64,000 nucleotides of DNA from the NCBI RefSeq assembly GCF_000332195.1, contig NZ_KB235922.1, positions 3,383,322 through 3,447,321 on the forward strand, given 5' to 3'. The position numbers and the translations under genes are program-made. Below the pieces are notes generated by a model. It was not told the origin of the DNA. It made no database searches and saw only the letters and a program-made list of their open reading frames with translations. The stretch comes from Pleurocapsa sp. PCC 7319 (GTDB lineage: Bacteria > Cyanobacteriota > Cyanobacteriia > Cyanobacteriales > Xenococcaceae). Shown here one piece after another: positions 1 to 64,000 of this stretch (within the stretch, counting starts at the first letter, position 1; each line of letters starts with the position of its first letter).

Positions 1-1047
1 GCTAGATTGCGTCAGTGGCAAGCGGAAAAAGCAGGGGTAGAAACCCAGCGTCCTAAACCAGAAGCATTATCTCAAGCTCAAGCGAGAATCAAAGCAGCAG
101 TAGCTAAACAAAGAGAAGTAGCAGCTAAGGTAGAACGGGCTAGAGCATCATTAGAACAGGCAAAGCGCGATCGCCAGCGCAATCAAAATTTATACGCTGA
201 CGGAGCTATTTCTCGTCAAGCCAAAGAACGAGCAGAGCTAGAAGAAGTTACCAAAATTAGAGCCTTAGAAGTAGAAGAAAGATTAGCTGATAGTGCAGTA
301 GCAGAAGTGAATGCTGCCCAAGAAGCTCTCTCTATTCTCCGAGCAGAACAAAAAGACCCAGATTATCTATTAGATGTTTATGATGCTCGTATTGCCAGCA
401 TTGAGGCAGAATTAGCCAAACTAACTGATGATGCTCGGCGAACTAATATTACTTCGCCGATTGATGGATATGTATTCCGAGTTAATCTAGAAAGTGCTAA
501 ATATGTAGAAGCAGGAGATCAACTCCTAGAACTAGGAAATCCCCAAGACTTAGAAATCGTCGTCGATTTACTGTCTTCCGATGCGGTGAAAGTTAAACCT
601 GGTGCGACGATGTATCTTGAACACTGGGGCGGTCAATCAACTCTTCAAGCAAAAGTTCGTTATGTAGAACCTTCTGCATTTACTAAAGTATCTGCATTGG
701 GAGTAGAAGAACAACGAGTCAATGTCATTGCCGATTTTGTCGATACAGAAATACCTTTAGGCGATCGCTATCGAGTCGAAACCAGAACGGTGGTTTGGTC
801 GGGGGAAGATGTCTTGGTTGTTCCTTTGAGTGCTTTATTTCGCTGTGAACCAGGTAATAATCGCAACCCCTCTAATATATGGTGTACTTTTGTGGTGGAA
901 AATAACCAAGCCCAAAAGCGTCGGATTGAAGTAAGTCAACGTAGTAATTTTGAGGCAGTAATTAAAAATGGATTACAAGCCCAAGAAAAAGTCATTCTTC
1001 ATCCTACGGAACAGATTCAATCAGGAGCAAAAGTTAAAACCCTCTAG
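1..1047 (+). CDS. HlyD-family membrane fusion/efflux adaptor, 5' end missing
   Basis: Reading frame is open from the first base, so the gene begins upstream of the window. The visible 348 residues carry a long Ala/Glu/Arg-rich alpha-helical hairpin (about residues 10-140), then a lipoyl-like beta segment (ITSPIDGYVFRVNL, where the SPxDG turn is the family hallmark) and a C-terminal beta-barrel region (DRYRVETRTVVWSG, LVVPLSALF). These adaptors bridge an inner-membrane transporter to the outer membrane in type I secretion or RND/ABC efflux. The N-terminal membrane anchor lies outside the window. Substrate cannot be told. About 100 nt separate the stop from the next gene, which is on the other strand. 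Confidence 0.85.
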   Translation, partial: ARLRQWQAEKAGVETQRPKPEALSQAQARIKAAVAKQREVAAKVERARASLEQAKRDRQRNQNLYADGAISRQAKERAELEEVTKIRALEVEERLADSAVAEVNAAQEALSILRAEQKDPDYLLDVYDARIASIEAELAKLTDDARRTNITSPIDGYVFRVNLESAKYVEAGDQLLELGNPQDLEIVVDLLSSDAVKVKPGATMYLEHWGGQSTLQAKVRYVEPSAFTKVSALGVEEQRVNVIADFVDTEIPLGDRYRVETRTVVWSGEDVLVVPLSALFRCEPGNNRNPSNIWCTFVVENNQAQKRRIEVSQRSNFEAVIKNGLQAQEKVILHPTEQIQSGAKVKTL

Positions 1048-1146
1048 TAATCCACCAAGATAATCTCATTGGTAATACTCTATTTAAGATTTTGCTCTGA
1101 TTTCTCTCTCCACCAAGAGTATCGGCACTTTAATTTTTGCTTATAC

Positions 1147-1368
1147 TTAACAGATTTTTGAATAAGCTAGATCTCTGATCAGTGTTGTTCTAGAGCTAAT
1201 ATATTTAGATAAAACTTGACTATCTTCCAAACTAAGTGAAGATATAGTTTGTATCTGTTGGATCAGTTGTTTGATGATTTCTCCGTCAGATAGTTTCGAG
1301 ATATTGTAGGGATTCGATGTTTCTACTAACATCCACATAACACGGAGTATTTTTGTATCTAAACCCAT
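1147..1368 (-). CDS. small conserved cyanobacterial protein, function unknown
   Basis: A 73-residue protein beginning MGLDTKILRVMW. A longer frame runs to a TTG at 1389, but the ATG at 1368 fits better. It is mostly helical with a Leu/Gln-rich centre (IIKQLIQQIQTISSLS) and ends IRDLAYSKIC. No signal peptide or membrane segment is seen. I recall similar short cyanobacterial proteins starting MGLxTKxLRVxW, but without a known role. It stands alone, convergent with the HlyD-like gene. Confidence 0.5.
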   Translation of the reverse strand: MGLDTKILRVMWMLVETSNPYNISKLSDGEIIKQLIQQIQTISSLSLEDSQVLSKYISSRTTLIRDLAYSKIC

Positions 1369-1536
1369 AATCTTAATCCATAGCTTCAATGTTTATTGTA
1401 AGAGAAATATTAAAAGAATCTTAAGAAATTAAGTTTTATGTCTAAATCGATAGAAAGAGAAATATAAAAACTTAACGCTAAGAAAAAATGCTCTGTGAAA
1501 TAAACAAATGTAAACTATAGAGATATCTTTATCAAA

Positions 1537-1770
1537 AAGCTTTAAGCCTTTAGCTTTAAGCTCTTAGCTTTGGTTTAACTGCTAAAAGCGTAATTGGGTA
1601 TAATACCCCACCGCCTTGGCGGTATCTACAATCAGGTATCAAAACAGTTCGTTGGCGGTTGCGGAGCAAGTCGAAGACTCGGTTCCCTCGCTTAAAGAAA
1701 CTGTTTCAAGACGAGTTCAAGACTCTATTTGATTGAAGCTAATAGCTAACGGCTAATAGCTAACAGCTAT
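1537..1770. repeat. cluster of short repeats and hairpins in the 1.37-1.85 kb intergenic gap
   Basis: The 480-base gap holds no gene. It has short direct repeats of AGCTTTAAG/TTAGC type (1537-1573) and of GCTAATAGCTAAC (1735-1770). Two adjacent perfect hairpins follow each other: GGGTATAATACCC at 1596-1608 and ACCGCCTTGGCGGT at 1610-1623. AAACAGTT at 1642-1649 pairs with AACTGTTT at 1699-1706 around a segment rich in CGAAGACTCGG. Related AGCTAA-type strings recur at about 4275-4300 and 15925-15950, so this looks like dispersed repeat debris rather than a defined regulator. Confidence 0.55.
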
Positions 1771-1850
1771 TTATTATTATTTTAAGTTTTAACGCTATTT
1801 TCTGTTAACTCAATTAGCGTAGATGGTATTTAACACTAGGAGAAAGACTA

Positions 1851-3344
1851 TTGCAGCTATTTAAACTCAAAGAGTGGACAGGAAACATCAGAGGAGATTT
1901 ATTAGCAGGTATTCTGGTCGCTTTAGCCTTAATTCCCGAAGCTATTTCTTTTTCGATCATCGCTGGGGTCGATCCGAAAGTGGGACTTTATGCTTCGTTC
2001 ATTATTGCGATCGTTACCGCTATTTTTGGTGGTCGCCCAGGGATGATTTCGGCAGCAACTGCGGCCACGGCTTTGTTGATGACTCATTTGGTAACAGATT
2101 ATGACAATGGGTTGCAGTATCTCTTAGCAGCTTCAATTTTGGCGGGGATTCTCCAGTTATTTTGGGGAGTAATTAAAATTGCTAAACAACTTAAGTTTGT
2201 TTCCCGTGCAGTGATGATCGGCTTTGTTAATGCTCTGGCGATTTTAATCTTTACAGCACAGTTACCTGAATTGAGTTTGGATAATCCGACTTGGATCACA
2301 GTTTACGCTATGGTGGCAGGTGCTTTAGCAATCATTTATTTATTACCTCGTTTCACTACCGTCATCCCTTCTCCTTTAATCGCAATTATCATCATTACCA
2401 TTATTTCTGTTGTTACGAATAGTGGTGTCCCAACTGTAGGAGATCGGGGGGAATTACCAAGTACTTTACCTGGCTTTGGCATCCCCGAAGTTCCTTTCAA
2501 TTTTGAAACCTTACAAATTATTTTTCCCTATGCGATCGCTATTTCCTTAGTTGGTTTATTAGAATCATTTCTGACGGCTAATGTGGTAGACGATCTGACC
2601 GATACTCCCAGTAATAAAAATAAAGAAGCTCTCGCTCAAGGAATCGCCAATTTTGTGAGTGGTTTATTTGGTGGTATGGCTGGTTGTGCCATGATCGGAC
2701 AGTCGGTAATTAACATAAAATCTGGTGGACGAACTCGCCTCTCTACCCTAAGTGCAGGGGTTTTCTTATTGTTATTTATGCTGTTTTTGGGGACACAAGT
2801 GGAAAAAATCCCCATGGCAGCGTTGGTAGCAATCATGATTATGGTTTCTATTGGGACATTTAACTGGTCTTCTATGAGGCAAATTCGCAAAATTCCCCGG
2901 AGCGAAACTGCTGTCATGGTTACTACCGTAGTCATGACCATCTTTTCTCATAACTTGGCAATTGGCGTTTTAAGTGGAGTAACCTTAAATGCCCTGTTAT
3001 TTTCTCGCAAAATTGCGCAACTTGTATTTGTTGATAGTGTTATCGACTCTCAGGGAGAGAAGCGCGTGTATAGCGTTGCTGGTCAGATATTTTTTGTTTC
3101 GGTTAATCAATTTCTCCAAGCCTTTGACTTTAAAGAAGATGTAGAATTAGTCAAAATCGATCTTACTCATGCTCATTTATGGGATCAGTCGGCGATCGCA
3201 GCACTGGACAAAGTAGTCATTAATTTCCGTCGTAATGGTGCAGATGTTGAAGTAGTTGGATTAAATAAAGCTAGTGCTACCCTGGTGGATAAATTAGCCG
3301 TCCACGACAAACTAGATTCTTTTGAGGATTTAGCTAGTCATTAA
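1851..3344 (+). CDS. SulP-family anion transporter with STAS domain
   Basis: 497-residue inner-membrane transporter of the SLC26/SulP family. Starts at TTG with AGGAG 7-8 nt upstream. The N-terminal region (about 1-385) has many hydrophobic helices with the family signature near residues 20-70 ([17 protein letters not shown]...GLYASF...[13 protein letters not shown]). The C-terminal 100 residues form a STAS domain ([26 protein letters not shown]). It is shorter than BicA-type bicarbonate transporters (about 560 aa) and closer in length to the shorter bacterial SulP proteins, so sulfate, bicarbonate or another anion are all possible. A universal stress protein begins 17 nt downstream, almost certainly in the same operon. 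Confidence 0.85.
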
Positions 3345-3361
3345 TCAATTGTCAGTCACCA

Positions 3362-4222
3362 ATGGAAAAAATTCTTTTATGTACCGATGGTTCGGCCTAT
3401 GCCCAGGTAAGCTATGAGTATGCAGCTTGGTTAGCACAGCGCAAATCATTTGCAATTGAAGTTTTATATGTAACGGATCGTCGCGGAGAACAAGCAGTCC
3501 AGACTCCCGATTTTTCTGGTAGTATTGGCATCAATTCTTATCAACAACTTTTAAATGAGTTAGTAGAATTAGAAAGGGCGAGAGCGAAAGTAAATCACCA
3601 AAGAGCCAAAATCATTCTCCAAGAAGCCAAACAGTTTTTTAGCGATCGCGCTATTCAGAACGTTAAGCTAACCCACGAAACCGGTTTTTTAGTCGATCTA
3701 TTTCATAAACTGGAAAAAGATAGCGATCTAGTTATCTTGGGAAAACGAGGTGAAAATGCCAACTTTGCCACAGAACATTTAGGGGCAAATGTGGAAAGAA
3801 TTGTCCGCTCAAGTCATAAACCTTGTTTAGTTACTCCCAGAGAATTTCAGACAATAAATCGTATTTTATTAGCCTATGATGGTAGTAAAAGCTGCCAAAA
3901 AGCAATACAGTATCTAACAAAATTTTCTGCCGTTAAAGATTTAGAATTACATATTATTACAGTCGATCAAGGAAATACAGAAAAAGCGCAAAAACATCTA
4001 GAGTCTGCTCGGGAAATCATGGAAAAAGCATACTTTAAACCTATTTGTCAGCTTTTGCCAGGTACTCCTGAACCAGAAATGGAAAAATATGTGGCAACCA
4101 AAAACATTGATTTACTGATTATGGGAGCTTATGGTCATAGTCGTATTCGTCGTTTGGTTATTGGTAGTACTACCGCCCAAATGTTGCGTAGCTCTCATAT
4201 ACCAGTGCTGTTATTTAGATAG
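3362..4222 (+). CDS. tandem universal stress protein (UspA x2)
   Basis: 286 residues with two Usp domains, roughly 1-155 and 160-286. The second keeps the ATP-binding motif G-2x-G-9x-G(S/T): G255, G258, G268-S269. In the first domain the spacing is ten residues and GS is replaced by GA, so nucleotide binding there may be weak or lost. Cytoplasmic; the family usually modulates partner proteins in response to ATP level or stress. The 17-nt gap from the SulP gene suggests co-translation and that this Usp regulates the transporter (inference). Confidence 0.85.
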   Translation: MEKILLCTDGSAYAQVSYEYAAWLAQRKSFAIEVLYVTDRRGEQAVQTPDFSGSIGINSYQQLLNELVELERARAKVNHQRAKIILQEAKQFFSDRAIQNVKLTHETGFLVDLFHKLEKDSDLVILGKRGENANFATEHLGANVERIVRSSHKPCLVTPREFQTINRILLAYDGSKSCQKAIQYLTKFSAVKDLELHIITVDQGNTEKAQKHLESAREIMEKAYFKPICQLLPGTPEPEMEKYVATKNIDLLIMGAYGHSRIRRLVIGSTTAQMLRSSHIPVLLFR

Positions 4223-4339
4223 TTTTTACTCATTACTCCTTACTCATTACTTGGTTTATTTGGAGTTTATGAACAGAAGCTAAGAGCTAACCGCTAAGAA
4301 CCTTTTGTCTGAACCAAGCTAGTTCACATTAAGCGTTAT

Positions 4340-6115
4340 ATGAAATTTAGATTTCACAATTCTATATTACTAATCCTTCTATTTGCTGCTGTAATTGCCA
4401 TATTATCAACTCTAGATAGCGATATTGAAACTTTATTAAAAGCAGGTATAGCCAATAAAAAACCAGCGATTGTGGTTAACCAAGTCGGATATTATCCTCA
4501 ATGGCAGAAAAAGGCATTTTTTCGCCGAAATATAGAATTTATTGCTAAAAACAGAACTGATGAGACTCAATTAATTGATGACCAGACAGGTAAATTGTTT
4601 ACTACATTGTCTTTAGGGAAAGAAGTCATCGATTCAGGTACTCAGGATGTCATCTCCACTATCGATTTTAGTTCCGTAACTCAACCAGGTACTTATTATC
4701 TCAAACAGGGAAAATTGAAGTCTGCTCCGTTTAAAATTGGCACGGATATCTACAAACAACCTTTGGTTACACTGCTACGTTCTTATTATCTTCTAAGATG
4801 TGGTGTAGAAATTAACGATTCGATCACGGGCATCTCTCATCCTCCCTGCCATCTTCAAGATGCAGCGATCGCTCATCAAGATCAATATCATGACGCAGGA
4901 GAAATCGTTACTACAATAGGTGGTTGGCACGATACTGGAGCTTATAGCAAGTATGTGGCGACGTCAACAGTGGCAATTGCCCGCCTGTTAAATCTCTACG
5001 AACAATATCCCGATTTATTTCCTGATAGTCAGTTAGACATTCCTGAAAGTGGCAATGGGTTATCAGATTTACTCGATGAGATGAAGTTTGGTTTAAACTG
5101 GCTCTTAAAAATGCAGCGGGTTGACGGAGCAGTTTATCGCAAATTATCAGGTAAAAACTGGCCGGTTGGTTTAGCTCCCGATGAAGATAATCAACCTCGC
5201 TATCTATATGGCATTTCTACTCCCGAAACGGCAAAGTTTGCTGCAGTAATGGCAATTGCCAGTAGAAATTATCAAGCTATTGATGCTGAATTAGCAACCC
5301 GATATATATCAGCTGCTGAGTTAGCTTGGCAATATCTTGATCGGCAACCCACTATGAAAGTTAATTGGGTAGAGGGGGACGATAGTGGGTCAGATAAATA
5401 TTTACTATCCGACTTTGATCGCGAAGAGAGTTTGAAAACTGATCTTGACGATCGCCTTTGGGCAGCAACGGAACTATATATCACTACAGGTAAATCAAAT
5501 TTTGCTAACTACTTTGCTGACCACGTAGATCAAGTAGACTACACTTTATTTGAGTGGAAAAATCCTGCTCCTTTAGGGTTCATTAATTATTTGAAACAAA
5601 ATAGACAATCCAAATCAGATGAGTTAACTGCCAAAATAGAGAGCAAAATTAAACAACGGGCAGAGCTAATTCTCAGTAAAATCAATCAAAGTGCATATTA
5701 TATTGCCAACGATCGCTTTATCTGGGGTTCAAATAAAATGACTGCCGAAGAAGGAATTACCCTAGTTTATGCTTATCAGTTAACTAAAAATCCCGCCTAT
5801 TTGACTGGCGCAATTAATCAACTTGATTACCTTTTGGGACGTAATCATTTTAATAAAAGCTTTATTACGGACATTGGTAAGAATCCTGTCAAACATATTA
5901 ATAATTTATACGTCAGAGCCAAAGGAATCCTGATTCCTGGTTTAGTCGTGGGAGGACCCAATGGCGATGGTCAAGATGGCATGGTAGTTAGTAATAGAGG
6001 TCAGCTGAGTTATATTGATGATGAACGTTCTTATGCTACTAACGAAAATGCGAGCGATTACAATGCTTCGGTTATTAGTTTAATTACTAATTTAATTGTT
6101 GCTGATAGTAATTAG
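4340..6115 (+). CDS. GH9-family glycoside hydrolase-like protein with altered active site
   Basis: 591 residues. An N-terminal hydrophobic segment (about 8-24) anchors or exports it. Next is a CelD_N-type Ig-like domain (about 45-135: VVNQVGYYP...PGTYYLK), then an (alpha/alpha)6 GH9 barrel to the end. Recognisable GH9 landmarks are GGWHDTGAYSKYV at 194-206, LDYLLGRNHFNKSF, GLVVGGPNGDG and SYATNENASDYNAS, with the acid E569. The family's DAGD motif reads D198-T-G-A201, so the second aspartate, the general base in characterised cellulases, is alanine (codon GCT at 4940-4942). The fold is clear. Cellulase activity is doubtful; another glycan substrate, altered chemistry or a binding role is possible. 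Confidence 0.8.
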   Translation: MKFRFHNSILLILLFAAVIAILSTLDSDIETLLKAGIANKKPAIVVNQVGYYPQWQKKAFFRRNIEFIAKNRTDETQLIDDQTGKLFTTLSLGKEVIDSGTQDVISTIDFSSVTQPGTYYLKQGKLKSAPFKIGTDIYKQPLVTLLRSYYLLRCGVEINDSITGISHPPCHLQDAAIAHQDQYHDAGEIVTTIGGWHDTGAYSKYVATSTVAIARLLNLYEQYPDLFPDSQLDIPESGNGLSDLLDEMKFGLNWLLKMQRVDGAVYRKLSGKNWPVGLAPDEDNQPRYLYGISTPETAKFAAVMAIASRNYQAIDAELATRYISAAELAWQYLDRQPTMKVNWVEGDDSGSDKYLLSDFDREESLKTDLDDRLWAATELYITTGKSNFANYFADHVDQVDYTLFEWKNPAPLGFINYLKQNRQSKSDELTAKIESKIKQRAELILSKINQSAYYIANDRFIWGSNKMTAEEGITLVYAYQLTKNPAYLTGAINQLDYLLGRNHFNKSFITDIGKNPVKHINNLYVRAKGILIPGLVVGGPNGDGQDGMVVSNRGQLSYIDDERSYATNENASDYNASVISLITNLIVADSN

Positions 6116-6224
6116 AGACTTGCGTTGAAGCGATCTCGCTGTATTTAAATTTTAACCAATTAGGGTGAGAATTCCTTCTCTGTAAGCTTTGCTTCAGAGT
6201 CAGGATGAAAAGAAAAGGATTGCT

Positions 6225-6340
6225 ATGACCTTCACAGATCTACTACAAATTCCAATTGATCATAGTGAGGATCAGGTATTAACTTTGGCTGGAGTTACCT
6301 GGTCGGATTACGAGCGTCTAGCAGCTGAAGAGAATAGCTA
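6225..6340 (+). pseudogene. 5' fragment of an Uma2-family (PD-(D/E)XK) gene
   Basis: From ATG 6225 the frame reads MTFTDLLQIPIDHSED...LTLAGVTWSDYERLAAEE, which matches the usual N-terminus of cyanobacterial Uma2 nuclease-like proteins (V-WxxYExL). After about residue 38 the frame runs into the antisense strand of an unrelated gene and stops at 6491. The catalytic PD-(D/E)XK part is absent. A good GGAT-type ribosome site precedes the ATG. It is a remnant left by a deletion or recombination at about 6341. Confidence 0.6.
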
Positions 6341-6670
6341 CAATAAGTTGGCACTGCCATTGGCACGAATTAAACCATCGATGTTAGAGATATTGCCTCC
6401 TGTAACCCTGGATAAGATATTGGTTATGTCTGGGGAGTTATTGAAAAAGGCTTGCCCATTATTAGGTACGGAAAATTCCCCAAAACTATGAAACAGATTT
6501 CCTCCAGCACGATCTCCATCATTTATTTCAAAATTATTTCCATCAATATTAACTGTTGTAGATGTAGTCCCATCAGGAATAACTTCTTGGGCTGAAGCAA
6601 AGCCAATTGAAAGTAAACTGCTTACTAGATAAAAAGCTAAAGATAACGGTAGGGAAAAATTCTTTTTCAA
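6341..6670 (-). pseudogene. 5' fragment of a two-partner-secretion exoprotein (TpsA, haemagglutinin N-terminal domain)
   Basis: Likely start TTG at 6670 with GGGAG upstream (the frame opens at 6694). A clear signal peptide (KKNFSLPLSLAFYLVSSLLSIG, cut after ASA-Q) is followed by IPDGTTSTTV, NNFEINDG, GGNLFHSFGEFSV and NIDGLIRANGSANL. This is the start of the TPS domain recognised by an outer-membrane TpsB. It ends at about residue 110, where L-F-L-I-N-P would be expected, and is fused to the Uma2 fragment. The same QxxPDGTTSTTV start occurs in the intact-looking gene at 63884. Confidence 0.75.
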
Positions 6671-7008
6671 AACAACACTCCCAATATTTAGCAATAATTT
6701 AATTTAAAATTATTATACAGATTTGTTAATTATCATCTTGTATATTGACTTTTTTTATATTATTTGTAACATTTTCCCGAACTTAGTTGTTAACTGCTGA
6801 AATTACCAATCTAAATATAATTTAGCGATCAAAAGCATATAAAATAAAATACGTTTCTTGAGTTTTATTTTAAATAATGGTTGCTACAAAAACTATAATG
6901 GCTTGTTATAAAAAATACTATCGATAAGTCTTGTTTATCCGAGTTTATGGAAATTTTTAGACTAAAAAACTATAATGTACTAGAGTTAATTTGTAGAAAT
7001 GCGAATGT

Positions 7009-7040
7009 AGCGATCCGAAGGCTACGCGGAGCGTAATCGC
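7009..7040. repeat. dispersed palindromic repeat in the 6.67-7.11 kb gap
   Basis: The gap upstream of the TpsA fragment has no gene. It is AT-rich except for a GC-rich island: GCGAT at 7009-7013 pairs with ATCGC at 7036-7040, and TACGC-GGA-GCGTA lies inside. A near copy in opposite orientation sits at 56134-56164, against the bioB start codon, so this is a member of a dispersed family. Confidence 0.6.
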
Positions 7041-7113
7041 TTTATAAAGCTGTGAGTAAAAAAGTTTTGTACAAATGTTTTCAGCTGTATTTGTACGTAT
7101 AGAGCTTAGCTAA

Positions 7114-8037
7114 TCAATTATTCATGGCATAGACTTCTTTCGCTGCCCGATGTAATAGAGAATGACGATAAACTAAAGCAGACATATCTTTGCCATAACC
7201 GCCACCAATTACACTGGCAACTGGATATCCCCCAGCCTTACAGGTGCTTAAAACCATTCTTTCTCGGCGATATATCCCCCAGTCAGTAAGAGATAACTTG
7301 CCTAAGCGATCGCTAACATGAGTATCTACTCCGGCATCAAACAGAACTAAATCTGGTTTTACCTGAGTCAGTAAATCAGATAAATGACTGGCTAAGATCT
7401 GTAAATAACCATCGTCATCTAAACCAACAGGTAACGAAACATCTAAATCACTCTGTTGTTTTCTCCCTGGAAAATTTGCCTCACAATGCATAGAAAAAGT
7501 AAACACGCTATCGTCGTTTCGAAAAATGGAGGCTGTTCCATCTCCTTGATGAACGTCCAAATCAACGATTAAAATTTTGTTGACTAATCCCTGATCTTGT
7601 AATGTACGGGATGCGATCGCCAAATCATTAAAGATACAAAACCCCGAGCCATAACTGGGAAAAGCGTGGTGAGTTCCGCCAGCGGTATTACAGGCACAAC
7701 CATATTCCAGAGCCAACTTGGCCGCTAAAATTGTTCCACCGATGGCAATGCAGGTTCGATGAGCTAGTGCCTCGCTCCAGGGTAAACCAATCCGACGCTG
7801 AGCTTTGGATTCTAAGGTTCCTTCACAGTAAGCCTGAACATATTCGGGATGATGAACTAGTTGAATGAAATCTAAATCAGGTAATTCTGGTTGATATATC
7901 TGTTCTGGTACAATTACCCCATCTTTAAGTAATAGATCTCGCAAAATCTTAAACTTGGGCATCGGAAACCGATGAGCATCAGGTAATGGTGCAACATAAT
8001 CAGGATGATAAACAATAGCAAAACCGTAGTTACTCAA
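7114..8037 (-). CDS. histone-deacetylase-family hydrolase (AcuC/HDAC-like)
   Basis: 307 residues, the usual length for bacterial class of arginase/deacetylase-fold enzymes. Motifs: GGTHHAFP with the His pair H123-H124, zinc ligands D161 and H163 in DLDVHQGDG, D238 in AGVDTH, and the GGGYG loop near 278-282. It would remove acetyl groups from lysine or small acetylated amines in the cytoplasm. Substrate unknown. The ABC exporter gene lies 34 nt upstream on the same strand, so the two could be co-transcribed. Confidence 0.88.
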   Translation of the reverse strand: MSNYGFAIVYHPDYVAPLPDAHRFPMPKFKILRDLLLKDGVIVPEQIYQPELPDLDFIQLVHHPEYVQAYCEGTLESKAQRRIGLPWSEALAHRTCIAIGGTILAAKLALEYGCACNTAGGTHHAFPSYGSGFCIFNDLAIASRTLQDQGLVNKILIVDLDVHQGDGTASIFRNDDSVFTFSMHCEANFPGRKQQSDLDVSLPVGLDDDGYLQILASHLSDLLTQVKPDLVLFDAGVDTHVSDRLGKLSLTDWGIYRRERMVLSTCKAGGYPVASVIGGGYGKDMSALVYRHSLLHRAAKEVYAMNN

Positions 8038-8071
8038 GACAAATTATTAATTATCAATTACTAATTATTAA

Positions 8072-9820
8072 TCAATTCAAGACCTCTTGAAGTTGATGTT
8101 GTTGCCAGAGGGTTTGATATAATCCTAACTCTTGCAATAAGGTTTCGTGAGTACCATTTTGCACAATTTTTCCTTTATCCATAACTAAAATGCGATCGCA
8201 CGTAGCTGCTGCGGATAGTTGATGGGAAATAAAGATTACGGTCTTTTTGGCTCTAGTAGGAGATAAGCTATTAAGAATTCTAGTGGCAGTCTCGTTATCT
8301 ACACTGGAAAGAGCATCGTCTAAGATTAGTACTTTGGCATCCACTAATAAAGCTCTTGCTAGGGAAGTACGTTGTCTTTGTCCTCCAGAGAGAGTTATAC
8401 CTCGTTCCCCAACTAAGGTCTCGTATTCTTGGGGAAAAGTCAAAATTTCAGGGTGGATTTGAGCTTGTTTAGCGGCTAATTCCACTTCGAGAGTTTCGAT
8501 TAACGGCTCACCATAGCGAATATTGTTTTTGATAGTAGTGCTAAACAGGAAACTATCCTGCGGTACATAAGCGATCGCTTTTCTTAAAGTAGCTAATTCT
8601 AGTTTAGTAATGTCGCAACTATCTAAAAATAATTCTCCCGATTCCACATTTAATAAACGGGGAATAGCATTCGCCAGAGTGGACTTCCCTGAACCGATAG
8701 TTCCTACGATGGCAACGGTTTCTCCCGGCTTAATGGTGAAGTTTAGATCGTATAATGCCGGGGTATGGGAACCTGGATAAGTATAGGTAAGATGACGGGC
8801 GGTAATTTCTCCCTTGATATCTTTGAGGGGTAAAACAATCGCATTAGAGCGATTTTTAACTTTAGGTTCAGCCTTGGTAATAGATTCCACGCGATCAATA
8901 CTGACTTCTCCCTGTAGATAAGCAGTAATGGTAAAACCTAACAAAGCCGTGGGAAAGACTAATCGTTCTACAAATAATGCTAAGGCAATAAAGTCACCAA
9001 CGCTGATTTGTCCACTAGCGATCGCTCCTGTTCCTAACCATAAGAGAATTAATAAGCTAATGTTGGCAAGCCCTTCAATTACCGGAAAGAGAAAATTTCT
9101 GGTTCTGGCTAGCTTTAAGTTTGACTCTAATAGTTGCTGATTTTTCTCTTTGAATGCCAATCTTTCTTGAACTTCTTGAGCATAAATCCTAATCAAAGCC
9201 ATGCCACTCATGTCTTCTTGAATTAGCTCACTAAGATCGGAAAGTTTCTCTTGAATTTCTTGCTGATAGCGACGTAGCTTGGTACTAAACAACTGTACCG
9301 TCATTAACATGACTGGATAAATGGCGATCGCTAATAAGGTTAATCGCACGTTAATATTCAGCATGGCAGGCAGAGTAAAGGCATAAGCAAAAATGATGTT
9401 GACAAAACTCAACACTGCAAACCCTACCAAACGACGAATATTATCGACATCGCTGGTGGCGCGGTTGATTAAATCTCCTGATGTATTGTCAGCAAAATAT
9501 CCAGGTTCAATGGTGAGTAAATGCCTGAAAATTCTTTGTTTAAGACCAAACTCTATTTGTCTTCCGACACCAAAAATAAACACACGGGAGCACATCCGAA
9601 ACCCCCACATCACAAACGATAGAAGTAACAGCCATAATGCTGAACGAGATAATTGTTCAAAACTAAATTGACCCTGTAGCTGGTCAATACTATCTCGAAT
9701 TAATAGGGGAATATAAACCCCCAAGGCATTGACGATCACCAAAGCGACCGTTCCCAATAAAACAGTTCGCCAGTGGGGACGAAGATAGTTGCCTAATTTC
9801 TGTAGTCTTGAATTTGCCAT
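8072..9820 (-). CDS. ABC exporter, fused membrane and ATPase domains
   Basis: 582 residues from ATG 9820 (MANSRLQKLGNYLRPHW); a TTG at 9856 in the same frame is a less likely start. Six transmembrane helices (about 15-310), then an ATPase domain with Walker A GTIGSGKS, Q-loop YVPQDS, signature LSGGQ, Walker B VLILDD and switch His in IFISHQL. It is a half-transporter that should work as a homodimer, of the MsbA/LmrA-like multidrug or lipid exporter type. Cargo cannot be told. Upstream of the HDAC-like gene on the same strand. Confidence 0.9.
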   Translation of the reverse strand: MANSRLQKLGNYLRPHWRTVLLGTVALVIVNALGVYIPLLIRDSIDQLQGQFSFEQLSRSALWLLLLSFVMWGFRMCSRVFIFGVGRQIEFGLKQRIFRHLLTIEPGYFADNTSGDLINRATSDVDNIRRLVGFAVLSFVNIIFAYAFTLPAMLNINVRLTLLAIAIYPVMLMTVQLFSTKLRRYQQEIQEKLSDLSELIQEDMSGMALIRIYAQEVQERLAFKEKNQQLLESNLKLARTRNFLFPVIEGLANISLLILLWLGTGAIASGQISVGDFIALALFVERLVFPTALLGFTITAYLQGEVSIDRVESITKAEPKVKNRSNAIVLPLKDIKGEITARHLTYTYPGSHTPALYDLNFTIKPGETVAIVGTIGSGKSTLANAIPRLLNVESGELFLDSCDITKLELATLRKAIAYVPQDSFLFSTTIKNNIRYGEPLIETLEVELAAKQAQIHPEILTFPQEYETLVGERGITLSGGQRQRTSLARALLVDAKVLILDDALSSVDNETATRILNSLSPTRAKKTVIFISHQLSAAATCDRILVMDKGKIVQNGTHETLLQELGLYQTLWQQHQLQEVLN

Positions 9821-10101
9821 GCTACAAATCTTAACAACTTTTTTCTTTCTGACCAACTTCCTCGCAATTAATAATCTTCTCTTGGTTGAATTATGTGAGA
9901 ATAAGTTGGCAAAACAACCACTAAGTTGACTAACGATCGCAGCCTATATCGAACCTAAAGGAGTTTCGTCGCTTTGACAACAGAGTAATTTGTGATTTGT
10001 TACCAGTTTGTAGTGGCATTATTTCTGTGAAAAAATTCCCCAATGGTTAATTACCCTGATTAACCCTAAAAAATATACTTAATCGATTAGAAAAACTGAC
10101 T

Positions 10102-10872
10102 ATGCTTGCTAAAAGAATATTGCCCTGTCTAGATGTCAATGCAGGACGAGTAGTTAAAGGAATTAATTTTGTTGATCTCAAAGATGCCGGAGATCCGGTT
10201 GAACTTGCCAAAGTTTATAATGATGCGGGAGCAGATGAGCTAGTGTTTCTGGATATTACCGCTACCCATGAAGACCGTAACACAATTGTCGATGTCGTTT
10301 ATCGAACAGCAGAACAGGTTTTTATTCCTTTAACTGTTGGTGGCGGTATTCAATCCTTAGAAAATATTAAAATTTTGTTGCGCGCGGGAGCCGATAAAGT
10401 AAGTATTAATTCCGCTGCTGTTCGCGATCCCGACTTGATTAATCGTGCAAGCGATCGCTTTGGCAAACAGTGTATTGTGGTAGCGATTGATGCTCGCAGA
10501 CGTACTGATGCTAGTAATCCTGGCTGGGATGTCTATGTACGAGGCGGGAGAAAAAATACGGGAATCGATGCGATCGCCTGGGCTACGGAAATGGCAACTA
10601 GAGGTGCGGGGGAATTATTAGTTACCAGCATGGATGCTGATGGAACTCAAGCTGGTTATGACCTAGAGCTTACTCGGACTATTGCCGAACAGGTTGAAAT
10701 TCCTGTAGTTGCCTCTGGTGGTGCGGGCAATTGTCAACATATCTACGAAGCTCTCAATCAAGGTAAAGCTGAAGCCGCTCTTCTGGCTTCATTACTGCAT
10801 TTTGGACAACTAAGTGTTCAGGAAATTAAAACCTATCTTCAGGAGTACAAAATTCCGGTACGAATTAACTAG
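10102..10872 (+). CDS. hisF: imidazole glycerol phosphate synthase, cyclase subunit
   Basis: 256 residues, full length. TIM barrel starting [12 protein letters not shown], with catalytic D11 and D130 (VVAIDARR), phosphate loops GGGIQS and SGGAGN, and [10 protein letters not shown]. With HisH it converts PRFAR and ammonia to IGP and AICAR in histidine synthesis. The partner hisH is on the same strand at 45.9 kb, so the two subunits are not in one operon, which is normal in cyanobacteria. About 245 bases upstream hold no gene. Confidence 0.97.
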
Positions 10873-10968
10873 CAAATAATCTTTAGCAAAGCTTAAATTA
10901 TTAAGAATTTGACCCAAAACTTAAAAATTGTGTATTAGAATAAGGGGAGAAATTTACATTTCGTAAAA

Positions 10969-11151
10969 ATGCTGATTCCAATTCTCATATTTGATGTTGC
11001 TTTGGTAGCGTGGTCGCTGCATTTAATGCAATCGGCTTTGGAACGGCGCGAATTTTCATTAATGCTTGCTGGCACTCTTGTTGCTGCTGCTGCTGCTGCT
11101 ATGTTGGTGGTATATTTCATTATTGGCAATTGTTTGAGCCGTCTTAGCTAA
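10969..11151 (+). CDS. small two-helix membrane protein, function unknown
   Basis: 60 residues: MLIPILIFDVALVAWSLHLM, a short basic turn (ALERREF), then LMLAGTLVAAAAAAMLVVYFIIG. This is a simple helical hairpin. GGGGAG lies about 20 nt upstream of the ATG. The opposite-strand frame here (10935-11129) is a shadow caused by the GCT repeats. No family recognised. It sits between hisF and the tRNA. Confidence 0.5.
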   Translation: MLIPILIFDVALVAWSLHLMQSALERREFSLMLAGTLVAAAAAAMLVVYFIIGNCLSRLS

Positions 11152-11199
11152 ATTTACGGCAACGTATCTTTTGTGTTGTGATACTATTATTAGAGTGTT

Positions 11200-11272
11200 G
11201 GGGCATTAACTCAGATGGTAGAGTGCTTGCATGGCATGCAAGATGTCAGCGGTTCAAGTCCGCTATGCTCCA
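11200..11272 (+). tRNA. tRNA-Ala (GGC)
   Basis: 73 nt cloverleaf. The acceptor GGGGCAT pairs with ATGCTCC (one G-T), with discriminator A at 11272. The anticodon arm is CTTGC-ATGGCAT-GCAAG, giving anticodon GGC, and the T arm is AGCGG-TTCAAGT-CCGCT. CCA is not encoded. An 11-kb island begins 32 nt after its 3' end. Confidence 0.95.
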
Positions 11273-11347
11273 TGATTAAAAGTTTTCAATTTATTATTTG
11301 TTTGTGTAATTTAAAGTTTGAGTTTGCCGCTTTGGCAAGGTTATGCT

Positions 11348-11779
11348 TTAAAAACTAATTTCCGACTTTGCTTTCTTAAGAGCTATTCTAACTTGCTTGT
11401 ATCTGAAGTTGCCAGGTTGCGAAATTAACTGCGAAACGCGAGCCTCACTAGGATATTCTCCTTTCTGAATCAGAGTAGACACGGCTTGTTTTACTTCCTG
11501 GCAACTAGCCTCAATATTTTTTCTGCTGATCTTAGCTCGGTAATTTCGATATTTAGCAGAGATAGCTTGGCATAATTCGGGAAAGTGTTTCGATAAAGTC
11601 CTTTGGTCAATAGCTAATTCTTTAGCAATCTCTTTCATAGTAGTTGAGATACTCTCTCGATCTTGTAAGACAGATTGGAGAAATTTTTCTATTTCTAGAA
11701 GATCGAAATTTTGAGGTGATATTCTTTTGCTTGAAACTCTACGGGGTAATTTTTGGCTATTTATTTGTATATAGCAATC
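11348..11779 (-). pseudogene. C-terminal fragment of a TniQ/TnsD-like transposon targeting protein
   Basis: The frame is open from 11779; an internal ATG at 11638 could give 96 residues. The protein reads FDLLEIEKFLQSVLQDRES, then a helix-turn-helix (MKEIAKELAIDQRTLSKHFPEL), IEASCQEVKQAVSTLIQKGEYPSEARV and PGNFRYKQVRIALKKAK. I recall this HTH plus YPSxxxVxxL pattern from the C-terminal parts of TnsD/TniQ-type proteins. The N-terminal zinc-finger TniQ domain is absent: upstream the sequence changes to the RHS gene, so the 5' part was lost. The stop codon lies only 43 nt from the left transposon end, a natural place for a transposition gene. Family call is by memory, not search. Confidence 0.55.
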
Positions 11780-13179
11780 CTACTAATAAATTTGTCTATG
11801 AATACAAATACGAAAAGGCAAAAACCGATCGCAATCGGGGTTGGCTGGGATTTGAAAAAAATATTCTGAGTTGGGAAAAATATGATTATGACGAGCGGAT
11901 GAACCTTGCCAGTCGCAGTCAATACTGGGATCGAAATGAAGGTAAATGGCTGACCTCTAGTACGACCTATGACACTTATGGCAATGTAGTTAGCATCAGC
12001 GATCCTTTAGGAAATACCTCTACTACCAGCTATGAAGAGAAATATCATACTTTTCCTCAAACCAGCACGACACCAGATCCAGACCCCAACAATCCCAGTG
12101 ATAGCCCTCTAACCGTTACTACTACCTACGAACCTAAGTTTGGCATCAAAACCCAAGTTATCGATCCTAACGGTCACAAGCCGATGGAAATTCTTGACAG
12201 TGACATTGATGGCTTTGGGCGAATATTGGAGGTTAAAGGAATTAAGCCCGATAGCGAGGCAATGGTTACAGTGGGCAAGACCGAGTTTAATCCCGAAGCA
12301 AATGGATTGTCGGTCAAAACTTGGTATCGTACTCGGTGGGAAGGTGATGATGTTCCCAATGATGAAACTTGGCTCTGGGAACAGGAATATATTGACGGGT
12401 TAGGGCGTACTTATCAGTCCGAATCCAAAGGATACAACAGCCAAACAAAGCTAATCGATAAAGTGCAGTTTAATGCCAGGGGGCAGGTGGAGAAAAGTTA
12501 CCTACCTTATTATTCTGATGCTGACCCCAATAACGATCGAGATTATACTTCCTACCAATATGATATCCGAGGACAAGTAACCCAAACTACTCAACCCAAC
12601 GGTACAGTAACCAAAACAGATTACTCCAAACAGTATAGCTCTCGCCAGCTTACATACCAATTGCCAGATCCTACCGAAGGTATGGAGGGAGTTAATTTTG
12701 TTAATGCTATTGTCCAGGCAAACCCCCGAAGCTGGACTACACGTAAGATTGCTCCTGATAATAGCGTTGCTAGTTATGAATACGATCTTCTGGGGTAAAT
12801 AGTTAAAATTATCGGTCCTTTGGATAATACAATTTCTAATATAGTAATTGACTCTATTAAGCCAGTAATTGATTCTGTTGTTGACGTAAATCTAACAGCA
12901 GGATTAGATTACAACACTGCCAGCCTAGAGGCGAATATGTACAACCTCCGCACCTGGAGCGGTTTGCATCAGTTCTTCTCAACTAAAATTTTCCAATTTG
13001 CTTACTATCCCTATCTAGGGCAGTTATTAGTAATCGTTACGCTGATAGGGTGGCTGCTACTAGCAGTAGTACTTTGGGCAGATCGTTTTTGTCGCTCGGC
13101 ATCGAGAGAGAGTTGGGTTGGCAAATTACGCGAACAACTTTTACAACAGCTAGCCGTCTCAGGAGTTGCTCACTCCTGA
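11773..13179 (+). pseudogene. RHS/Tc-toxin-like repeat protein, middle part, interrupted by a stop
   Basis: No start is preserved; similarity begins around 11773. The frame contains RHS features: RGWLGFEKN, YDTYGNVVSISDPLG, YIDGLGRTYQ, YDIRGQVTQTTQPNGT and YEYDLLG. A TAA at 12796-12798 breaks it, yet the same frame continues IVKIIGPLDN and runs on to 13179 through a membrane segment (LGQLLVIVTLIGWLLLAVVLWADRF cut here at about 20 residues). RHS proteins form a shell around a C-terminal toxin used against competitors. This copy has lost its N-terminus and has a nonsense codon. Continuation in another frame is at 13166. Confidence 0.75.
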
Positions 13180-13187
13180 GACGGCTA
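13151..13187. repeat. 16-bp perfect hairpin at the RHS frame junction
   Basis: TAGCCGTCTCAGGAGT (13151-13166) and its exact complement (13172-13187) surround the 5-nt loop TGCTC. The stop of the upstream frame (13179) and the first codon of the downstream frame (13166) both fall in it. There is no T-run, so it is not a typical terminator. Confidence 0.85.
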
Positions 13188-14473
13188 ATCAATTAAATAC
13201 TCCTACCCCGACTAACTGGCTAATAGGAGCTTGGCATCGTCCTGGTTCCTTTGCCTTGGTACTGGTAGCCTTCTCTTCGATGAATTTAACCGCACCGATT
13301 ACCCTAGCTCAATTGACCCCTGGTGCTAACGGTGCGGGCTATCCTGTAGCCGAGGAAATCTTATATTTCCATCATGGACATTTGAGCAGTACCAGCTTGG
13401 TTACTGACGCACAAGCCAATCAAGTTAGCTTAGTAAATTACGAACCTTATGGTGAGGTAACTGCTTCGAGTGAAGGGGAGGATGCTTTCCGCGCCAAGTT
13501 TACAGGCAAAGAATTCGACAGCAACAGCGAACTTTATTACTTTGGTTCTCGCTACTACGACGCTCATCTGGGTCGCTTTCTCACTCCCGATCCTGCCCGT
13601 CAATATTTTAGTCCCTACATTTATGGTAACGGCGATCCTCTTGGTGGCATCGACCCTAATGGGGAGTTTTTCATCTCCTTGACGGTATTAGCTATTGGTG
13701 CAGCCATGGCAGGCGGTGCCTTTATGGGAGGTGCAGCAGTCAACAACAGTATGAACCCTGCAAGTTGGGACTGGAGTGATGGTAAAACCTGGGCGGGCAT
13801 CATTGGTGGTGCTGCTATTGGAGGGGTCACTGCGGGAGCGGGTCTGGCAGTCACTGGGGCTGTCGCTGCTGCTGGATGGGGTGCTGCTGCGACTGCTGCT
13901 GCCAATATGGCGATCGCAGGTGGAGTCCTGGGGACAATGAATGCTTCCTTTACAGCCATGTCTGGAGGAAGTGCTGGTGATATTGCCTCTGCTTTTGGTA
14001 TCGGTTTCGGCATGGGTGCAGCATTTGCCGTACCGTATGCTGGTCCAGCAGCGTTGAGGGGCATATTTGCTTACGATGTTTACAGTTTTGCCAGCGATCC
14101 TTCTGTTGGGCATGGCATCCAGTTGGGCATGGATATAATGTTTGCAGGAATGGCGCGTGGTATGCGCCTGCGACAAGGAGGAAAAAGTAAGTCTAAGGAA
14201 GCGGACGGTTGTATGTCCTGTCCTTGTTCCTCCTTTGCAGCGGAAACTGAGGTGTTATCTTCAGAAGGAGAAAAAGCAATTGAAGAGGTCGCCGTCGGTG
14301 ATAAACCGATGAATGCTGGAAAACTGCCATTCCTGCGGCGAATGACACAACCCATGACGTACTGGATTGTAATGAATATAATCACAATACTGGGCAAAAT
14401 CTCTTTCATCTCGAATCAAATGTTCCCAAAACCGACGCTGCCAAAGATTTTTCTCCTGCCGTTTTTGGCGTGA
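13166..14473 (+). pseudogene. RHS-repeat core with degenerate Hint pretoxin region
   Basis: Frame opens at TTG 13166, 14 nt before the preceding RHS frame ends. Residues 68-166 form the RHS-associated core (FHHGHLSSTSLVTD, YEPYGEV, FTGKEFDSNSELYYFGSRYYD, GRFLTPDP, DPNGE). Then comes a long Gly/Ala hydrophobic stretch (170-330), then a Hint-like start, CSSFAAETEVLSSEGEKAIEEV-AVGDK. After GDK (about 14300) the frame loses similarity. A different frame (NTGQNLFHLESNVPKTD, to a stop at 14512) looks more protein-like, suggesting a frameshift or deletion. In polymorphic toxins the Hint domain releases the toxin tip, and none is recognisable here. Confidence 0.8.
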
Positions 14474-14580
14474 AGCAGAAATCTCACTGTCGATTTTCGA
14501 TCATTCACTAGAAATGTCATTGTGAACGAACAATTTTTACTTAAATTTCCCTTGTATAGAGGTTAGAGTACGATCGCCTT

Positions 14581-14793
14581 CTACAAATTCTTAAATTCTT
14601 CCCAATCAAGATCGAGTTGACGAATAATTTGTCTTAAAGTGCCTATTTTCAAATCTTTATTACCCCAATCAGGAATTGGCACAACGGCATTATTTTGAGG
14701 GTTATACCATTTTCGATGAGAACCTCCACCTCTTCTAGGTATTTCTTGGCATCCCATTTTTTTAAGTTTTTTGACAATTTCTTTATATTTCAC
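14581..14793 (-). CDS. hicA: HicA-family mRNA interferase toxin
   Basis: 70 residues from a GTG at 14793 (VKYKEIVKKLKKMGCQEIPRRGGGSHRKW). A 5' extension to 14826 overlaps hicB and is unlikely. The double-stranded-RNA-binding-like fold has the family's active His in GGGSHRKW and the closing LRQIIRQLDLDWEEF. It would cut mRNA when not bound by HicB. The GTG overlaps the last base of the hicB stop codon, giving translational coupling. The order here is antitoxin first, toxin second; the classical hicAB order is the reverse. Confidence 0.88.
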   Translation of the reverse strand: MKYKEIVKKLKKMGCQEIPRRGGGSHRKWYNPQNNAVVPIPDWGNKDLKIGTLRQIIRQLDLDWEEFKNL

Positions 14794-15047
14794 TATGCAC
14801 CGATAGGAATTAAACTTTCTGTCCAAAGAGTTGTTTGTTCGCTAATAGGCTGTAGTATGCTTGGCAAAGGTTGATTTAAGTCTTGATATGCCTCAATAAT
14901 TGCCGATAAAGCATCAGAAACATTAGGCATAACTTCTTCTAAAGTATCAGCCTCTGTGATTAAATTAGGCAAAAGAGGACAAGTAATTGTGTAGCCTCCT
15001 TCTGGCTGAGGCTCTAAAACTAATGGTAATTTATAGATGTTTTTCAT
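14793..15047 (-). CDS. hicB: HicB-family antitoxin
   Basis: 84 residues: MKNIYKLPLVLEPQPEGGYTITCPLLPNLITEADTLEEVM, the partially degraded RNase-H-like fold of HicB (G-Y-x-x-x-C-P-x-L-P). It lacks an obvious C-terminal DNA-binding domain, so it is of the short type. It neutralises the adjacent HicA. First gene of the two-gene operon, inside the island. Confidence 0.88.
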   Translation of the reverse strand: MKNIYKLPLVLEPQPEGGYTITCPLLPNLITEADTLEEVMPNVSDALSAIIEAYQDLNQPLPSILQPISEQTTLWTESLIPIGA

Positions 15048-15258
15048 CTTAATTTAGAGAGCATAAAGAATAATAATTATTACAGTTGTGATTATAGCTC
15101 TTGTTAGAAAATGATTTTTTATTGAATTAAATGTTAAGTAAAAAAGCGATCGCCTTGCTATTTTCTCTAATTTGCGATCGCCTATTATTTGTCCTGATTA
15201 GACCGACCTTGCTTTAGTTTTGTAATTACTATATTGGGTGGAACAAGGCGTATTATTT

Positions 15259-15738
15259 ATGGAATGCCATCAAACGGATATAGAAAAGCCAACAAAAGAT
15301 TTAACGATCGCCTTGAAGTCTGAAGTGCTAGGAGAAGCCTTTTTTCGTTCGGCATACTACTCTATGTTGTTATTAAATCGTAGACATAAAGCAAAGATGC
15401 TGTGGCATTTGGAGGCTCAAACAAAAACCAGAATTCTCGAATATTTTGAGATTAATAGTATTGAAATACCAAAATTAAGGTGGGCGGTTGCTAGAGGTTC
15501 AGTATTAGGTGTTTTTTGTTTAGTTGCTCCTTGGTATGTTGTTTTGAAAGTAATACTCAAAGAAACAGAATATTATCAAGAAGTTTTTCGTCGGCTTGAG
15601 GAACAGGCGATCAAACAAGACAAGGAACTGTTCGGGTACATAGTTGCACACGAAGCTGCTATTAGGCGATTTGTGTCAATTGAATTAGTAGGCGGGAATA
15701 ACTCTCTCGATCCAATTGAAGCTTTACTAAATAATTGA
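15259..15738 (+). CDS. ferritin-like-fold protein, function unknown
   Basis: 159 residues from ATG 15259, which has AAGGCG 10 nt upstream (GTG 15238 is the alternative). Four amphipathic helices are predicted, with acidic/His residues in ferritin-like spacing: E at SEVLGEAFFRSAYY, then HLEAQTKTRIL, then ETEYYQEVFRRLEE, then AHEAAIRRF. A hydrophobic segment (GVFCLVAPWYVVLKVIL) in the middle is unusual for a soluble member. I recall distantly similar unnamed ferritin-like proteins, but no function. Intact orphan inside the island. Confidence 0.5.
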   Translation: MECHQTDIEKPTKDLTIALKSEVLGEAFFRSAYYSMLLLNRRHKAKMLWHLEAQTKTRILEYFEINSIEIPKLRWAVARGSVLGVFCLVAPWYVVLKVILKETEYYQEVFRRLEEQAIKQDKELFGYIVAHEAAIRRFVSIELVGGNNSLDPIEALLNN

Positions 15739-15782
15739 GTTGGCTATAAGAACCTATGCAAAATCAATTCCTCGGTTGAGAT

Positions 15783-15852
15783 TGGTAAAAGGCGCGGAAT
15801 GCGCCTGAAGGCAAGCACCCGAATGCATTCGGGTGAACCTTCAGGTTAAGGG
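15783..15852. repeat. dispersed structured palindromic element, copy 1
   Basis: Contains AGGCGC-GGAAT-GCGCCT (15790-15806), a stem CCTGAAGG (15804-15811) with CCTTCAGG (15838-15845), and inside it the 20-bp perfect palindrome CACCCGAATGCATTCGGGTG (15816-15835). A second copy lies at 53213-53283 with compensating changes in the outer stem. The remaining 15.74-16.08 kb sequence has no gene. Confidence 0.85.
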
Positions 15853-15867
15853 GCAAAGGGAAGAAAA

Positions 15868-16072
15868 TTAGGCGTTGGTGAATCAAAGTATGATTGCTAA
15901 ATTTCTATATTGAATTTCTTCTTAAAAAAGCTTAAAGCTTAAAGCTTAGAACTACTAACAGTAATATTGTGTATTTTATATGTCACCATGAGGAGCGTTC
16001 CCTTGCCCAGATAACGCTCCTGGGTAAACGTCTTACGCCGACACGGGGTCACCTCATGAAATCACCAACGCC
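15868..16072. repeat. 205-bp segment bounded by a 12-bp inverted repeat with nested hairpins
   Basis: AGGCGTTGGTGA near 15869 is exactly complementary to TCACCAACGCCT ending near 16072, just beyond the CHAT-gene stop. Inside, CATGAGG pairs with CCTCATG and AGGAGCGTT with AACGCTCCT, making a branched structure at about 15985-16057. Could be a MITE-like element; no flanking duplication was established. Confidence 0.55.
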
Positions 16073-16076
16073 TGTT

Positions 16077-18449
16077 TTACAACCAGTTGCCAACGATGAC
16101 AAAAGGCGACCAGAAATAAGGTCTTCTCAAATCTGGGTCGTTTAAAAAATAAAGTTGAGTCTGTTGCAGAGCCTGGGCTACAGTTATTCCAGAACTTAAG
16201 TTTTCGTAAAACTTAGTCATAAATTCCGCAGTGGCGAGGTCGTTAACTTTCCACAAACTAGCTAAGGTAGTACGAACTTGCGCTTGGGCTGCTACCCCTG
16301 CTAATCCCAATGCTGCCCTGCGATCGCCCTGAGCGGTTTCACAAGCACTGAGAATTAGTAACTCGATCGCTTGAGAACTATCGGGGTTATTTACTTGGAG
16401 AAGGCGATCGAAACTCCTGACTTTGACTCGCTGTCCCCAAACAAGGATGTAAGTTTTATTGGGGTCGGAATTAAACTCTCCATGAGTGGCAATATGGACG
16501 ATGGGGAAAGCAGCAGAATCAATTTGTTGTTCTAGTCTTTCCTCGGTAAAAGTTTGGTTTAGCAGTGGTTTGGTAGTGGTATCGGTTAATTGCTGAATGT
16601 CGGCTAGTTCGCTGGAGATATAAGGTAGGGCCGCAAATTCTTGACCATCAACTGTTTGTGCTTCACTGACTCCTGCCATCAAGACATTAATCTGTTCTTG
16701 TCTGGGTCGAGGATCGAAAAGCTGTCTGTTGGGAATTACAGCTAGGGCATAGTCTTCGATTAAATATTTTCCTTGGTTGTAGAGTACTGATAAGGGAATG
16801 TCCCGCAAAGTATCATCTAAAACAAAAACTAAGGTATTTATCTGACCGCTCTGTTTTAATTTTTCTAGGTCTGGTTCGAGTGGTTGAATAATCCATTGAT
16901 ATACTTTCTAGGCTTCCTGTTTGACTTCTTCGGTGAAACGAGATTGCCTTAAATAGCTTTGCAGTTTGGCCACTGTCTTTCTATAGGTTGAATAAATACA
17001 GCTCGATGGGTGAGGGGTTGTTGGGGCAATTTGTAAATAATTTCTAAACGATCTGCCAGAATCAGGGGATAGATAAATGCTGCTTGGGGGTCTATTTCTC
17101 CTACGGCTGTTTCTATCTGCAATTGGGGAGCTAGAGAGCATTGCAAGAAGTTTTCTAATTCCGAGAGACGCAGAAAGTCAACTACCTTTAACGCTTGGGT
17201 AGGGAAGTTTTCTGCATTATTTGAGAGATTATCTTCTGTAGTTAGAAGCAGATCGATTAACTGGCGGTATAAAGGTTCGACAGCATCGCGGAAAGAAAAT
17301 TGCACGTCGGAATTGAGGTTAATTAAGTCGCTACGGACAGATTCTAAAGTTTTGCTGGCTGCTTGGTAAAATGCGATCGCCCGATCTCGTTTCTCTTCCC
17401 TCGCCCATAATCTTCCTAGTTGCCATTGCCATTGATAGGCAATCTGAGGCGACTTATCGGGTTGAGCCAGTAACAAAGCATCAGAGGTTAAAGCGATCGC
17501 TTTTTAAAATTAGATCGAGAAGATTGAGCTGGGCTGATATTTTGCTATTTCCTAGTTTAGATAAAGCGATCGCTCGATTGTATTGTTGTTGAGCCTGTCG
17601 ATAGAAATTTTGTGCTTCTGGAGGCAGATTGCTCGAATTAGATTTGATCGCGTCACAACGCCAAGGAAGATAGTCGTATTTAGGTGAGGCTTGGCGATCG
17701 CGAATAATATTACCTCTAGCTCTGAGGGTGTTACCCAGGCTTATTCTAGTAGTTGCTGGCTCTGTGTCAAAGGAGCTTTTGGCGATGGTCTGTAAGACTA
17801 GTTCTGACTCTTCTAAATTACCTAACAAGCGCAAAACATTACCCAGGCTACGCCAGCCAGTTGTTTGTAGTGGCGAGACAAGCTTAATTTTGTTTTCTAG
17901 AATCTGAAATGTTGGATCTGCACAAATATTGTTATCTAATGCTAAAGCTGACTGCAAAGTAACACAGGCGCGCTCGTAAAGTCCCAATTGCTCTGAGGCT
18001 TCGGCTTGATAAATGCGATCGCGAACTATAGCTGAATCATCATTTAATTGCTCTGAAATCTCAGTAGCTTTTTCCCAGCTTTTTAGAGCTAATTCTGCTT
18101 TGCCCAAACTCAACTGCAAACGACCCAAATTAGTTAAAGTTATTGCCAGGTTTTGCCAGTCTTCATCACTTTCAAAGACTCTAACCGCTTCTTGGAGATA
18201 GTTAACCGCCGAGACAAATTCCCCCGCACGATACTCAATTTCTCCCTGTCGTACTAGCTGTCGAGCATTAGCTACAGGTGTTTGGGATTGGACTGGTATT
18301 ACTCCTACGATTAAAAAGATACTCAACAGGAATAACACGAAATATCTTTGGCAGTTTCTTCTTAGGCAAAAAGCAAAACTTTTCAAAACAAAACCCACTG
18401 CATCGAAAAATGATCGAATTCCTTGGATAAATTTTCCCCAACACCCCAT
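16077..18449 (-). pseudogene. TPR-CHAT protein, broken by two frameshifts and a stop
   Basis: The N-terminal part (18449-17481) has a signal/anchor segment (YFVLFLLSIFLIVGVIPVQS) and TPR helices. An extra A in an A-run (T-run 17501-17505 on the plus strand) shifts the frame. The next part continues the TPRs to about 16985, where a missing A shifts it again, and a TAG at 16908-16910 then interrupts QEA-KVYQWIIQPLEPD. The last part (to 16077) is a CHAT caspase-like protease domain with His in HIATHGEF and Cys in LSACETA. Repairing the three lesions gives one continuous CHAT protein. Cyanobacterial CHAT-TPR proteins often sit with TPS genes, as here. The two homopolymer changes could also be sequencing errors. 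Confidence 0.85.
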
Positions 18450-18454
18450 CTAAA

Positions 18455-18935
18455 GTTCAGCACTGTTGTCACCCCCTGAGGAATAAACTATCTCTACCCA
18501 GCAACAGTACGTATTGTCCCTGAAATCGCCAAGCGAAAAAACGACTGTCAGGAATTCTCTCTACTCTGCTACTTGTTGATTAACTGTCGAGTCTAAAGCA
18601 TCCAGTCCGAAATTAAACTGCGATCGCAGTGCAAATACAGAGCGGGCGTTGTGTTGGATATATTCTTGAAAAAAGCGCAGAGCAAATACGCGAGTTTCTC
18701 CTGCTTCATTAGCACCAGGAGAGAGAAAAGAAGGCAGATCGTCAATAGTAGATTCGCTATCTCTAAGGGAGGTAGTCAAACCGAGGGAAAAGTCATGATA
18801 GTTTTGCTGTTTAATAGTTTGGATAACTGGCTGGCGTAGAGTTAGTTCGTAGCTGTTGGAATTGGAGTCAATATCCAAATCGTCAAAAGGAGATTCGATT
18901 ACTTCATTGGCACTGTAATTATAGGTGAAGCCAAT
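18455..18935 (-). pseudogene. TpsB/ShlB-type outer-membrane translocator, beta-barrel remnant
   Basis: A frame (from 18935) reads GFTYNYSANEVIESPFDDLDI, YELTLRQPVI, LSPGANEAGETRVFALRFFQEYI and RSQFNFGLDALDSTVN, stopping at 18561. Past a frameshift, FFAWRFQGQYVLLLGRD-SLFLRG follows. All are strands of the ShlB/FhaC-family barrel. The POTRA domains, the N-terminus and the last strands are missing. It lies directly upstream of the CHAT pseudogene, so both belonged to one two-partner-secretion locus that has decayed. Confidence 0.75.
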
Positions 18936-18995
18936 TTAATTAAAAAGGGATCGCGTTTTTAGGTATACAACGATCATTTTAAATAATCCCTAATC

Positions 18996-19283
18996 TCATG
19001 AATGGGTAGTAATTTCATTAAGAGCATTATTGATAACTTCTTCTTCTACACCATGACGTTTTAAACTTTCTATTAATTCCCAGAAAGGATCGTTTTCTAG
19101 TTCCTCTAAATCTTTTCTCAAACCCTGTCCGATATAAGTTCTCATTAAAGGTTGATAACCAGAAAAACCTAACACGGGGGCGATTTTTTTCAAGTCTTCA
19201 ACTACATCTTCAGGAATACGAAGGGTAATACTTTTCATGGGGCGATCTTTTCTTAATCTTTGTTTCAAAGTCTCAATTTTCAT
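18996..19283 (-). CDS. brnA: BrnA-family (CopG-like) antitoxin
   Basis: 95 residues from ATG 19283 (MKIETLKQRL); an internal ATG at 19238 (MKSITLRIPEDV) is also possible. The ITLRIPEDVVEDLKKIA stretch is a ribbon-helix-helix, followed by GYQPLMRTYIGQGL typical of BrnA. It binds BrnT and represses the operon. The ATG overlaps the 3' end of brnT by 11 nt, the usual coupled order toxin then antitoxin. Confidence 0.82.
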   Translation of the reverse strand: MKIETLKQRLRKDRPMKSITLRIPEDVVEDLKKIAPVLGFSGYQPLMRTYIGQGLRKDLEELENDPFWELIESLKRHGVEEEVINNALNEITTHS

Positions 19284-19569
19284 AGTAATTGCGTTCTTGA
19301 CGAGTAGCTTTACGAGCGGAAATAATTCTAATCTGATCGTTCTCTTGTTGAATATGAACGACGAACAAGAGATAACTTTGCTTATCCATTCCGATAATGG
19401 CATCTCTGGCTTCATCATTACGACTGGCATCGACTACTACTAAAAAGGGATCGAAAAAAGCTTCGACTGCTTGCTCAAATGTAATTCCCTTATGTTTTAA
19501 TGGGTTTTGCTTTGCCTTGTCGTCATTCCAGATAAAAGTAATACCATTGAGGATGAATTCTTTATCCAT
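19273..19569 (-). CDS. brnT: BrnT-family ribonuclease toxin
   Basis: 98 residues from ATG 19569. FIWNDDKAKQNPLKHKGITFEQAVEAFFDP, then LLFVVHI, and IRIISARKATRQERNYYEN at the C-terminus: all BrnT landmarks, including the W-D-xx-K-xxxN-xxKHG(I/V)-F block and the closing R-x-x-S-A-R-x-x-x-x-E-R. RelE-like fold; cleaves RNA. The second TA pair of the island; together with HicAB it may resist island loss. Confidence 0.85.
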   Translation of the reverse strand: MDKEFILNGITFIWNDDKAKQNPLKHKGITFEQAVEAFFDPFLVVVDASRNDEARDAIIGMDKQSYLLFVVHIQQENDQIRIISARKATRQERNYYEN

Positions 19570-19629
19570 CTTCTCTATTATACGAGATTTCGTATTTACA
19601 TTGTCAATACATAATTCTCTCACAAAAAT

Positions 19630-19809
19630 AGCCCTCAATCTTTTAAAAAGGTAGGTTTTCAAGTTGTTAGACAGGGCAAACATATCACCATGACGGATGG
19701 TGGGCGCATCATTATCATTCCTAGAGCTAATCCAGTCAATGCCTATACCATGGCTGGAATTGTTAAAGATGCTGGATTAACCATCGAAGAATTCCAGAAG
19801 CTTTTATAG
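19630..19809 (+). pseudogene. 3' fragment of a second HicA-like gene
   Basis: No start codon in a sensible place. The frame reads FKKVGFQVVRQGKH, ITMTDGGRIIIIPRAN and VKDAGLTIEEFQKLL, ending TAG 19807-19809. That is the second half of HicA-type proteins (GF-V-R-x-G-x-H ... I-P ... L-x-x-x-GL-xx-EF). The 5' part is replaced by the divergently placed brnTA operon. Probably dead. Confidence 0.6.
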
Positions 19810-19962
19810 CTGTTGCGATCACCCTAGCAATCCTCAATTACCCTTTTTAACCCTAAAAAAGCGATCGCATTAATTCAATCTAATTGCGATCTTATTGAAT
19901 CTCCTTGCTTTCTAGAAAACCGATCTCCGTCGCGATCGCATATGAAGTTAGAACTCATTAAA

Positions 19963-21230
19963 CTCACGGGGTGACAGAGGAGTTAAAAGGAAGACGAGCA
20001 GTTAAATGTAGCGGTGTGATGGTAGAAAAAAGGGGTAAAAATTATTGAGAATTACCCCTAAACAAAAATGTTGCCAGGATTCTATCACAAATGTATGGAG
20101 AAGTTATTGACCCCAAGGCAATATGCAACCCTAAGAATAGTCGTACTACTATTACAAAACTATAGAACAATTCAGATTGAAAAACTGGCTTCGCTCCTAC
20201 CGATTCCGCTCAAATATCAAAGCCGTCGTCGTCATCTACAAAGATTTTTGATGTTACCAAAGTTAACACCTAAATGTATTTGGTTTCCCATCATCAAAAA
20301 ATGGTTAAAAATCAACCAAACTAACAAGAGAATTTGCTATGTAGCAATTGATAGAACTAGATAGAAGGAGCGAAATTTATTTGTAGTCAGCCTAATCAAA
20401 AATAAAAGAGGTATACCTTTACATTGGATCTTACTAAATAAAAAAGGAAATAGTAATATTACCGAGCAAAAAAGGTTACTCAAATCCACATTGAGATTAT
20501 TAAAAGGATATCAAGTAGTCATAATTGGAGATAGAGAATTTGGCAATATTAATCTAGCAGACTGGCTCTCTAAGCGAAATTGCAAGTATGTATTGAGAAC
20601 TAAAAACAATAAATACATCCAAGAAAAAGGAAAGGATTATCAACAATTAAAGTCTTTAGGATTAGCTCCAGGAAACTCTAGTTATTATAAGCAAGTTAAA
20701 TTTACCAAACAACCAGGAATGAGTCGAGTAAATATTGCTTTATATTGGCATAAAAGTACTAAAGGAAAAAAGAAGAATGAGGGCTGGTATTTAATTAATA
20801 ATTTGTCTAATTTAAAGCAAGCAATTAAAGCTTACAAAAAGCGAATGGGAATCGAGGCAATGTTCAAAGATTGTAAATCTGGGGGGTATAATTTAGAGCA
20901 ATGTCAAGGGAACGATAAGCGTTTATTATCTTTAATTTTACTGATAGCAATTGCTTATACTTGTGCTATTAAAAAAGGTCAAACAATTAGCTTCAAAGGT
21001 ATCAAAGAATATGTCTGCCGATTGAAAGAAAACTTGAGAAAAGATCGAAGACATAGCAATTTCTGGGTGGGGTTGTATGGTGGTTTGTGGGTTGAATCTT
21101 TTCAAATATGCCATAAGTGGGTTGAGCAACTAATGATACTTACTCCTAATAAGCTACCTTTTTATCAACAGGGTATAAGGGCTAAAATGCTTATCCTATC
21201 TTCCTTTTAACTCCTCTGTCACCCCGTGAG
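19963..21230 (+). mobile_element. IS4-family insertion sequence, 1268 bp
   Basis: Perfect 32-bp terminal inverted repeats: left starts CTCACGGGGTGACAGAG, and right ends with its complement CTGTCACCCCGTGAG. Direct repeats CTCATTAAA flank it (19954-19962 and 21231-21239), a 9-bp target duplication. One transposase gene fills it. The intact ends and TSD show a recent insertion into the older island. Confidence 0.95.
20068..21210 (+). pseudogene. IS4-family DDE transposase with one internal amber codon
   Basis: One frame of 380 sense codons interrupted only by TAG at 20362-20364. The first catalytic Asp is in YVAIDRTR just before the stop, the second in IIGDREFG, and the Glu in the family signature Y-2x-R-3x-E-6x-K (YKKRMGIEAMFKDCK). 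The stop replaces the Trp expected after DRTR, a single TGG to TAG change. The gene ends inside the right terminal repeat. Without suppression the product is 98 residues and inactive, so the copy should only move if helped by another. Confidence 0.92.
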
Positions 21231-21302
21231 CTCATTAAATTTAAAAACAACCTTAAATAAAAAGCGATCGCTCTTTTCTCTATAAAGGCGATCGCAAGTA
21301 AA

Positions 21303-21442
21303 AATCCGCAGCAACTCATACTATTACAGGAGATCATTACACCATCATGCGATCGCCCCAAGTTGAAGATCTGGCTGCAACGATCGACAACTATCGATCG
21401 CCGATACAGGGTCAGCAAAAGGAGTCAGAAGTAATGATATGA
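21303..21442 (+). pseudogene. 3' tail of a peptide-synthetase/polyketide thioesterase domain
   Basis: The frame reads AATHTITGDHYTIMRSP, then after a one-base deletion near 21360 VEDLAATIDNYRSP to a TGA at 21440-21442. G-D-H-Y-T-I-M-R with a following (V)xxLA is the end of NRPS/PKS thioesterase domains, the His being the catalytic triad member. Its TGA overlaps the ATG of the next gene as ATGA, the usual coupling within an operon. Only about 45 residues survive. Assignment is by motif memory. Confidence 0.5.
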
Positions 21443-22058
21443 GGACTTTTTTAATCGTCTGGTTTGGTCAACTCATATCTTTATTCGGTTCTCAACTGAC
21501 CAGTTTTGCCCTTGGAGTTTGGGTATATCAAAATACGGGATCGGTCACTCAGTTTTCTTTAATCTCTTTTTTTACAATGCTGCCAGGCTTAGTAATCTCA
21601 CCCCTTGCGGGAGCTTTGGTAGATCGATGCGATCGCCGTTGGGTAATGATTCTTAGCGATTCTATTGCTGGATTGAGTACCCTTTGTATTGCCTTGCTAA
21701 TAGCTATTGGACAAATACAAATTTGGCATATTTATCTGGCCACCACCATCAGTTCTCTCTCCAATGCTTTTCAATGGCCCGCATACAGTGCTGCTACAGA
21801 ACTATGTTTGCCTGGTCATCACGACCTCTAGCTTATCTGGTTGCAGGTCCTCTATCAGACAGAATATTTGAACCTCTGATGTCAGTTGATGGTTTTCTAG
21901 CTGGAAGTATTGGACGAGTCATTGGTACTGGTACTGGTCGAGGTATTGGTTTGATGTTTATGGTCATGGGAATCTTCACGATGTTAACAACTATTATTGC
22001 CAGTCAGTATGCTCCTTTAAGGTTGTTAGAAGATGAATTGCCCGATGTCATTAGTTGA
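21439..22058 (+). pseudogene. MFS exporter with internal deletion
   Basis: The first 125 residues are a clean MFS N-terminus (FLIVWFGQLISLFGSQLTSFAL, then the A-motif-like LVDRCDRRWVMILSD) through SSLSNAFQWPAYSAAT. At about 21820 it joins, in another frame, the last helices (LAYLVAGPLSDRIFEPLM, GRGIGLMFMVMGIFTML) ending at 22058. About half of the usual 400-plus residues, helices 4-10, are missing. It probably exported the product of the lost synthetase whose thioesterase tail is just upstream. Confidence 0.8.
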
Positions 22059-22151
22059 GTCAAAAGAAGATTCATACAAATTACTCAGAGAAAAAAATCT
22101 AAGTTCACTCTTTTACTATTATTCCAAGGCTAGTATCATAATTAAAAATTT

Positions 22152-22304
22152 CGGCAACATTAAAGATTAATTTTTATATTTCGGCAAAAAAAGACTTTAA
22201 TAGTCACGAAGTTAAGTTAGTATACTTAACTTTAAAAGGCTATTTTAATAATCAATTGGCAAAGTAAGACTTTAAAAAGCGGCAAAAATAGACTTTAATT
22301 TACA
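22152..22304. repeat. right end of the island: four transposase-binding-type repeats
   Basis: Four 19-bp units of the form (C/T)GGCAA-n7-CTTTAA-like sequence: 22152-22170 (most divergent), 22182-22200, 22257-22275 and 22280-22298. The last runs into the terminal TTTACA at 22304. A hairpin AAGTTAAGT/ACTTAACTT lies at 22209-22232 between units. The rest of 22.06-22.55 kb holds no gene; TTTCCGC/GCGGAAA at 22329-22370 is a weak hairpin beyond the island. Confidence 0.75.
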
Positions 22305-22546
22305 GTTTGTGTCACTAAAAGCATAATTTTTCCGCTGCCTTAAGCTTAAACTTACATTGAGCCGCGGAAATTTTATACTTTTAATTGAGGCAATTGAAGG
22401 AAATATTGACCTGAGAAGTTGAAAAATAAGTTATTTCAATTAGATTTGCTTCAACACTCGATGGAGAGCAATAGCTACTGTGAGAGCTAGATTAATCTAC
22501 AGGTATAATCTTGTAAGCTATTCACAGTTATTTGAGGCACTACCGT

Positions 22547-23689
22547 TCATCGTTCTGCCATATTGATATAGGGAGCGTTATGTTCCCCTGTGTAAATTTG
22601 AGTAGGTCGAAAGATGCGATTAACTGCCAATTGTTCTTTCCAGTGGGCTAGCCAGCCGGCGACACGAGCGATCGCAAAAATGGGGGTAAATAAATCACTA
22701 GGAATCCCCAATTTCCGATAAACCAAACCAGAATAATAATCGACATTAGGATAAATGCCCTTATGTCCTAACTTGACTTCAATCGCTTTTTCTAGCTCCA
22801 AAGCCAAATCGTAATAGTGATCATGTCCTGTTTCGTCGAATAGCTCCTCAGCTAATCCTTGTAAAATTCTGGCTCTAGGGTCTTTGACTTTATAAACTCG
22901 ATGTCCAAAACCCATAATTTTTTGCTTATTGGTAATGAGATTTTCCACATAAGGATACACATTACCCACGGTACCAATATCCTCTAACATTACAAGTACT
23001 TCCTCATTTGCTCCTCCGTGAAGAGGACCTGCTAAGGTACCGACAGCTGAAGCCACTACAGCATAGGGATCGGTCAGAGTTGAAGCAGTTACCATTGCCG
23101 AAAAAGTTGAGGCATTAATGGTATGTTCAGCATGTAGAGTTAAGCAGACATCGAATATTTTAGCTGCCAAAGGATGAGGTTCTCTCTCGGTCAGCATATA
23201 TAAAAAGTTGGCAGCATAATCAAGATCATCATTAGGTTTAATCGCATCATTTCCCCGACGCATTTGATGGAACGCTGCCACCATCGTCGGGATTTTTGCC
23301 AGAAGACGTACTACTGCTTTTCTGATGTATTCAGGGTCATCTAAAGCACGGCGAGCATAAAATAAACCTAAGGCTGCTGCTGAGGTCTGTAAAGCATCCA
23401 TAGGATGTCCAGTCTCAGGACAACATTTCATCATGTCCCGAATACGGTACTTAATTCGGCGATGATAAATAATATCAGTTTGAAATTCTTTAAGCTGCTG
23501 TTCACTAGGTAATTTACCCCAGATTAGCAAGTATGCTGTCTCTAAGAAACTACCATGTTTAGCTAATTCTTCGATCGCAATACCACGATATTCTAAAATA
23601 CCCTTCTGACCATCAACAAAACTAATACTAGATTTGGTAGCAGGGATACCTTCTAAACCTGGCATATATTCGCAAAATGTTGCAGTCAT
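22547..23689 (-). CDS. gltA: citrate synthase
   Basis: 380 residues, the short cyanobacterial/Gram-positive type. Landmarks: GILEYRGIAIEELA, catalytic His in LHAEHTINAST, LAGPLHGGANE and MGFGHRVYKVKDPRA, and the catalytic Asp near VDYYSGLVY. Condenses acetyl-CoA and oxaloacetate at the entry of the cyanobacterial TCA route. Single gene; its 3' end faces the island's right end, which inserted 238 nt beyond the stop. Confidence 0.97.
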   Translation of the reverse strand: MTATFCEYMPGLEGIPATKSSISFVDGQKGILEYRGIAIEELAKHGSFLETAYLLIWGKLPSEQQLKEFQTDIIYHRRIKYRIRDMMKCCPETGHPMDALQTSAAALGLFYARRALDDPEYIRKAVVRLLAKIPTMVAAFHQMRRGNDAIKPNDDLDYAANFLYMLTEREPHPLAAKIFDVCLTLHAEHTINASTFSAMVTASTLTDPYAVVASAVGTLAGPLHGGANEEVLVMLEDIGTVGNVYPYVENLITNKQKIMGFGHRVYKVKDPRARILQGLAEELFDETGHDHYYDLALELEKAIEVKLGHKGIYPNVDYYSGLVYRKLGIPSDLFTPIFAIARVAGWLAHWKEQLAVNRIFRPTQIYTGEHNAPYINMAER

Positions 23690-23907
23690 AGATTTTCCAA
23701 AATTAAATTTAAAGATAATATATCTGAAGCTAGCCTAAATCAAGCATTCTCAAAGTTGTGAAAGTTACTGAAATCAAGATGAGGCTGAGAGTTATATTAC
23801 CTTTATTCTATCTGTAAGAATCTGATTTGTTATCCACCACCCCAGAACAAATACCTAATAAGACTTTGGAATCAGCTCAAATTAATTTTCGAAAGATTCG
23901 CTTAAAG

Positions 23908-25191
23908 CTAAAGCAATAATAATAGTAGAGAAAAAATGATCGCACTTAAGATGGCTGCCACAGGAAGAGTAACTACCCAAGCTAAGACTACAGACTTAAT
24001 GGTTGACCAGCGTACTTTTTGATTGCTAGATATTAAGCCAATGCCAATTACACTACCAACTAGGGCATGGGAAGTAGAAACTGGTAAACCAATCCGGGAA
24101 GCAATCAGGATGGTGGTTGCTGTAGCGAGTTCGGCACAAAAACCCGTACTAGGTACCAAGGAAATAATATTTTCGCCCACAGTAGCAATCACATTTTTGC
24201 CTTGTACTGCCAGTCCACCCACGATACCTAATCCACCTAATACCATGATCCAGATGGGCATATCTAGATTGTTAATCGGCACAGCATTAGTTTGCAAAAC
24301 ATAGACAATAACTGCTAAGGGAGCGATCGCATTACCCACATCATTGGAACCATGGGCAAAAGCAACAAAACAGGCACTAAGTAATTGAAATTTGCCCATT
24401 ATTTTCTCTAACAGTGGAGTCTTTAGCTGATGCCGGAGATTTTTTTGTTGATACTTATTTAACTGATTCCAACTATAAAAAGTAATTCCTGTAGTAAACA
24501 ATAGCCCGATACCTAAACTGAGTGTTTGTTCTGGTAACAATAAATAGTTGAAAACTCGAAGCTGAACAATTGATGGTAAAACAATAATGCCAAAAATACT
24601 AATTAAAGCTCCACTTAACCAAGGAATCCATTCCCATAATTGTTGCCGGACATTTTGTTGTTCAAAGAGCCAGTAACGTAAAAAACTATATAAACTAGCT
24701 GCAACCATCGCACTGATTACAGGAGTGACAATCCAACCCAAACAGATAAAACCAATATTGCTCCAGGCGATCGCTTCCTTACCAATGGCTACCCAACTAA
24801 ATCCGGCGATCGCACCTACCACAGCATGAGAAGAAGCAACGGGTAAACCTTGACTGGTGGCAATTTGTAACCAAATACCGCAGGAAAGTAAGACGGCAAT
24901 CATACCGACTAACAATTGCTGGGGAGTATCAATAAATAATTGAGAATTAGCAACTTTGGTGGCTATAGTTGCCGATACTTGCTGACCAAATAGCACTGCT
25001 CCTGTAAACTCTAAAATTCCGGCAATAATAATTGCTTGGGTCAGAGTAATGGCTTTGGAACCAACTGACGTTCCCATAGAATTGGCTACATCATTAGCCC
25101 CCAGATTCCAAGCAACAAAAGCTGCCAGTAAAGAAATTAATATTAAGGGAATAATTGTTATGGACAAATGAATATTCGGTAAATTCGACAA
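23908..25191 (-). CDS. inorganic phosphate transporter, PiT family
   Basis: 427 residues with about 10-11 transmembrane helices and the duplicated PiT signature: GANDVANSMGTSVGS near the N-terminus and GSNDVGNAIAPLA in the second half. A shorter central loop than eukaryotic members. It imports phosphate (or metal-phosphate) with H+ or Na+. Monocistronic, with 218 nt to gltA downstream. Confidence 0.93.
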   Translation of the reverse strand: MSNLPNIHLSITIIPLILISLLAAFVAWNLGANDVANSMGTSVGSKAITLTQAIIIAGILEFTGAVLFGQQVSATIATKVANSQLFIDTPQQLLVGMIAVLLSCGIWLQIATSQGLPVASSHAVVGAIAGFSWVAIGKEAIAWSNIGFICLGWIVTPVISAMVAASLYSFLRYWLFEQQNVRQQLWEWIPWLSGALISIFGIIVLPSIVQLRVFNYLLLPEQTLSLGIGLLFTTGITFYSWNQLNKYQQKNLRHQLKTPLLEKIMGKFQLLSACFVAFAHGSNDVGNAIAPLAVIVYVLQTNAVPINNLDMPIWIMVLGGLGIVGGLAVQGKNVIATVGENIISLVPSTGFCAELATATTILIASRIGLPVSTSHALVGSVIGIGLISSNQKVRWSTIKSVVLAWVVTLPVAAILSAIIFSLLLLLL

Positions 25192-25370
25192 ATATCAAAT
25201 AGCATAAGATGAAAAAAGTAATTAAGTAATCAGCAATAGGTAGTAAGTTGTAGGTAATAGACAATAAGTAGTTTTTATTTTCCAATATCTAATCCCAAAT
25301 CTCTAAATCATTAATTAAAAACTGGATATATAGCGCTTCTCGAATTAGTGAAGTACACCTCGGTTAAGAT

Positions 25371-25456
25371 AAGTTCGGAATTCGGAGTACTCGCTACCCT
25401 AAAGGACTCGCTTCGCATCGCGCGAGAAGCTACGCAACGGAGTTCGGAGTTCGGAA
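25371..25456. repeat. heptamer (CGGAGTT) repeat array split by another palindromic element
   Basis: Units of the heptamer CGGAGTT/CGGAATT lie at 25371-25388 and 25439-25455. Between them is a block of about 48 bp containing CTCGCTACC and GCTTCGC-ATC-GCGCGAGAAGC, self-complementary. The same heptamer forms arrays at 43161-43188 and (opposite strand) 54167-54276. The rest of the 25.19-25.60 kb gap shows nothing else; it carries the hemC promoter region. Confidence 0.75.
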
Positions 25457-25600
25457 AATTTTGTACCTCACCTATTTGAGAAAGCCTATATTTAAAAAAA
25501 ATAATGTTTAGAGAAGCAAACAAAAATTAATCAATACACTTCAGTAACTGCGTTACCCTAGATCGGGTGATTTATTAGATTTTTTTAAGATAAACTTCCT

Positions 25601-26569
25601 ATGACCTCCACCATTGAAACTTCTAAGCGCACTGTCCGTATCGGAACTCGCAAAAGCCAACTTGCTTTAGTACAAACATATTGGGTAAAAGCAGAGTTAG
25701 AAAAGCATTTTCCTAATATTGAATTTGAAGTCGAAAAAATGAGTACCCAAGGGGATAAAATTCTGGATGTTCCTTTAGCCAAAATTGGTGATAAAGGTCT
25801 ATTTACCAAGGAATTAGAGGTGGGAATGCTCAATAATCAAACTGATTTTGCAGTTCATTCCCTCAAAGATTTACCGACTAACTTACCTGAAGGATTAATG
25901 TTGGGCTGCGTCACCAAAAGAGTCGATCCTGCGGATGCTTTAGCAGTTAACTCTAAGCATAAAGACCAAAAAATAGAGACTTTTCCCCCAGGTTCAGTTA
26001 TCGGTACTTCTTCTCTTAGGAGATTGGCTCAGCTACGTCATAACTTTCCCCATTTAGAGTTTAAAGATATTCGCGGAAACGTTAATACTCGCCTAGCTAA
26101 ATTAGATGCAGGGGAATATGACGGCATTATTTTGGCTGTTGCTGGGTTACAAAGACTAGATATGAATGACCGTATTCATCAGATTATTTCCCCTGAGATT
26201 TCTCTTCACGCTGTCGGTCAAGGTGCATTAGGAATAGAGTGTCGCGAAGGAGATGAAGAAATTCTTAAGATTTTAAAAGTATTGGAAGATCCTGATAGCT
26301 GCGATCGCACCTTGGCTGAGAGGTCATTTCTCAGAGAGTTAGAGGGAGGCTGTCAAGTGCCAATTGGAGTAAATACCAGTATCGAAAACGATATTCTCAC
26401 TTTAAAGGGAATGGTCGCTAGTCTCGATGGTTTGCAATTAATTAAAGACACAGTAAGCGGTAATAGAAAAGACTCAGAGCAATTAGGCCAAGATTTAGCA
26501 TCTAGATTACGAGAACAGGGAGCAGGTGATATACTAGCGGAGATTTTTGCTCAAGTAGGGCGCAGTTAA
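25601..26569 (+). CDS. hemC: porphobilinogen deaminase (hydroxymethylbilane synthase)
   Basis: 322 residues. [14 protein letters not shown], the catalytic Asp region [37 protein letters not shown] and the cofactor-binding C251 in LEGGCQVP. It polymerises four porphobilinogens to hydroxymethylbilane for haem, chlorophyll and bilins. Start ATG 25601. Single gene, followed by a 91-nt gap. Confidence 0.97.
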
Positions 26570-26660
26570 ATTAAAAGTTAAATCTAAAATTAGAGTCCCT
26601 TTGACTCTATCGAAATCTTAGAGTATCACTTAGTGTAGTCTAGTCAAATTTTTTGTATTA

Positions 26661-27005
26661 ATGATGAATATCAAAATCAGAACAATTGCTTTACCCTTGT
26701 TAATTACTTTATCTCTTATATTTGGTGCTTGCGCCGATCAGACAATTGAAACGCCAGATGCTGTAGATGGTGCAGTTCAAGAAGGTGTCGAAGGTGTTGA
26801 ACAAGGTGCCGAAGATGCTGGTCAGGCAATCGAAGAAGGTGTTAAAGATCTTGAAAAAAGTGCCGAGGATGCTGGTCAGGCAATCAAAGATGGCGCGATA
26901 GATCTAGAGAAAAATGTTAAGGATGGGGTCGATCAAGGTACAGAAGACGCAGGTAATGCCATTAAAGATTTAGGTGACAAGATGTCTGGCAGTGAAAGCG
27001 AATAA
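26661..27005 (+). CDS. small lipoprotein with amphipathic 11-residue-type repeats
   Basis: 114 residues. Lipobox SLIFGAC gives lipidated C24. The mature part is a string of near repeats (GVEQGAEDAGQAIEEG, DLEKSAEDAGQAIKDG, KDGVDQGTEDAGNAIKD), acidic and strongly amphipathic, like apolipoprotein/LEA-type helices. Probably anchored to a membrane face and lying flat along it or forming a coiled coil. Function unknown. A strong terminator follows at 27102. Confidence 0.7.
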   Translation: MMNIKIRTIALPLLITLSLIFGACADQTIETPDAVDGAVQEGVEGVEQGAEDAGQAIEEGVKDLEKSAEDAGQAIKDGAIDLEKNVKDGVDQGTEDAGNAIKDLGDKMSGSESE

Positions 27006-27101
27006 TTTGAGTTTTTAACTATTAGTTATCCATGACAAATTATCAATGATTGCAGACTAATTGTGAGTAATTAGTAGTCTTACTAAGACTATAGTTTAAT
27101 T

Positions 27102-27140
27102 AGGTATCAGGGTTAATTTAACTGTTGATACCTTTTTTTT
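27102..27140 (+). terminator. rho-independent terminator of the lipoprotein gene
   Basis: AGGTATCA (27102-27109) pairs with TGATACCT (27126-27133), followed directly by a run of eight T. Confidence 0.88.
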
Positions 27141-27250
27141 GGGAAAATTTAGCGACTAACGAAGCTGATTAACATAAGACGTTAAAATAAAGGAACTTTT
27201 CCCCTAGCTGTAAGCTATTGGCTTTTTAAGATAAATTTATTTATTTATTT

Positions 27251-27760
27251 ATGACATTACCAACCGATATTTTTGTTTATGCCAAGTGGTCAGCAGTTGC
27301 CACTATTTTATGCTTAATTGTTGCCATCTTATCGTTTATTGTGGGTTGGGGCTTTCGATTTCGTCTCGTTGGCGTAACTAGTTTTATGGGAGTTCTGACA
27401 GCCGGAATATTTGCCTTAGGTTTAGGCCTATTTCCTCATACAGAAATTCCCGGTGCAGCCCGTTATAGCCTGATATACGACAATGGCGCTAATCAAGCTG
27501 TAGTAGCCGTGCCCCCAGATATCGAGATCTCTGCCATCGAACCTACCTTACTTCAGGCAGCCAGCAATCTATATTCTTATGGTAGAACTGGTGTAGGTGG
27601 TAATAATCAATTTACAGTCAAATTAAGAACTGTATTGCATCCCCAACCAGGAGTTTCTCAACCGCTTTTTTTAGGAGAAGCTAAGCGATCGCTAATTACC
27701 AGAGGGGATGAAGAAATTGAAATTAATGTATTTTCTGATAATTTGACTAAGTTAAACTAG
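27251..27760 (+). CDS. ycf51: Ycf51/DUF2518-family membrane protein
   Basis: 169 residues. Two transmembrane helices (AVATILCLIVAILSFIVGWG and VTSFMGVLTAGIFALGLGL) bracket the conserved FRFRLVGVTSFMG. Then a soluble domain with PGAARYSLIYDNGANQAVVAVPP and LQAASNLYSYGRTG. Conserved in cyanobacteria and red-algal plastids; role not established. The gene stands alone between two terminator-like gaps. Confidence 0.82.
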   Translation: MTLPTDIFVYAKWSAVATILCLIVAILSFIVGWGFRFRLVGVTSFMGVLTAGIFALGLGLFPHTEIPGAARYSLIYDNGANQAVVAVPPDIEISAIEPTLLQAASNLYSYGRTGVGGNNQFTVKLRTVLHPQPGVSQPLFLGEAKRSLITRGDEEIEINVFSDNLTKLN

Positions 27761-27850
27761 GCTTCATCTGTTTGAGACAACTTATCTTTGATAAGCTACC
27801 TGTATTTATCTAGCAGCTAAATAAGCAAGATTAATGAAACCATTTCCAGC

Positions 27851-29002
27851 ATGAACAAGAAAGTTACCACCACATCAAGTAAAACCAAAACAACATATAC
27901 TCCTTTGACAATCGCTCCAGCCAGAGTACTGCGCGGCGATAATTGTTTAGCAAGTTCCGGTGAGGCGATCGCCAAATTAGGTATTCGTCCCTTAGTTGTG
28001 GGCGGGAATCAAACTTTAGCCTTAATCAAGCCGATTATTGAGCCGGTTTTGAAAACGGCAAAACTAGTCAGTCAGTTTGCTAGCTATGCCCCCGATTGTG
28101 CTGAATCTTCCTTATTGAAGCTTAAGGATCAAGTTCAAGAGCATCAAGCAGATCTGATCATTGGTGTTGGTGGTGGTAAAGCTTTAGATACAGCCAAATT
28201 AATTGCTCATCAGTGTGAGTTACCCATAGTTACTATTCCTACCTCTGGAGCTACCTGTGCTGCCTGGACAGCTTTGTCGAATATTTATTCTGAGGCGGGA
28301 GCTTTTCAGTATGATGTTACTCTCAGTCGTTGTCCCGAGCTCTTAATTCTCGATTATGGTTTGGTGCGTACTGCTCCCCAACGAACTTTAGTCGCCGGAA
28401 TTGGGGATGCGATCGCCAAATGGTACGAGGCTTCTGTCAGTAGCGGTAATTCGACTGCGACTCTTTTGATCTCGGCAGTGCAACAAGCAAGGATCCTGCG
28501 GGATATCTTGTTTCAAAAATCAGCGATCGCTCTCAAGAATCCCGATAGCGATGAATGGCGTGAAGTTGTTGATGCGACCATATTATTAGCTGGAGTAATT
28601 GGCGGTATTGGCGGTGCTGATTGTCGTACTGTGGCAGCTCATGCAGTGCATAATGGCTTGACTCATATTTTGGAAGCCCATGACGTATTCCACGGTGAAA
28701 AAGTAGCTTATGGCATTTTAGTCCAATTACGCCTAGAAGAAATGGTTCAAGGAAATCAATTAGCGGCATCCGCCAGACTACAATTATTAAAGTTTTATAC
28801 TGAAATTGGTTTACCTAAAACATTAGAAGATTTAGGTTTAGAAAATATTAGTTTAGCCCAACTACGGAATGCTGCGATAGTTGCTACCCAAACTCAATCT
28901 GATATATATAGATTACCTTTCAAAGTATCTTCAGAACAGTTAATGGCGGCCATGGTTTCTACTGTAGTTGAAACAGTAAAAAATTCACATATTACTAATT
29001 AA
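27851..29002 (+). CDS. iron-containing alcohol dehydrogenase family (glycerol-dehydrogenase-like)
   Basis: 383 residues. N-terminal Rossmann-like part with LIIGVGGGKALDTAKL (the GGG-D/S motif binding the nucleotide) and IVTIPTSGATCAAWTA. C-terminal helical part with metal-binding-type residues (GIGDAIAKWYEA; HAVHNGLTHILEAHDVFHGEKVAYG). Typical of the GldA group, oxidising small polyols or reducing aldehydes. Substrate unknown. Starts ATG 27851. Confidence 0.88.
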   Translation: MNKKVTTTSSKTKTTYTPLTIAPARVLRGDNCLASSGEAIAKLGIRPLVVGGNQTLALIKPIIEPVLKTAKLVSQFASYAPDCAESSLLKLKDQVQEHQADLIIGVGGGKALDTAKLIAHQCELPIVTIPTSGATCAAWTALSNIYSEAGAFQYDVTLSRCPELLILDYGLVRTAPQRTLVAGIGDAIAKWYEASVSSGNSTATLLISAVQQARILRDILFQKSAIALKNPDSDEWREVVDATILLAGVIGGIGGADCRTVAAHAVHNGLTHILEAHDVFHGEKVAYGILVQLRLEEMVQGNQLAASARLQLLKFYTEIGLPKTLEDLGLENISLAQLRNAAIVATQTQSDIYRLPFKVSSEQLMAAMVSTVVETVKNSHITN

Positions 29003-29441
29003 ATACGAAGAAACAGTTTTACGGCTTATTATTATTCAAAAACATGAATAATCAACGGAATCTGATGACTATTTAAAACTAGTAGTTATTAGATTTCTTT
29101 TTACTTTGTATATCCCCCAAAAGTTTCTGTATAAATAGTTTTAAGATTCTTTGATATTAAAAAGACGTAATTATCAAATTTTCGTGAGCTGGAATTTATA
29201 ACCTGAATCTTACAAAACAAGAAAATTAATTATCTTTTACAACAATTTATTCATAAGACAACTATATTTGATTGACTTGTATGGGGAATAGTTTTATGTT
29301 TTTGATAATATCTGTGAAATTTATCAAGTGTAGGTATTTCTAATATTCTAGAATACTTAAAACAAGATAACTCTTCCTTATATCTTTTCTATCTGCCTTA
29401 TATAATAAACGCCAAATAATCAGATATTATTTAGACCTGAA
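29003..29441. other. intergenic region, no gene seen
   Basis: 439 AT-rich bases between the Fe-ADH and the large PstS-like gene. One small hairpin, ATTATTCA-AAAACA-TGAATAAT, is near 29030-29051, without a T-run. The rest is likely the promoter and leader of the downstream gene; no convincing binding site was identified. Confidence 0.4.
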
Positions 29442-32400
29442 ATGTTACATAAACAACCTAATTCTGTAATTACATTAACAATACTACTAGCATTAGTTGG
29501 AGTATCAAGACCAGCTAAGGCTTTTCTAATAGCTCAGTCTGATTCAAACCTAACAACCTTTACTGTTCCTGAACAGCTTCCTGAAAATGCCAAAGTACAG
29601 ATAGCCGCTTCAAACAGTACTAGTAGCATTAACCAAAGCTTAACAAAAAGTTTTATCGAGAAATTTCCTCAAGCACAAATTAATATTGAAACCCAAGAAG
29701 CGGCAGCCGCTTTAAAATCCTTGTCATCAGGAACAGCTGATCTTGTGGCAATTGGTCGTTCTTTAACCGCAGCTGAAAAAGCTCAGGGATTCGTAGAAGT
29801 TCCGATCAGTCGAGAGAAAATTGCGATCGTAGTCTCAAAAGACAGTGACTATGATGGAGCTAGTTTGAGTATCTCTCAGTTGGCTCAAATATTTAAAGGT
29901 GAAATCAAAAATTGGTCTGAATTAGGCGGTTCTCCAGGACAGATTCAGGTAATCGATTTACCTGATACCAATGACACTAGACAGGCTTTTCCCAGCTATC
30001 CAGTTTTTCAAGCTGAAGAATTTTCTACAGGATCTAATGCCGTTCAATTAGAGCAGAATAGCATTGAGGAAATGATTGCTCAACTGGGAGAACAAGGTAT
30101 TGGCTATGCCGTTGCTAGTGATGTTATTAACAGAGATGATGTCAAAGTAATCGCTCTACATCAAACTCAGCCTGATGATCCGAAATATCCTTTCTCTCAA
30201 CCTGTCAACCTAATATATAAAGAAACACCCAGCAAAGCTGCTCAAGCATTCTTGGGTTTTGCAACTACAGATGCTGGACAACAAATAATTGATAACCGAG
30301 TCGGCTCCTTTTCAACTGCTGCTGCGAAAACAATAGCAGACTCTAATCTAAAAAATAAATCATTAGAGGGAGATTCTAAAATTGCATCTCCGTCTGAAGC
30401 AGAGGTCGACTCTATTACCGAAGATGATGCAAATGTAGCAGAGGAAGACATAGCAGAAAGTGGGGAGCTGAACCCCGATATAGCCGGAAGCGGTGAGCTG
30501 AACCCCGACATTGCAGGAAGCGGTGAGCTGAATCCCGATGTGGCAGAAAGTGGGGAGCTGAACCCCGATATAGCCGGAAGCGGTGAGCTGAACCCCGATA
30601 TAGCCGGAAGTGGTGAGCCTAATCCCGACATAGCAGAAAGCGGTCAAGCAAATTCTAAAACTGATTTAGAAGAACAGGACAGTGTAGCCACTGCAGATAC
30701 CAATTCTGCCACCATAGATGAGGCAGCCATAGCAAATGCTGATTTAGACGGCAATGCTCAAGCAAATCCTGAAACTGATTCAGAAGAACAGGACAGTGTA
30801 GCCACTGCAGATACCAATTCTGCCACCATAGATGAGGCAGCCATAGCAAATGCTGATTTAAACGGCAATGCTCAAGCAAATCCTGAAACTGATTTAGAAG
30901 AACAGGACAGTGTAGCCACTGCCGATGTAAAACCTGATAGCGAAGCTAACTCGATCGCCAATGAAACAAATGCTGAAAGTCAAAATACAGCAAATAAGGG
31001 AAAATCATGGTGGTGGTTACTTATACTATTATTACCATTAGCGGCTTTGGCTCTATACCTATTTGGACGTAAAGAGAAAAGCGACCAAGAACCTGCTGTT
31101 AGTAGTTTTCTAGATCCCAACGCACCTCAAGGAGAAGGAAACTTTCCCGTCGCGCCAACAGATAATTTGTCTTCTGGAAGCTCAACTATCTCGAGTGATC
31201 ATGGCAGTGTTGCTTCTGAAACTGTTGGCAATGCGTCCAAAGTTGGTGGTGCGACCCTGGCGACAGGTGGTGCTGCAATAGCTGGCAGTGCAGCAGCAGC
31301 AAGTAATCTGGTAGGTAGTCAAACAAGAGCTGAAGAAGATGTTGATCTCGATCAGATCGTATTAGATGAAGAATCTAACAATATCGATCTCGAAGCTGAA
31401 GCAAATGCTGACACAGACGCAAATTTAGACCTTGAAGATCCTGTCGTTGAAATACCTTCTAATCCAGTCAATGAATTTACAGATCAAAAAACCAAATTAC
31501 AAGTTACTGACCAACCTACAAAACTACAATTCAATGAAGAGGATGAAACTGATAATGTTGCTTCTAGTTTACTAGATGATGTAATTCAGACGGAAGATGT
31601 CGCTTTATCGGACGAAGCTGGAGCATCAGGTTTCTTCACAGATAGTGAATATTCTGACACGGAAACGGCAGAAACTGCTAATACCAGTGATGATGTGACC
31701 AGTGCCCAACCAAGTGATGTTTCAGAACAACCAACAATCTTACAGACAGATGAGATCGATCAAGTTAATGTCCTAGATCAAAGTTTTAATGAGCCAACTA
31801 CAGAGGTTAATCGCCTTAACGCAGAAGCTGACTCCATAGAAGATATTACTACTTCCGAGGTAGATTTATCTCTGGACGAAGAGAGTACCGATAATACTCC
31901 TGGCTTTATAGATCGAGTTTCTTCAGCCGGAGATGCGGCGATCGCTGGAGGTGGAGCTGCATTAGGAGGTGCTGCAGCAGCGGCATCAGGCTTCTTCACC
32001 AACCAAGATACAGAACAAACCACTGAACTTCAAGAAAATGAGCTTGAGTTCTCATCGGAAGAGACCACTAGCAACGACTTTGCCGATAATATTGTTGCTG
32101 ATGCGGAAACTAGCCCTTTAAATTTGGAGACCAATGATGAATTAGCCTCTGAAGAAACTGAGTTTTCCTTGGAGACACCAGATATTAATCTTGTGTCAGA
32201 CTCTGTAGAGGAGATTGCTAGCCCTGAGGTAGATTTCTTCCTGGATGAAGATGAAGATGAAGATAGTACTGATAATGCTCCTGGCTTTGTAGATCGAGTT
32301 TCTTCAGCAGAAGATACGGCGATCGCCGGAGGGGCGGCAGCAGCATCAGGCTTCTTCACCAACCAAGATACAGAACAAACCACTGAGCTTCAAGAAAATG

Positions 32401-33305
32401 AGCTTGAGCTCTCATTGGAAGAGACGACTAGCAACGACTTTGCCGATAATATTGTTGCTGATGCGGAAACTAGCCCTTTCAACTTGGAGACCAATGATGA
32501 ATTAGCTGCGGAAGGGACTAATTTATCAGCTGAGACACCAGATATTACTTCAGGCTCTATAGACGGTGTTGATACCTTCGATATGGAGCTCTCGACTGCT
32601 GAAGATATCATTGAGCTCCAGGATTTGGATGATACGGAACTTACACTCGAAGAAATAACCAGCAATGAGTTCGCCAGTGATGTTGAAACTACTCCTAGTA
32701 ACTTGAATACAAGCTTAGATGAAATAGCTTTTGATGATGTTGATAACTCAGAAGATCTTAATTTTGACGAAATCACCTTTGAAGATAGTGATGACTCCAT
32801 AAATGCCAGTCTCGAAGAACTAACTTTTGATAATATTAATAATTTAAATATTGATAACTCAGAAGATCTTGATTTAGAGGAAATTACCTTTGATGATGAT
32901 AATTCAATTGACGAGTTTCTCAATGACACGAGCACAGTCAGCGACGATCAAGAGATAAGTTTAGACGATCTTGGTTTCAATGAGATAAATGACAGCTCAA
33001 CATCAGATTTAGCAAATAGTAATATAACGCCAAGTAGTGATTTATTTGACGATCAAGCTGATGATGCAAATGACATTAGTGATATTTCTCAGTGGTTAGA
33101 TAACCTCGAAACACCTGACAATAATGCGGACAATATTTCTGAGTGGTTAGATCAACTAGCGATAAATACTACAGACAATAACTTGGAACAAGAGAATCCG
33201 AATAACGAAAATGAGCTGAAATCGAAAGATGACGCAGAAGATATTTCATTTCAATTCTTAGAGGATCTTTTAGAAAGAGATTCTAATACAAACCAAGATA
33301 ATTGA
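29442..33305 (+). CDS. PstS-like substrate-binding domain fused to a long acidic repeat region
   Basis: 1287 residues. Signal peptide (TLTILLALVGVSRPAKAFLIAQ). Residues about 40-285 are a type-2 periplasmic-binding domain of the PstS kind (QIAASNSTSSIN, TADLVAIGRSLT, ISQLAQIFKGEIKNWSELGG, GSNAVQLEQN). A repeat region follows: decapeptides of type AGSGELNPDI, then 38-residue repeats. One transmembrane helix (WWWLLILLLPLAALALYLFG, about 525-545) leads to some 740 Asp/Glu-rich residues, including a 120-residue repeat. Topology implies a periplasmic sensor and a very acidic cytoplasmic tail. I recall cyanobacterial relatives with the same PstS head. Ligand unproven; phosphate or another oxyanion possible. 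Confidence 0.75.
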   Translation: MLHKQPNSVITLTILLALVGVSRPAKAFLIAQSDSNLTTFTVPEQLPENAKVQIAASNSTSSINQSLTKSFIEKFPQAQINIETQEAAAALKSLSSGTADLVAIGRSLTAAEKAQGFVEVPISREKIAIVVSKDSDYDGASLSISQLAQIFKGEIKNWSELGGSPGQIQVIDLPDTNDTRQAFPSYPVFQAEEFSTGSNAVQLEQNSIEEMIAQLGEQGIGYAVASDVINRDDVKVIALHQTQPDDPKYPFSQPVNLIYKETPSKAAQAFLGFATTDAGQQIIDNRVGSFSTAAAKTIADSNLKNKSLEGDSKIASPSEAEVDSITEDDANVAEEDIAESGELNPDIAGSGELNPDIAGSGELNPDVAESGELNPDIAGSGELNPDIAGSGEPNPDIAESGQANSKTDLEEQDSVATADTNSATIDEAAIANADLDGNAQANPETDSEEQDSVATADTNSATIDEAAIANADLNGNAQANPETDLEEQDSVATADVKPDSEANSIANETNAESQNTANKGKSWWWLLILLLPLAALALYLFGRKEKSDQEPAVSSFLDPNAPQGEGNFPVAPTDNLSSGSSTISSDHGSVASETVGNASKVGGATLATGGAAIAGSAAAASNLVGSQTRAEEDVDLDQIVLDEESNNIDLEAEANADTDANLDLEDPVVEIPSNPVNEFTDQKTKLQVTDQPTKLQFNEEDETDNVASSLLDDVIQTEDVALSDEAGASGFFTDSEYSDTETAETANTSDDVTSAQPSDVSEQPTILQTDEIDQVNVLDQSFNEPTTEVNRLNAEADSIEDITTSEVDLSLDEESTDNTPGFIDRVSSAGDAAIAGGGAALGGAAAAASGFFTNQDTEQTTELQENELEFSSEETTSNDFADNIVADAETSPLNLETNDELASEETEFSLETPDINLVSDSVEEIASPEVDFFLDEDEDEDSTDNAPGFVDRVSSAEDTAIAGGAAAASGFFTNQDTEQTTELQENELELSLEETTSNDFADNIVADAETSPFNLETNDELAAEGTNLSAETPDITSGSIDGVDTFDMELSTAEDIIELQDLDDTELTLEEITSNEFASDVETTPSNLNTSLDEIAFDDVDNSEDLNFDEITFEDSDDSINASLEELTFDNINNLNIDNSEDLDLEEITFDDDNSIDEFLNDTSTVSDDQEISLDDLGFNEINDSSTSDLANSNITPSSDLFDDQADDANDISDISQWLDNLETPDNNADNISEWLDQLAINTTDNNLEQENPNNENELKSKDDAEDISFQFLEDLLERDSNTNQDN
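30453..30927 (+). repeat. in-frame coding repeats of 30 bp and 114 bp
   Basis: Six full 30-bp units starting at 30453 encode A(E/G)SGELNPD(I/V), with a seventh partial. From about 30670, two full and one partial 114-bp units encode EEQDSVATADTNSATIDEAA and onward. Near-identical third positions point to recent duplication. A further pair of 360-bp spaced copies begins at about 31991 and 32351. Confidence 0.9.
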
Positions 33306-33366
33306 GCCAAAACTCTCGTAGATGATTATTGTTTAGACATTATCCGGAAAATAAAGTCTAGGCTCT

Positions 33367-33403
33367 AATCCCTGAACTCAAAAAGTCTGTTCAGGGATTT
33401 TTT
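33367..33403 (+). terminator. rho-independent terminator of the PstS-like gene
   Basis: AATCCCTGAAC (33367-33377) pairs perfectly with GTTCAGGGATT (33389-33399) and is followed by T residues. It separates this gene from the convergent GTPase gene. Confidence 0.88.
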
Positions 33404-33438
33404 ACTTGCTATTAGTTTAATTGGTTCATTTTTATTGT

Positions 33439-33966
33439 TCAGGAGCGAGCTAAAATGCTATGAGATAATTCGTAGAAAATTTCGTTGACTTTTGCTCCAG
33501 TTTTGGCAGAAGTAGGGTATGCTTGAACTACTTGAGTGGAATGATGAGCTCCATACAGTTCCATCAATTTAGCTAATTTTTCTTGAGGAATTAAATCAGC
33601 TTTATTTAAAGCAATAATTACTGAACTTTGAGGATTTATTTCAAGGAAAAAGTCTATATGATGACTTAAGTTATTAAGAGTTTTAGAACGAGTAAGATCG
33701 GCAACAATAATCGAACCACTAGCTCCTTTAAGATAAGTTGGAGTAATTGATTTAAATCTAGTATGACCTTCGAGATCCCAGATCAGAAGATTAACTTGAT
33801 GAGTGTCTAAATCTGTTTTGAGCTTTAGAGATTTACGTGATATTTTGACACCTACGGTAGACAAATATTGCTCACTAAACATATTTTCCACAAAACGTCT
33901 GATGAGACTTGTTTTTCCAACGCTGAAATCACCTAATAAACAGATTTTTTTGGTAATTGCTGACAT
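33439..33966 (-). CDS. Ras/Rab-like small GTPase
   Basis: 175 residues, one G domain with no membrane tail. G1 GDFSVGKTS (12-20), G2 T37 in STVGV, G3 D64-L-E-G67-H68, G4 NKAD (121-124), G5 SAK (153-155). The residue equal to Ras Gln61 is His68, as in translation factors, which suggests altered or GAP-dependent hydrolysis. The gene for a membrane protein with a Roadblock-like domain ends 16 nt upstream, so the two form an operon and probably a GTPase-regulator pair (inference from MglA/MglB precedent). Confidence 0.87.
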   Translation of the reverse strand: MSAITKKICLLGDFSVGKTSLIRRFVENMFSEQYLSTVGVKISRKSLKLKTDLDTHQVNLLIWDLEGHTRFKSITPTYLKGASGSIIVADLTRSKTLNNLSHHIDFFLEINPQSSVIIALNKADLIPQEKLAKLMELYGAHHSTQVVQAYPTSAKTGAKVNEIFYELSHSILARS

Positions 33967-33981
33967 AAGTTGAGTTCATTC

Positions 33982-36255
33982 TTATTTGTGCTGATTCTTG
34001 GGAATGAATGGTTCAAAGCTAACATATCGATTTAACCAAGTTGATTGATGATTTTTATCTTGATTAAGCAGCTGTTTACTACAGCTCATTATTAATCTGC
34101 TTGGCTCAATTCCCTCAGCTACCAATGCCGTTAGAACATTTTGACAGCGTTTTTGTCCTAGCTTTTGATTAATCTCGATTGAACCTAGACCATCACTATG
34201 AGAAATTAATTTTAGATGTAACTGGGGATACTGGTTTAATAATTGTTTAACGACTTCAATAGTACTAGAATTATCGGCATAATTTAATTTACTGGAACCA
34301 TAATCAAAGTAAATACGCTGGTCGGCAAATGGTAATTCTTGAGCGACATTAACAATTATTTGCTTGATTCCTGGTATTTTTTGAAAAGTCTGATTAATAG
34401 TCTGTAAATCTGATTCGTTTAAGACAAAGCCGTCTATTGTGAGTGTTTTAGGCTGATAATGTGTTTTGATGATCGTTCCTGGTTGTTGCCGATTAAATAG
34501 GTTAGTCAGCCTTTGAACTTCTCCCTTAATGAGAGTAGGATTAACAGGAACATCAACCGTTAAAATTTGATTATCTAGCTGAAGCTCTCTTTGTTGAGCT
34601 ATATCTTGGGTAACTTTAGCTGCTTGATCGCGGAGATATTCACTAGGGACTCTTCCTGAAAGTGTCAATTTACCACGATGTACTTTAGATTCTATGCGAT
34701 AGACAGATAATTCTGGAGCTGCATCTAACTGGTTGGCAGTTATTTGTTCAACATTGCGAGCTACTCGACCACGATATTTAACTATGCCCCAGGGAACAAC
34801 TATAAGAGTGAGAGCGATCGCCAATAACCATAAGAGAATTGGTGAAGAAGAAGAGTTGCTGGACTGATTATCTTCCAACGTAATTAATTCTTCCATCAGA
34901 GGTCTAATTGCTTGGGGAACAGTTGTCACATCTCCCTGATATTTCTCGATCGCATCACCATAGTTGAGCACGATTTTACCGAGAATTTGCCGAATTTTAG
35001 TTCTAAATTGCTTGGAAGGTTCACCTTTAAGTACCACTGCCAGATAGCAATATCCTGCAACTTCAATTGGAATCTGCCAGTCACCATAGTCAATGGTGTC
35101 TAATTCTGAACCAGAAGCAATACAGTCATTGGCAAAACTACGAATAGCCGTCAGCATTCCCGCGACCATATCAGAATCTAAGTGTTGTTCTTCAGGGGGC
35201 TGCACTTCCTGAATAACTAATCCCGAAGCTTTATCAATCAAAAATATAGCTTGCACATGATATCTGATCGATTCTTGGAATATTAATTCAGCTTCGGAAA
35301 CTCCTTGAATTTTGGCTCGAATTTTACGTTTAATTCCTTCCGTACTAAGAGTGTTTTCTACTTTACGGTTTATCTCTTTAACTACTTCTACCATATACTT
35401 GGAAATGGTATTACCAATTACAGGATAAAGCGCATCAACCATGGCATCCCGTTCCAATTCAATCTGATTTTTCATCGCTTTACCCATTTCCGAACCCAAA
35501 GCCTGAGAGATAGCATTTTCATCTAACAGGATTTGCTCTTTAATAGACAAAGCAATTTCTGGAGCGATCGCTTTGGCAATAGCTTTAGGGGAAAGATTAA
35601 TTTCCGTGGTGATAGCATGGGGTAAAATTTTAGCGATCGCTGTCGCCATTTTCTCTGAATCTTCCAAAGAACGTTTTTCAATTAATTGGTCAATTACGGG
35701 AGCAACTGATTGAATTATTGATTCTTCAGAATAATTAATGTTAGATCTAAGTAACTCCACAATCAAGGGAATGAGAGTATTCACCAATTCAACTAAATCT
35801 TCGGGTGAAGCGGGAGGAATTACTGCTTCATTTTCAGGTTGTGGAATAGAACTAACTTTAAATTGATCAGTTTCCAATAATGATCTTTTCTTAGGCTTGA
35901 AGCTCTTGCTTCGGAATGCTTTAGAGTCAATATTCTCTGGCAAAGTAATCTCTGGCCGAGGTTTACTCTGAACCTCAACATTTAAATCAAAGTATCGTAT
36001 ATTTGAATTATTATCTAATTCAGGTTGAACTTTATTCTCAGTCTCTTGCTGAGTCAACTCAAGCTCAACAAAATTTGAAGTTTTAGAAGATGCCTGGGAA
36101 TTATTAACTAAAGTCTCATCTTTTAGAGGCAAATTATCCAGAGATGGATCTAAACTCAAGACAAAATCAAGTAACTCATCGATAGGATCTGAATTTGACT
36201 TTGAACTGGGGGAATGATCAGTTTGAGATGGAAGATTGTCTGGGAAAGAATTCAT
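33982..36255 (-). CDS. transmembrane Roadblock-like / BON / OmpA-like protein
   Basis: 757 residues from ATG 36255, preceded by GGTGGAA (ATG 36270 also possible). Numbering below is from 36270. Acidic disordered start (1-145); a helical region with repeated IxxAIAPEIxLSI-type motifs (160-320); a Roadblock/LC7-like domain (about 330-455: VQAIFLIDKASGLVIQEV, MLTAIRSFANDCIA, YCYLAVVLKGE); one membrane helix (476-496); two BON-like modules (about 515-645, RGKLTLSGRVPSEYLR); an OmpA-like C-terminal domain (FDYGSSKLN ... SHSDGLGS ... QKRCQNVLTALVAEGI). Cytoplasmic N-half, periplasmic C-half. Likely partner of the GTPase encoded next. Confidence 0.72.
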   Translation of the reverse strand: MNSFPDNLPSQTDHSPSSKSNSDPIDELLDFVLSLDPSLDNLPLKDETLVNNSQASSKTSNFVELELTQQETENKVQPELDNNSNIRYFDLNVEVQSKPRPEITLPENIDSKAFRSKSFKPKKRSLLETDQFKVSSIPQPENEAVIPPASPEDLVELVNTLIPLIVELLRSNINYSEESIIQSVAPVIDQLIEKRSLEDSEKMATAIAKILPHAITTEINLSPKAIAKAIAPEIALSIKEQILLDENAISQALGSEMGKAMKNQIELERDAMVDALYPVIGNTISKYMVEVVKEINRKVENTLSTEGIKRKIRAKIQGVSEAELIFQESIRYHVQAIFLIDKASGLVIQEVQPPEEQHLDSDMVAGMLTAIRSFANDCIASGSELDTIDYGDWQIPIEVAGYCYLAVVLKGEPSKQFRTKIRQILGKIVLNYGDAIEKYQGDVTTVPQAIRPLMEELITLEDNQSSNSSSSPILLWLLAIALTLIVVPWGIVKYRGRVARNVEQITANQLDAAPELSVYRIESKVHRGKLTLSGRVPSEYLRDQAAKVTQDIAQQRELQLDNQILTVDVPVNPTLIKGEVQRLTNLFNRQQPGTIIKTHYQPKTLTIDGFVLNESDLQTINQTFQKIPGIKQIIVNVAQELPFADQRIYFDYGSSKLNYADNSSTIEVVKQLLNQYPQLHLKLISHSDGLGSIEINQKLGQKRCQNVLTALVAEGIEPSRLIMSCSKQLLNQDKNHQSTWLNRYVSFEPFIPKNQHK

Positions 36256-36270
36256 AAGCAGTTCCACCAT

Positions 36271-36625
36271 ATATTAAGTGGCATAGACCCAATAATGGCT
36301 ATAAAGAGTAGAAGAATAAAATATGAGAAATCGTATCAGAATAGATAGTTCTCGAAAGTTTGCTTTGCTTTGACGCCAGCATTCTCGTAAGAGTATTGTC
36401 CTTCACTAATCATGTGGTTTTATTGGGAAGGACTATATATGAAGATTGGATTTCATCCGCTCCTAGCAAATTAAATAATTTAAGCTGTAAATACAATATA
36501 TAGATATCGGGAATTAAAAAATAAATAAATATAAATTACAATATCAATCTAATATTATCGAACTTAAAGCTAGTTAAATATAAAGTTACACTAAACTAAA
36601 ATAAATTGAATGTAAAATTCGCCTA
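36271..36625. other. intergenic region, no gene seen
   Basis: 355 AT-rich bases between the Roadblock-like gene's start and the MscS gene's stop, both on the minus strand. No open frame, strong hairpin or repeat is evident. It should contain the promoter of the GTPase operon. Confidence 0.4.
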
Positions 36626-38272
36626 CTAATCTTGCTGATTGAATGGAGATTTGATTTGTTCCTGCCAAACTTTATGTTGTGATACTGGCAGGGCAATGTT
36701 ATGTTTTTTAAAAGTTTTTTGTAGACGGCGGCGAAACTCTCGTGCAACCTCCCATTGTTTTAAAGGTTCGGTTTTAATCCAAATTCTTACTACAGAACCG
36801 CGATCGCTAAAATCATTTATGCCTAATATTCTGGGAGGCTCGATAATTTTTTGCTGCCAGTCTGACTCTTGTTCCATTTCCTGCCCAACCTGACTGATTA
36901 ATTCCAAAGCGTGATCGATTTCTGCCTGATAAGCAATCGGGATATCAATTTCCGCTCTTGACCACTGACTAGAAAGATTGGCCACAGTTGAGATCTCGCT
37001 GTTAGGAATGGTAATTAATCTACCTTGACCATCTCTGAGCTGAGTAATACGAAGGGTCAATTTTTCGACAAATCCTCCTACATCCCCGACATTAATTACA
37101 TCTCCTACTGCATATTGATCTTCAAATATAATCAAGAAGCCATTAAGGGCATCTTTGATAATATTTTGGGAAGCCAAAGAAAATCCTAAGCCAACAATAC
37201 CTGCACCAGCTAATAGAGGAGTAACATTAATACCAATCAAGGTAAGTGCAGTAAAGAAACCCATTAAAATCAAGATGCACGTCATAATCCCAACTAGTAA
37301 ACGGGTAATGGTATTAATTCTGACATGCATTCTGCGCCGAGTATCCCAGGCAAGCACATAGTTAGTTTCTATAGTTCGATTGAGCTTGGTAATCAAAAAA
37401 TTGCTCAGGCGAATCAAAACATAGGTCATTAAAACAACAACAGCAACCCGTATCGGAATTTTTATTAGAGTAGATAGCCAAATTTGGAAAGATCGCGTCT
37501 GGGGAAATAAACCGAGAATCAACAAAATCCCCCCTAGCCACAGAAATACTTGAGTTACTTGTAGTAAGCGATATTGCAACAAACGAAGATTGAGTTTTTG
37601 TATTTGATAGATATCGTCACCAAAGGGTTGTGGTAAGGAAAAATCATCATACTTTAACTTAGCTTTGAGTTTTTGAGAGCGTTTTAAACAAAATGCAACT
37701 ACTAATTGTCCCAAGATAATGCTAAAAGAAATAATTCCCGCCAACTTAGCTTGATCAATCAAATGCTGGGGTTGTCGCTCTCTTTTGGCTTGTTTCAATC
37801 CTAAATTTAGTTGGTTGACAATATGTTGTCCCTGGTGTTGAAGATTTACCCCCTTGGCTGTGGCATCTTTAGGATATAAAGTTACAACTGGAACTTGACG
37901 TTTTCCCGCAGAGACATAAATGATTAAGTTATTTGCCTGCTCTTCACGATAAACTTCAAGCTGATTATCTTTCTGTTTAAAATAGGTCTGACTAATATCT
38001 CTGAGCCTGGCTTCAGTATATTTAACTCTATGAGGCAGATGAGACTTTTGATCCAAAATCTTAAAGACGCAGCGACCATCTAGCCTTACGCAGGAAGAAA
38101 CAATGGTAGTTTCTGGATGTAGGTTTAGTTGAAAGGTTTCCCAGGTAATTTGTGGGAGAGAGGGCATCTGTGCGCTGACTGGAATAGCCAACAAAACATA
38201 AAAAATTAATGCCAGAATGGCTATTTTAAACTCACTACGGAGAATTTTTCTAAAATAACCAGTTTTCTGCAT
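36626..38272 (-). CDS. MscS-family mechanosensitive channel
   Basis: 548 residues from ATG 38272 (MQKTGYFRKIL); the frame extends to 38347 but without need. Signal peptide (IAILALIFYVLLAIPVSAQ), a periplasmic domain (30-175), then five hydrophobic helices. The pore helix is LLAGAGIVGLGFSLASQNIIKDALNG and the beta domain VGDVINVGDVGGFVEKLTLRITQLRD. The C-terminal alpha/beta cage follows. Releases solutes under hypo-osmotic stress. Same strand as the GTPase operon but separated by 355 nt. Confidence 0.9.
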   Translation of the reverse strand: MQKTGYFRKILRSEFKIAILALIFYVLLAIPVSAQMPSLPQITWETFQLNLHPETTIVSSCVRLDGRCVFKILDQKSHLPHRVKYTEARLRDISQTYFKQKDNQLEVYREEQANNLIIYVSAGKRQVPVVTLYPKDATAKGVNLQHQGQHIVNQLNLGLKQAKRERQPQHLIDQAKLAGIISFSIILGQLVVAFCLKRSQKLKAKLKYDDFSLPQPFGDDIYQIQKLNLRLLQYRLLQVTQVFLWLGGILLILGLFPQTRSFQIWLSTLIKIPIRVAVVVLMTYVLIRLSNFLITKLNRTIETNYVLAWDTRRRMHVRINTITRLLVGIMTCILILMGFFTALTLIGINVTPLLAGAGIVGLGFSLASQNIIKDALNGFLIIFEDQYAVGDVINVGDVGGFVEKLTLRITQLRDGQGRLITIPNSEISTVANLSSQWSRAEIDIPIAYQAEIDHALELISQVGQEMEQESDWQQKIIEPPRILGINDFSDRGSVVRIWIKTEPLKQWEVAREFRRRLQKTFKKHNIALPVSQHKVWQEQIKSPFNQQD

Positions 38273-38455
38273 TTTAACCACTAACCAAAAATCAGACCTA
38301 TATCTTATCCGCAGAATAAACAAACTATCCACCCACAAATAAGCCATTAAGCCATTAAACTGACAATTATCGGTTGAAACTAATTGAGTAATTTTCCTTT
38401 CCAGATTCCATTAGAGATATAATTTGTTACGAAAGTCTTAAAGAAAGTTTGTTCT

Positions 38456-38824
38456 ATGAGTAATCCCGTCACCAATGCCTTCTTTTTGGGCAGAGCTTTA
38501 GCCGAAGTTCTCAGCGAAAAGCTCGAAGAATCTTTTACCAACGTCATGAGTGATTTAGGCAAGTTTGATGCCGAACAAAGAGAACACTTAAGACAATTTA
38601 TCGAAGAAGTAGAATATCGGGCTCAACAAGCAGCAGGCAATGTTTCTGCTCCCAGTTCTGATGTCAACAATACTTCTAACAGTAATAGCAGCAGTAGCAG
38701 TAGCAGCAGCAGTATCAATATTGATATTAATACTACTAACTCTGACGATTTACAAGCAATGCTAGACCAGTTGAGGGCTGAAATTGCTACCCTCAGAGCT
38801 GAGTTAAAAAAGTTTCGTAATTAA
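38456..38824 (+). CDS. conserved cyanobacterial/plastid-type protein (DUF6825-like)
   Basis: 122 residues: MSNPVTNAFFLGRALAEVLSEKLEESFTNVMSDLGKFDAEQRE is the conserved block. A Ser/Asn low-complexity linker (70-92) follows, then a C-terminal coiled coil (LDQLRAEIATLRAELKKF). I recall this N-terminal block in cyanobacterial proteins with plant chloroplast relatives. Function not known. The serine tract is encoded by AGC/AGT repeats. Divergent from the MscS gene. Confidence 0.7.
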   Translation: MSNPVTNAFFLGRALAEVLSEKLEESFTNVMSDLGKFDAEQREHLRQFIEEVEYRAQQAAGNVSAPSSDVNNTSNSNSSSSSSSSSINIDINTTNSDDLQAMLDQLRAEIATLRAELKKFRN

Positions 38825-39019
38825 ATTTTTTATTTAGTTTTACTTGTTGTCCAACTAATTAACCCTCTCCTATAAGTCTTGTTGTCTGTCGCCTTAGGGA
38901 CTAACTTAATTAGATATTCCCATGCTTAAGCTGTTTTTTTGACGATAAGTCGCTACTATGAAGATTAGTTAATCTTAGTTAACCAAAGAACATCACAGTT
39001 AATTTTTGTTAAAAACTTA

Positions 39020-40813
39020 GTGTCTCCTGTCCTTCCCAATCAAAACTCAATAGATTACGGGTCAAACAAACATTCTCAAGCTCAGACCAGCCTAGGAGTT
39101 GTTCCATCAACTTCTTTAGGAGAAGGAGCTGGAACAGTTGTAACGGTAAAATCTTACCGTTGGAATCGTCCTAAATACTCGCGTAATCGTCGCCGAATAG
39201 ATATCTGGGTTTTTGTTTGTGCTTTCTTGTTTAAAAACTGGCGTAATAGTCGTAAGTGGACTTATTCAGGAGGCTTTACTCCAGAAAAGCAAGCAATTAG
39301 ACGCAGAGCTCAAGCAATCTGGATTCGGGAAAATTTTCTGCAACTAGGACCTACTTTTATTAAACTAGGACAATTATTTTCTACCCGAGCGGATCTATTT
39401 CCCACTGAATATGTAGAAGAATTATCAAAGCTTCAGGATCGCGTTCCCGCTTTTCCTTATGAACAGGTAAAAGAAACTATTGAATTAGATTTTGGCAAAC
39501 CAATTAATCAGCTATTTTTAAGTTTTGATCCTACACCTTTAGCAGCAGCCAGCTTGGGACAAGTACATAAAGCCAAACTTCATAGCGGTGAAGAGGTAGT
39601 TGTCAAAGTTCAGAGACCAGGACTCAAGCAGTTGTTCACTGTTGATTTGGCTATCTTGCGTCAAATTGCTCGTTATTTTCAGAATCATCCGAAATGGGGT
39701 CAAAATCGCGATTGGCTAGGAATTTATGAGGAATGTTGTCGTATTCTCTGGGAAGAAACTGACTATCTAAAGGAAGGACGAAATGCCGATACTTTCCGTC
39801 GCAACTTCAGGGGAGAAGACTGGGTTTGTGTTCCTCGTGTGTACTGGAAGTATGCTTCACCCAAAGTATTGACTTTAGAATATCTGCCAGGAATTAAGAT
39901 CAGTCACTACGAGGCTATTGAAGCTGCAGGTTTAGACCGTAAGGTATTAGCTAGATTGGGAGCCAAAGCTTATCTTCAGCAAATTCTTAATGGTGGTTTT
40001 TTTCATGCCGACCCTCATCCAGGTAACATTGCTGTGAATACTGAGGGAGCTTTGATTTTCTATGATTTTGGCATGATGGGGCAAATCGAGAATAATATTC
40101 GTGAAGGTTTAATGGACACTTTGCTCGGTATTGCTCAGAAAAATGGCGATATGGTGGTTAATTCTCTGATTGATTTAGGAGCTTTAGTCCCCACAGGGGA
40201 TATGACTTCGGTCAGGCGTTCAGTTCAATTTATGCTGGATAATTTTATGGACAAACCTTTTGAGGAACAGTCCGTAGATGCCATTAGCGAAGATCTCTAT
40301 GATATTGCTTATGGTCAGCCATTTCGTTTTCCGGCAACTTTTACCTTTGTGATGCGAGCTTTTTCTACCCTAGAAGGGGTAGGCAAAGGTCTAGATCCTG
40401 AATTTAACTTTATGGAAGTCGCTCAACCCTATGCAATGCAGCTTATGACTAATAGTAATAACCCTAATGGCAGTACCATATTTGATGAACTTGGTAAACA
40501 AGCAGCACAGGTGGGTACAGCTGCTCTCGGACTACCTAGACGAATCGACGATACAATAGATAAATTAGAACGAGGAGATTTACGAGTCCGCGTCCGTTCT
40601 ATAGAATCAGAACGAGTCATGCGTCGTTTAAGTGCCATTCAGCTCGGTACGAACTATACTATGTTATTTAGTGCTTTACTAATTTGCGCTACTCTCCTAC
40701 TGGTTAGTGAGTACGAGATCATAGCAGCGATCGCTGCTATAATTGCACTTGTTCCAGGTTGGGCATTGTTTCGCTTATTAAAGCGTCTCGACCGCATTGA
40801 CCGTATGTTCTAA
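39020..40813 (+). CDS. ABC1/UbiB-family atypical kinase
   Basis: 597 residues from GTG 39020. The N-terminus to about 85 is variable; translation could begin later. KxGQ motif in FIKLGQLFSTRADLFP, Ala-rich loop AAASLGQVHKA, catalytic K in VVVKVQRPG, ExD motif EETDYLKEGRNAD, GFFHADPHPGN and YDFGMMG. The C-terminal 45 residues contain two hydrophobic helices. The family acts in prenylquinone synthesis or lipid homeostasis at membranes. A terminator-like hairpin follows, then a PP2C phosphatase. Confidence 0.92.
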   Translation: MSPVLPNQNSIDYGSNKHSQAQTSLGVVPSTSLGEGAGTVVTVKSYRWNRPKYSRNRRRIDIWVFVCAFLFKNWRNSRKWTYSGGFTPEKQAIRRRAQAIWIRENFLQLGPTFIKLGQLFSTRADLFPTEYVEELSKLQDRVPAFPYEQVKETIELDFGKPINQLFLSFDPTPLAAASLGQVHKAKLHSGEEVVVKVQRPGLKQLFTVDLAILRQIARYFQNHPKWGQNRDWLGIYEECCRILWEETDYLKEGRNADTFRRNFRGEDWVCVPRVYWKYASPKVLTLEYLPGIKISHYEAIEAAGLDRKVLARLGAKAYLQQILNGGFFHADPHPGNIAVNTEGALIFYDFGMMGQIENNIREGLMDTLLGIAQKNGDMVVNSLIDLGALVPTGDMTSVRRSVQFMLDNFMDKPFEEQSVDAISEDLYDIAYGQPFRFPATFTFVMRAFSTLEGVGKGLDPEFNFMEVAQPYAMQLMTNSNNPNGSTIFDELGKQAAQVGTAALGLPRRIDDTIDKLERGDLRVRVRSIESERVMRRLSAIQLGTNYTMLFSALLICATLLLVSEYEIIAAIAAIIALVPGWALFRLLKRLDRIDRMF

Positions 40814-40814
40814 A

Positions 40815-40870
40815 AAAGATACACAGAAGGAAATGTCTTTCAAGGGATTTTCAGTGTCTTTGATTTTTTC
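40815..40870 (+). terminator. probable terminator after the UbiB-like gene
   Basis: AAAGATACAC can pair with GTGTCTTT (one bulge) around a 29-nt loop, followed by GATTTTTTC. Imperfect, so only moderately supported. Confidence 0.45.
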
Positions 40871-40891
40871 AGTTTACTGACTAACTGTTTT

Positions 40892-41617
40892 ATGAAGCGT
40901 CACTTTATAGGTCTTACCGATACAGGGGTTGTAAGAACAGCCAATCAAGATAATTACTTTGTCGACGATGAATTGGGGCGTTTTTTTATTGTAGCTGATG
41001 GTATGGGAGGACATGCTGGCGGTCAAGAAGCTAGCAAAATTGCTACAGAAGAGATTAGAGCCTATTTAAAACAATATTGGGATTCTCCCCTTTCTTCAGA
41101 AGTGCTGTTGAAAGAAGCCGTAGAAAAAGCAAATCTGGGAATCATCGCCGACCAAAAAGCTCATCCTGAAAGAGGTGACATGGGTACTACGGTAGTAGTA
41201 TTGATCTTCCGCGAGGATAAACCTTGGTGCGCTCATGTTGGTGATTCTCGTCTTTATCGATTACGTAGTTCTCAATTGGAACAAATTACAGAAGACCATA
41301 CCTGGGTAGGCATGGCTCTTAAAGCCGGAGAAATAAATCCAGAACAGGCTAAATTTCACCCCTGGAGGCACGTTTTATCTCAATGTCTTGGGCGTCAAGA
41401 TTTGCAGAGGATTGATATTCAAGAATTTGAAGTTCAGCCAGGCGATCGCCTGTTAATCTGTAGTGATGGTTTAACAGAGGAAGTTCCTGACGAAAAAATT
41501 CAAGCTGTCTTGACTAGTTTAGAATCTTGTCAAGCAACTGCTCAGGAATTGATTGATACAGCTAAAGCAGCAGGCGGTTCTGATAATATCACTGTAGTCA
41601 TAGTGGCTCACGAATAA
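40892..41617 (+). CDS. PP2C-family Ser/Thr protein phosphatase
   Basis: 241 residues, the compact bacterial PP2C length. Metal-binding motifs: N-Q-D-N near residue 19-22, FIVADGMGGHAGG, GTTVVVL, HVGDSRLYRL, SDGLTEEV and GGSDNITVVI. Removes phosphate from Ser/Thr, opposing Hanks-type kinases; cytoplasmic. It begins 78 nt after the UbiB-like gene and 46 nt before the M20 gene on the same strand. Confidence 0.93.
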   Translation: MKRHFIGLTDTGVVRTANQDNYFVDDELGRFFIVADGMGGHAGGQEASKIATEEIRAYLKQYWDSPLSSEVLLKEAVEKANLGIIADQKAHPERGDMGTTVVVLIFREDKPWCAHVGDSRLYRLRSSQLEQITEDHTWVGMALKAGEINPEQAKFHPWRHVLSQCLGRQDLQRIDIQEFEVQPGDRLLICSDGLTEEVPDEKIQAVLTSLESCQATAQELIDTAKAAGGSDNITVVIVAHE

Positions 41618-41663
41618 TACTCGAAAAAATTGGAGAAAGATAGACGATTTCCGTCCAAACTAA

Positions 41664-42845
41664 ATGCTCTCTGAAATCAAAAATATTGCGCAAAATTTTG
41701 CTCCTCGACTAATCGAAATCCGTCGCCACCTCCACGCTCATCCTGAATTAAGTGGAGAAGAATATCAAACCTCTGCTTATATTGCCGGAGTCTTATCTTC
41801 CTGTGGTCTTAGTGTTCAAGAAGCTGTCGGAAAAACAGGAGTAGTAGGCGAGTTAATTGGTTCAGGAAGCGATCGCCGTACTTTAGCAATTCGTACTGAT
41901 ATGGATGCTCTTCCGATTCAGGAGTATCCCAAACTTGACTTTGCTTCCCGCAATCCAGGAATTATGCACGCCTGTGGGCATGATGTACATGCCACCTTAG
42001 GTTTAGGCACAGCAATGATTTTGTCACAGCTATCGACTAGTCTTCCTGGCAATGTACGCTTCTTATTTCAACCAGCCGAAGAAATTGCCCAGGGAGCAAA
42101 ATGGATGGTCAAAGACGGCGTAATGGCTGGTATAGATGCGATTTATGGGGTTCATGTATTTCCTTCAATTCCCGCCCGTCAAATAGGTATTCGCTATGGA
42201 GCTTTAACTTCGGCTGCTGATGAGTTAGAAATTATTATCCAAGGAGAGTCGGGACACGGTGCGCGTCCCCATCAGGCGATCGATGCGATCTGGATTGCTG
42301 CGCAAGTCATTACCACACTGCAACAAGCAATTAGTCGCACCCAAAATCCTTTACACCCCATTGTCTTATCTATTGGGCAAATAGAAGGGGGTAGAGCGCA
42401 TAACGTAATTGCCGATCGCGTACGAATGATTGGTACAGTGCGATCGCTTCATCCTGATAGCCACGCTAATTTACCTCAATGGATTGAAAATATTGTCCAA
42501 GGTACTTGTCAGACTTTTGGGGCTAAGTGCCATGTAGATTATCGTCGAGGAGTTCCCTCAGTGCAAAATGATGAGACCTTAACTCAGCTCCTAGAATCGG
42601 CTACTCGAGAAGCCTGGGGTAATGAAAGCGTACAAATTCTACCAGAACCATCTCTAGGTGCTGAAGACTTTTCGGTATATCTAGAGCAAGTTCCTGGCTG
42701 TATGTTCCGTCTGGGCGTAGGACTTGGAGGCGAAACTAACTATCCCCTGCATCATCCTAAATTTGAAGTTGATGAAGACGCGATTCTGACTGGGGTGGTA
42801 ACAATGGCCTATACTGCCTGTAAATATTGGCAATCAGCAGCTTAA
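41664..42845 (+). CDS. M20D amidohydrolase (hippurate/IAA-amino-acid hydrolase type)
   Basis: 393 residues. Metal-binding motifs RTDMDALPI, MHACGHDVHATLGLG (metal Cys and His), PAEEIAQGAKWMV and a C-terminal LGAEDFSVY. The dimerisation insert GHGARPHQAIDAI is in the middle. Hydrolyses N-acyl amino acids; exact substrate unknown. Cytoplasmic. Confidence 0.92.
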   Translation: MLSEIKNIAQNFAPRLIEIRRHLHAHPELSGEEYQTSAYIAGVLSSCGLSVQEAVGKTGVVGELIGSGSDRRTLAIRTDMDALPIQEYPKLDFASRNPGIMHACGHDVHATLGLGTAMILSQLSTSLPGNVRFLFQPAEEIAQGAKWMVKDGVMAGIDAIYGVHVFPSIPARQIGIRYGALTSAADELEIIIQGESGHGARPHQAIDAIWIAAQVITTLQQAISRTQNPLHPIVLSIGQIEGGRAHNVIADRVRMIGTVRSLHPDSHANLPQWIENIVQGTCQTFGAKCHVDYRRGVPSVQNDETLTQLLESATREAWGNESVQILPEPSLGAEDFSVYLEQVPGCMFRLGVGLGGETNYPLHHPKFEVDEDAILTGVVTMAYTACKYWQSAA

Positions 42846-42973
42846 TCTTCCAGCAATATGCTTAATTATACGCTTTTTTAGATAGTTCCTCGACTTGTTC
42901 TCGATTTAATCCCGACTTGTTCCCGATCGCTTCGTAAATTAAATAACAAGTTAATCAAGAGTAAATTTAGATC

Positions 42974-43192
42974 ATGGAACTTTGTTATCGAGGCACAACC
43001 TATCGAGTCAGCAGTACTCCGGTAAATACTATTGAATCTGAGACCACCGCTAGATTTATGGGCAAAACTTATACTGTTCGTCAGACCAGTTGCCCAGTTA
43101 TTTTGGAGCCTAATTTTTATCAATATCGAGGAGTAATTTATGGAAAAATGTTTTTTAACGGGAGTTCGGAGTTCGGAGTTCGGAGTTCATAA
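42974..43192 (+). CDS. DUF4278 protein with C-terminus read from a heptamer repeat
   Basis: 72 residues. MELCYRGTTYRVSS ... FMGKTYTVRQ ... YRGVIYG is the DUF4278 pattern (short beta-rich, two Y-R-G repeats). After about residue 60 the codons run into the heptamer array at 43161-43188, giving SSEFGVRSS. The natural C-terminus was probably altered by array growth. Upstream, CGACTTGTTC-CGAT occurs twice within 40 nt. Function unknown. Confidence 0.75.
   Translation: MELCYRGTTYRVSSTPVNTIESETTARFMGKTYTVRQTSCPVILEPNFYQYRGVIYGKMFFNGSSEFGVRSS
43161..43188. repeat. four-unit heptamer array (GGAGTTC)
   Basis: Exactly four copies of GGAGTTC, overlapping the last codons of the DUF4278 gene. Same heptamer family as 25371-25456 and 54167-54276. 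Confidence 0.9.
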
Positions 43193-43288
43193 TTGTGATT
43201 TTTACAAAGATAAAAAATCGTTGCCAAGATAAGATACTAACTACTTAATTCCAAATTATCGCGCTCTCCGATGAACTTTGAGTAATCT

Positions 43289-44128
43289 ATGCTAAAAAAA
43301 TTTGGTTTGATTGTTCTAGCTGTTTCCGCAGTATTATACGTAGCAGGATGTATACTACTGCGACTTGGACAAACCAGATTTATCTTTTACCCCGATCCTG
43401 TACTCAGAACAACGCCCCAAAATTATGGCTTAGATTATCAAGATGTTTGGATTGAGATAGATCGAGAAAAAGTACATGGTTGGTGGATACCAGCTTCTGA
43501 AAAAACTGCACCAGTTCTATTATATTTTCACGGCAATGCCAGTAATAATGGAGATGTAACTGATATTGCGGCCATGTTCCATCAGATAGGATTATCTGTA
43601 TTGTTGATTGACTATCGTGGTTATGGTAAAAGCAGTCCCACTTTCCCCAGTGAAAAAAGTGTATATCAAGATGCCCTCGCAGCTTGGAATTATCTAACTA
43701 CAGTTCGTCAAATTGAACCGGCAAAAATTTTTGTCTATGGTCATTCTTTAGGAGGAGCGATCGCAATTGAGCTAGCAATTAAACACCCTGAAATGGCAGG
43801 GTTAGTTGTTGAAGGAACTTTTACTTCGATAAAAGAGGTAGCTAGCCAAGATAAAATTTTTCGCATTTTCCCCTTAGGCTGGATTCTGACTCAGCATTTT
43901 GACTCCATCAGCAAAATCCAGTCATTACAAGTTCCTGTGCTAATTATGCACGGTACTGCTGATGAAGTAATTCCAGTGACTATGGCTGATGAATTGTTTG
44001 CTATGGCACCAGAACCTAAAGAGCTTTTGATTATTCCTCAGGCTATGCACAACAATGTACATCAAGTTGGAGGTCGACAGTATTTAGAGCATTTACAACA
44101 ATTTATTCAATCAAATCTGACAAATTAG
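43289..44128 (+). CDS. alpha/beta hydrolase (BEM46-like)
   Basis: 279 residues. An N-terminal membrane anchor (GLIVLAVSAVLYVAGCILL), then FYFHGNASNNGD (oxyanion loop), nucleophile Ser in GHSLGGAIA, Asp in GTADEVIP and His in MHNNVHQVGG. Likely an esterase/lipase or peptidase tethered to the inner membrane. Substrate unknown. Confidence 0.88.
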   Translation: MLKKFGLIVLAVSAVLYVAGCILLRLGQTRFIFYPDPVLRTTPQNYGLDYQDVWIEIDREKVHGWWIPASEKTAPVLLYFHGNASNNGDVTDIAAMFHQIGLSVLLIDYRGYGKSSPTFPSEKSVYQDALAAWNYLTTVRQIEPAKIFVYGHSLGGAIAIELAIKHPEMAGLVVEGTFTSIKEVASQDKIFRIFPLGWILTQHFDSISKIQSLQVPVLIMHGTADEVIPVTMADELFAMAPEPKELLIIPQAMHNNVHQVGGRQYLEHLQQFIQSNLTN

Positions 44129-44211
44129 CCTATGATATCAAAATTGATTTAATCAATAGCTTTATTTAAGTTTTCCCTAATAGTAGTCTAACTACTTAAA
44201 ATCATCCCACT

Positions 44212-44249
44212 GCGCAGCAAAGTTCGCTTTCATCCCTACTTTGCTGCGC
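44212..44249. terminator. 12-bp perfect inverted repeat between convergent genes
   Basis: GCGCAGCAAAGT (44212-44223) and ACTTTGCTGCGC (44238-44249) with a 14-nt loop. It lies between the 3' ends of the hydrolase and the YgfZ-like gene. It has no T-run on either strand, so a bidirectional terminator role is plausible but unproven. Confidence 0.55.
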
Positions 44250-44269
44250 TGAAAATATGGATTTCTCGC

Positions 44270-45301
44270 TCACATGGTTAAAAATGGTGGAGCAACAAGT
44301 ATCCCCTCAGCATCGCCTATTTGCACTTTTAAGCCTTCATCTCCCGCTTTGGTACGGACATACCCCAAACCATAACCGCCATCAGGAGTATCAGTATAAC
44401 TAGTTAGCGTACCTACTTTTTTGTCTTCGATAGTAATCGGTGTTTCTGGGGCAACAGATTGATTGAGCTTAATTCCCCATAGTTTTTGTTTAACTCCTTT
44501 ATATGTGTTTAAGCGAGCGATGGTTTCTTGACCAATATAACAGCCTTTTTCAAAGGAGATAGTCTGCCAAAGTCCTGCCTCTAGAGGGTTATAATCTTCA
44601 GTAAGTTCTCGGTCTGGAATTGGTCTACCCTGTTGAATTCTGAGACTTTCCCACAGGCGATCGCCCAAGGGGACACTTCCCTGCTCGATTAATTTTGACC
44701 AAACAATACCTGCATTTTCTGGAGGCATAATCAATGTATATCCAGGAGTTGCCAGACCACTCCCCATAGCCACCCGGACAGGAACATCAGCAATAGTCAC
44801 GAGGAGATGAGCCGCTAAATTTTTCTGAGGTATAGTTTCTGAGACTAGCTGGGACAGTAAAGTACTGCTTTGATTACCAATGAGACTAAATATACTTGAT
44901 TCTGCCGAAATATCGGTTAGTTCAACTTTATCAAACGGAAAAATAAAGCGATCTAGCCAGGTTAAAAGTTGCTGACGACGATTAGGAGAAACTAAAATCA
45001 AGACCGCATCTTCTGTTACATAAGCTGTGGCTAAATCTAGAGTTCGGGCAGTAGAAGTAACAAATACTGTATCGCAACCTTGCCCTGGCATTAATTTTTC
45101 AAAATCGTTAGTACTTTGATTATGGAGATACCGTAGACGATCTTCCCCCGTAATTTTGAGTAATCCCCAATGAGAGCGATCGCATATTGCCACACCTTGA
45201 TTAACTGCATCTAATGCTTCGTGATCATTGTTAAAACTAAGGGCAACTCCTGCTTCATCAAAAATGGCTCCTGCTGTTTCTTGAACTTGTTTTAATTTCA
45301 T
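44270..45301 (-). CDS. ygfZ: YgfZ/GcvT-like folate-binding protein
   Basis: 343 residues from ATG 45301 (MKLKQVQETAGAIFDEAG); a TTG lies three codons earlier. GcvT-like fold with LLKITGEDRLRYLHNQSTND, and the YgfZ signature K-G-C-Y-I-G-Q-E-T-I-A-R. YgfZ helps assemble or repair Fe-S clusters in a tetrahydrofolate-dependent way; the Cys in KGCYIGQE is needed in E. coli. Cytoplasmic. Its start faces a 62-nt gap after the gene at 45372. Confidence 0.88.
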   Translation of the reverse strand: MKLKQVQETAGAIFDEAGVALSFNNDHEALDAVNQGVAICDRSHWGLLKITGEDRLRYLHNQSTNDFEKLMPGQGCDTVFVTSTARTLDLATAYVTEDAVLILVSPNRRQQLLTWLDRFIFPFDKVELTDISAESSIFSLIGNQSSTLLSQLVSETIPQKNLAAHLLVTIADVPVRVAMGSGLATPGYTLIMPPENAGIVWSKLIEQGSVPLGDRLWESLRIQQGRPIPDRELTEDYNPLEAGLWQTISFEKGCYIGQETIARLNTYKGVKQKLWGIKLNQSVAPETPITIEDKKVGTLTSYTDTPDGGYGLGYVRTKAGDEGLKVQIGDAEGILVAPPFLTM

Positions 45302-45371
45302 TATTTTCAAATTTGTTAAATTATTATACCAATTAGCAATTTCTATAATCAGCTCATAGCTAGGAGCGTAT

Positions 45372-45767
45372 TTAATCTGGAAGAGTATTAAAAACTTTTC
45401 TGACTGATTGTTGCGCTTTTGATTCTAATAGTTGCCAGTCTACCTCACCAAAATCATCAATTAAACGTGTATCCACATCTACGGGATAAGCACTTTCGTC
45501 TTCTTGGCTAAAAATATGCTCAATGGGTTCATATTGCTGAAAACAAACTTTATAACACAGTTCCCAAACATCAATCTCGACTTGATAACCAGGACGAGAA
45601 AGACAAAGATGATAGCCAGGAATTGGTGCTGTTACTTCTTTATATGTTCCTTTCCAGTCAGATGATTCTAGTTCTTTGCGAATATTATCCACTACCCGTA
45701 ACATTGCAGGTTGCATCAATACTTGTGCTTGTTCCCAAGCTAGCTGAGTTTTGAACGTTGGTTTCAT
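45372..45767 (-). CDS. conserved hypothetical protein
   Basis: 131 soluble residues: MKPTFKTQLAWEQAQVLMQPAMLRVVDNIRKELE, then PGYHLCLSRPGYQVEIDVWELCYKVCF, then acidic ...VDVDTRLIDDFGEVDWQLLESK. Rich in Trp/Tyr/Cys, with no signal or membrane segment. I recall unnamed cyanobacterial relatives only. Next to ygfZ on the same strand (70-nt gap), so possibly co-transcribed. Confidence 0.6.
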   Translation of the reverse strand: MKPTFKTQLAWEQAQVLMQPAMLRVVDNIRKELESSDWKGTYKEVTAPIPGYHLCLSRPGYQVEIDVWELCYKVCFQQYEPIEHIFSQEDESAYPVDVDTRLIDDFGEVDWQLLESKAQQSVRKVFNTLPD

Positions 45768-45929
45768 AGTGATTTTGCCCTTGCTCCTTATATTAGATTT
45801 TAAGATTTGGAGGTCAAAGACTTTAGTTAAATCGGAAATTTTTCAATTTGGCTCTCCTCAACCCATAAATTATTGTCAGAGTTGTCTAAGATATTAAAGA
45901 GAAGAGCAATTAAATCTGAAGGGGCTAAT

Positions 45930-46577
45930 ATGGTCAACGTAGCTGTGATTGACTACGATATGGGAAATCTTCACTCTGCCTGTAAAGGCTTAGAAAAGTC
46001 TGGCGCAGTGCCTGAGATCACCCATTCCCCTCATGATATTCACGGTGCTGATGCTGTTGTCTTGCCTGGAGTTGGGGCTTTTGACCCCGCCATGCGACAC
46101 ATTAGAGAGCGCGATTTAGAAGAACCAATTAAAGAGGCGATCGCTTCAGGAAAACCTTTTTTAGGAATTTGTTTGGGGTTACAAATATTGTTTGATGGTT
46201 CAGAAGAGGGGACGGAAAGAGGCTTGGGAGTTGTTCCTGGTCTCGTGCGTCGTTTTAGAAGTGAGCCAGATATTACCATTCCTCAAATGGGTTGGAATCA
46301 ACTAGAAATGAGCCAGCCTCAACTAGCTTTATGGCAAGATTTACCCCCAGATCCATATGTATATTTCGTGCACTCTTTTTACGTCGATCCTGAAGATCGG
46401 AGTATTAATGCAGCTACCGTAACTCATGGCTCACAAACGGTAACGGCAGCGATCGCCCGTGATAATTTGATGGCGGTACAATTCCATCCTGAAAAGTCTT
46501 CTGACAATGGTTTACTGATTCTTTCCAACTTTATCACCCTGGTAAAAAATCAGCAGAATCTAGCAATTACTTTCTAA
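45930..46577 (+). CDS. hisH: imidazole glycerol phosphate synthase, glutamine amidotransferase subunit
   Basis: 215 residues from ATG 45930, preceded by GAAGGGG; the frame extends to 45873 without need. Class I glutaminase: VNVAVIDYDMGNLHS, LPGVGAF, nucleophile Cys in LGICLGLQ, and the His-Glu pair in QFHPEKS. Delivers ammonia to HisF (10102-10872). Encoded alone, 35 kb from hisF. Confidence 0.96.
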   Translation: MVNVAVIDYDMGNLHSACKGLEKSGAVPEITHSPHDIHGADAVVLPGVGAFDPAMRHIRERDLEEPIKEAIASGKPFLGICLGLQILFDGSEEGTERGLGVVPGLVRRFRSEPDITIPQMGWNQLEMSQPQLALWQDLPPDPYVYFVHSFYVDPEDRSINAATVTHGSQTVTAAIARDNLMAVQFHPEKSSDNGLLILSNFITLVKNQQNLAITF

Positions 46578-46664
46578 CCAAACCCAAAAGTTAGCTAACT
46601 AAAGCCAAGATTGATACTTTAGCCATTAGTGTTTCTTAGTAATTAAGATATACGCGGTTTTTAA

Positions 46665-47624
46665 CTATTGCTTCAATTCAATATCTACTCCAGACAAATT
46701 ATCTAATTTCTCCTTTGGCTGAATTTTGCCCTCCATTGGTACAAAAACATTTAAACCATTAGGAATACACTTCACTTCAATCGGCGTTTTGCCTATAATT
46801 TCTCCATCCAAGACTACTTTTTGAGGCGGCTCGGTGGTTACTTTAATCCACTCTGAACGCAGATATCCTACTCCATCACTATCTACTGCCTCTTTATTAC
46901 TAGCACTTTGTAACAATTGAAATGAGGTGGCGATCGCACCTGTTTTGGTTTGAGGAGCAAGAATTGTAATATCTAGTAAACCATCATCAAAAATAACACC
47001 AGCAGTACCATGAGCTAATACAGAAGAAGGAGGGGCAGCATTAGCAATCGTAATTGCATTAGCTTCTACAGTAATTAATTTATCTTTAGTTTCAATCTTG
47101 GCGGTAAACTTAGTAAATTTCTGTAATTGCTTAAATCCAGACAAAACATAAGCTAGTATACCTAGCCGATCTTTTGCCTCGCGATCGGCATCTTCTACGG
47201 TTTCGGCTTCAAATCCAATTCCTGCTAGTAAAATCAAAGGTTTTTCATTACAGATCCCCACGTCAACCTTTTTAGTTGATCCAACCAAAATAGTATCACA
47301 GGCGGCTTTTATTGTGTCGGGTATACCTAAAGCATTGGCAAAAGCGTTAGCTGTTCCTCTAGAAATTGCACCTAAAGCAATATCTGTTCCGATTAAAGCT
47401 CCCGCTACAGCCGAAACCGTACCATCTCCACCGGAGGCAATAATCGTTTCCACTCCATTTGCTACAGCTTGACTAGCTAATTCTGCGCCGTCAATTTCTT
47501 TAGTGGTAAATTGAACTTCTAGCTCAAATTCCGGTTCTAAGTAGCTTTTAATGGTTGCTAAATCTTGTTCTGAGTCTCCTTGACCCGCAACAGGATTAAA
47601 AATCAAACAAGCTTTACGACTCAT
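46665..47624 (-). CDS. diacylglycerol/lipid kinase family protein (YegS/DgkB type)
   Basis: 319 residues. LIFNPVAGQGDSEQDL at the N-terminus (nucleotide site), IIASGGDGTVSAVAGAL, and GAISRGTANAFANALGIP are the DAGK catalytic signatures. Then a beta-sandwich C-domain (DDGLLDITILAP; VVLDGEIIGKTPIEV). Phosphorylates a lipid such as diacylglycerol; the true substrate is uncertain. Monocistronic. Confidence 0.9.
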   Translation of the reverse strand: MSRKACLIFNPVAGQGDSEQDLATIKSYLEPEFELEVQFTTKEIDGAELASQAVANGVETIIASGGDGTVSAVAGALIGTDIALGAISRGTANAFANALGIPDTIKAACDTILVGSTKKVDVGICNEKPLILLAGIGFEAETVEDADREAKDRLGILAYVLSGFKQLQKFTKFTAKIETKDKLITVEANAITIANAAPPSSVLAHGTAGVIFDDGLLDITILAPQTKTGAIATSFQLLQSASNKEAVDSDGVGYLRSEWIKVTTEPPQKVVLDGEIIGKTPIEVKCIPNGLNVFVPMEGKIQPKEKLDNLSGVDIELKQ

Positions 47625-47877
47625 AATATTGATTTAAATAACATTTAACGATTGCAAAAAGATTATTTAACTTTAAACTACAGCCAGTGTTCAAAAATAG
47701 ATTCTATCTTTGGTTAAATCTTTATAATTACCTCGAGGCTAGGTAAACATTAAATTCTTTTTGAGCAAAATAAATAATAGAGTTTAGCCAACTTAAAATT
47801 TCCAGAAATTTCCTGGCAGGTGTAGATTAACATCCTAAGTCTCCAACCTTAAAACTTTGAAGGTATCGATGATTTTC

Positions 47878-49635
47878 TTATTCTTTGTTGGCTGCACCAG
47901 AAAAAACGATGCCACGTTTCGCATCTAGGGTCAAAATTGCCCCTTCACGGATTACTTCGGTTGCATTTTTAAAGCCAACAATTACCGGAATACCTAAACG
48001 TAAGCCAATAACTGCCGCATGACTAGTTAAGTTATCTTCTTCGGTAATAATTCCTGATGCTTGGCGGATAATATCAACAAACTGGGCATTAGTACCAGGG
48101 GTAACTAAAATTTCACCGGGATTGAAATCATTAATCTCTTGAGGATTGTGAGCTACTCTAGCTCTACCACTAATTGCTCCTTGACCAATTCCGGAGCCTT
48201 CTCCCAAGACTGCTTTTACTAATTCCACTTTGATTAAGTCTGTTGAACCTGATACACCCTGCAAAGTTCCTGCGGTCATGACTACTAAGTCTCCAGCCGA
48301 TAGCCAGTTTTTTTCTTGAGCAACATTAATTGCTGCTTGGAAAGTCTGAGCAGCAGAAGATAAATCCAACATTAGTAATGGTCTGACTCCCCAAACCATT
48401 TGTAGTCTTCGAGCAACATATACATGGGGAGTAATCGCTAGAATTGGCGTTTTTGGTCTAAATTTAGATACATTGCGGGCGGTGGCACCAGTCTTAGTTA
48501 AGGTCATAATTGCCGCAGCATCTAACTGGGCAGCGATCTGACCCACAGCAGCAGATATGGCGTGAGTAATGGAGCGTTTAGTTCGTTTATGATTATGGAT
48601 TTTTTGTTCTTGTTCAATCCGACAGGCAATTGTAGCCATCGTCTCTACTGCCTGTACAGGATAATTACCCACGGCCGTTTCATTCGACAACATTACTGCA
48701 TCTGTACCATCCAAAATGGCATTGGCCACATCAGATACTTCCGCACGGGTTGGTCGAGGACTATTAACCATGCTGTCTAACATTTGGGTGGCGGTAATAA
48801 TGGGGATTCCTAACCTGTTGGCAGTAGCAATCAGACGCTTTTGCAAGATGGGTACGTCTTCCGCTGGCAATTCTACTCCTAGATCACCTCTGGCTACCAT
48901 CACTCCGTCGCAGAGAGAGAGAACGGCATCCATCTGCTCGATCGCCTCATGTTTTTCGATTTTGGCAATTATCGGAATTGACTTACCGGCGCTAGCAACA
49001 AGATCCTTGATTTCGAGAATGTCTTGAGGATTTCGCACAAAACTGAGAGCAATCCAATCCACTCCCTGATCTAAGCCAAACATTAAATCTTCACGGTCTT
49101 TTTTGGTCAGAGCTTTAACTGATAAGAAAACACCAGGGAAATTGACTCCCTTATTACTAGAAAGGGGTCCTCCTACAACTACCCGGCAATGCAAATCTTG
49201 ATTTGCCCGATCTATTCTCTCTACCTTCATTTCCACTTTGCCATCATCTAGCAAGATAGTGGCATTTTCAGGTACTTCTTGGGCTAACTTTTCGTAGCTA
49301 ATGTAACCTATGTTCTGATCGCACTCAACCTTACGACTCGTTAGGATATAGGGATCGCCATTTTTGAGCTTAATTTTACCGCTAGCAAACTTGCCCAAGC
49401 GAATTTTGGGTCCTTGTAAATCTTGTAAGATACCGACAGGTTGATCTAGTTCAAAAGCCGTCTGTCGAATTAAACGTATCGCCTTTTGATGATCTTGTTG
49501 CGTACCATGAGAAAAGTTGATCCTCAGGGTGGTTGCACCAGCTTTGATTAACTGACGCAGTATCTCAGGTTTTAGTGTAGCTGGCCCTACAGTGGCGACA
49601 ATTTTCGTCCGACGCGGGTTAGTTGGCGATCGCAT
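47878..49635 (-). CDS. pyk: pyruvate kinase with C-terminal phospho-His domain
   Basis: 585 residues. TKIVATVGPA, LRINFSHGT, PIIAKIEKHEAIE (catalytic Lys) and MVARGDLGVELP belong to the barrel. The allosteric domain runs to about 470. The extra C-terminal 110 residues are a PEP-utilising mobile domain (GQGAISGRARVA, ILVTPGTNAQF, TSHAAVIGLRLGIPVIVG with the His), as in cyanobacterial and Bacillus-type enzymes. Makes ATP and pyruvate from PEP. Start ATG 49635. Confidence 0.96.
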   Translation of the reverse strand: MRSPTNPRRTKIVATVGPATLKPEILRQLIKAGATTLRINFSHGTQQDHQKAIRLIRQTAFELDQPVGILQDLQGPKIRLGKFASGKIKLKNGDPYILTSRKVECDQNIGYISYEKLAQEVPENATILLDDGKVEMKVERIDRANQDLHCRVVVGGPLSSNKGVNFPGVFLSVKALTKKDREDLMFGLDQGVDWIALSFVRNPQDILEIKDLVASAGKSIPIIAKIEKHEAIEQMDAVLSLCDGVMVARGDLGVELPAEDVPILQKRLIATANRLGIPIITATQMLDSMVNSPRPTRAEVSDVANAILDGTDAVMLSNETAVGNYPVQAVETMATIACRIEQEQKIHNHKRTKRSITHAISAAVGQIAAQLDAAAIMTLTKTGATARNVSKFRPKTPILAITPHVYVARRLQMVWGVRPLLMLDLSSAAQTFQAAINVAQEKNWLSAGDLVVMTAGTLQGVSGSTDLIKVELVKAVLGEGSGIGQGAISGRARVAHNPQEINDFNPGEILVTPGTNAQFVDIIRQASGIITEEDNLTSHAAVIGLRLGIPVIVGFKNATEVIREGAILTLDAKRGIVFSGAANKE

Positions 49636-49995
49636 TACGTTTTATCCGGGGTTTACTTGGAGAACTGTTAATTGACGACTGAAACAAGCGATTACCTGAG
49701 AATTTCAGTCGTTCAGCCTAGTTTACAATACAATAATTACCAGCGCAGATTTTTTTTTACTGCTTTGAGATTTAAATAATTTATGCAGCATTTATGTTGG
49801 GTAGATGATTATTACCAGGTTTATCTATTAACAAATTACTGATTAGTCATTAGCGAAATATGTCTTAATCAATTCTGATTGAGTAATTGCGGCTACGGAT
49901 AGATAGCGTCGTCAAATCGCAGTAAAGTAATATTTTTCCAGGCAAATTTTATAGAATATTTAAGACTGCAAGCACATTCCTAAGACAACCGAGCA
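49636..49995. promoter_or_regulatory. divergent intergenic region between pyk and ppk
   Basis: 360 bases with no gene; must hold both promoters. A perfect 10-bp inverted repeat, ACGACTGAAA (49675-49684) and TTTCAGTCGT (49703-49712), lies 40 nt before the pyk start and could be an operator or leader hairpin. Nothing else stands out. Confidence 0.5.
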
Positions 49996-52155
49996 ATGAC
50001 TAGTACCAAATCCATTGATAGTGCAATTAATCTCAACGATCCTAAATATTATTTTAATCGAGAATTAAGTTGGCTAGAGTTTAACCGACGAGTTTTAGCC
50101 GAAGCATTGGATAAAAGAACACCATTGCTAGAGCGTCTTAAGTTTATGGCAATTTTTAGCTCTAACCTAGATGAATTTTTTATGGTTAGGGTCGCAGCAC
50201 TAAAGCAACAGGTTACAGCAGGAGTGACTAAGCTATCGGCAGATGGTCGTAAACCTCGGGAACAGTTAGAAGCGATCGCCGAAGTTTTAACTCCGATGAT
50301 CGAACAGCAGCACCAACACTTTGAAAAAGTTCTCAAAAAAGAATTAGCTAAATCGGGAATTCATATTCTTAATTATGTAGATTTGAATCAGGAACAGAGA
50401 ACTTATATTAATCAATTCTTTGAAGATTATATTTTTCCAGTTCTCACTCCTCTAGCAGTAGATCCTTCCCATCCCTTCCCTTATATTTCTAATCTCAGTT
50501 TAAATTTAGCGGTTGTACTCAAAGATCCGTCAATTGAACGGGAATTATTTGCCAGAGTCAAAATTCCCAAAGTTCTTTCTCGCTTTGTAACTTTACCTGA
50601 GGAGCTAAGACAAGGACATCGAGGTCAACCTGGAGTTTGGACTGGTATACCAATAGAACAAGTTGTCACCCATAATTTAGAGTATTTGTTTTCAGGAATG
50701 AATATTCTCGAATCCTATGCTTTCCGTGTGACTCGTAACGCTGATTTATCGGTGGAAGAAGATGAAGCAGATGATTTGCTACTGGCGATCGAAAAAGAAC
50801 TACAAAAACGGCGTATTGGGGGTTCTTCAGTGCGACTAGAAATTGAAGCTTCTGTTCCGCCTGATATTCGCTCGACCATTATTCGCGAATTGGCCCTGGA
50901 AGAAAGTGATGTTTACGATATTGATGGCTTGTTGAGTTTGGGGAATTTAATGTCTTTTTTGGCATTGCCTTTGCCTGAACTAAAAGATAAACCTTGGAAT
51001 GCTGTCTTACCTTCACGTCTGAGCTGGTTAAGAGATCGAGAAAATGAAGAAAGTGCCGATGGAGAAAGTTTTTTTAGCGTAATTCGTAATGGAGACCTGT
51101 TAGTTCATCATCCCTATCATTCTTTTTCTAGCACCGTATTGCGTTTTGTTACTGAAGCTGCCTATGATTCTGATGTCTTGGCAATTAAAATGACTTTGTA
51201 TCGTACTTCAGGAGACTCGCCAATTATTAAAGCTTTGATTGCAGCAGCTCAAAATGGGAAACAAGTAGTAGTTCTAGTTGAGATTAAGGCTCGATTTGAT
51301 GAAGAAAATAATATTATCTGGGCGAAGAAATTAGAAAAATCTGGAGTACACGTAGTTTATGGCGTAACTGGGTTAAAGACACATACTAAGATCACTTTGG
51401 TAGTACGACAAGAAAAAGAACAGATACGTCGTTATGTCCATATCGGGACAGGTAATTACAACCCCAAAACAGCCAAAATTTATACTGATTTAGGTCTTTT
51501 GAGTTGTCGTGAAGAGTTAGGAGCAGATTTAACCGATTTATTCAATTTTTTGACTGGTTATTCTCGGCAAAAGTCTTATCGCAAATTGCTAGTTGCCCCT
51601 GTAAGCTTACGTGATCGCATGATCGAAATGATTAACCGCGAAGCAGAAAATTGTCGTCAAGGTAAAACTGGACGCATAGTCGCTAAGATGAACTCTCTGG
51701 TAGATCAGCAGGTAATTCAGACTCTTTATCAGGCTTCTCAAGCAGGAGTAGAAATAGACTTAATTGTCCGAGGCATTTGCTGTTTACGTCCGGGATTACC
51801 TAAGTTTAGCGATAATATTCGCGTTATTAGCATTATTGGACGTTTCTTAGAACATTCCCGCATTTTCTATTTTCATAATAACGGTCAGGAAGAAATCTAT
51901 ATTGGCAGTGCTGACTGGATGACTCGTAATCTTAGTCGGCGAGTGGAAGCTGTAACTCCGATTGATTCTCCCGAAATCTTTGGCGATTTACAGGAAATTT
52001 TGGGAGTTATGTTAGCAGATAATCGTAAGGCATGGGAATTACAATCGGATGGGACATTTATCCAAAGAAAACCCAAAAAAGACGAAGAAATCCGCAGTAC
52101 TCACGATACTTTTATGGAAATGACTTTACAGTCGGCTGGAATTATCCCAAATTAA
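49996..52155 (+). CDS. ppk: polyphosphate kinase 1
   Basis: 719 residues, full length. YYFNRELSWLEFNRRVLAEA and FMAIFSSNLDEFFMVRVA at the N-terminus; VLAIKMTLYRTSGDSPI; HTKITLVVR and the phosphorylated-His motif HIGTGNYNPKTAKIYTD; a second HKD-like motif IYIGSADWMTRNL. Makes and degrades polyphosphate. The next gene begins 13 nt after its stop, so the pair is an operon. Confidence 0.97.
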   Translation: MTSTKSIDSAINLNDPKYYFNRELSWLEFNRRVLAEALDKRTPLLERLKFMAIFSSNLDEFFMVRVAALKQQVTAGVTKLSADGRKPREQLEAIAEVLTPMIEQQHQHFEKVLKKELAKSGIHILNYVDLNQEQRTYINQFFEDYIFPVLTPLAVDPSHPFPYISNLSLNLAVVLKDPSIERELFARVKIPKVLSRFVTLPEELRQGHRGQPGVWTGIPIEQVVTHNLEYLFSGMNILESYAFRVTRNADLSVEEDEADDLLLAIEKELQKRRIGGSSVRLEIEASVPPDIRSTIIRELALEESDVYDIDGLLSLGNLMSFLALPLPELKDKPWNAVLPSRLSWLRDRENEESADGESFFSVIRNGDLLVHHPYHSFSSTVLRFVTEAAYDSDVLAIKMTLYRTSGDSPIIKALIAAAQNGKQVVVLVEIKARFDEENNIIWAKKLEKSGVHVVYGVTGLKTHTKITLVVRQEKEQIRRYVHIGTGNYNPKTAKIYTDLGLLSCREELGADLTDLFNFLTGYSRQKSYRKLLVAPVSLRDRMIEMINREAENCRQGKTGRIVAKMNSLVDQQVIQTLYQASQAGVEIDLIVRGICCLRPGLPKFSDNIRVISIIGRFLEHSRIFYFHNNGQEEIYIGSADWMTRNLSRRVEAVTPIDSPEIFGDLQEILGVMLADNRKAWELQSDGTFIQRKPKKDEEIRSTHDTFMEMTLQSAGIIPN

Positions 52156-52168
52156 CGAGATTTTATTG

Positions 52169-53170
52169 ATGAAAGTTGCAGTATTTAGTGCTAAACCTTA
52201 CGATCGGAAATTCCTAGAAAAGTTCAATCAGCAACATGGTCATATCTTAAAGTTTTTTAAACCTAATTTAGACTCTCAAACAGTGACTTTAGCCACAGGA
52301 TTTGAAGCAGTCTGCGTATTTGTCAATGATAGCCTTAATCGAACAGTCATTGAAGCCTTATCAAATCTAGGGATCAAATTGATTGCCTTAAGGTGTGCAG
52401 GCTATGACAATGTTGACCTTAATGCAACTCAAGAGTTGGGAATCACAGTGGCGAGAGTTCCTGCCTATTCTCCCTATGCTGTTGCCGAACATGCGATCGC
52501 GCTGATCCTGACACTCAACCGTAAGATTCATCGAGCGTACTATCGTGTTCGGGAGGGTAATTTCGCTCTCAACGGACTTTTGGGATTCGATCTCCATAAC
52601 CGCACTGTGGGCATTATCGGTACGGGCAAAATTGGTCGCATTACGGGTCAAATTCTGAGAGGTTTTGGCTGTCGAATACTGGCTTACGATCTTTATCCCA
52701 ATAAAGAATTTGCCGAGAAATATGGGGAGTATGTTGCTCTTGAAGAGCTAATGCGCCAGTCTGATATTATCAGTTTGCACTGCCCTTTAACTCCTGAAAC
52801 TCATCACTTGATTAATGCCAAAGCGATCGCTTTGATGAAGCCCGGAGTCATGTTGGTTAATACTAGCCGTGGTGGTTTAGTAAATGCCCAAGCATTAATC
52901 GATGGTTTAAAGTCCAAACAGATCGGACATTTAGCTTTAGATGTTTACGAGCAAGAACGTGATATGTTTTTTGAAGATTTATCTGGAGAAATTATTCAGG
53001 ATGATGTTTTTCAAAGACTGCTTACGTTTCCCAATGTAATCATCACCGGACATCAAGCCTTTTTTACTGAAGATGCCCTTAACAATATTGCCGAAACCAC
53101 TCTCTCGAATATTACTGCAATCTCGCAAAACCACCCTTGTCCCAATCAAATAAAAGCTGTTAACTCATAA
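52169..53170 (+). CDS. ldhA: D-lactate dehydrogenase-type 2-hydroxyacid dehydrogenase
   Basis: 333 residues from ATG 52169 (TTG three nt earlier). Rossmann motif GIIGTGKIGRITGQI; active-site Arg in NTSRGGLVN; Glu in DVYEQERDMFFED; His in GHQAFFT. The YEQE and the FFED loop are typical of fermentative LdhA. Reduces pyruvate to D-lactate with NADH. Directly downstream of ppk. Confidence 0.88.
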   Translation: MKVAVFSAKPYDRKFLEKFNQQHGHILKFFKPNLDSQTVTLATGFEAVCVFVNDSLNRTVIEALSNLGIKLIALRCAGYDNVDLNATQELGITVARVPAYSPYAVAEHAIALILTLNRKIHRAYYRVREGNFALNGLLGFDLHNRTVGIIGTGKIGRITGQILRGFGCRILAYDLYPNKEFAEKYGEYVALEELMRQSDIISLHCPLTPETHHLINAKAIALMKPGVMLVNTSRGGLVNAQALIDGLKSKQIGHLALDVYEQERDMFFEDLSGEIIQDDVFQRLLTFPNVIITGHQAFFTEDALNNIAETTLSNITAISQNHPCPNQIKAVNS

Positions 53171-53212
53171 CTTTTACATTAGGGCTTACGTACCTAGTTT
53201 GCGGTTAAGGAC

Positions 53213-53283
53213 TGGTAAAAGGCGCGGAATGCGCCTGCAGGCAAGCACCCGAATGCATTCGGGTGAACCTGCGGGTTAAAGGG
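53213..53283. repeat. dispersed structured palindromic element, copy 2
   Basis: Almost identical to 15783-15852. The inner 20-bp palindrome (53246-53265) and AGGCGC/GCGCCT stem are unchanged. The outer stem is CCTGCAGG (53234-53241) with CCTGCGGG (53268-53275): the base pair that is A-T in copy 1 is C-G here, plus one G-T. Confidence 0.88.
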
Positions 53284-53400
53284 TAAGGGGTAAAGGTTAA
53301 AATTTTTTTTCCTTTACCCCTCCCAAAAGCTTGATTTATTGCTATTTCTACGTAAGTCCTATACATATTTTTTCATCCTTCATCTCTCTTTTCTTAAAAA

Positions 53401-54120
53401 ATGGTTCCATTAAAAGACGAAAACCCAATTAAAATTACTCCCTATGTCACTTACATCCTAATTGCAGTCAACATTCTGGTTTTTGCTTACGAACTAAGCT
53501 TAAATCCCACTCAATTAGATATATTTTTTCATCTGTTTGCCGTTGTTCCGAAAGAACTAACTTATAGTTTTAGCGGGGTTGATTTACACCAGGGGATCCC
53601 AGAACTAGTCACCCCCATTACCTCTCAGTTTCTGCACGCAGGTTTTACTCATATTGCTTTTAATATGTTATTTCTGTGGATATTCGGAAATAACATTGAA
53701 GAACAGCTCGGAAAAGTTAAATATTTAGTTTTTTATCTCTCCTGTGGCGTTTTAGCCGTATTAGCACAATGGTTCTTTTCTGCACTTTCCGATGTGCCAT
53801 CATTGGGAGCCAGTGGCGCGATCGCGGGAGTCATGGGAGCTTATATCCTTAAATTTCCTCAGGCGAAAATTGTGACAGTAATTCCTCTGGGTTTCTTTTT
53901 TCCTTTATTTAGAATACCAGCGATTTATTTTCTCGGCTTTTGGTTTTTGGAGCAAGCTTTAAACGGGATTGCCTCTTTTGAAGTTAATGCTAGTGTGGGC
54001 ATGGAAAGCGGTGGTGTAGCCTACTGGGCGCACGCTGGTGGATTTGTAGCGGGGGCAATTTTAGGTCCAATATTAGGATTATTTGCTGCTAAATCAGATG
54101 AGCCTGAAGTTATGGGTTAA
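53401..54120 (+). CDS. rhomboid-family intramembrane serine protease
   Basis: 239 residues, six or seven membrane helices. Catalytic S138 in GASGAIAGVMGAY and H211 in YWAHAGGFVAG; FLHAGFTHIAFNMLFLW is the conserved HxxxN helix. Cuts membrane proteins within the bilayer. The long ITSQFLHAG loop after GIPELVTP is usual for the bacterial subgroup. Convergent with the methyltransferase gene across the heptamer array. Confidence 0.93.
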   Translation: MVPLKDENPIKITPYVTYILIAVNILVFAYELSLNPTQLDIFFHLFAVVPKELTYSFSGVDLHQGIPELVTPITSQFLHAGFTHIAFNMLFLWIFGNNIEEQLGKVKYLVFYLSCGVLAVLAQWFFSALSDVPSLGASGAIAGVMGAYILKFPQAKIVTVIPLGFFFPLFRIPAIYFLGFWFLEQALNGIASFEVNASVGMESGGVAYWAHAGGFVAGAILGPILGLFAAKSDEPEVMG

Positions 54121-54166
54121 ATGGTAGCTCTACAAAAATTCAACTCCAAACTAATCTATAACCTAT

Positions 54167-54276
54167 AACTCCGAACTCCGAACTCCGAACTCCGAACTCC
54201 GAACTCCGAATTCCGAACTCCGAATTCCGAACTCCGAACTCCGAACTCCGAACTCCGAATTCCGAACTCCGAATTC
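54167..54276. repeat. 15-unit heptamer array (AACTCCG), STRR-like
   Basis: Fifteen exact 7-bp units from 54167 to 54271: twelve AACTCCG and three AATTCCG, then a partial unit AATTC. The stop codon of the methyltransferase (54275-54277) overlaps the partial unit. Heptanucleotide arrays of this type (STRR) are described in cyanobacteria. Confidence 0.95.
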
Positions 54277-55078
54277 AAGTATCATCCCTTTTTTGACCAA
54301 TAACTCCAACTGTTGCTAAGTAGACTCCCCAAGAAGTTTGATTTTCGGCAAACTGGCAATATTTATGGATATCCTCTCGACTTACTTTGCCCGTAGCAAT
54401 ATATTTCTCTGCTAGTTGGAGTGCAGAAAGTTTCATCATCGTGGCAACATCTGAACCCCCTGGAGAAATGGGTACATCGTTTTCTACTTCTATGTGTTGT
54501 AATCCGAGTTCCTGTAGCAAAGACGGTAGCCTAATCCCAAAAGAGTAATCTAATCCTTTATCGGTAAACATCTGGCAGATAGCTTGGTTTACTTTATTTA
54601 CTGCTTGAGACTGTTCTCGATCGCCATGTATTACTCTAGAAGCAGAAAAATCTGGTTCTTCAATTACTAACCAACCATTAGGTTTAAGCAAATCCAAAAT
54701 CTTGGATAAAGCAAATTCAAAATCGGCAACGTGAATTAAGACATTACGAATATGAATCAAATCGAAAGAATGACTATTTAAAGCAATCTGTCTGATATCT
54801 CCTTTGATCATTTCTACGTTCGATAACGATGTATGTTCAATAAACCGAACGTCAACATCTACTGCCACTACTTTGCCTGATTCTCCAACTATTTTCGACA
54901 TCCAAGCCATGATCGAACCTGCCCCTGCACCAACCTCTAAACATTGCCAGCCTTGGGTCAAACCTGCCGCCAAAATTCGACGGTGACTATGAGGGTCGAA
55001 TATCTTCTCCAACATTTTTAGTCTCTCTAATTCTGATTCAAATTGAGTGTCGGTGAAAATATATTCGGGTTCAGGCAT
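54275..55078 (-). CDS. class I SAM-dependent methyltransferase
   Basis: 267 residues. SAM-binding motif CLEVGAGAGSIMAWM (about 47-61), acidic VVAVDVDVRF, MIKGDIRQIAL and DLIHIRNVLIHV. LKPNGWLVIEEPDFSAS is the post-motif strand. Substrate unknown; it could act on a small molecule. It starts 9 nt after the bioB stop on the same strand, but BioC-specific features were not recognised, so a biotin role is not claimed. Confidence 0.85.
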   Translation of the reverse strand: MPEPEYIFTDTQFESELERLKMLEKIFDPHSHRRILAAGLTQGWQCLEVGAGAGSIMAWMSKIVGESGKVVAVDVDVRFIEHTSLSNVEMIKGDIRQIALNSHSFDLIHIRNVLIHVADFEFALSKILDLLKPNGWLVIEEPDFSASRVIHGDREQSQAVNKVNQAICQMFTDKGLDYSFGIRLPSLLQELGLQHIEVENDVPISPGGSDVATMMKLSALQLAEKYIATGKVSREDIHKYCQFAENQTSWGVYLATVGVIGQKRDDT

Positions 55079-55087
55079 TTTGGTTTT

Positions 55088-56131
55088 TTAACATTCAATA
55101 TTGATCATTTTAGTGTCTGCTGTTTCCAGAATTGAACCATCGGGGGCTTCGAGAACAAATCCAGCATCGCGAATCATTTCTAGATCAGCGGAGGCAGCTT
55201 GTCCTGCGGTGGTGAGATAATCACCGATAAAAATCGAGTTGGCGGGATATAAACCCATTACCTGTAGCGATCGCAGGTGAACTTCTCTGCCCCCAGCAAT
55301 TCTAATTTCTTGTTGGGGCAGGATAAATCTAAATAAACATAGGATACGTAAGCAACGTCGAGGATTGAGTTGATTGACATCTCCTAAGGGTGTTCCCGCA
55401 ATAGGAATCAGAAAATTAATCGGTACACTAGTAACGTCCAATTCTCGCAGGGAATAAGCCAAGTCAATGATATCGTCGTCGGTTTCATTCATGCCCAATA
55501 TACCGCCAGAACAAGTTGTAATACCTGCTTTTTGGACATTTTTAATCGTGGCAACGCGATCGCGAAAGGTATGAGTACTACAGATATTCTCGTGATGATT
55601 TTCGGAGGTATTCAAATTATGGTTAACGCGATCGACTCCTACCTCAGCTAAACGATGAGTTTGCTCTTCGCTTAAGAGTCCCAAACAAGCACAAATTTTT
55701 AAGTCATGTTTAGTTTTGACCGCTTTAAAGGCATCTAACACATTATTGAAGACAGGTTCAGAAGGCGATCGCCCGGAAATTGCCATACAAAAAGTCCCTG
55801 CTTTTAATTTTGCGGCTCGATCTGCTGCCTGGACTATTTTTTCTTGAGCAATTAGAGGGTATTTTTCGATCTCTGCCGCAGAGATTTTTGATTGGGAACA
55901 GTAGTTGCAGTCTTCTGGACATAAACCACTCTGGGCGTTGAGTAAAAAATGGAGTCTGACGCGATTTGACCAGTAATGATGACGAACTTTATAGGCTGCT
56001 GCTAATTGTTCTAGCAATACGGTATCTGGTGCCCCTAAAATGCTTTTGGCTGTGGTGCGGTCGATTAACTCTCCGTTAAGGGACAGTTTAGCTAGAGCAT
56101 TATAGTCTAAAAAATCTAAAGTTGTAGTCAT
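55088..56131 (-). CDS. bioB: biotin synthase
   Basis: 347 residues. Radical-SAM Cys motif C-P-E-D-C-N-Y-C near residue 75, Asn/Asp-rich cluster [22 protein letters not shown], and [12 protein letters not shown] with the Arg that binds the second cluster. Inserts sulfur into dethiobiotin. The 5' leader is made of a dispersed palindrome (56132-56165) whose GGAG can serve as the ribosome site. A methyltransferase gene follows directly. Confidence 0.96.
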
Positions 56132-56165
56132 AATGATTACGCTCCGCGTACCTTTCGGAACGCTC
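56132..56165. repeat. dispersed palindromic repeat forming the bioB leader
   Basis: GATTACGCTCCGCGTA, then TTTCGGAACGC, is the reverse-complement family of the repeat at 7009-7040. On the bioB strand it ends with CGCGGAGCGTAATC, 3 nt before the ATG, so GGAG is about 10 nt from the start codon. Confidence 0.75.
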
Positions 56166-56256
56166 TTTAATCTACAGAGAACTTTATTGTTTTACCACGG
56201 CAAGGCAGGATGAAAAATAGAGAAAAATAAAAAGTTATTTTTTAAAGAGGTTATTT

Positions 56257-56592
56257 TTATGCTGATTGTAGACTGCGACTACGGATTGTATCGGCGATCA
56301 CTTTTAACCAGGTTTCGGTAATCATTTCGCGAGATAGCTGAAATACACAATACCCATGTTGTTGAGCCAAATTAAGTTTTTCGTAATCCCGCATCAGACT
56401 TTTCCCAGTGCTATGTCCACCTTTATGCCAAATTTGTCCATTGATCTCGATCGCCACCTTGGCAGGAAAATTAACATAATCAAACTTAAAACGACGATGG
56501 GGAATTATACGTATCTCTGTTTCTAATTCTAAGTCCGGATACAACTCATCCCACAAAAGGTCAAATTCAAATTCTAGGCAACTGATGATCAT
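56257..56592 (-). CDS. DUF559/VSR-like PD-(D/E)XK nuclease-fold protein
   Basis: 111 residues. FKFDYVNFPAKVAIEINGQIWHKGGH has the D...E-x-(N) catalytic-type core (D in FKFDY, E in AIEING), followed by MRDYEKLNLAQQHGYCVFQLS, the pattern of DUF559 proteins. Probably a small DNA-cutting or repair enzyme; no partner gene is nearby. Upstream 200 bases are AT-rich and empty. Confidence 0.72.
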   Translation of the reverse strand: MIISCLEFEFDLLWDELYPDLELETEIRIIPHRRFKFDYVNFPAKVAIEINGQIWHKGGHSTGKSLMRDYEKLNLAQQHGYCVFQLSREMITETWLKVIADTIRSRSLQSA

Positions 56593-56798
56593 CTATTTTA
56601 ATTAAGCGGTCAATAAATATTTGATCTGAAGATAACCTTGATTGTCTATCTTGACCAGAGTTTCGCTTGCTAAGTTATCTGATTGACACTCCCCAAGAAT
56701 TAAACATTAATTTAAATTTAAAAGATTTACTAGATATTTTTTTTTGCAGTATAATTCATTACAATTTACTGGAATTTCCAAATTCAATGTAGCTAATT

Positions 56799-57578
56799 AT
56801 GAAAAAATATATTGCAGAATTAATTGGGACTTTTTGGTTAGTCCTTGGTGGTTGCGGTAGTGCTGTGCTAGCTGCTGTTTATACCGCTAATACAGAAGAC
56901 ATTAATTTCTTCAACATTGGGTTAGGATTTCTGGGTGTGTCATTGGCTTTTGGTCTAACTGTATTGACTATGGCTTATGCCATTGGACATATTTCTGGAT
57001 GTCATCTTAACCCCGCTGTATCTTTTGGTTTATGGGCAGGAAAACGCTTTTCTGGCAAAGAGTTATTACCTTATATTATTGCTCAGGTAATTGGTGCAGT
57101 GCTAGCTGGTGGTTTTATTTATTTGATTGCTAGTGGCAACGGTCAGTTTACCTTAGAAGGTTCTAATCCTCTGGCAACTAATGGTTTTGGAGACCATTCT
57201 CCTGGAGGCTATAACTTGATTACCTGTTTAATTACAGAAGTCGTGATGACTTATATGTTCCTGATAATTATTTTAGGAGCTACTGATTTGCGTGCACCGG
57301 CTGGATTTGCCCCTATTGCTATTGGTTTGGGATTAACTCTTATTCACCTGATTAGTATTCCTGTCACCAATACTTCTGTTAATCCTGCTCGAAGTACAGG
57401 TGTTGCTTTGTGGGCAGGCAAAGAACTTGTTGCTCAACTATGGCTATTCTGGCTAGCACCTATTGTAGGAGCAATTTTAGCGGGGTTAACCTACAATAGT
57501 GTTTTTGCTGAGGATGTAGCTGAACAAAACTTAGCTGATGCTGCGACTGACGCTAATTTTGAAAGCTCACAATTATAA
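56799..57578 (+). CDS. aqpZ: aquaporin Z-type water channel
   Basis: 259 residues, six helices and two NPA loops: [16 protein letters not shown] and [13 protein letters not shown]. The selectivity-filter context (His in the [17 protein letters not shown] region, Arg after the second NPA) fits a water channel. An acidic C-terminal tail of about 25 residues is longer than in E. coli AqpZ. A strong terminator follows at 57692. Confidence 0.95.
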
Positions 57579-57691
57579 AAAGAACAATAAATACCAGCTA
57601 GCTAATATCTCTATTTACTAGTGGCTAGTACAGGTTTAGAGAAGTATATAAGAGAAGTATTATAAGTAATAGATAATCAAGATTATTATTA

Positions 57692-57737
57692 GCGAGAGCA
57701 AATACCTTAAGAATCACAGTATTTGCCCTCGCTTTTT
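57692..57737 (+). terminator. rho-independent terminator after aqpZ
   Basis: GCGAGAGCAAATAC (57692-57705) pairs with GTATTTGCCCTCGC (57719-57732) with one mismatch, followed by TTTTT. Confidence 0.85.
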
Positions 57738-57788
57738 AAGTATTTGAGTTTTTCTAATTTCTATTTGATAGTTTCAATCAATATTGAA

Positions 57789-59285
57789 CTAAATATTCAA
57801 CCAGGTACCTACAGCACCAGGTAGTGGTAATACAATTACAATCAGTAAAGCCAAAGCCAATAAACCGCAAAAATCTCGCCGATTATCGAGTTCAGTAACA
57901 TCATTGAGCGCAGGTTGATCGATTAGGGGAATTAACCACAATATAATTGTCCAAATCCAGAAATAGGGATGTATTAAGGCAAATAATAAAGCCAATATAC
58001 GAGTAATTTGTCCTACGGCGATCGCCATTTTTTGTCCAAATACAGCATGAACAATATGACCTCCATCTAGCTGTCCGATGGGCATCAGGTTAATAGCAAC
58101 GATAAACAAGCCAACACAACCGGCAGTGGCCAATGGATGAAGATCAATTCCCATCCCAGCTTCTAGAGATGAGCCTAAAGCTAATTTAGCTACTAAGCTG
58201 AGAAAAAATGATACCCGAGGATCTTGAGCTTGAATATCAAAGGTCGAAGATTCTTCTAAGGGAACAACAGTTGAAAGAGATAGTCCCCAATATAAAATTG
58301 GCACAATCAGCAGTAAGCTCGATATAGAACCGACAACCGCTACATCAAATAAAGCTTTACGGTGAGGAATAGGCGATCGCCTCTGAACAATTGCCCCCAA
58401 AGTCCCCAAAGAAAAACTATCTAGCAGGAAAGGAAAGGGAATAAAATAAGGCAAAGTTGTCCGAATTTTGTAATAAGCAGCAACAAAATAATGACTAAAT
58501 TTTTGCACTCCAATAATTAGCAGTAGTGGCAAACTATAGAGCAATCCTGGAACAAATAATTGGGGATCAGATAATAACTCCTCGGAAGATGTTCCAATGA
58601 TATTAACTCCAGCTACTGTAGTAGTTAGCAGGGTGATCAGAAACATGGTCAAGGCAAATCCAAAACGACGATCGTTTTTAACCTTTTCTTGAGCAGTTGC
58701 TTTGGCTTCAGGATTAGGAACCAGGGCAAAAAAAGGTTTACCTCGAAAACTCTCTTGGAAAATCAAAAAGAAGCGATCGCCAAAAGCTTTTTCTACATTA
58801 CGTTTAATCTTGTTATATGCATCTTCGGGAATAGTCTTGAGTTTTCCACGACAAAAAATAGCTTGAGGTCGATAGTCAATAGTTTGTAAGTAGTAAACAT
58901 TCCAAGGAAAACAGTTGCGCAGAGTTGTCTCTTCCTGACGATCAATTGGGCGAGGAGGAGGGGATTCTATTGCAGATTCAGCCACGGGAACTACAGTTTC
59001 TTGTTCCTTTTCTGAAGTTGAAGTAAGGTTAGATTTTTTGGGTTTTCCTCTTTGTACTAGCCATCCGTACAATAAGGGACACACGATCAAAGGAAACAAA
59101 AATACTGGCAGGGGTAAGGGTTGATCCTGCCCAAAAATATAAGTCCAAATAGTCCAGATACATGATGGCAGCATAATTACCAACCAACATAACCAAACGG
59201 GCGTAGTGGTTTTATTCTTTACGCTTTGCTGGACAATGAGGTAAGCAATGGGGCTTATGATAATTAAAATCAACCAGAGTTTCAT
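57789..59285 (-). CDS. site-2-protease family (M50) membrane protein lacking HExxH
   Basis: 498 residues. Two N-terminal helices, a soluble domain (about 110-200, FPWNVYYLQTIDYRP...FFLIFQESFRGKPFFALVPNP), then a six-helix M50-type core with YKIRTTLPYFIPFPF, GTLGAIVQRRSPIPHRKALFDV and the LDG motif in MPIGQLDGGHIVHAVFG. The zinc-site motif expected as HELGH reads Q261-K-F-S-H265, so the catalytic Glu is Lys and the first His is Gln. It is probably an inactive EGY3-like homologue. Location: thylakoid or plasma membrane (inference). Confidence 0.85.
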   Translation of the reverse strand: MKLWLILIIISPIAYLIVQQSVKNKTTTPVWLCWLVIMLPSCIWTIWTYIFGQDQPLPLPVFLFPLIVCPLLYGWLVQRGKPKKSNLTSTSEKEQETVVPVAESAIESPPPRPIDRQEETTLRNCFPWNVYYLQTIDYRPQAIFCRGKLKTIPEDAYNKIKRNVEKAFGDRFFLIFQESFRGKPFFALVPNPEAKATAQEKVKNDRRFGFALTMFLITLLTTTVAGVNIIGTSSEELLSDPQLFVPGLLYSLPLLLIIGVQKFSHYFVAAYYKIRTTLPYFIPFPFLLDSFSLGTLGAIVQRRSPIPHRKALFDVAVVGSISSLLLIVPILYWGLSLSTVVPLEESSTFDIQAQDPRVSFFLSLVAKLALGSSLEAGMGIDLHPLATAGCVGLFIVAINLMPIGQLDGGHIVHAVFGQKMAIAVGQITRILALLFALIHPYFWIWTIILWLIPLIDQPALNDVTELDNRRDFCGLLALALLIVIVLPLPGAVGTWLNI

Positions 59286-59413
59286 AAAAGGGCGTTTTGA
59301 ATCTGTTTTTGGATTCTTTAAATTAAATGATTATATTTGGACTGTGAATTAAGTATATGAATGTAAAATGATACTGCAATTAGATGAATATCTAGAGCAT
59401 CTCAATATTTAGA

Positions 59414-60109
59414 ATGCCCCAAAACTCGACAAAAATTACTGCAAGCCCTGGAAACACTAAATCTCCTCGCCTTATTTTGCCAGGAATATTTGCTTTTGCT
59501 CCTAATCGAGATACTTTAGGTGCGACTGCTTATTTAATTGTAAATAAAAGTGGCAATATTCTTCTTGATTGTCCCGCTTGGAATGAAACAAATCAGGAAT
59601 TTTTGCTAGCTCAGGGAGGAATTAATACTCTCATCATCACTCATCGAGGAGGGATTGGCAATAAAGTAATGCAGATGCAGCAGACCTTGGCTTGCCAAAT
59701 AATATTACAAGAACAAGAGGCTTATTTATTACCAGAAGTTGAAGTCAATTCTTTTGCTGAAAATTTAACCATAAGTTCAGATTTAGAACTGATTTGGACC
59801 CCCGGTCATTCCCCTGGTTCATCTTGTCTTTATTGGCAGCAGCAGGGAGGAATTTTGTTTTCTGGTAGACATTTCTTACCTAAATCACCAACTGAAATCG
59901 CCCCCTTGCGTACTGCTAAAACTTTTCATTGGTGGAGACAGTTAAATAGTATTGCTAAATTGTGCGAGCGCTTTGATGCTGAAACTCTTAAATATATCCT
60001 GCCAGGGGCGAACACAGGATATTTGAGAGGTAAAGGTTATATTGAAAATGCTTACGAACAATTAACAGCATTAGATTTAACTGCACTGCGCTCAACTGAA
60101 GTTATCTAG
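59414..60109 (+). CDS. metallo-beta-lactamase-fold protein with degenerate metal motif
   Basis: 231 residues. MBL-fold landmarks: AYLIVNKSGNILLDCPAWNE, ELIWTPGHSPGSSCLYW and GGILFSGRHFL. The HxHxDH metal motif is replaced by T76-H77-R-G-G-I-G-N83, leaving one His; the H of TPGHSPG is kept. I recall cyanobacterial proteins sharing THRGxIG, so this is probably a distinct non-classical subfamily. Activity uncertain. Confidence 0.8.
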   Translation: MPQNSTKITASPGNTKSPRLILPGIFAFAPNRDTLGATAYLIVNKSGNILLDCPAWNETNQEFLLAQGGINTLIITHRGGIGNKVMQMQQTLACQIILQEQEAYLLPEVEVNSFAENLTISSDLELIWTPGHSPGSSCLYWQQQGGILFSGRHFLPKSPTEIAPLRTAKTFHWWRQLNSIAKLCERFDAETLKYILPGANTGYLRGKGYIENAYEQLTALDLTALRSTEVI

Positions 60110-60226
60110 TTTGATATAAACGTCGAAACACAGTCGATTGTCAAAACTTCTATCAAATGAATGATGTTTTAATTTTTTGTTATGTTAAAAATTGAGATTG
60201 GAGAAATTCAAAACTAGGAAGCAAGA

Positions 60227-60454
60227 TTGATGAAAAACTCAAGTTGGAAAAAAATTGTCGGCGTGACTTTAGGTATTTTTGCTCTATTTTTTGGTTCTGT
60301 TGGTTTGACTGGTTGTGAATCAGGGGGAGAAGAAGAAGGATTAGAACAAGAGGGAGAGGAATTGGGAGAAGAATTGGAAGAAGGGGGAGAAGAATTGGAA
60401 GAAGAGGGAGAGGAATTGGAAGAAGAATTGGATGATGATGATGATGATGATTAA
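60227..60454 (+). CDS. small lipoprotein with poly-acidic tail
   Basis: 75 residues. Signal with lipobox GLTGC giving lipidated C30. The mature part is only Glu/Gly/Leu repeats (GEELEEEGEELEEEL) ending in seven Asp. Net charge is extreme. GAA/GGA/GAT codon runs suggest repeat expansion. It may bind cations at the membrane face (inference). A second repeat lipoprotein is at 26661-27005. Confidence 0.7.
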   Translation: MMKNSSWKKIVGVTLGIFALFFGSVGLTGCESGGEEEGLEQEGEELGEELEEGGEELEEEGEELEEELDDDDDDD

Positions 60455-60591
60455 CACCTCTTGCTATTAATAGTTGGATTAAGATGAGCGCTCACTTCAT
60501 TCATTTCCGACTAGATAAATAGTTAGTGTTTTCGGAAAAAATAGCATCTAAAGCTCAAGGTATGAAGATATTATCTGAAATTCTCCCCTTG

Positions 60592-61992
60592 CTAATCTTT
60601 CATTGCCAAACATAGCTGTCTAAAATGATCACCTCGCGCTTCAAAACTCAGATATTGATCAAAACTGGCACAGGCAGGGGAGAGTAAGACTACCTTTGCC
60701 CGTTCTTCTTTAGCGATCGCCAAGCTCTGAGTTACAGCATTGTCCATGGTTTCTACAATTTGAAAATTATCATAACCGCGATCGCTCAATCTTTGAGCAA
60801 AAGCTGGTGCAGCTTCACCAATTAGCAACACCTTAGCAACCTTGGCTTTGATCGTATCGATCCAGGAATTGTCATCCCCTGTTTTGGCTTGCCCCCCAGC
60901 AATTAAAATAACTGGTGCTTCTACAGAATTTAAACCTACCTCTGCTGCTTCATAGTTAGTGGCTTTACTATCGTTGATGTATTTAATTCCCTGATGAGTG
61001 CAAACGTATTCCAGACGATGTTCGACTCCTGGAAAAGTTGTTATGGCTTCGGCGATCGCGCTTTTGTCAATTCCTGCTAATTTTGCTGCTGCTACAGTCA
61101 CCAGAAGATTTTGTAGATTATGTTCTCCTGACATTTTAAATAAAGATACTGGGGCAATAAGTTCCCCAAAAGCTACAATCCAAGCATCCTCGATGTAAAC
61201 TTCTAGTCGGCGATTATCATTAAAGCTATTTTTGCCTTTAACACTTGTCCAGATAACATCTTGACCTAATTCTAATCCTGCTGTTTGTAAATAGCGATCG
61301 TCGCCATTGACAATTTTTTGCTGGCAGCGACGGAGTAGAGAAGCTTTAATTTCCGAGTAATGTTCCAGAGTTTTATGCCGATTGAGATGATCGGGAGTTA
61401 AAGTAGTCCAAATACCAATTTGTGGTGCCAATTCAACAGAAGACTCAATCTGATAACTACTTAATTCAGCAATAATCCAATCAAAAGTTTTAGAATTAGG
61501 CTCGTTGAAATTTTGAATTGCCAATTCGCAAGCTGCATTGCCAATATTGCCACAAGCAGGAGCTTTTAAACCAGCAGCCTGAAAAATCGCTGCAATAAGA
61601 GCAGTTGTAGTAGTTTTGCCATTTGTGCCAGTAATACCTATCCAAGGAATATTATTTAGATAACGCCAAGCTAATTCAATCTCACCGATAGTTTCGATAC
61701 TTAGTTGTCGTGCAGCCTCTAATGAAGAAAGATCCCAGGGAACACCTGGACTAACCACAATTGTTTCGGGAGCTTCTTTAGGCGCTAAGGTCACATTGCT
61801 GCCAAGTTTGACAGCGATTCCTTCATTAATTAGCTTCTGTTGCAATGCTTTTAATTCATTAGCATTAGATCTTGAAAATACTTGTGCTTCTGTTGCCGAG
61901 TCTACTAAGGTGACTTGCCAACCTTCTTTGTTGAGTAATCTTGCAGCAGCAATTCCCGATCTTCCTAATCCAATAATTTCGCCTTTGGGCAT
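60592..61992 (-). CDS. murD: UDP-N-acetylmuramoylalanine--D-glutamate ligase
   Basis: 466 residues from ATG 61992 ([20 protein letters not shown]); the frame runs to 62073 without need. ATP-binding [27 protein letters not shown], Lys/His-containing [38 protein letters not shown] and [12 protein letters not shown]. Adds D-Glu in peptidoglycan precursor synthesis. Not in a dcw cluster here. Confidence 0.95.
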
Positions 61993-62208
61993 ATACTTTG
62001 TACTGTAACAATTCCCATAGAATGTTATCTTATTTTGCCTCAGGTAACTATAATCGGGTTCGATAATCAGCAACTAAGTTAAACTGTAGAACTAAAACTA
62101 ACGAAACTATATTAAAAGTAATCTAGCCTCAAACATAAACCCTGTAAAGATTTTAGCTGTTAATCTAGGCAACAAATAGTAAAAATTTCATTTTAGCTAG
62201 GCAAGCTT

Positions 62209-62682
62209 GTGGCAAAAGTACACTTACGAAAAGTAACGCGGGAAAATTTTCGAGAATGCCTGAATCTTCAGGTTACGGAGCTACAGAAAAGTTGGGTTGC
62301 AACTACCACACAATCTCTGGCAGAAGCTTATGTAGATCCCAATCTTTTTCCTTTAGCCGTCTACGATGGTTCTGTATGCGGTTACGAACAGCCTGAAGCA
62401 CCAATGATTGGATTCACGATGTATGAAATTGTTGCGGGTGTAGGATTTATCATACGACTGATGATCGACCAAAAGTATCAAAGGCAAGGTTATGGAAAAG
62501 CTACTATGATTGAGGTTATTCGTCGTCTCAAGTTATATCCTGATGTCGAAATGATTGCGACTAGTTATCGGCAAGGGAATAAAATAGCTGCCGAATTATA
62601 TCAAGGTTTAGGGTTTCGGCAATGGGATATTTCTGACGCTATCTCTAATCCTACGGAGGTTTATGTCAAACTTGAAGACTAA
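62209..62682 (+). CDS. GNAT-family N-acetyltransferase (polyamine-acetyltransferase-like)
   Basis: 157 residues from GTG 62209. VHLRKVTRENFRECLNLQV at the start; acetyl-CoA motif IRLMIDQKYQRQGYGKATM (Q/R-x-x-G-x-G/A); C-terminal NKIAAELYQGLGFRQWD. The overall pattern resembles spermidine/diamine acetyltransferases (BltD type), but substrate is not certain. Its stop overlaps the next ATG (TAATG), so it is coupled to the DUF1499 gene. Confidence 0.85.
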   Translation: MAKVHLRKVTRENFRECLNLQVTELQKSWVATTTQSLAEAYVDPNLFPLAVYDGSVCGYEQPEAPMIGFTMYEIVAGVGFIIRLMIDQKYQRQGYGKATMIEVIRRLKLYPDVEMIATSYRQGNKIAAELYQGLGFRQWDISDAISNPTEVYVKLED

Positions 62683-63191
62683 TGACTAAAAATCACTTTA
62701 TATTAAAAGAGTATTTTGTTAGAGAGTTAATTACTGTGTCTCGTTTGATCTCAATTATTTTCGGCATTATTATTACCCTATCGAGCAGTTTAATGTTTTC
62801 TACTCCTGCTTGGGCAGCAATTGGTATTAACAATGGTCATTTGTCTGCTTGTCCTAGTTCGCCTAACTGTGTGGTTAGTCAAGATGGAGATGCGGATCAT
62901 GCAATTGAACCAATTACCTACCAAGGCGATCGCGCTACTGCCAAAGAAACGTTGTTAAAAGTGCTTTCGGTGGTACCGCGCACTGAAGTTATCGAACAGA
63001 CAGATAATTATATATATAGCGAATCTACTAGTCGTATTTTTAAATTTGTCGATGATGTAGAATTTTATTTCCCTGAAGATGAAAACATTATTCACGTTAG
63101 ATCTGCTTCACGAGTTGGTGAATCAGATTTGGGAGTTAACCGCCGACGTATCGAACAAATTCGTTTAGCAATGCAAGATTTAGGCGTTTAA
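62682..63191 (+). CDS. DUF1499-family exported protein
   Basis: 169 residues. Signal peptide (LISIIFGIIITLSSSLMFSTPAWA), then the DUF1499 block LSACPSSPNCVVSQDGD ... FKFVDDVEFYFPEDENIIHVRSASRVGESDLGVNRRRIE. Translation might begin at the internal GTG (VSRLISIIFG). Periplasmic or lumenal; function unknown. Coupled to the GNAT gene upstream. Confidence 0.85.
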   Translation: MTKNHFILKEYFVRELITVSRLISIIFGIIITLSSSLMFSTPAWAAIGINNGHLSACPSSPNCVVSQDGDADHAIEPITYQGDRATAKETLLKVLSVVPRTEVIEQTDNYIYSESTSRIFKFVDDVEFYFPEDENIIHVRSASRVGESDLGVNRRRIEQIRLAMQDLGV

Positions 63192-63237
63192 CTATTGGCT
63201 CATAACTTGTTAAACAGCTAACCAATATTTTTCTCTC

Positions 63238-63714
63238 ATGAAAACCCCCATACCTACTAACCAAATTTCTAAGGTCAATAGACTGAGGCGGATGAGTCGG
63301 TTATTAGATAACGCAATTCCTATACCTGGAACTAAGATTCGCTTTGGGCTAGATCCAATTTTGGGATTGCTTCCTGGAGGTGGTGATACGGTAACTGGGG
63401 GACTATCTGCTTATATTGTGGTAGAAGCTGCCAGAATGGGTTTACCCCGCGAGGTTTTGTGGAAAATGGTGGGAAATATATTAATAGACTCTTTTGCTGG
63501 AACTATTCCGGTATTGGGAGATTTATTTGATGTAGGCTGGAAATCTAATGTCAAAAATATTGAGCTATTAGAAAAGCATTTAGATATTGCTGAAAATAGT
63601 AAAAGCGATCGCTTGTTTACTTTTGGCTTAATTTTACTCTTAGCCTTAATCGTACTAGGGTTTGCGGCGATTACAGTATTTACAGTAAGTTGGCTCTGGA
63701 ATCTTTTATTTTAG
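63238..63714 (+). CDS. DUF4112 membrane protein
   Basis: 158 residues. LLDNAIPIPGTKIRFGLDPILGLLPGGGDTVTGGLSAYIV and GTIPVLGDLFDVGWKSNVKNIELLEKHL are the DUF4112 signature, with one C-terminal transmembrane helix (LILLLALIVLGFAAITVFTV). Unknown function. 46 nt after the DUF1499 gene, likely the same operon. Confidence 0.88.
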   Translation: MKTPIPTNQISKVNRLRRMSRLLDNAIPIPGTKIRFGLDPILGLLPGGGDTVTGGLSAYIVVEAARMGLPREVLWKMVGNILIDSFAGTIPVLGDLFDVGWKSNVKNIELLEKHLDIAENSKSDRLFTFGLILLLALIVLGFAAITVFTVSWLWNLLF

Positions 63715-63883
63715 CGATGACTGCTTGCAGCCAACAAATCTAATAATCATAAGAATACTTGATCTAATCGTTCCCTAATTAAATTGATTTTTGTAACAGC
63801 TATAAGATAAGCAACCGACTTTTAATATTTCATGTCTGTATAATGCATCTCAACTAAGGTATCGAGAAGTTGAGAAGTTAAAC

Positions 63884-64000
63884 ATGAAAAAGAAATTATC
63901 TCTATTACTATTTTTGGTTAGCTGCATTATCATTCCTGGAATTTTATTAAAACCAGCTACAGCACAAGTAACACCAGACGGCACTACCAGCACTACAGTT
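63884..64000 (+). CDS. two-partner-secretion exoprotein (TpsA), start only
   Basis: 39 residues visible: a signal peptide (KKKLSLLLFLVSCIIIPGILL, cut after ATA) then QVTPDGTTSTTV, continuing past the window. The same start occurs in the fragment at 6341-6670. Such proteins begin with the haemagglutinin-activity domain that binds TpsB. Upstream 170 nt hold a small hairpin (CTCAACT/AGTTGAG) and no gene. Confidence 0.75.
   Translation, partial: MKKKLSLLLFLVSCIIIPGILLKPATAQVTPDGTTSTTV

Follow-up and report, generated by a model that had tools for sequence, protein, structure and literature searches.

Evidence for a decayed tRNA-homing Tn7-like transposon abutting a second transposon end downstream of tRNA-Ala in Pleurocapsa sp. 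PCC 7319

The analysed 64,000-nucleotide stretch of the Pleurocapsa sp. PCC 7319 genome (the window) carries an island of about 11 kb, Tn-A (11305–22304), just 3′ of a tRNA-Ala gene (Table 1). The combined evidence makes it very likely that Tn-A is a decayed, tRNA-homing Tn7-like transposon of the TnsD branch, inserted 31 nt past tRNA-Ala at the junction with an earlier element, Tn-B. Tn-A is a degenerate further example of a known element type: a remnant without its own TnsAB rather than a functional member of the tRNA-homing TnsAB-fusion/TnsD branch.

Table 1 Features of the island, its borders and its neighbours (window coordinates)
Feature	Position	Strand	Evidence
tRNA-Ala (GGC), intact attachment gene	11199..11273	+	ARAGORN; Rfam RF00005
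GTTTG, left copy of 5-bp target duplication	11300..11304	.	End-pair scan
Tn-A left (tRNA-proximal) end: terminal repeat and inverted second repeat	11305..11368	+	Profile matches, alignment
3′ remnant of tnsD, target selector (last ~140 codons and stop)	11348..11770	-	Comparison with G008 TnsD; TnsD tree
Broken RHS/YD-repeat gene, cargo	11771..14473	+	Pfam RHS_repeat 4.4e-08 for 11644-12798
HicA/HicB-like toxin-antitoxin pair, cargo	14581..15047	-	HicA 4e-19; HicB-like 9.2e-06, just below cut-off
Open frame, cargo	15238..15738	+	No match in Pfam or PADLOC
TPR-CHAT gene broken into three frames, cargo	16077..18449	-	Pfam CHAT 8.5e-50; TPR 2.1e-05
BrnT toxin and BrnA/CopG-like antitoxin, cargo	18996..19683	-	BrnT 5e-23; CopG 6.2e-04 and BrnA 2.7e-03, both below cut-offs
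Insertion sequence, DDE_Tnp_1 transposase split over two frames	19963..21230	+	Frames, Pfam
MFS transporter fragments, cargo	21439..22058	+	Pfam MFS_1 6.4e-15 for 21439-21831 only
Tn-A right (distal) end: four TnsB-type repeats, single orientation, innermost with 3 mismatches	22152..22304	-	Repeat comparison
GTTTG, right copy, doubling as Tn-B left flank	22305..22309	.	End-pair scan; island-removed site
Tn-B left end: three repeat sites, the outer two clear and the middle degenerate	22310..22386	+	Profile and G113 comparison
gltA	22547..23689	-	Adjoins ABC transporter gene, not tRNA-Ala, in 9/12 relatives

Results

Boundaries of the island

The left terminal 25-mer of Tn-A, TGTAATTTAAAGTTTGAGTTTGCCG, starts at 11305 and its inverted partner finishes at 22304, with 20 of 25 positions matching and TGT/ACA at the extremities, exactly where an earlier note on this DNA had placed them. 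When 9–16 kb was scanned against 16–26 kb, this was the sole TG...CA pair with at least 17 of 25 matches and an identical 5-bp flank, and none of 60 first-order Markov shuffles reached 20 of 25 (best shuffled pair, 17). The flanking GTTTG, likewise claimed before, is present at both borders as a 5-bp duplication. GTTTG also directly precedes the left end in two other genomes (G008 and G012), though the preceding bases differ, so the left copy by itself is weak proof of duplication. Base composition, in 2.5-kb steps, showed no clear shift at the Tn-A borders. A spacer of 31 nt separates the tRNA gene from Tn-A, whose first base is nt 32, as had been stated; 43 related left ends lie 28–34 nt past their tRNA (median 31).

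Genes for tRNAs are common sites for integrase-type elements too, according to the review PMC11406308, and a prophage or ICE using the tRNA as attB might produce a similar island. We regard that origin as scarcely credible here: the insertion lies outside the tRNA, at 31 nt, the duplication is 5 bp and holds no piece of the tRNA, the ends match Tn7-like profiles, and a Pfam search of ten window proteins revealed no tyrosine or serine recombinase.

End architecture and loss of transposition genes

Tn-A has TGT...ACA ends with several TnsB-type repeats, two on the left and four on the right, which TnsB would be expected to bind. A third left-end repeat, present in the relative in Pleurocapsa sp. 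MO_192.B19 (G008), is absent from Tn-A (27-bp alignment gap); the first 24 bases of the G008-type left end are identical to those of Tn-A. A profile built without the window, still holding one same-genus row, matched the window only at 11305 (E 5.3e-12) and 22310 (E 8e-09). Model R1 scored the same two positions at 1.8e-14 and 5.3e-11.

Reading inwards from the left end, the tnsD remnant is the first frame encountered, and it is 86% identical over 137 aa to the TnsD of MO_192.B19. The latter is a 463-aa frame with a TniQ domain (2.2e-15) and sits at the same tRNA-Ala(GGC), after hisF, in an element copy that is incomplete, ending at the contig end. A genome search for tnsB genes had been proposed: TnsAB gave no match in the window's genome and matched in seven of seven other genomes, three of them weakly. 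Tn-A therefore cannot move itself, and tnsC has presumably been lost as well. Searches with PF09299 and TniQ found nothing in the window's genome, nor did they in control genomes. The earlier statement that the transposition genes had been lost is borne out for TnsAB, genome-wide, and needs amending for tnsD, whose 3′ part is still there. The ends, the 5-bp duplication, the spacing fixed by the tRNA, the TnsD remnant and the loss of transposase all support the proposal that a Tn7-like element homed to the tRNA.

Domain searches covered ten window proteins with Pfam and six with PADLOC. Within the cargo, 13166-14473 gave a weak Pfam match to TEN_YD-shell (0.026, below cut-off), and the CHAT part of the TPR-CHAT gene gave a PADLOC match to BovA (4.1e-08). 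The insertion sequence is flanked by CTCATTAAA at 19954-19962 and again at 21231-21239.

Could Tn-A once have been a CRISPR-associated transposon (CAST; type I-B2 or I-D) whose cas genes were lost? The TnsD tree groups the window with L087 (G182, support 98/92), whose place on contig L141 has Cas5, Cas7, Cas8 and Cas6 resembling those of type I-B, and an end of the Tn-B type in another genome (G113) belongs to an element with TnsAB, TnsC, TnsD and type I-B cas genes. Type I-B2 CASTs (PmcCAST/Tn7744 in the review PMC11406308; the G113 element by its gene content) have tRNA sites in common with the window, the L141 TnsD is homologous to the Tn-A remnant and the G113 end to Tn-B. Tn-A differs from them: the window proteins that were searched include neither a cas product nor a TniQ, a scan for tandem repeat arrays was negative at its score threshold, and the tRNA was the sole Rfam RNA. 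Review text describes fused-TnsAB kin both with and without CRISPR systems. We consider a CAST ancestry possible but unlikely.

A second transposon end at the right border

The earlier note had treated the sequence TGTCACTAAAAG, which starts on the base directly after the right GTTTG (22310), as plain chromosome. Judged by profile, it is instead the left end of another Tn7-like element, Tn-B. Taking Tn-A out brings the Tn-B left end to 31 nt past tRNA-Ala. Aligned with the left end in G113, the Tn-B end scores 62; about 3000 85-mers drawn at random from the window scored no higher than 29. The G113 element encodes TnsD, TnsC, TnsAB, Cas5b, Cas7b, Cas8, Cas6b and the TniQ of the type I-B model; it is apparently intact and has no matching 5-bp duplication (TGTGT vs ATCAA). 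A pattern search found no further end of Tn-B type in the window's genome, the pattern being drawn jointly from the window and G113 and so having zero mismatches at 22310 by construction; the Tn-B body and right end were not found.

Because the right flank is taken up by the Tn-B end, the empty site that had been predicted, tRNA-Ala joined to gltA across one GTTTG, would itself be occupied. No such site was found: gltA lacks a neighbouring tRNA-Ala in all 12 same-genus relatives (1.5-kb flanks), and the two lie about 0.92 Mb (G012) and 1.79 Mb (G003) apart in the only genomes with both on one contig. BLAST (E ≤ 0.01) detected nothing similar to the segment 22305-22546 in the tRNA-Ala loci of 11 relatives (L012-L023, L062-L066), and neither an empty nor a Tn-B-only version of the tRNA-Ala site occurred among the relatives examined. 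Left ends of Tn-A type lie past tRNA-Ala in five of 12 same-genus genomes (G006, G008, G009, G012 and the window's own, G000, which is counted); one further genome, G010, gave no site.

The block of hisF, tRNA-Ala and island sits between an ABC transporter gene and gltA, which are direct neighbours in 9 of 12 relatives; a rearrangement therefore did occur at this locus, and no repeat longer than 8 bp explains the block's position. That split, together with the absence of any remaining Tn-B body, lends some weight to a history in which Tn-A is real and the end at 22310 was brought in by recombination or by a rearrangement joining the locus to gltA. We think this improbable, as the Tn-B end begins at the very base after the right GTTTG and removal of Tn-A gives it a tRNA spacing of 31 nt, equal to the median for the family, a register unexpected for a random junction.

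Stacked ends elsewhere

A survey with model R1 found matches in at least 134 of 388 genomes. Sixteen entries among the fetched loci had two or more matches, several being one place fetched twice; 13 represented one end matched on both strands, and three (L125, L126 and L155) had two same-strand matches 9–11 kb apart. The second match in L125 and L126 consists of inner repeats without a terminus, and only L155, on a Bryobacterales contig, was established as a stack. Its element spans 11,302 bp, with ends matching at 23 of 25 positions and ATTAT on both flanks, and another such end lies 15 bp beyond its right end, making a stack similar to Tn-A/Tn-B. The site has no detectable tRNA, and the ends are 15 bp apart, compared with 5 in the window. 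A literature search for stacked Tn7-like elements yielded no usable report, which does not establish stacking as unreported.

Discussion

Tn-A resembles the Tn7-like elements that target tRNA genes and carry a TnsD and a fused TnsAB (Hsieh and Peters 2023, as summarized in the review PMC11406308) in its position about 31 nt past a tRNA, 5-bp duplication, TGT-type ends with repeated sites and TnsD family. It departs from them in having lost TnsAB, in a TnsD cut to about 140 codons, in a missing left-end repeat and in being stacked on a foreign end. According to PMC10293859, TnsD of the type I-D CAST CyCAST homes 30–33 nt downstream of a tRNA gene, much like Tn-A at 31 nt; CyCAST differs in targeting tRNA-Leu, in being active and in carrying a CRISPR system. 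In type V-K CASTs of cyanobacteria the left end usually follows a tRNA gene (PMC9938897), as it does in Tn-A. These CASTs differ in using guide-RNA targeting and in having no TnsA (PMC9938897); the island has no tandem repeat array, and the stretch no Rfam RNA except the tRNA.

We infer the order of events, and the action of TnsD at tRNA-Ala, as follows. Tn-B, with its different ends, would already have occupied the tRNA-Ala site, and is probably the older element. TnsD binding to the intact tRNA-Ala(GGC) gene may then have led TnsC and the TnsAB fusion transposase to set Tn-A 31 nt past that gene, duplicating GTTTG. Since the landing point would be measured from the tRNA, Tn-A would have landed exactly at the tRNA/Tn-B junction, displacing Tn-B by 11 kb. 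Being different in sequence, the Tn-B end presumably did not confer target immunity against Tn-A. Afterwards tnsAB, tnsC and the front part of tnsD would have been lost, the cargo would have decayed, an insertion sequence would have entered Tn-A, and all of Tn-B except its left end would have disappeared.

More broadly, we lean slightly towards seeing the locus as a fossil of serial homing, in which two lineages with ends too unlike for cross-immunity used one tRNA-Ala site in succession, the later one inserting precisely at the earlier one's junction; L155 suggests that such stacking recurs, and Tn-A might still move in trans through an incoming G008-type relative. The locus shows how tRNA-homing Tn7-like elements could build islands, by repeated use of one site with newcomers pushing older elements outward. 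The neighbouring, distinct ends of Tn-A and Tn-B provide a concrete pair for asking how much divergence is needed to lose site protection. The locus also shows that what lies to the right of such an island may be the end of another transposon, which misleads empty-site tests.

Ends and spacing of Tn-A

The 11-kb island Tn-A is stacked on the end of a probably older Tn7-like element, Tn-B, of which a left end remains directly after the right GTTTG (Table). The earlier note had placed the Tn-A ends at 11305 and 22304 with GTTTG flanks, and this was borne out on both coordinates and sequence. When the sequence was shuffled 60 times, pairs flanked by a 5-bp repeat matched at 17/25 positions at best and 20 was never reached; the end pair with its GTTTG copies is unlikely to be a chance occurrence. 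PMC11406308 mentions a 5-bp duplication and sets out a branch with fused TnsAB and tRNA-targeting TnsD that includes the I-B2 and I-D CASTs. Because GTTTG also precedes TGTAATTT in Pleurocapsa sp. MO_192.B19 (G008) and in compared genome G012, the left copy could predate the Tn-A insertion or be common by descent. Relative to G008, the Tn-A left end is missing 27 bp, including one repeat site.

Features of the tRNA-Ala locus in the window
Feature	Position	Strand	Remarks
ABC transporter gene	8072-9856
tRNA-Ala(GGC)	11199-11273
Tn-A	11305-22304		decayed Tn7-like transposon
TnsD remnant frame	11348-11638	-	similarity reaches 11770 by tblastn
RHS gene			Tn-A cargo, broken
HicAB-like pair			Tn-A cargo
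BrnT/BrnA-like pair			Tn-A cargo
TPR-CHAT gene			Tn-A cargo, broken
MFS fragments			Tn-A cargo
Insertion sequence	19963-21230		inside Tn-A; 32-bp inverted ends, 9-bp duplication CTCATTAAA at both flanks
Tn-B left end	22310-22386
gltA	22547-23689	-

Scans found a tRNA at 19 of 24 loci from an order-wide TnsD search and at least one tRNA at 32 of 49 named loci, a few of them several kb off. We took tRNA flanks for 52 loci and kept 43 for a left-end profile, dropping six duplicates and three further loci: L102 and L108, with ends of a different appearance, and L107, whose end is similar. With left ends positioned by the best match to two consensus strings 20–47 nt past the tRNA, the distance from tRNA to left end in the 43 loci was 28–34 nt (median 31). 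The Tn-A spacing is 31 nt, compared with insertion 30–33 nt past the tRNA as described for CyCAST homing in PMC10293859.

Tn-B and the stacked arrangement

The stretch that follows the right GTTTG (TGTCACTAAAAGCATAATTTTTCCG...) gave a 71-bp alignment to the left end of an element in compared genome G113 with a score of 62, against a best score of 29 among about 3000 random window 85-mers. The 43-end profile, built without window rows, matched the window at 11305 (5.3e-12) and 22310 (8e-09, positions 1–78), and below E = 1 otherwise gave just weaker opposite-strand matches to the same two ends. Once G113 and the same-genus rows other than L150 (six out of seven) were taken out, the values were 2.1e-10 and 5.6e-07, respectively. 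A second profile, R1, from 37 of the 43 ends, returned 1.8e-14 and 5.3e-11 and weakly matched the Tn-A right end (0.012). Genome-wide in PCC 7319 (7.39 Mb), R1 had four matches at E ≤ 0.001, the best one of the four being listed; after scaling to the size of the genome, the four strong matches in the window would suffice to explain all of these.

The G113 element (31.3 kb, hisF/tRNA-Ala locus) carries TnsD and TniQ frames (TniQ 7.1e-14 and 3.6e-19), a TnsC-like ATPase (TniB 2.8e-08), TnsAB (TnsA-like, rve and Mu C-terminal) and Cas5b, Cas7b, Cas8 and Cas6b; a matching 5-bp duplication was not found at its ends. Spanning 3930–35252 of the joined region from L160–L163, it is apparently intact with type I-B2 CAST gene content, and it is a natural reference for Tn-B. 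Judged by eye from frame starts, similar large cargo genes occur in the tRNA-Ala elements of L160 (11405–19905) and of L054 from genome G006 (11444–19952), the latter matching Druantia DruE and UvrD-type helicase models.

Removing Tn-A and one GTTTG leaves tRNA-Ala, 31 nt and the Tn-B end, which is an ordinary occupied attachment site. Since TnsD-type homing measures from the tRNA, a newcomer would insert between the tRNA and an older element, and Tn-B would therefore be the older of the two. A strain with Tn-B alone was not found among the genomes compared. PMC11406308 and PMC12452197 describe target immunity, which as a rule impedes another insertion next to the same element. The Tn-A left end scored 17 against the G113 end, and the Tn-A and Tn-B ends are clearly different, which may explain why immunity failed to hinder Tn-A.

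Among the fetched loci, a second stack lies at about 2763–14080 of L155 (Bryobacterales contig DAIDIH010000410.1), where an element of 11,302 bp, its ends identical at 23/25 positions and its flanks ATTAT/ATTAT, is followed, 15 bp past its right end, by another Tn7-like left end; no tRNA was found at this stack. In locus L142, part of the spacer between tRNA-Ala and the left end looks like an inner end repeat (AGCTTATGCTTCCAATAAAATGT) and may be left over from a further element that was stacked or replaced. Two Nostocales elements (L125, ~2446; L126, ~2303) have, some 9 kb in, inner end repeats that lack a terminus and are oriented as the left ends of those elements.

In 9/12 same-genus relatives gltA is the direct neighbour of the ABC transporter gene, and in the window the hisF-tRNA-Ala-island block lies between the two; the block was therefore moved or inserted in the window's lineage. 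No repeats longer than 8 bp were present at its junctions.

Relatives and decay of Tn-A

The TnsD remnant frame matched itself alone in its own genome, 7/13 same-genus genomes and 35/291 genomes of the order (E ≤ 1e-6), own counted in both. Its tblastn similarity to the G008 TnsD is 86% over 137 aa, past which lies an RHS-type gene in the window. The G008 counterpart belongs to a frame of 463 aa that has a TniQ domain (2.2e-15) and adjoins tRNA-Ala(GGC). In a TnsD tree of 37 rows (the window and the 36 of 42 labelled loci that met length and stop filters), the window grouped with G008 (100/98), then G009 (99/96) and then G182 (98/92); the sites are tRNA-Ala in G008 and G009 and tRNA-Val in G182. 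At 1814–8347 of L141 (Xenococcaceae MO_167.B27), type I-B-like cas genes adjoin a TnsD close to the window remnant, in an element at a tRNA-Val site with a left end near-identical to the window's.

G113 TnsAB (920 aa) had no match in PCC 7319 and matched all seven other genomes of the same search, weakly (25–29% identity) in G012, G009 and G096. TniQ and Mu-transpos_C family searches gave nothing in PCC 7319 and likewise none in the control genomes. The transposase of the insertion sequence within Tn-A is split over two separate frames. Tn7-like cargo is described in PMC8649781 as enriched in IS elements and toxin-antitoxin modules. Tn-A belongs to an already known tRNA-homing branch of Tn7-like transposons and is degenerate and immobile in cis. 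As a kind it is ordinary; its instructive part is the exact stacking.
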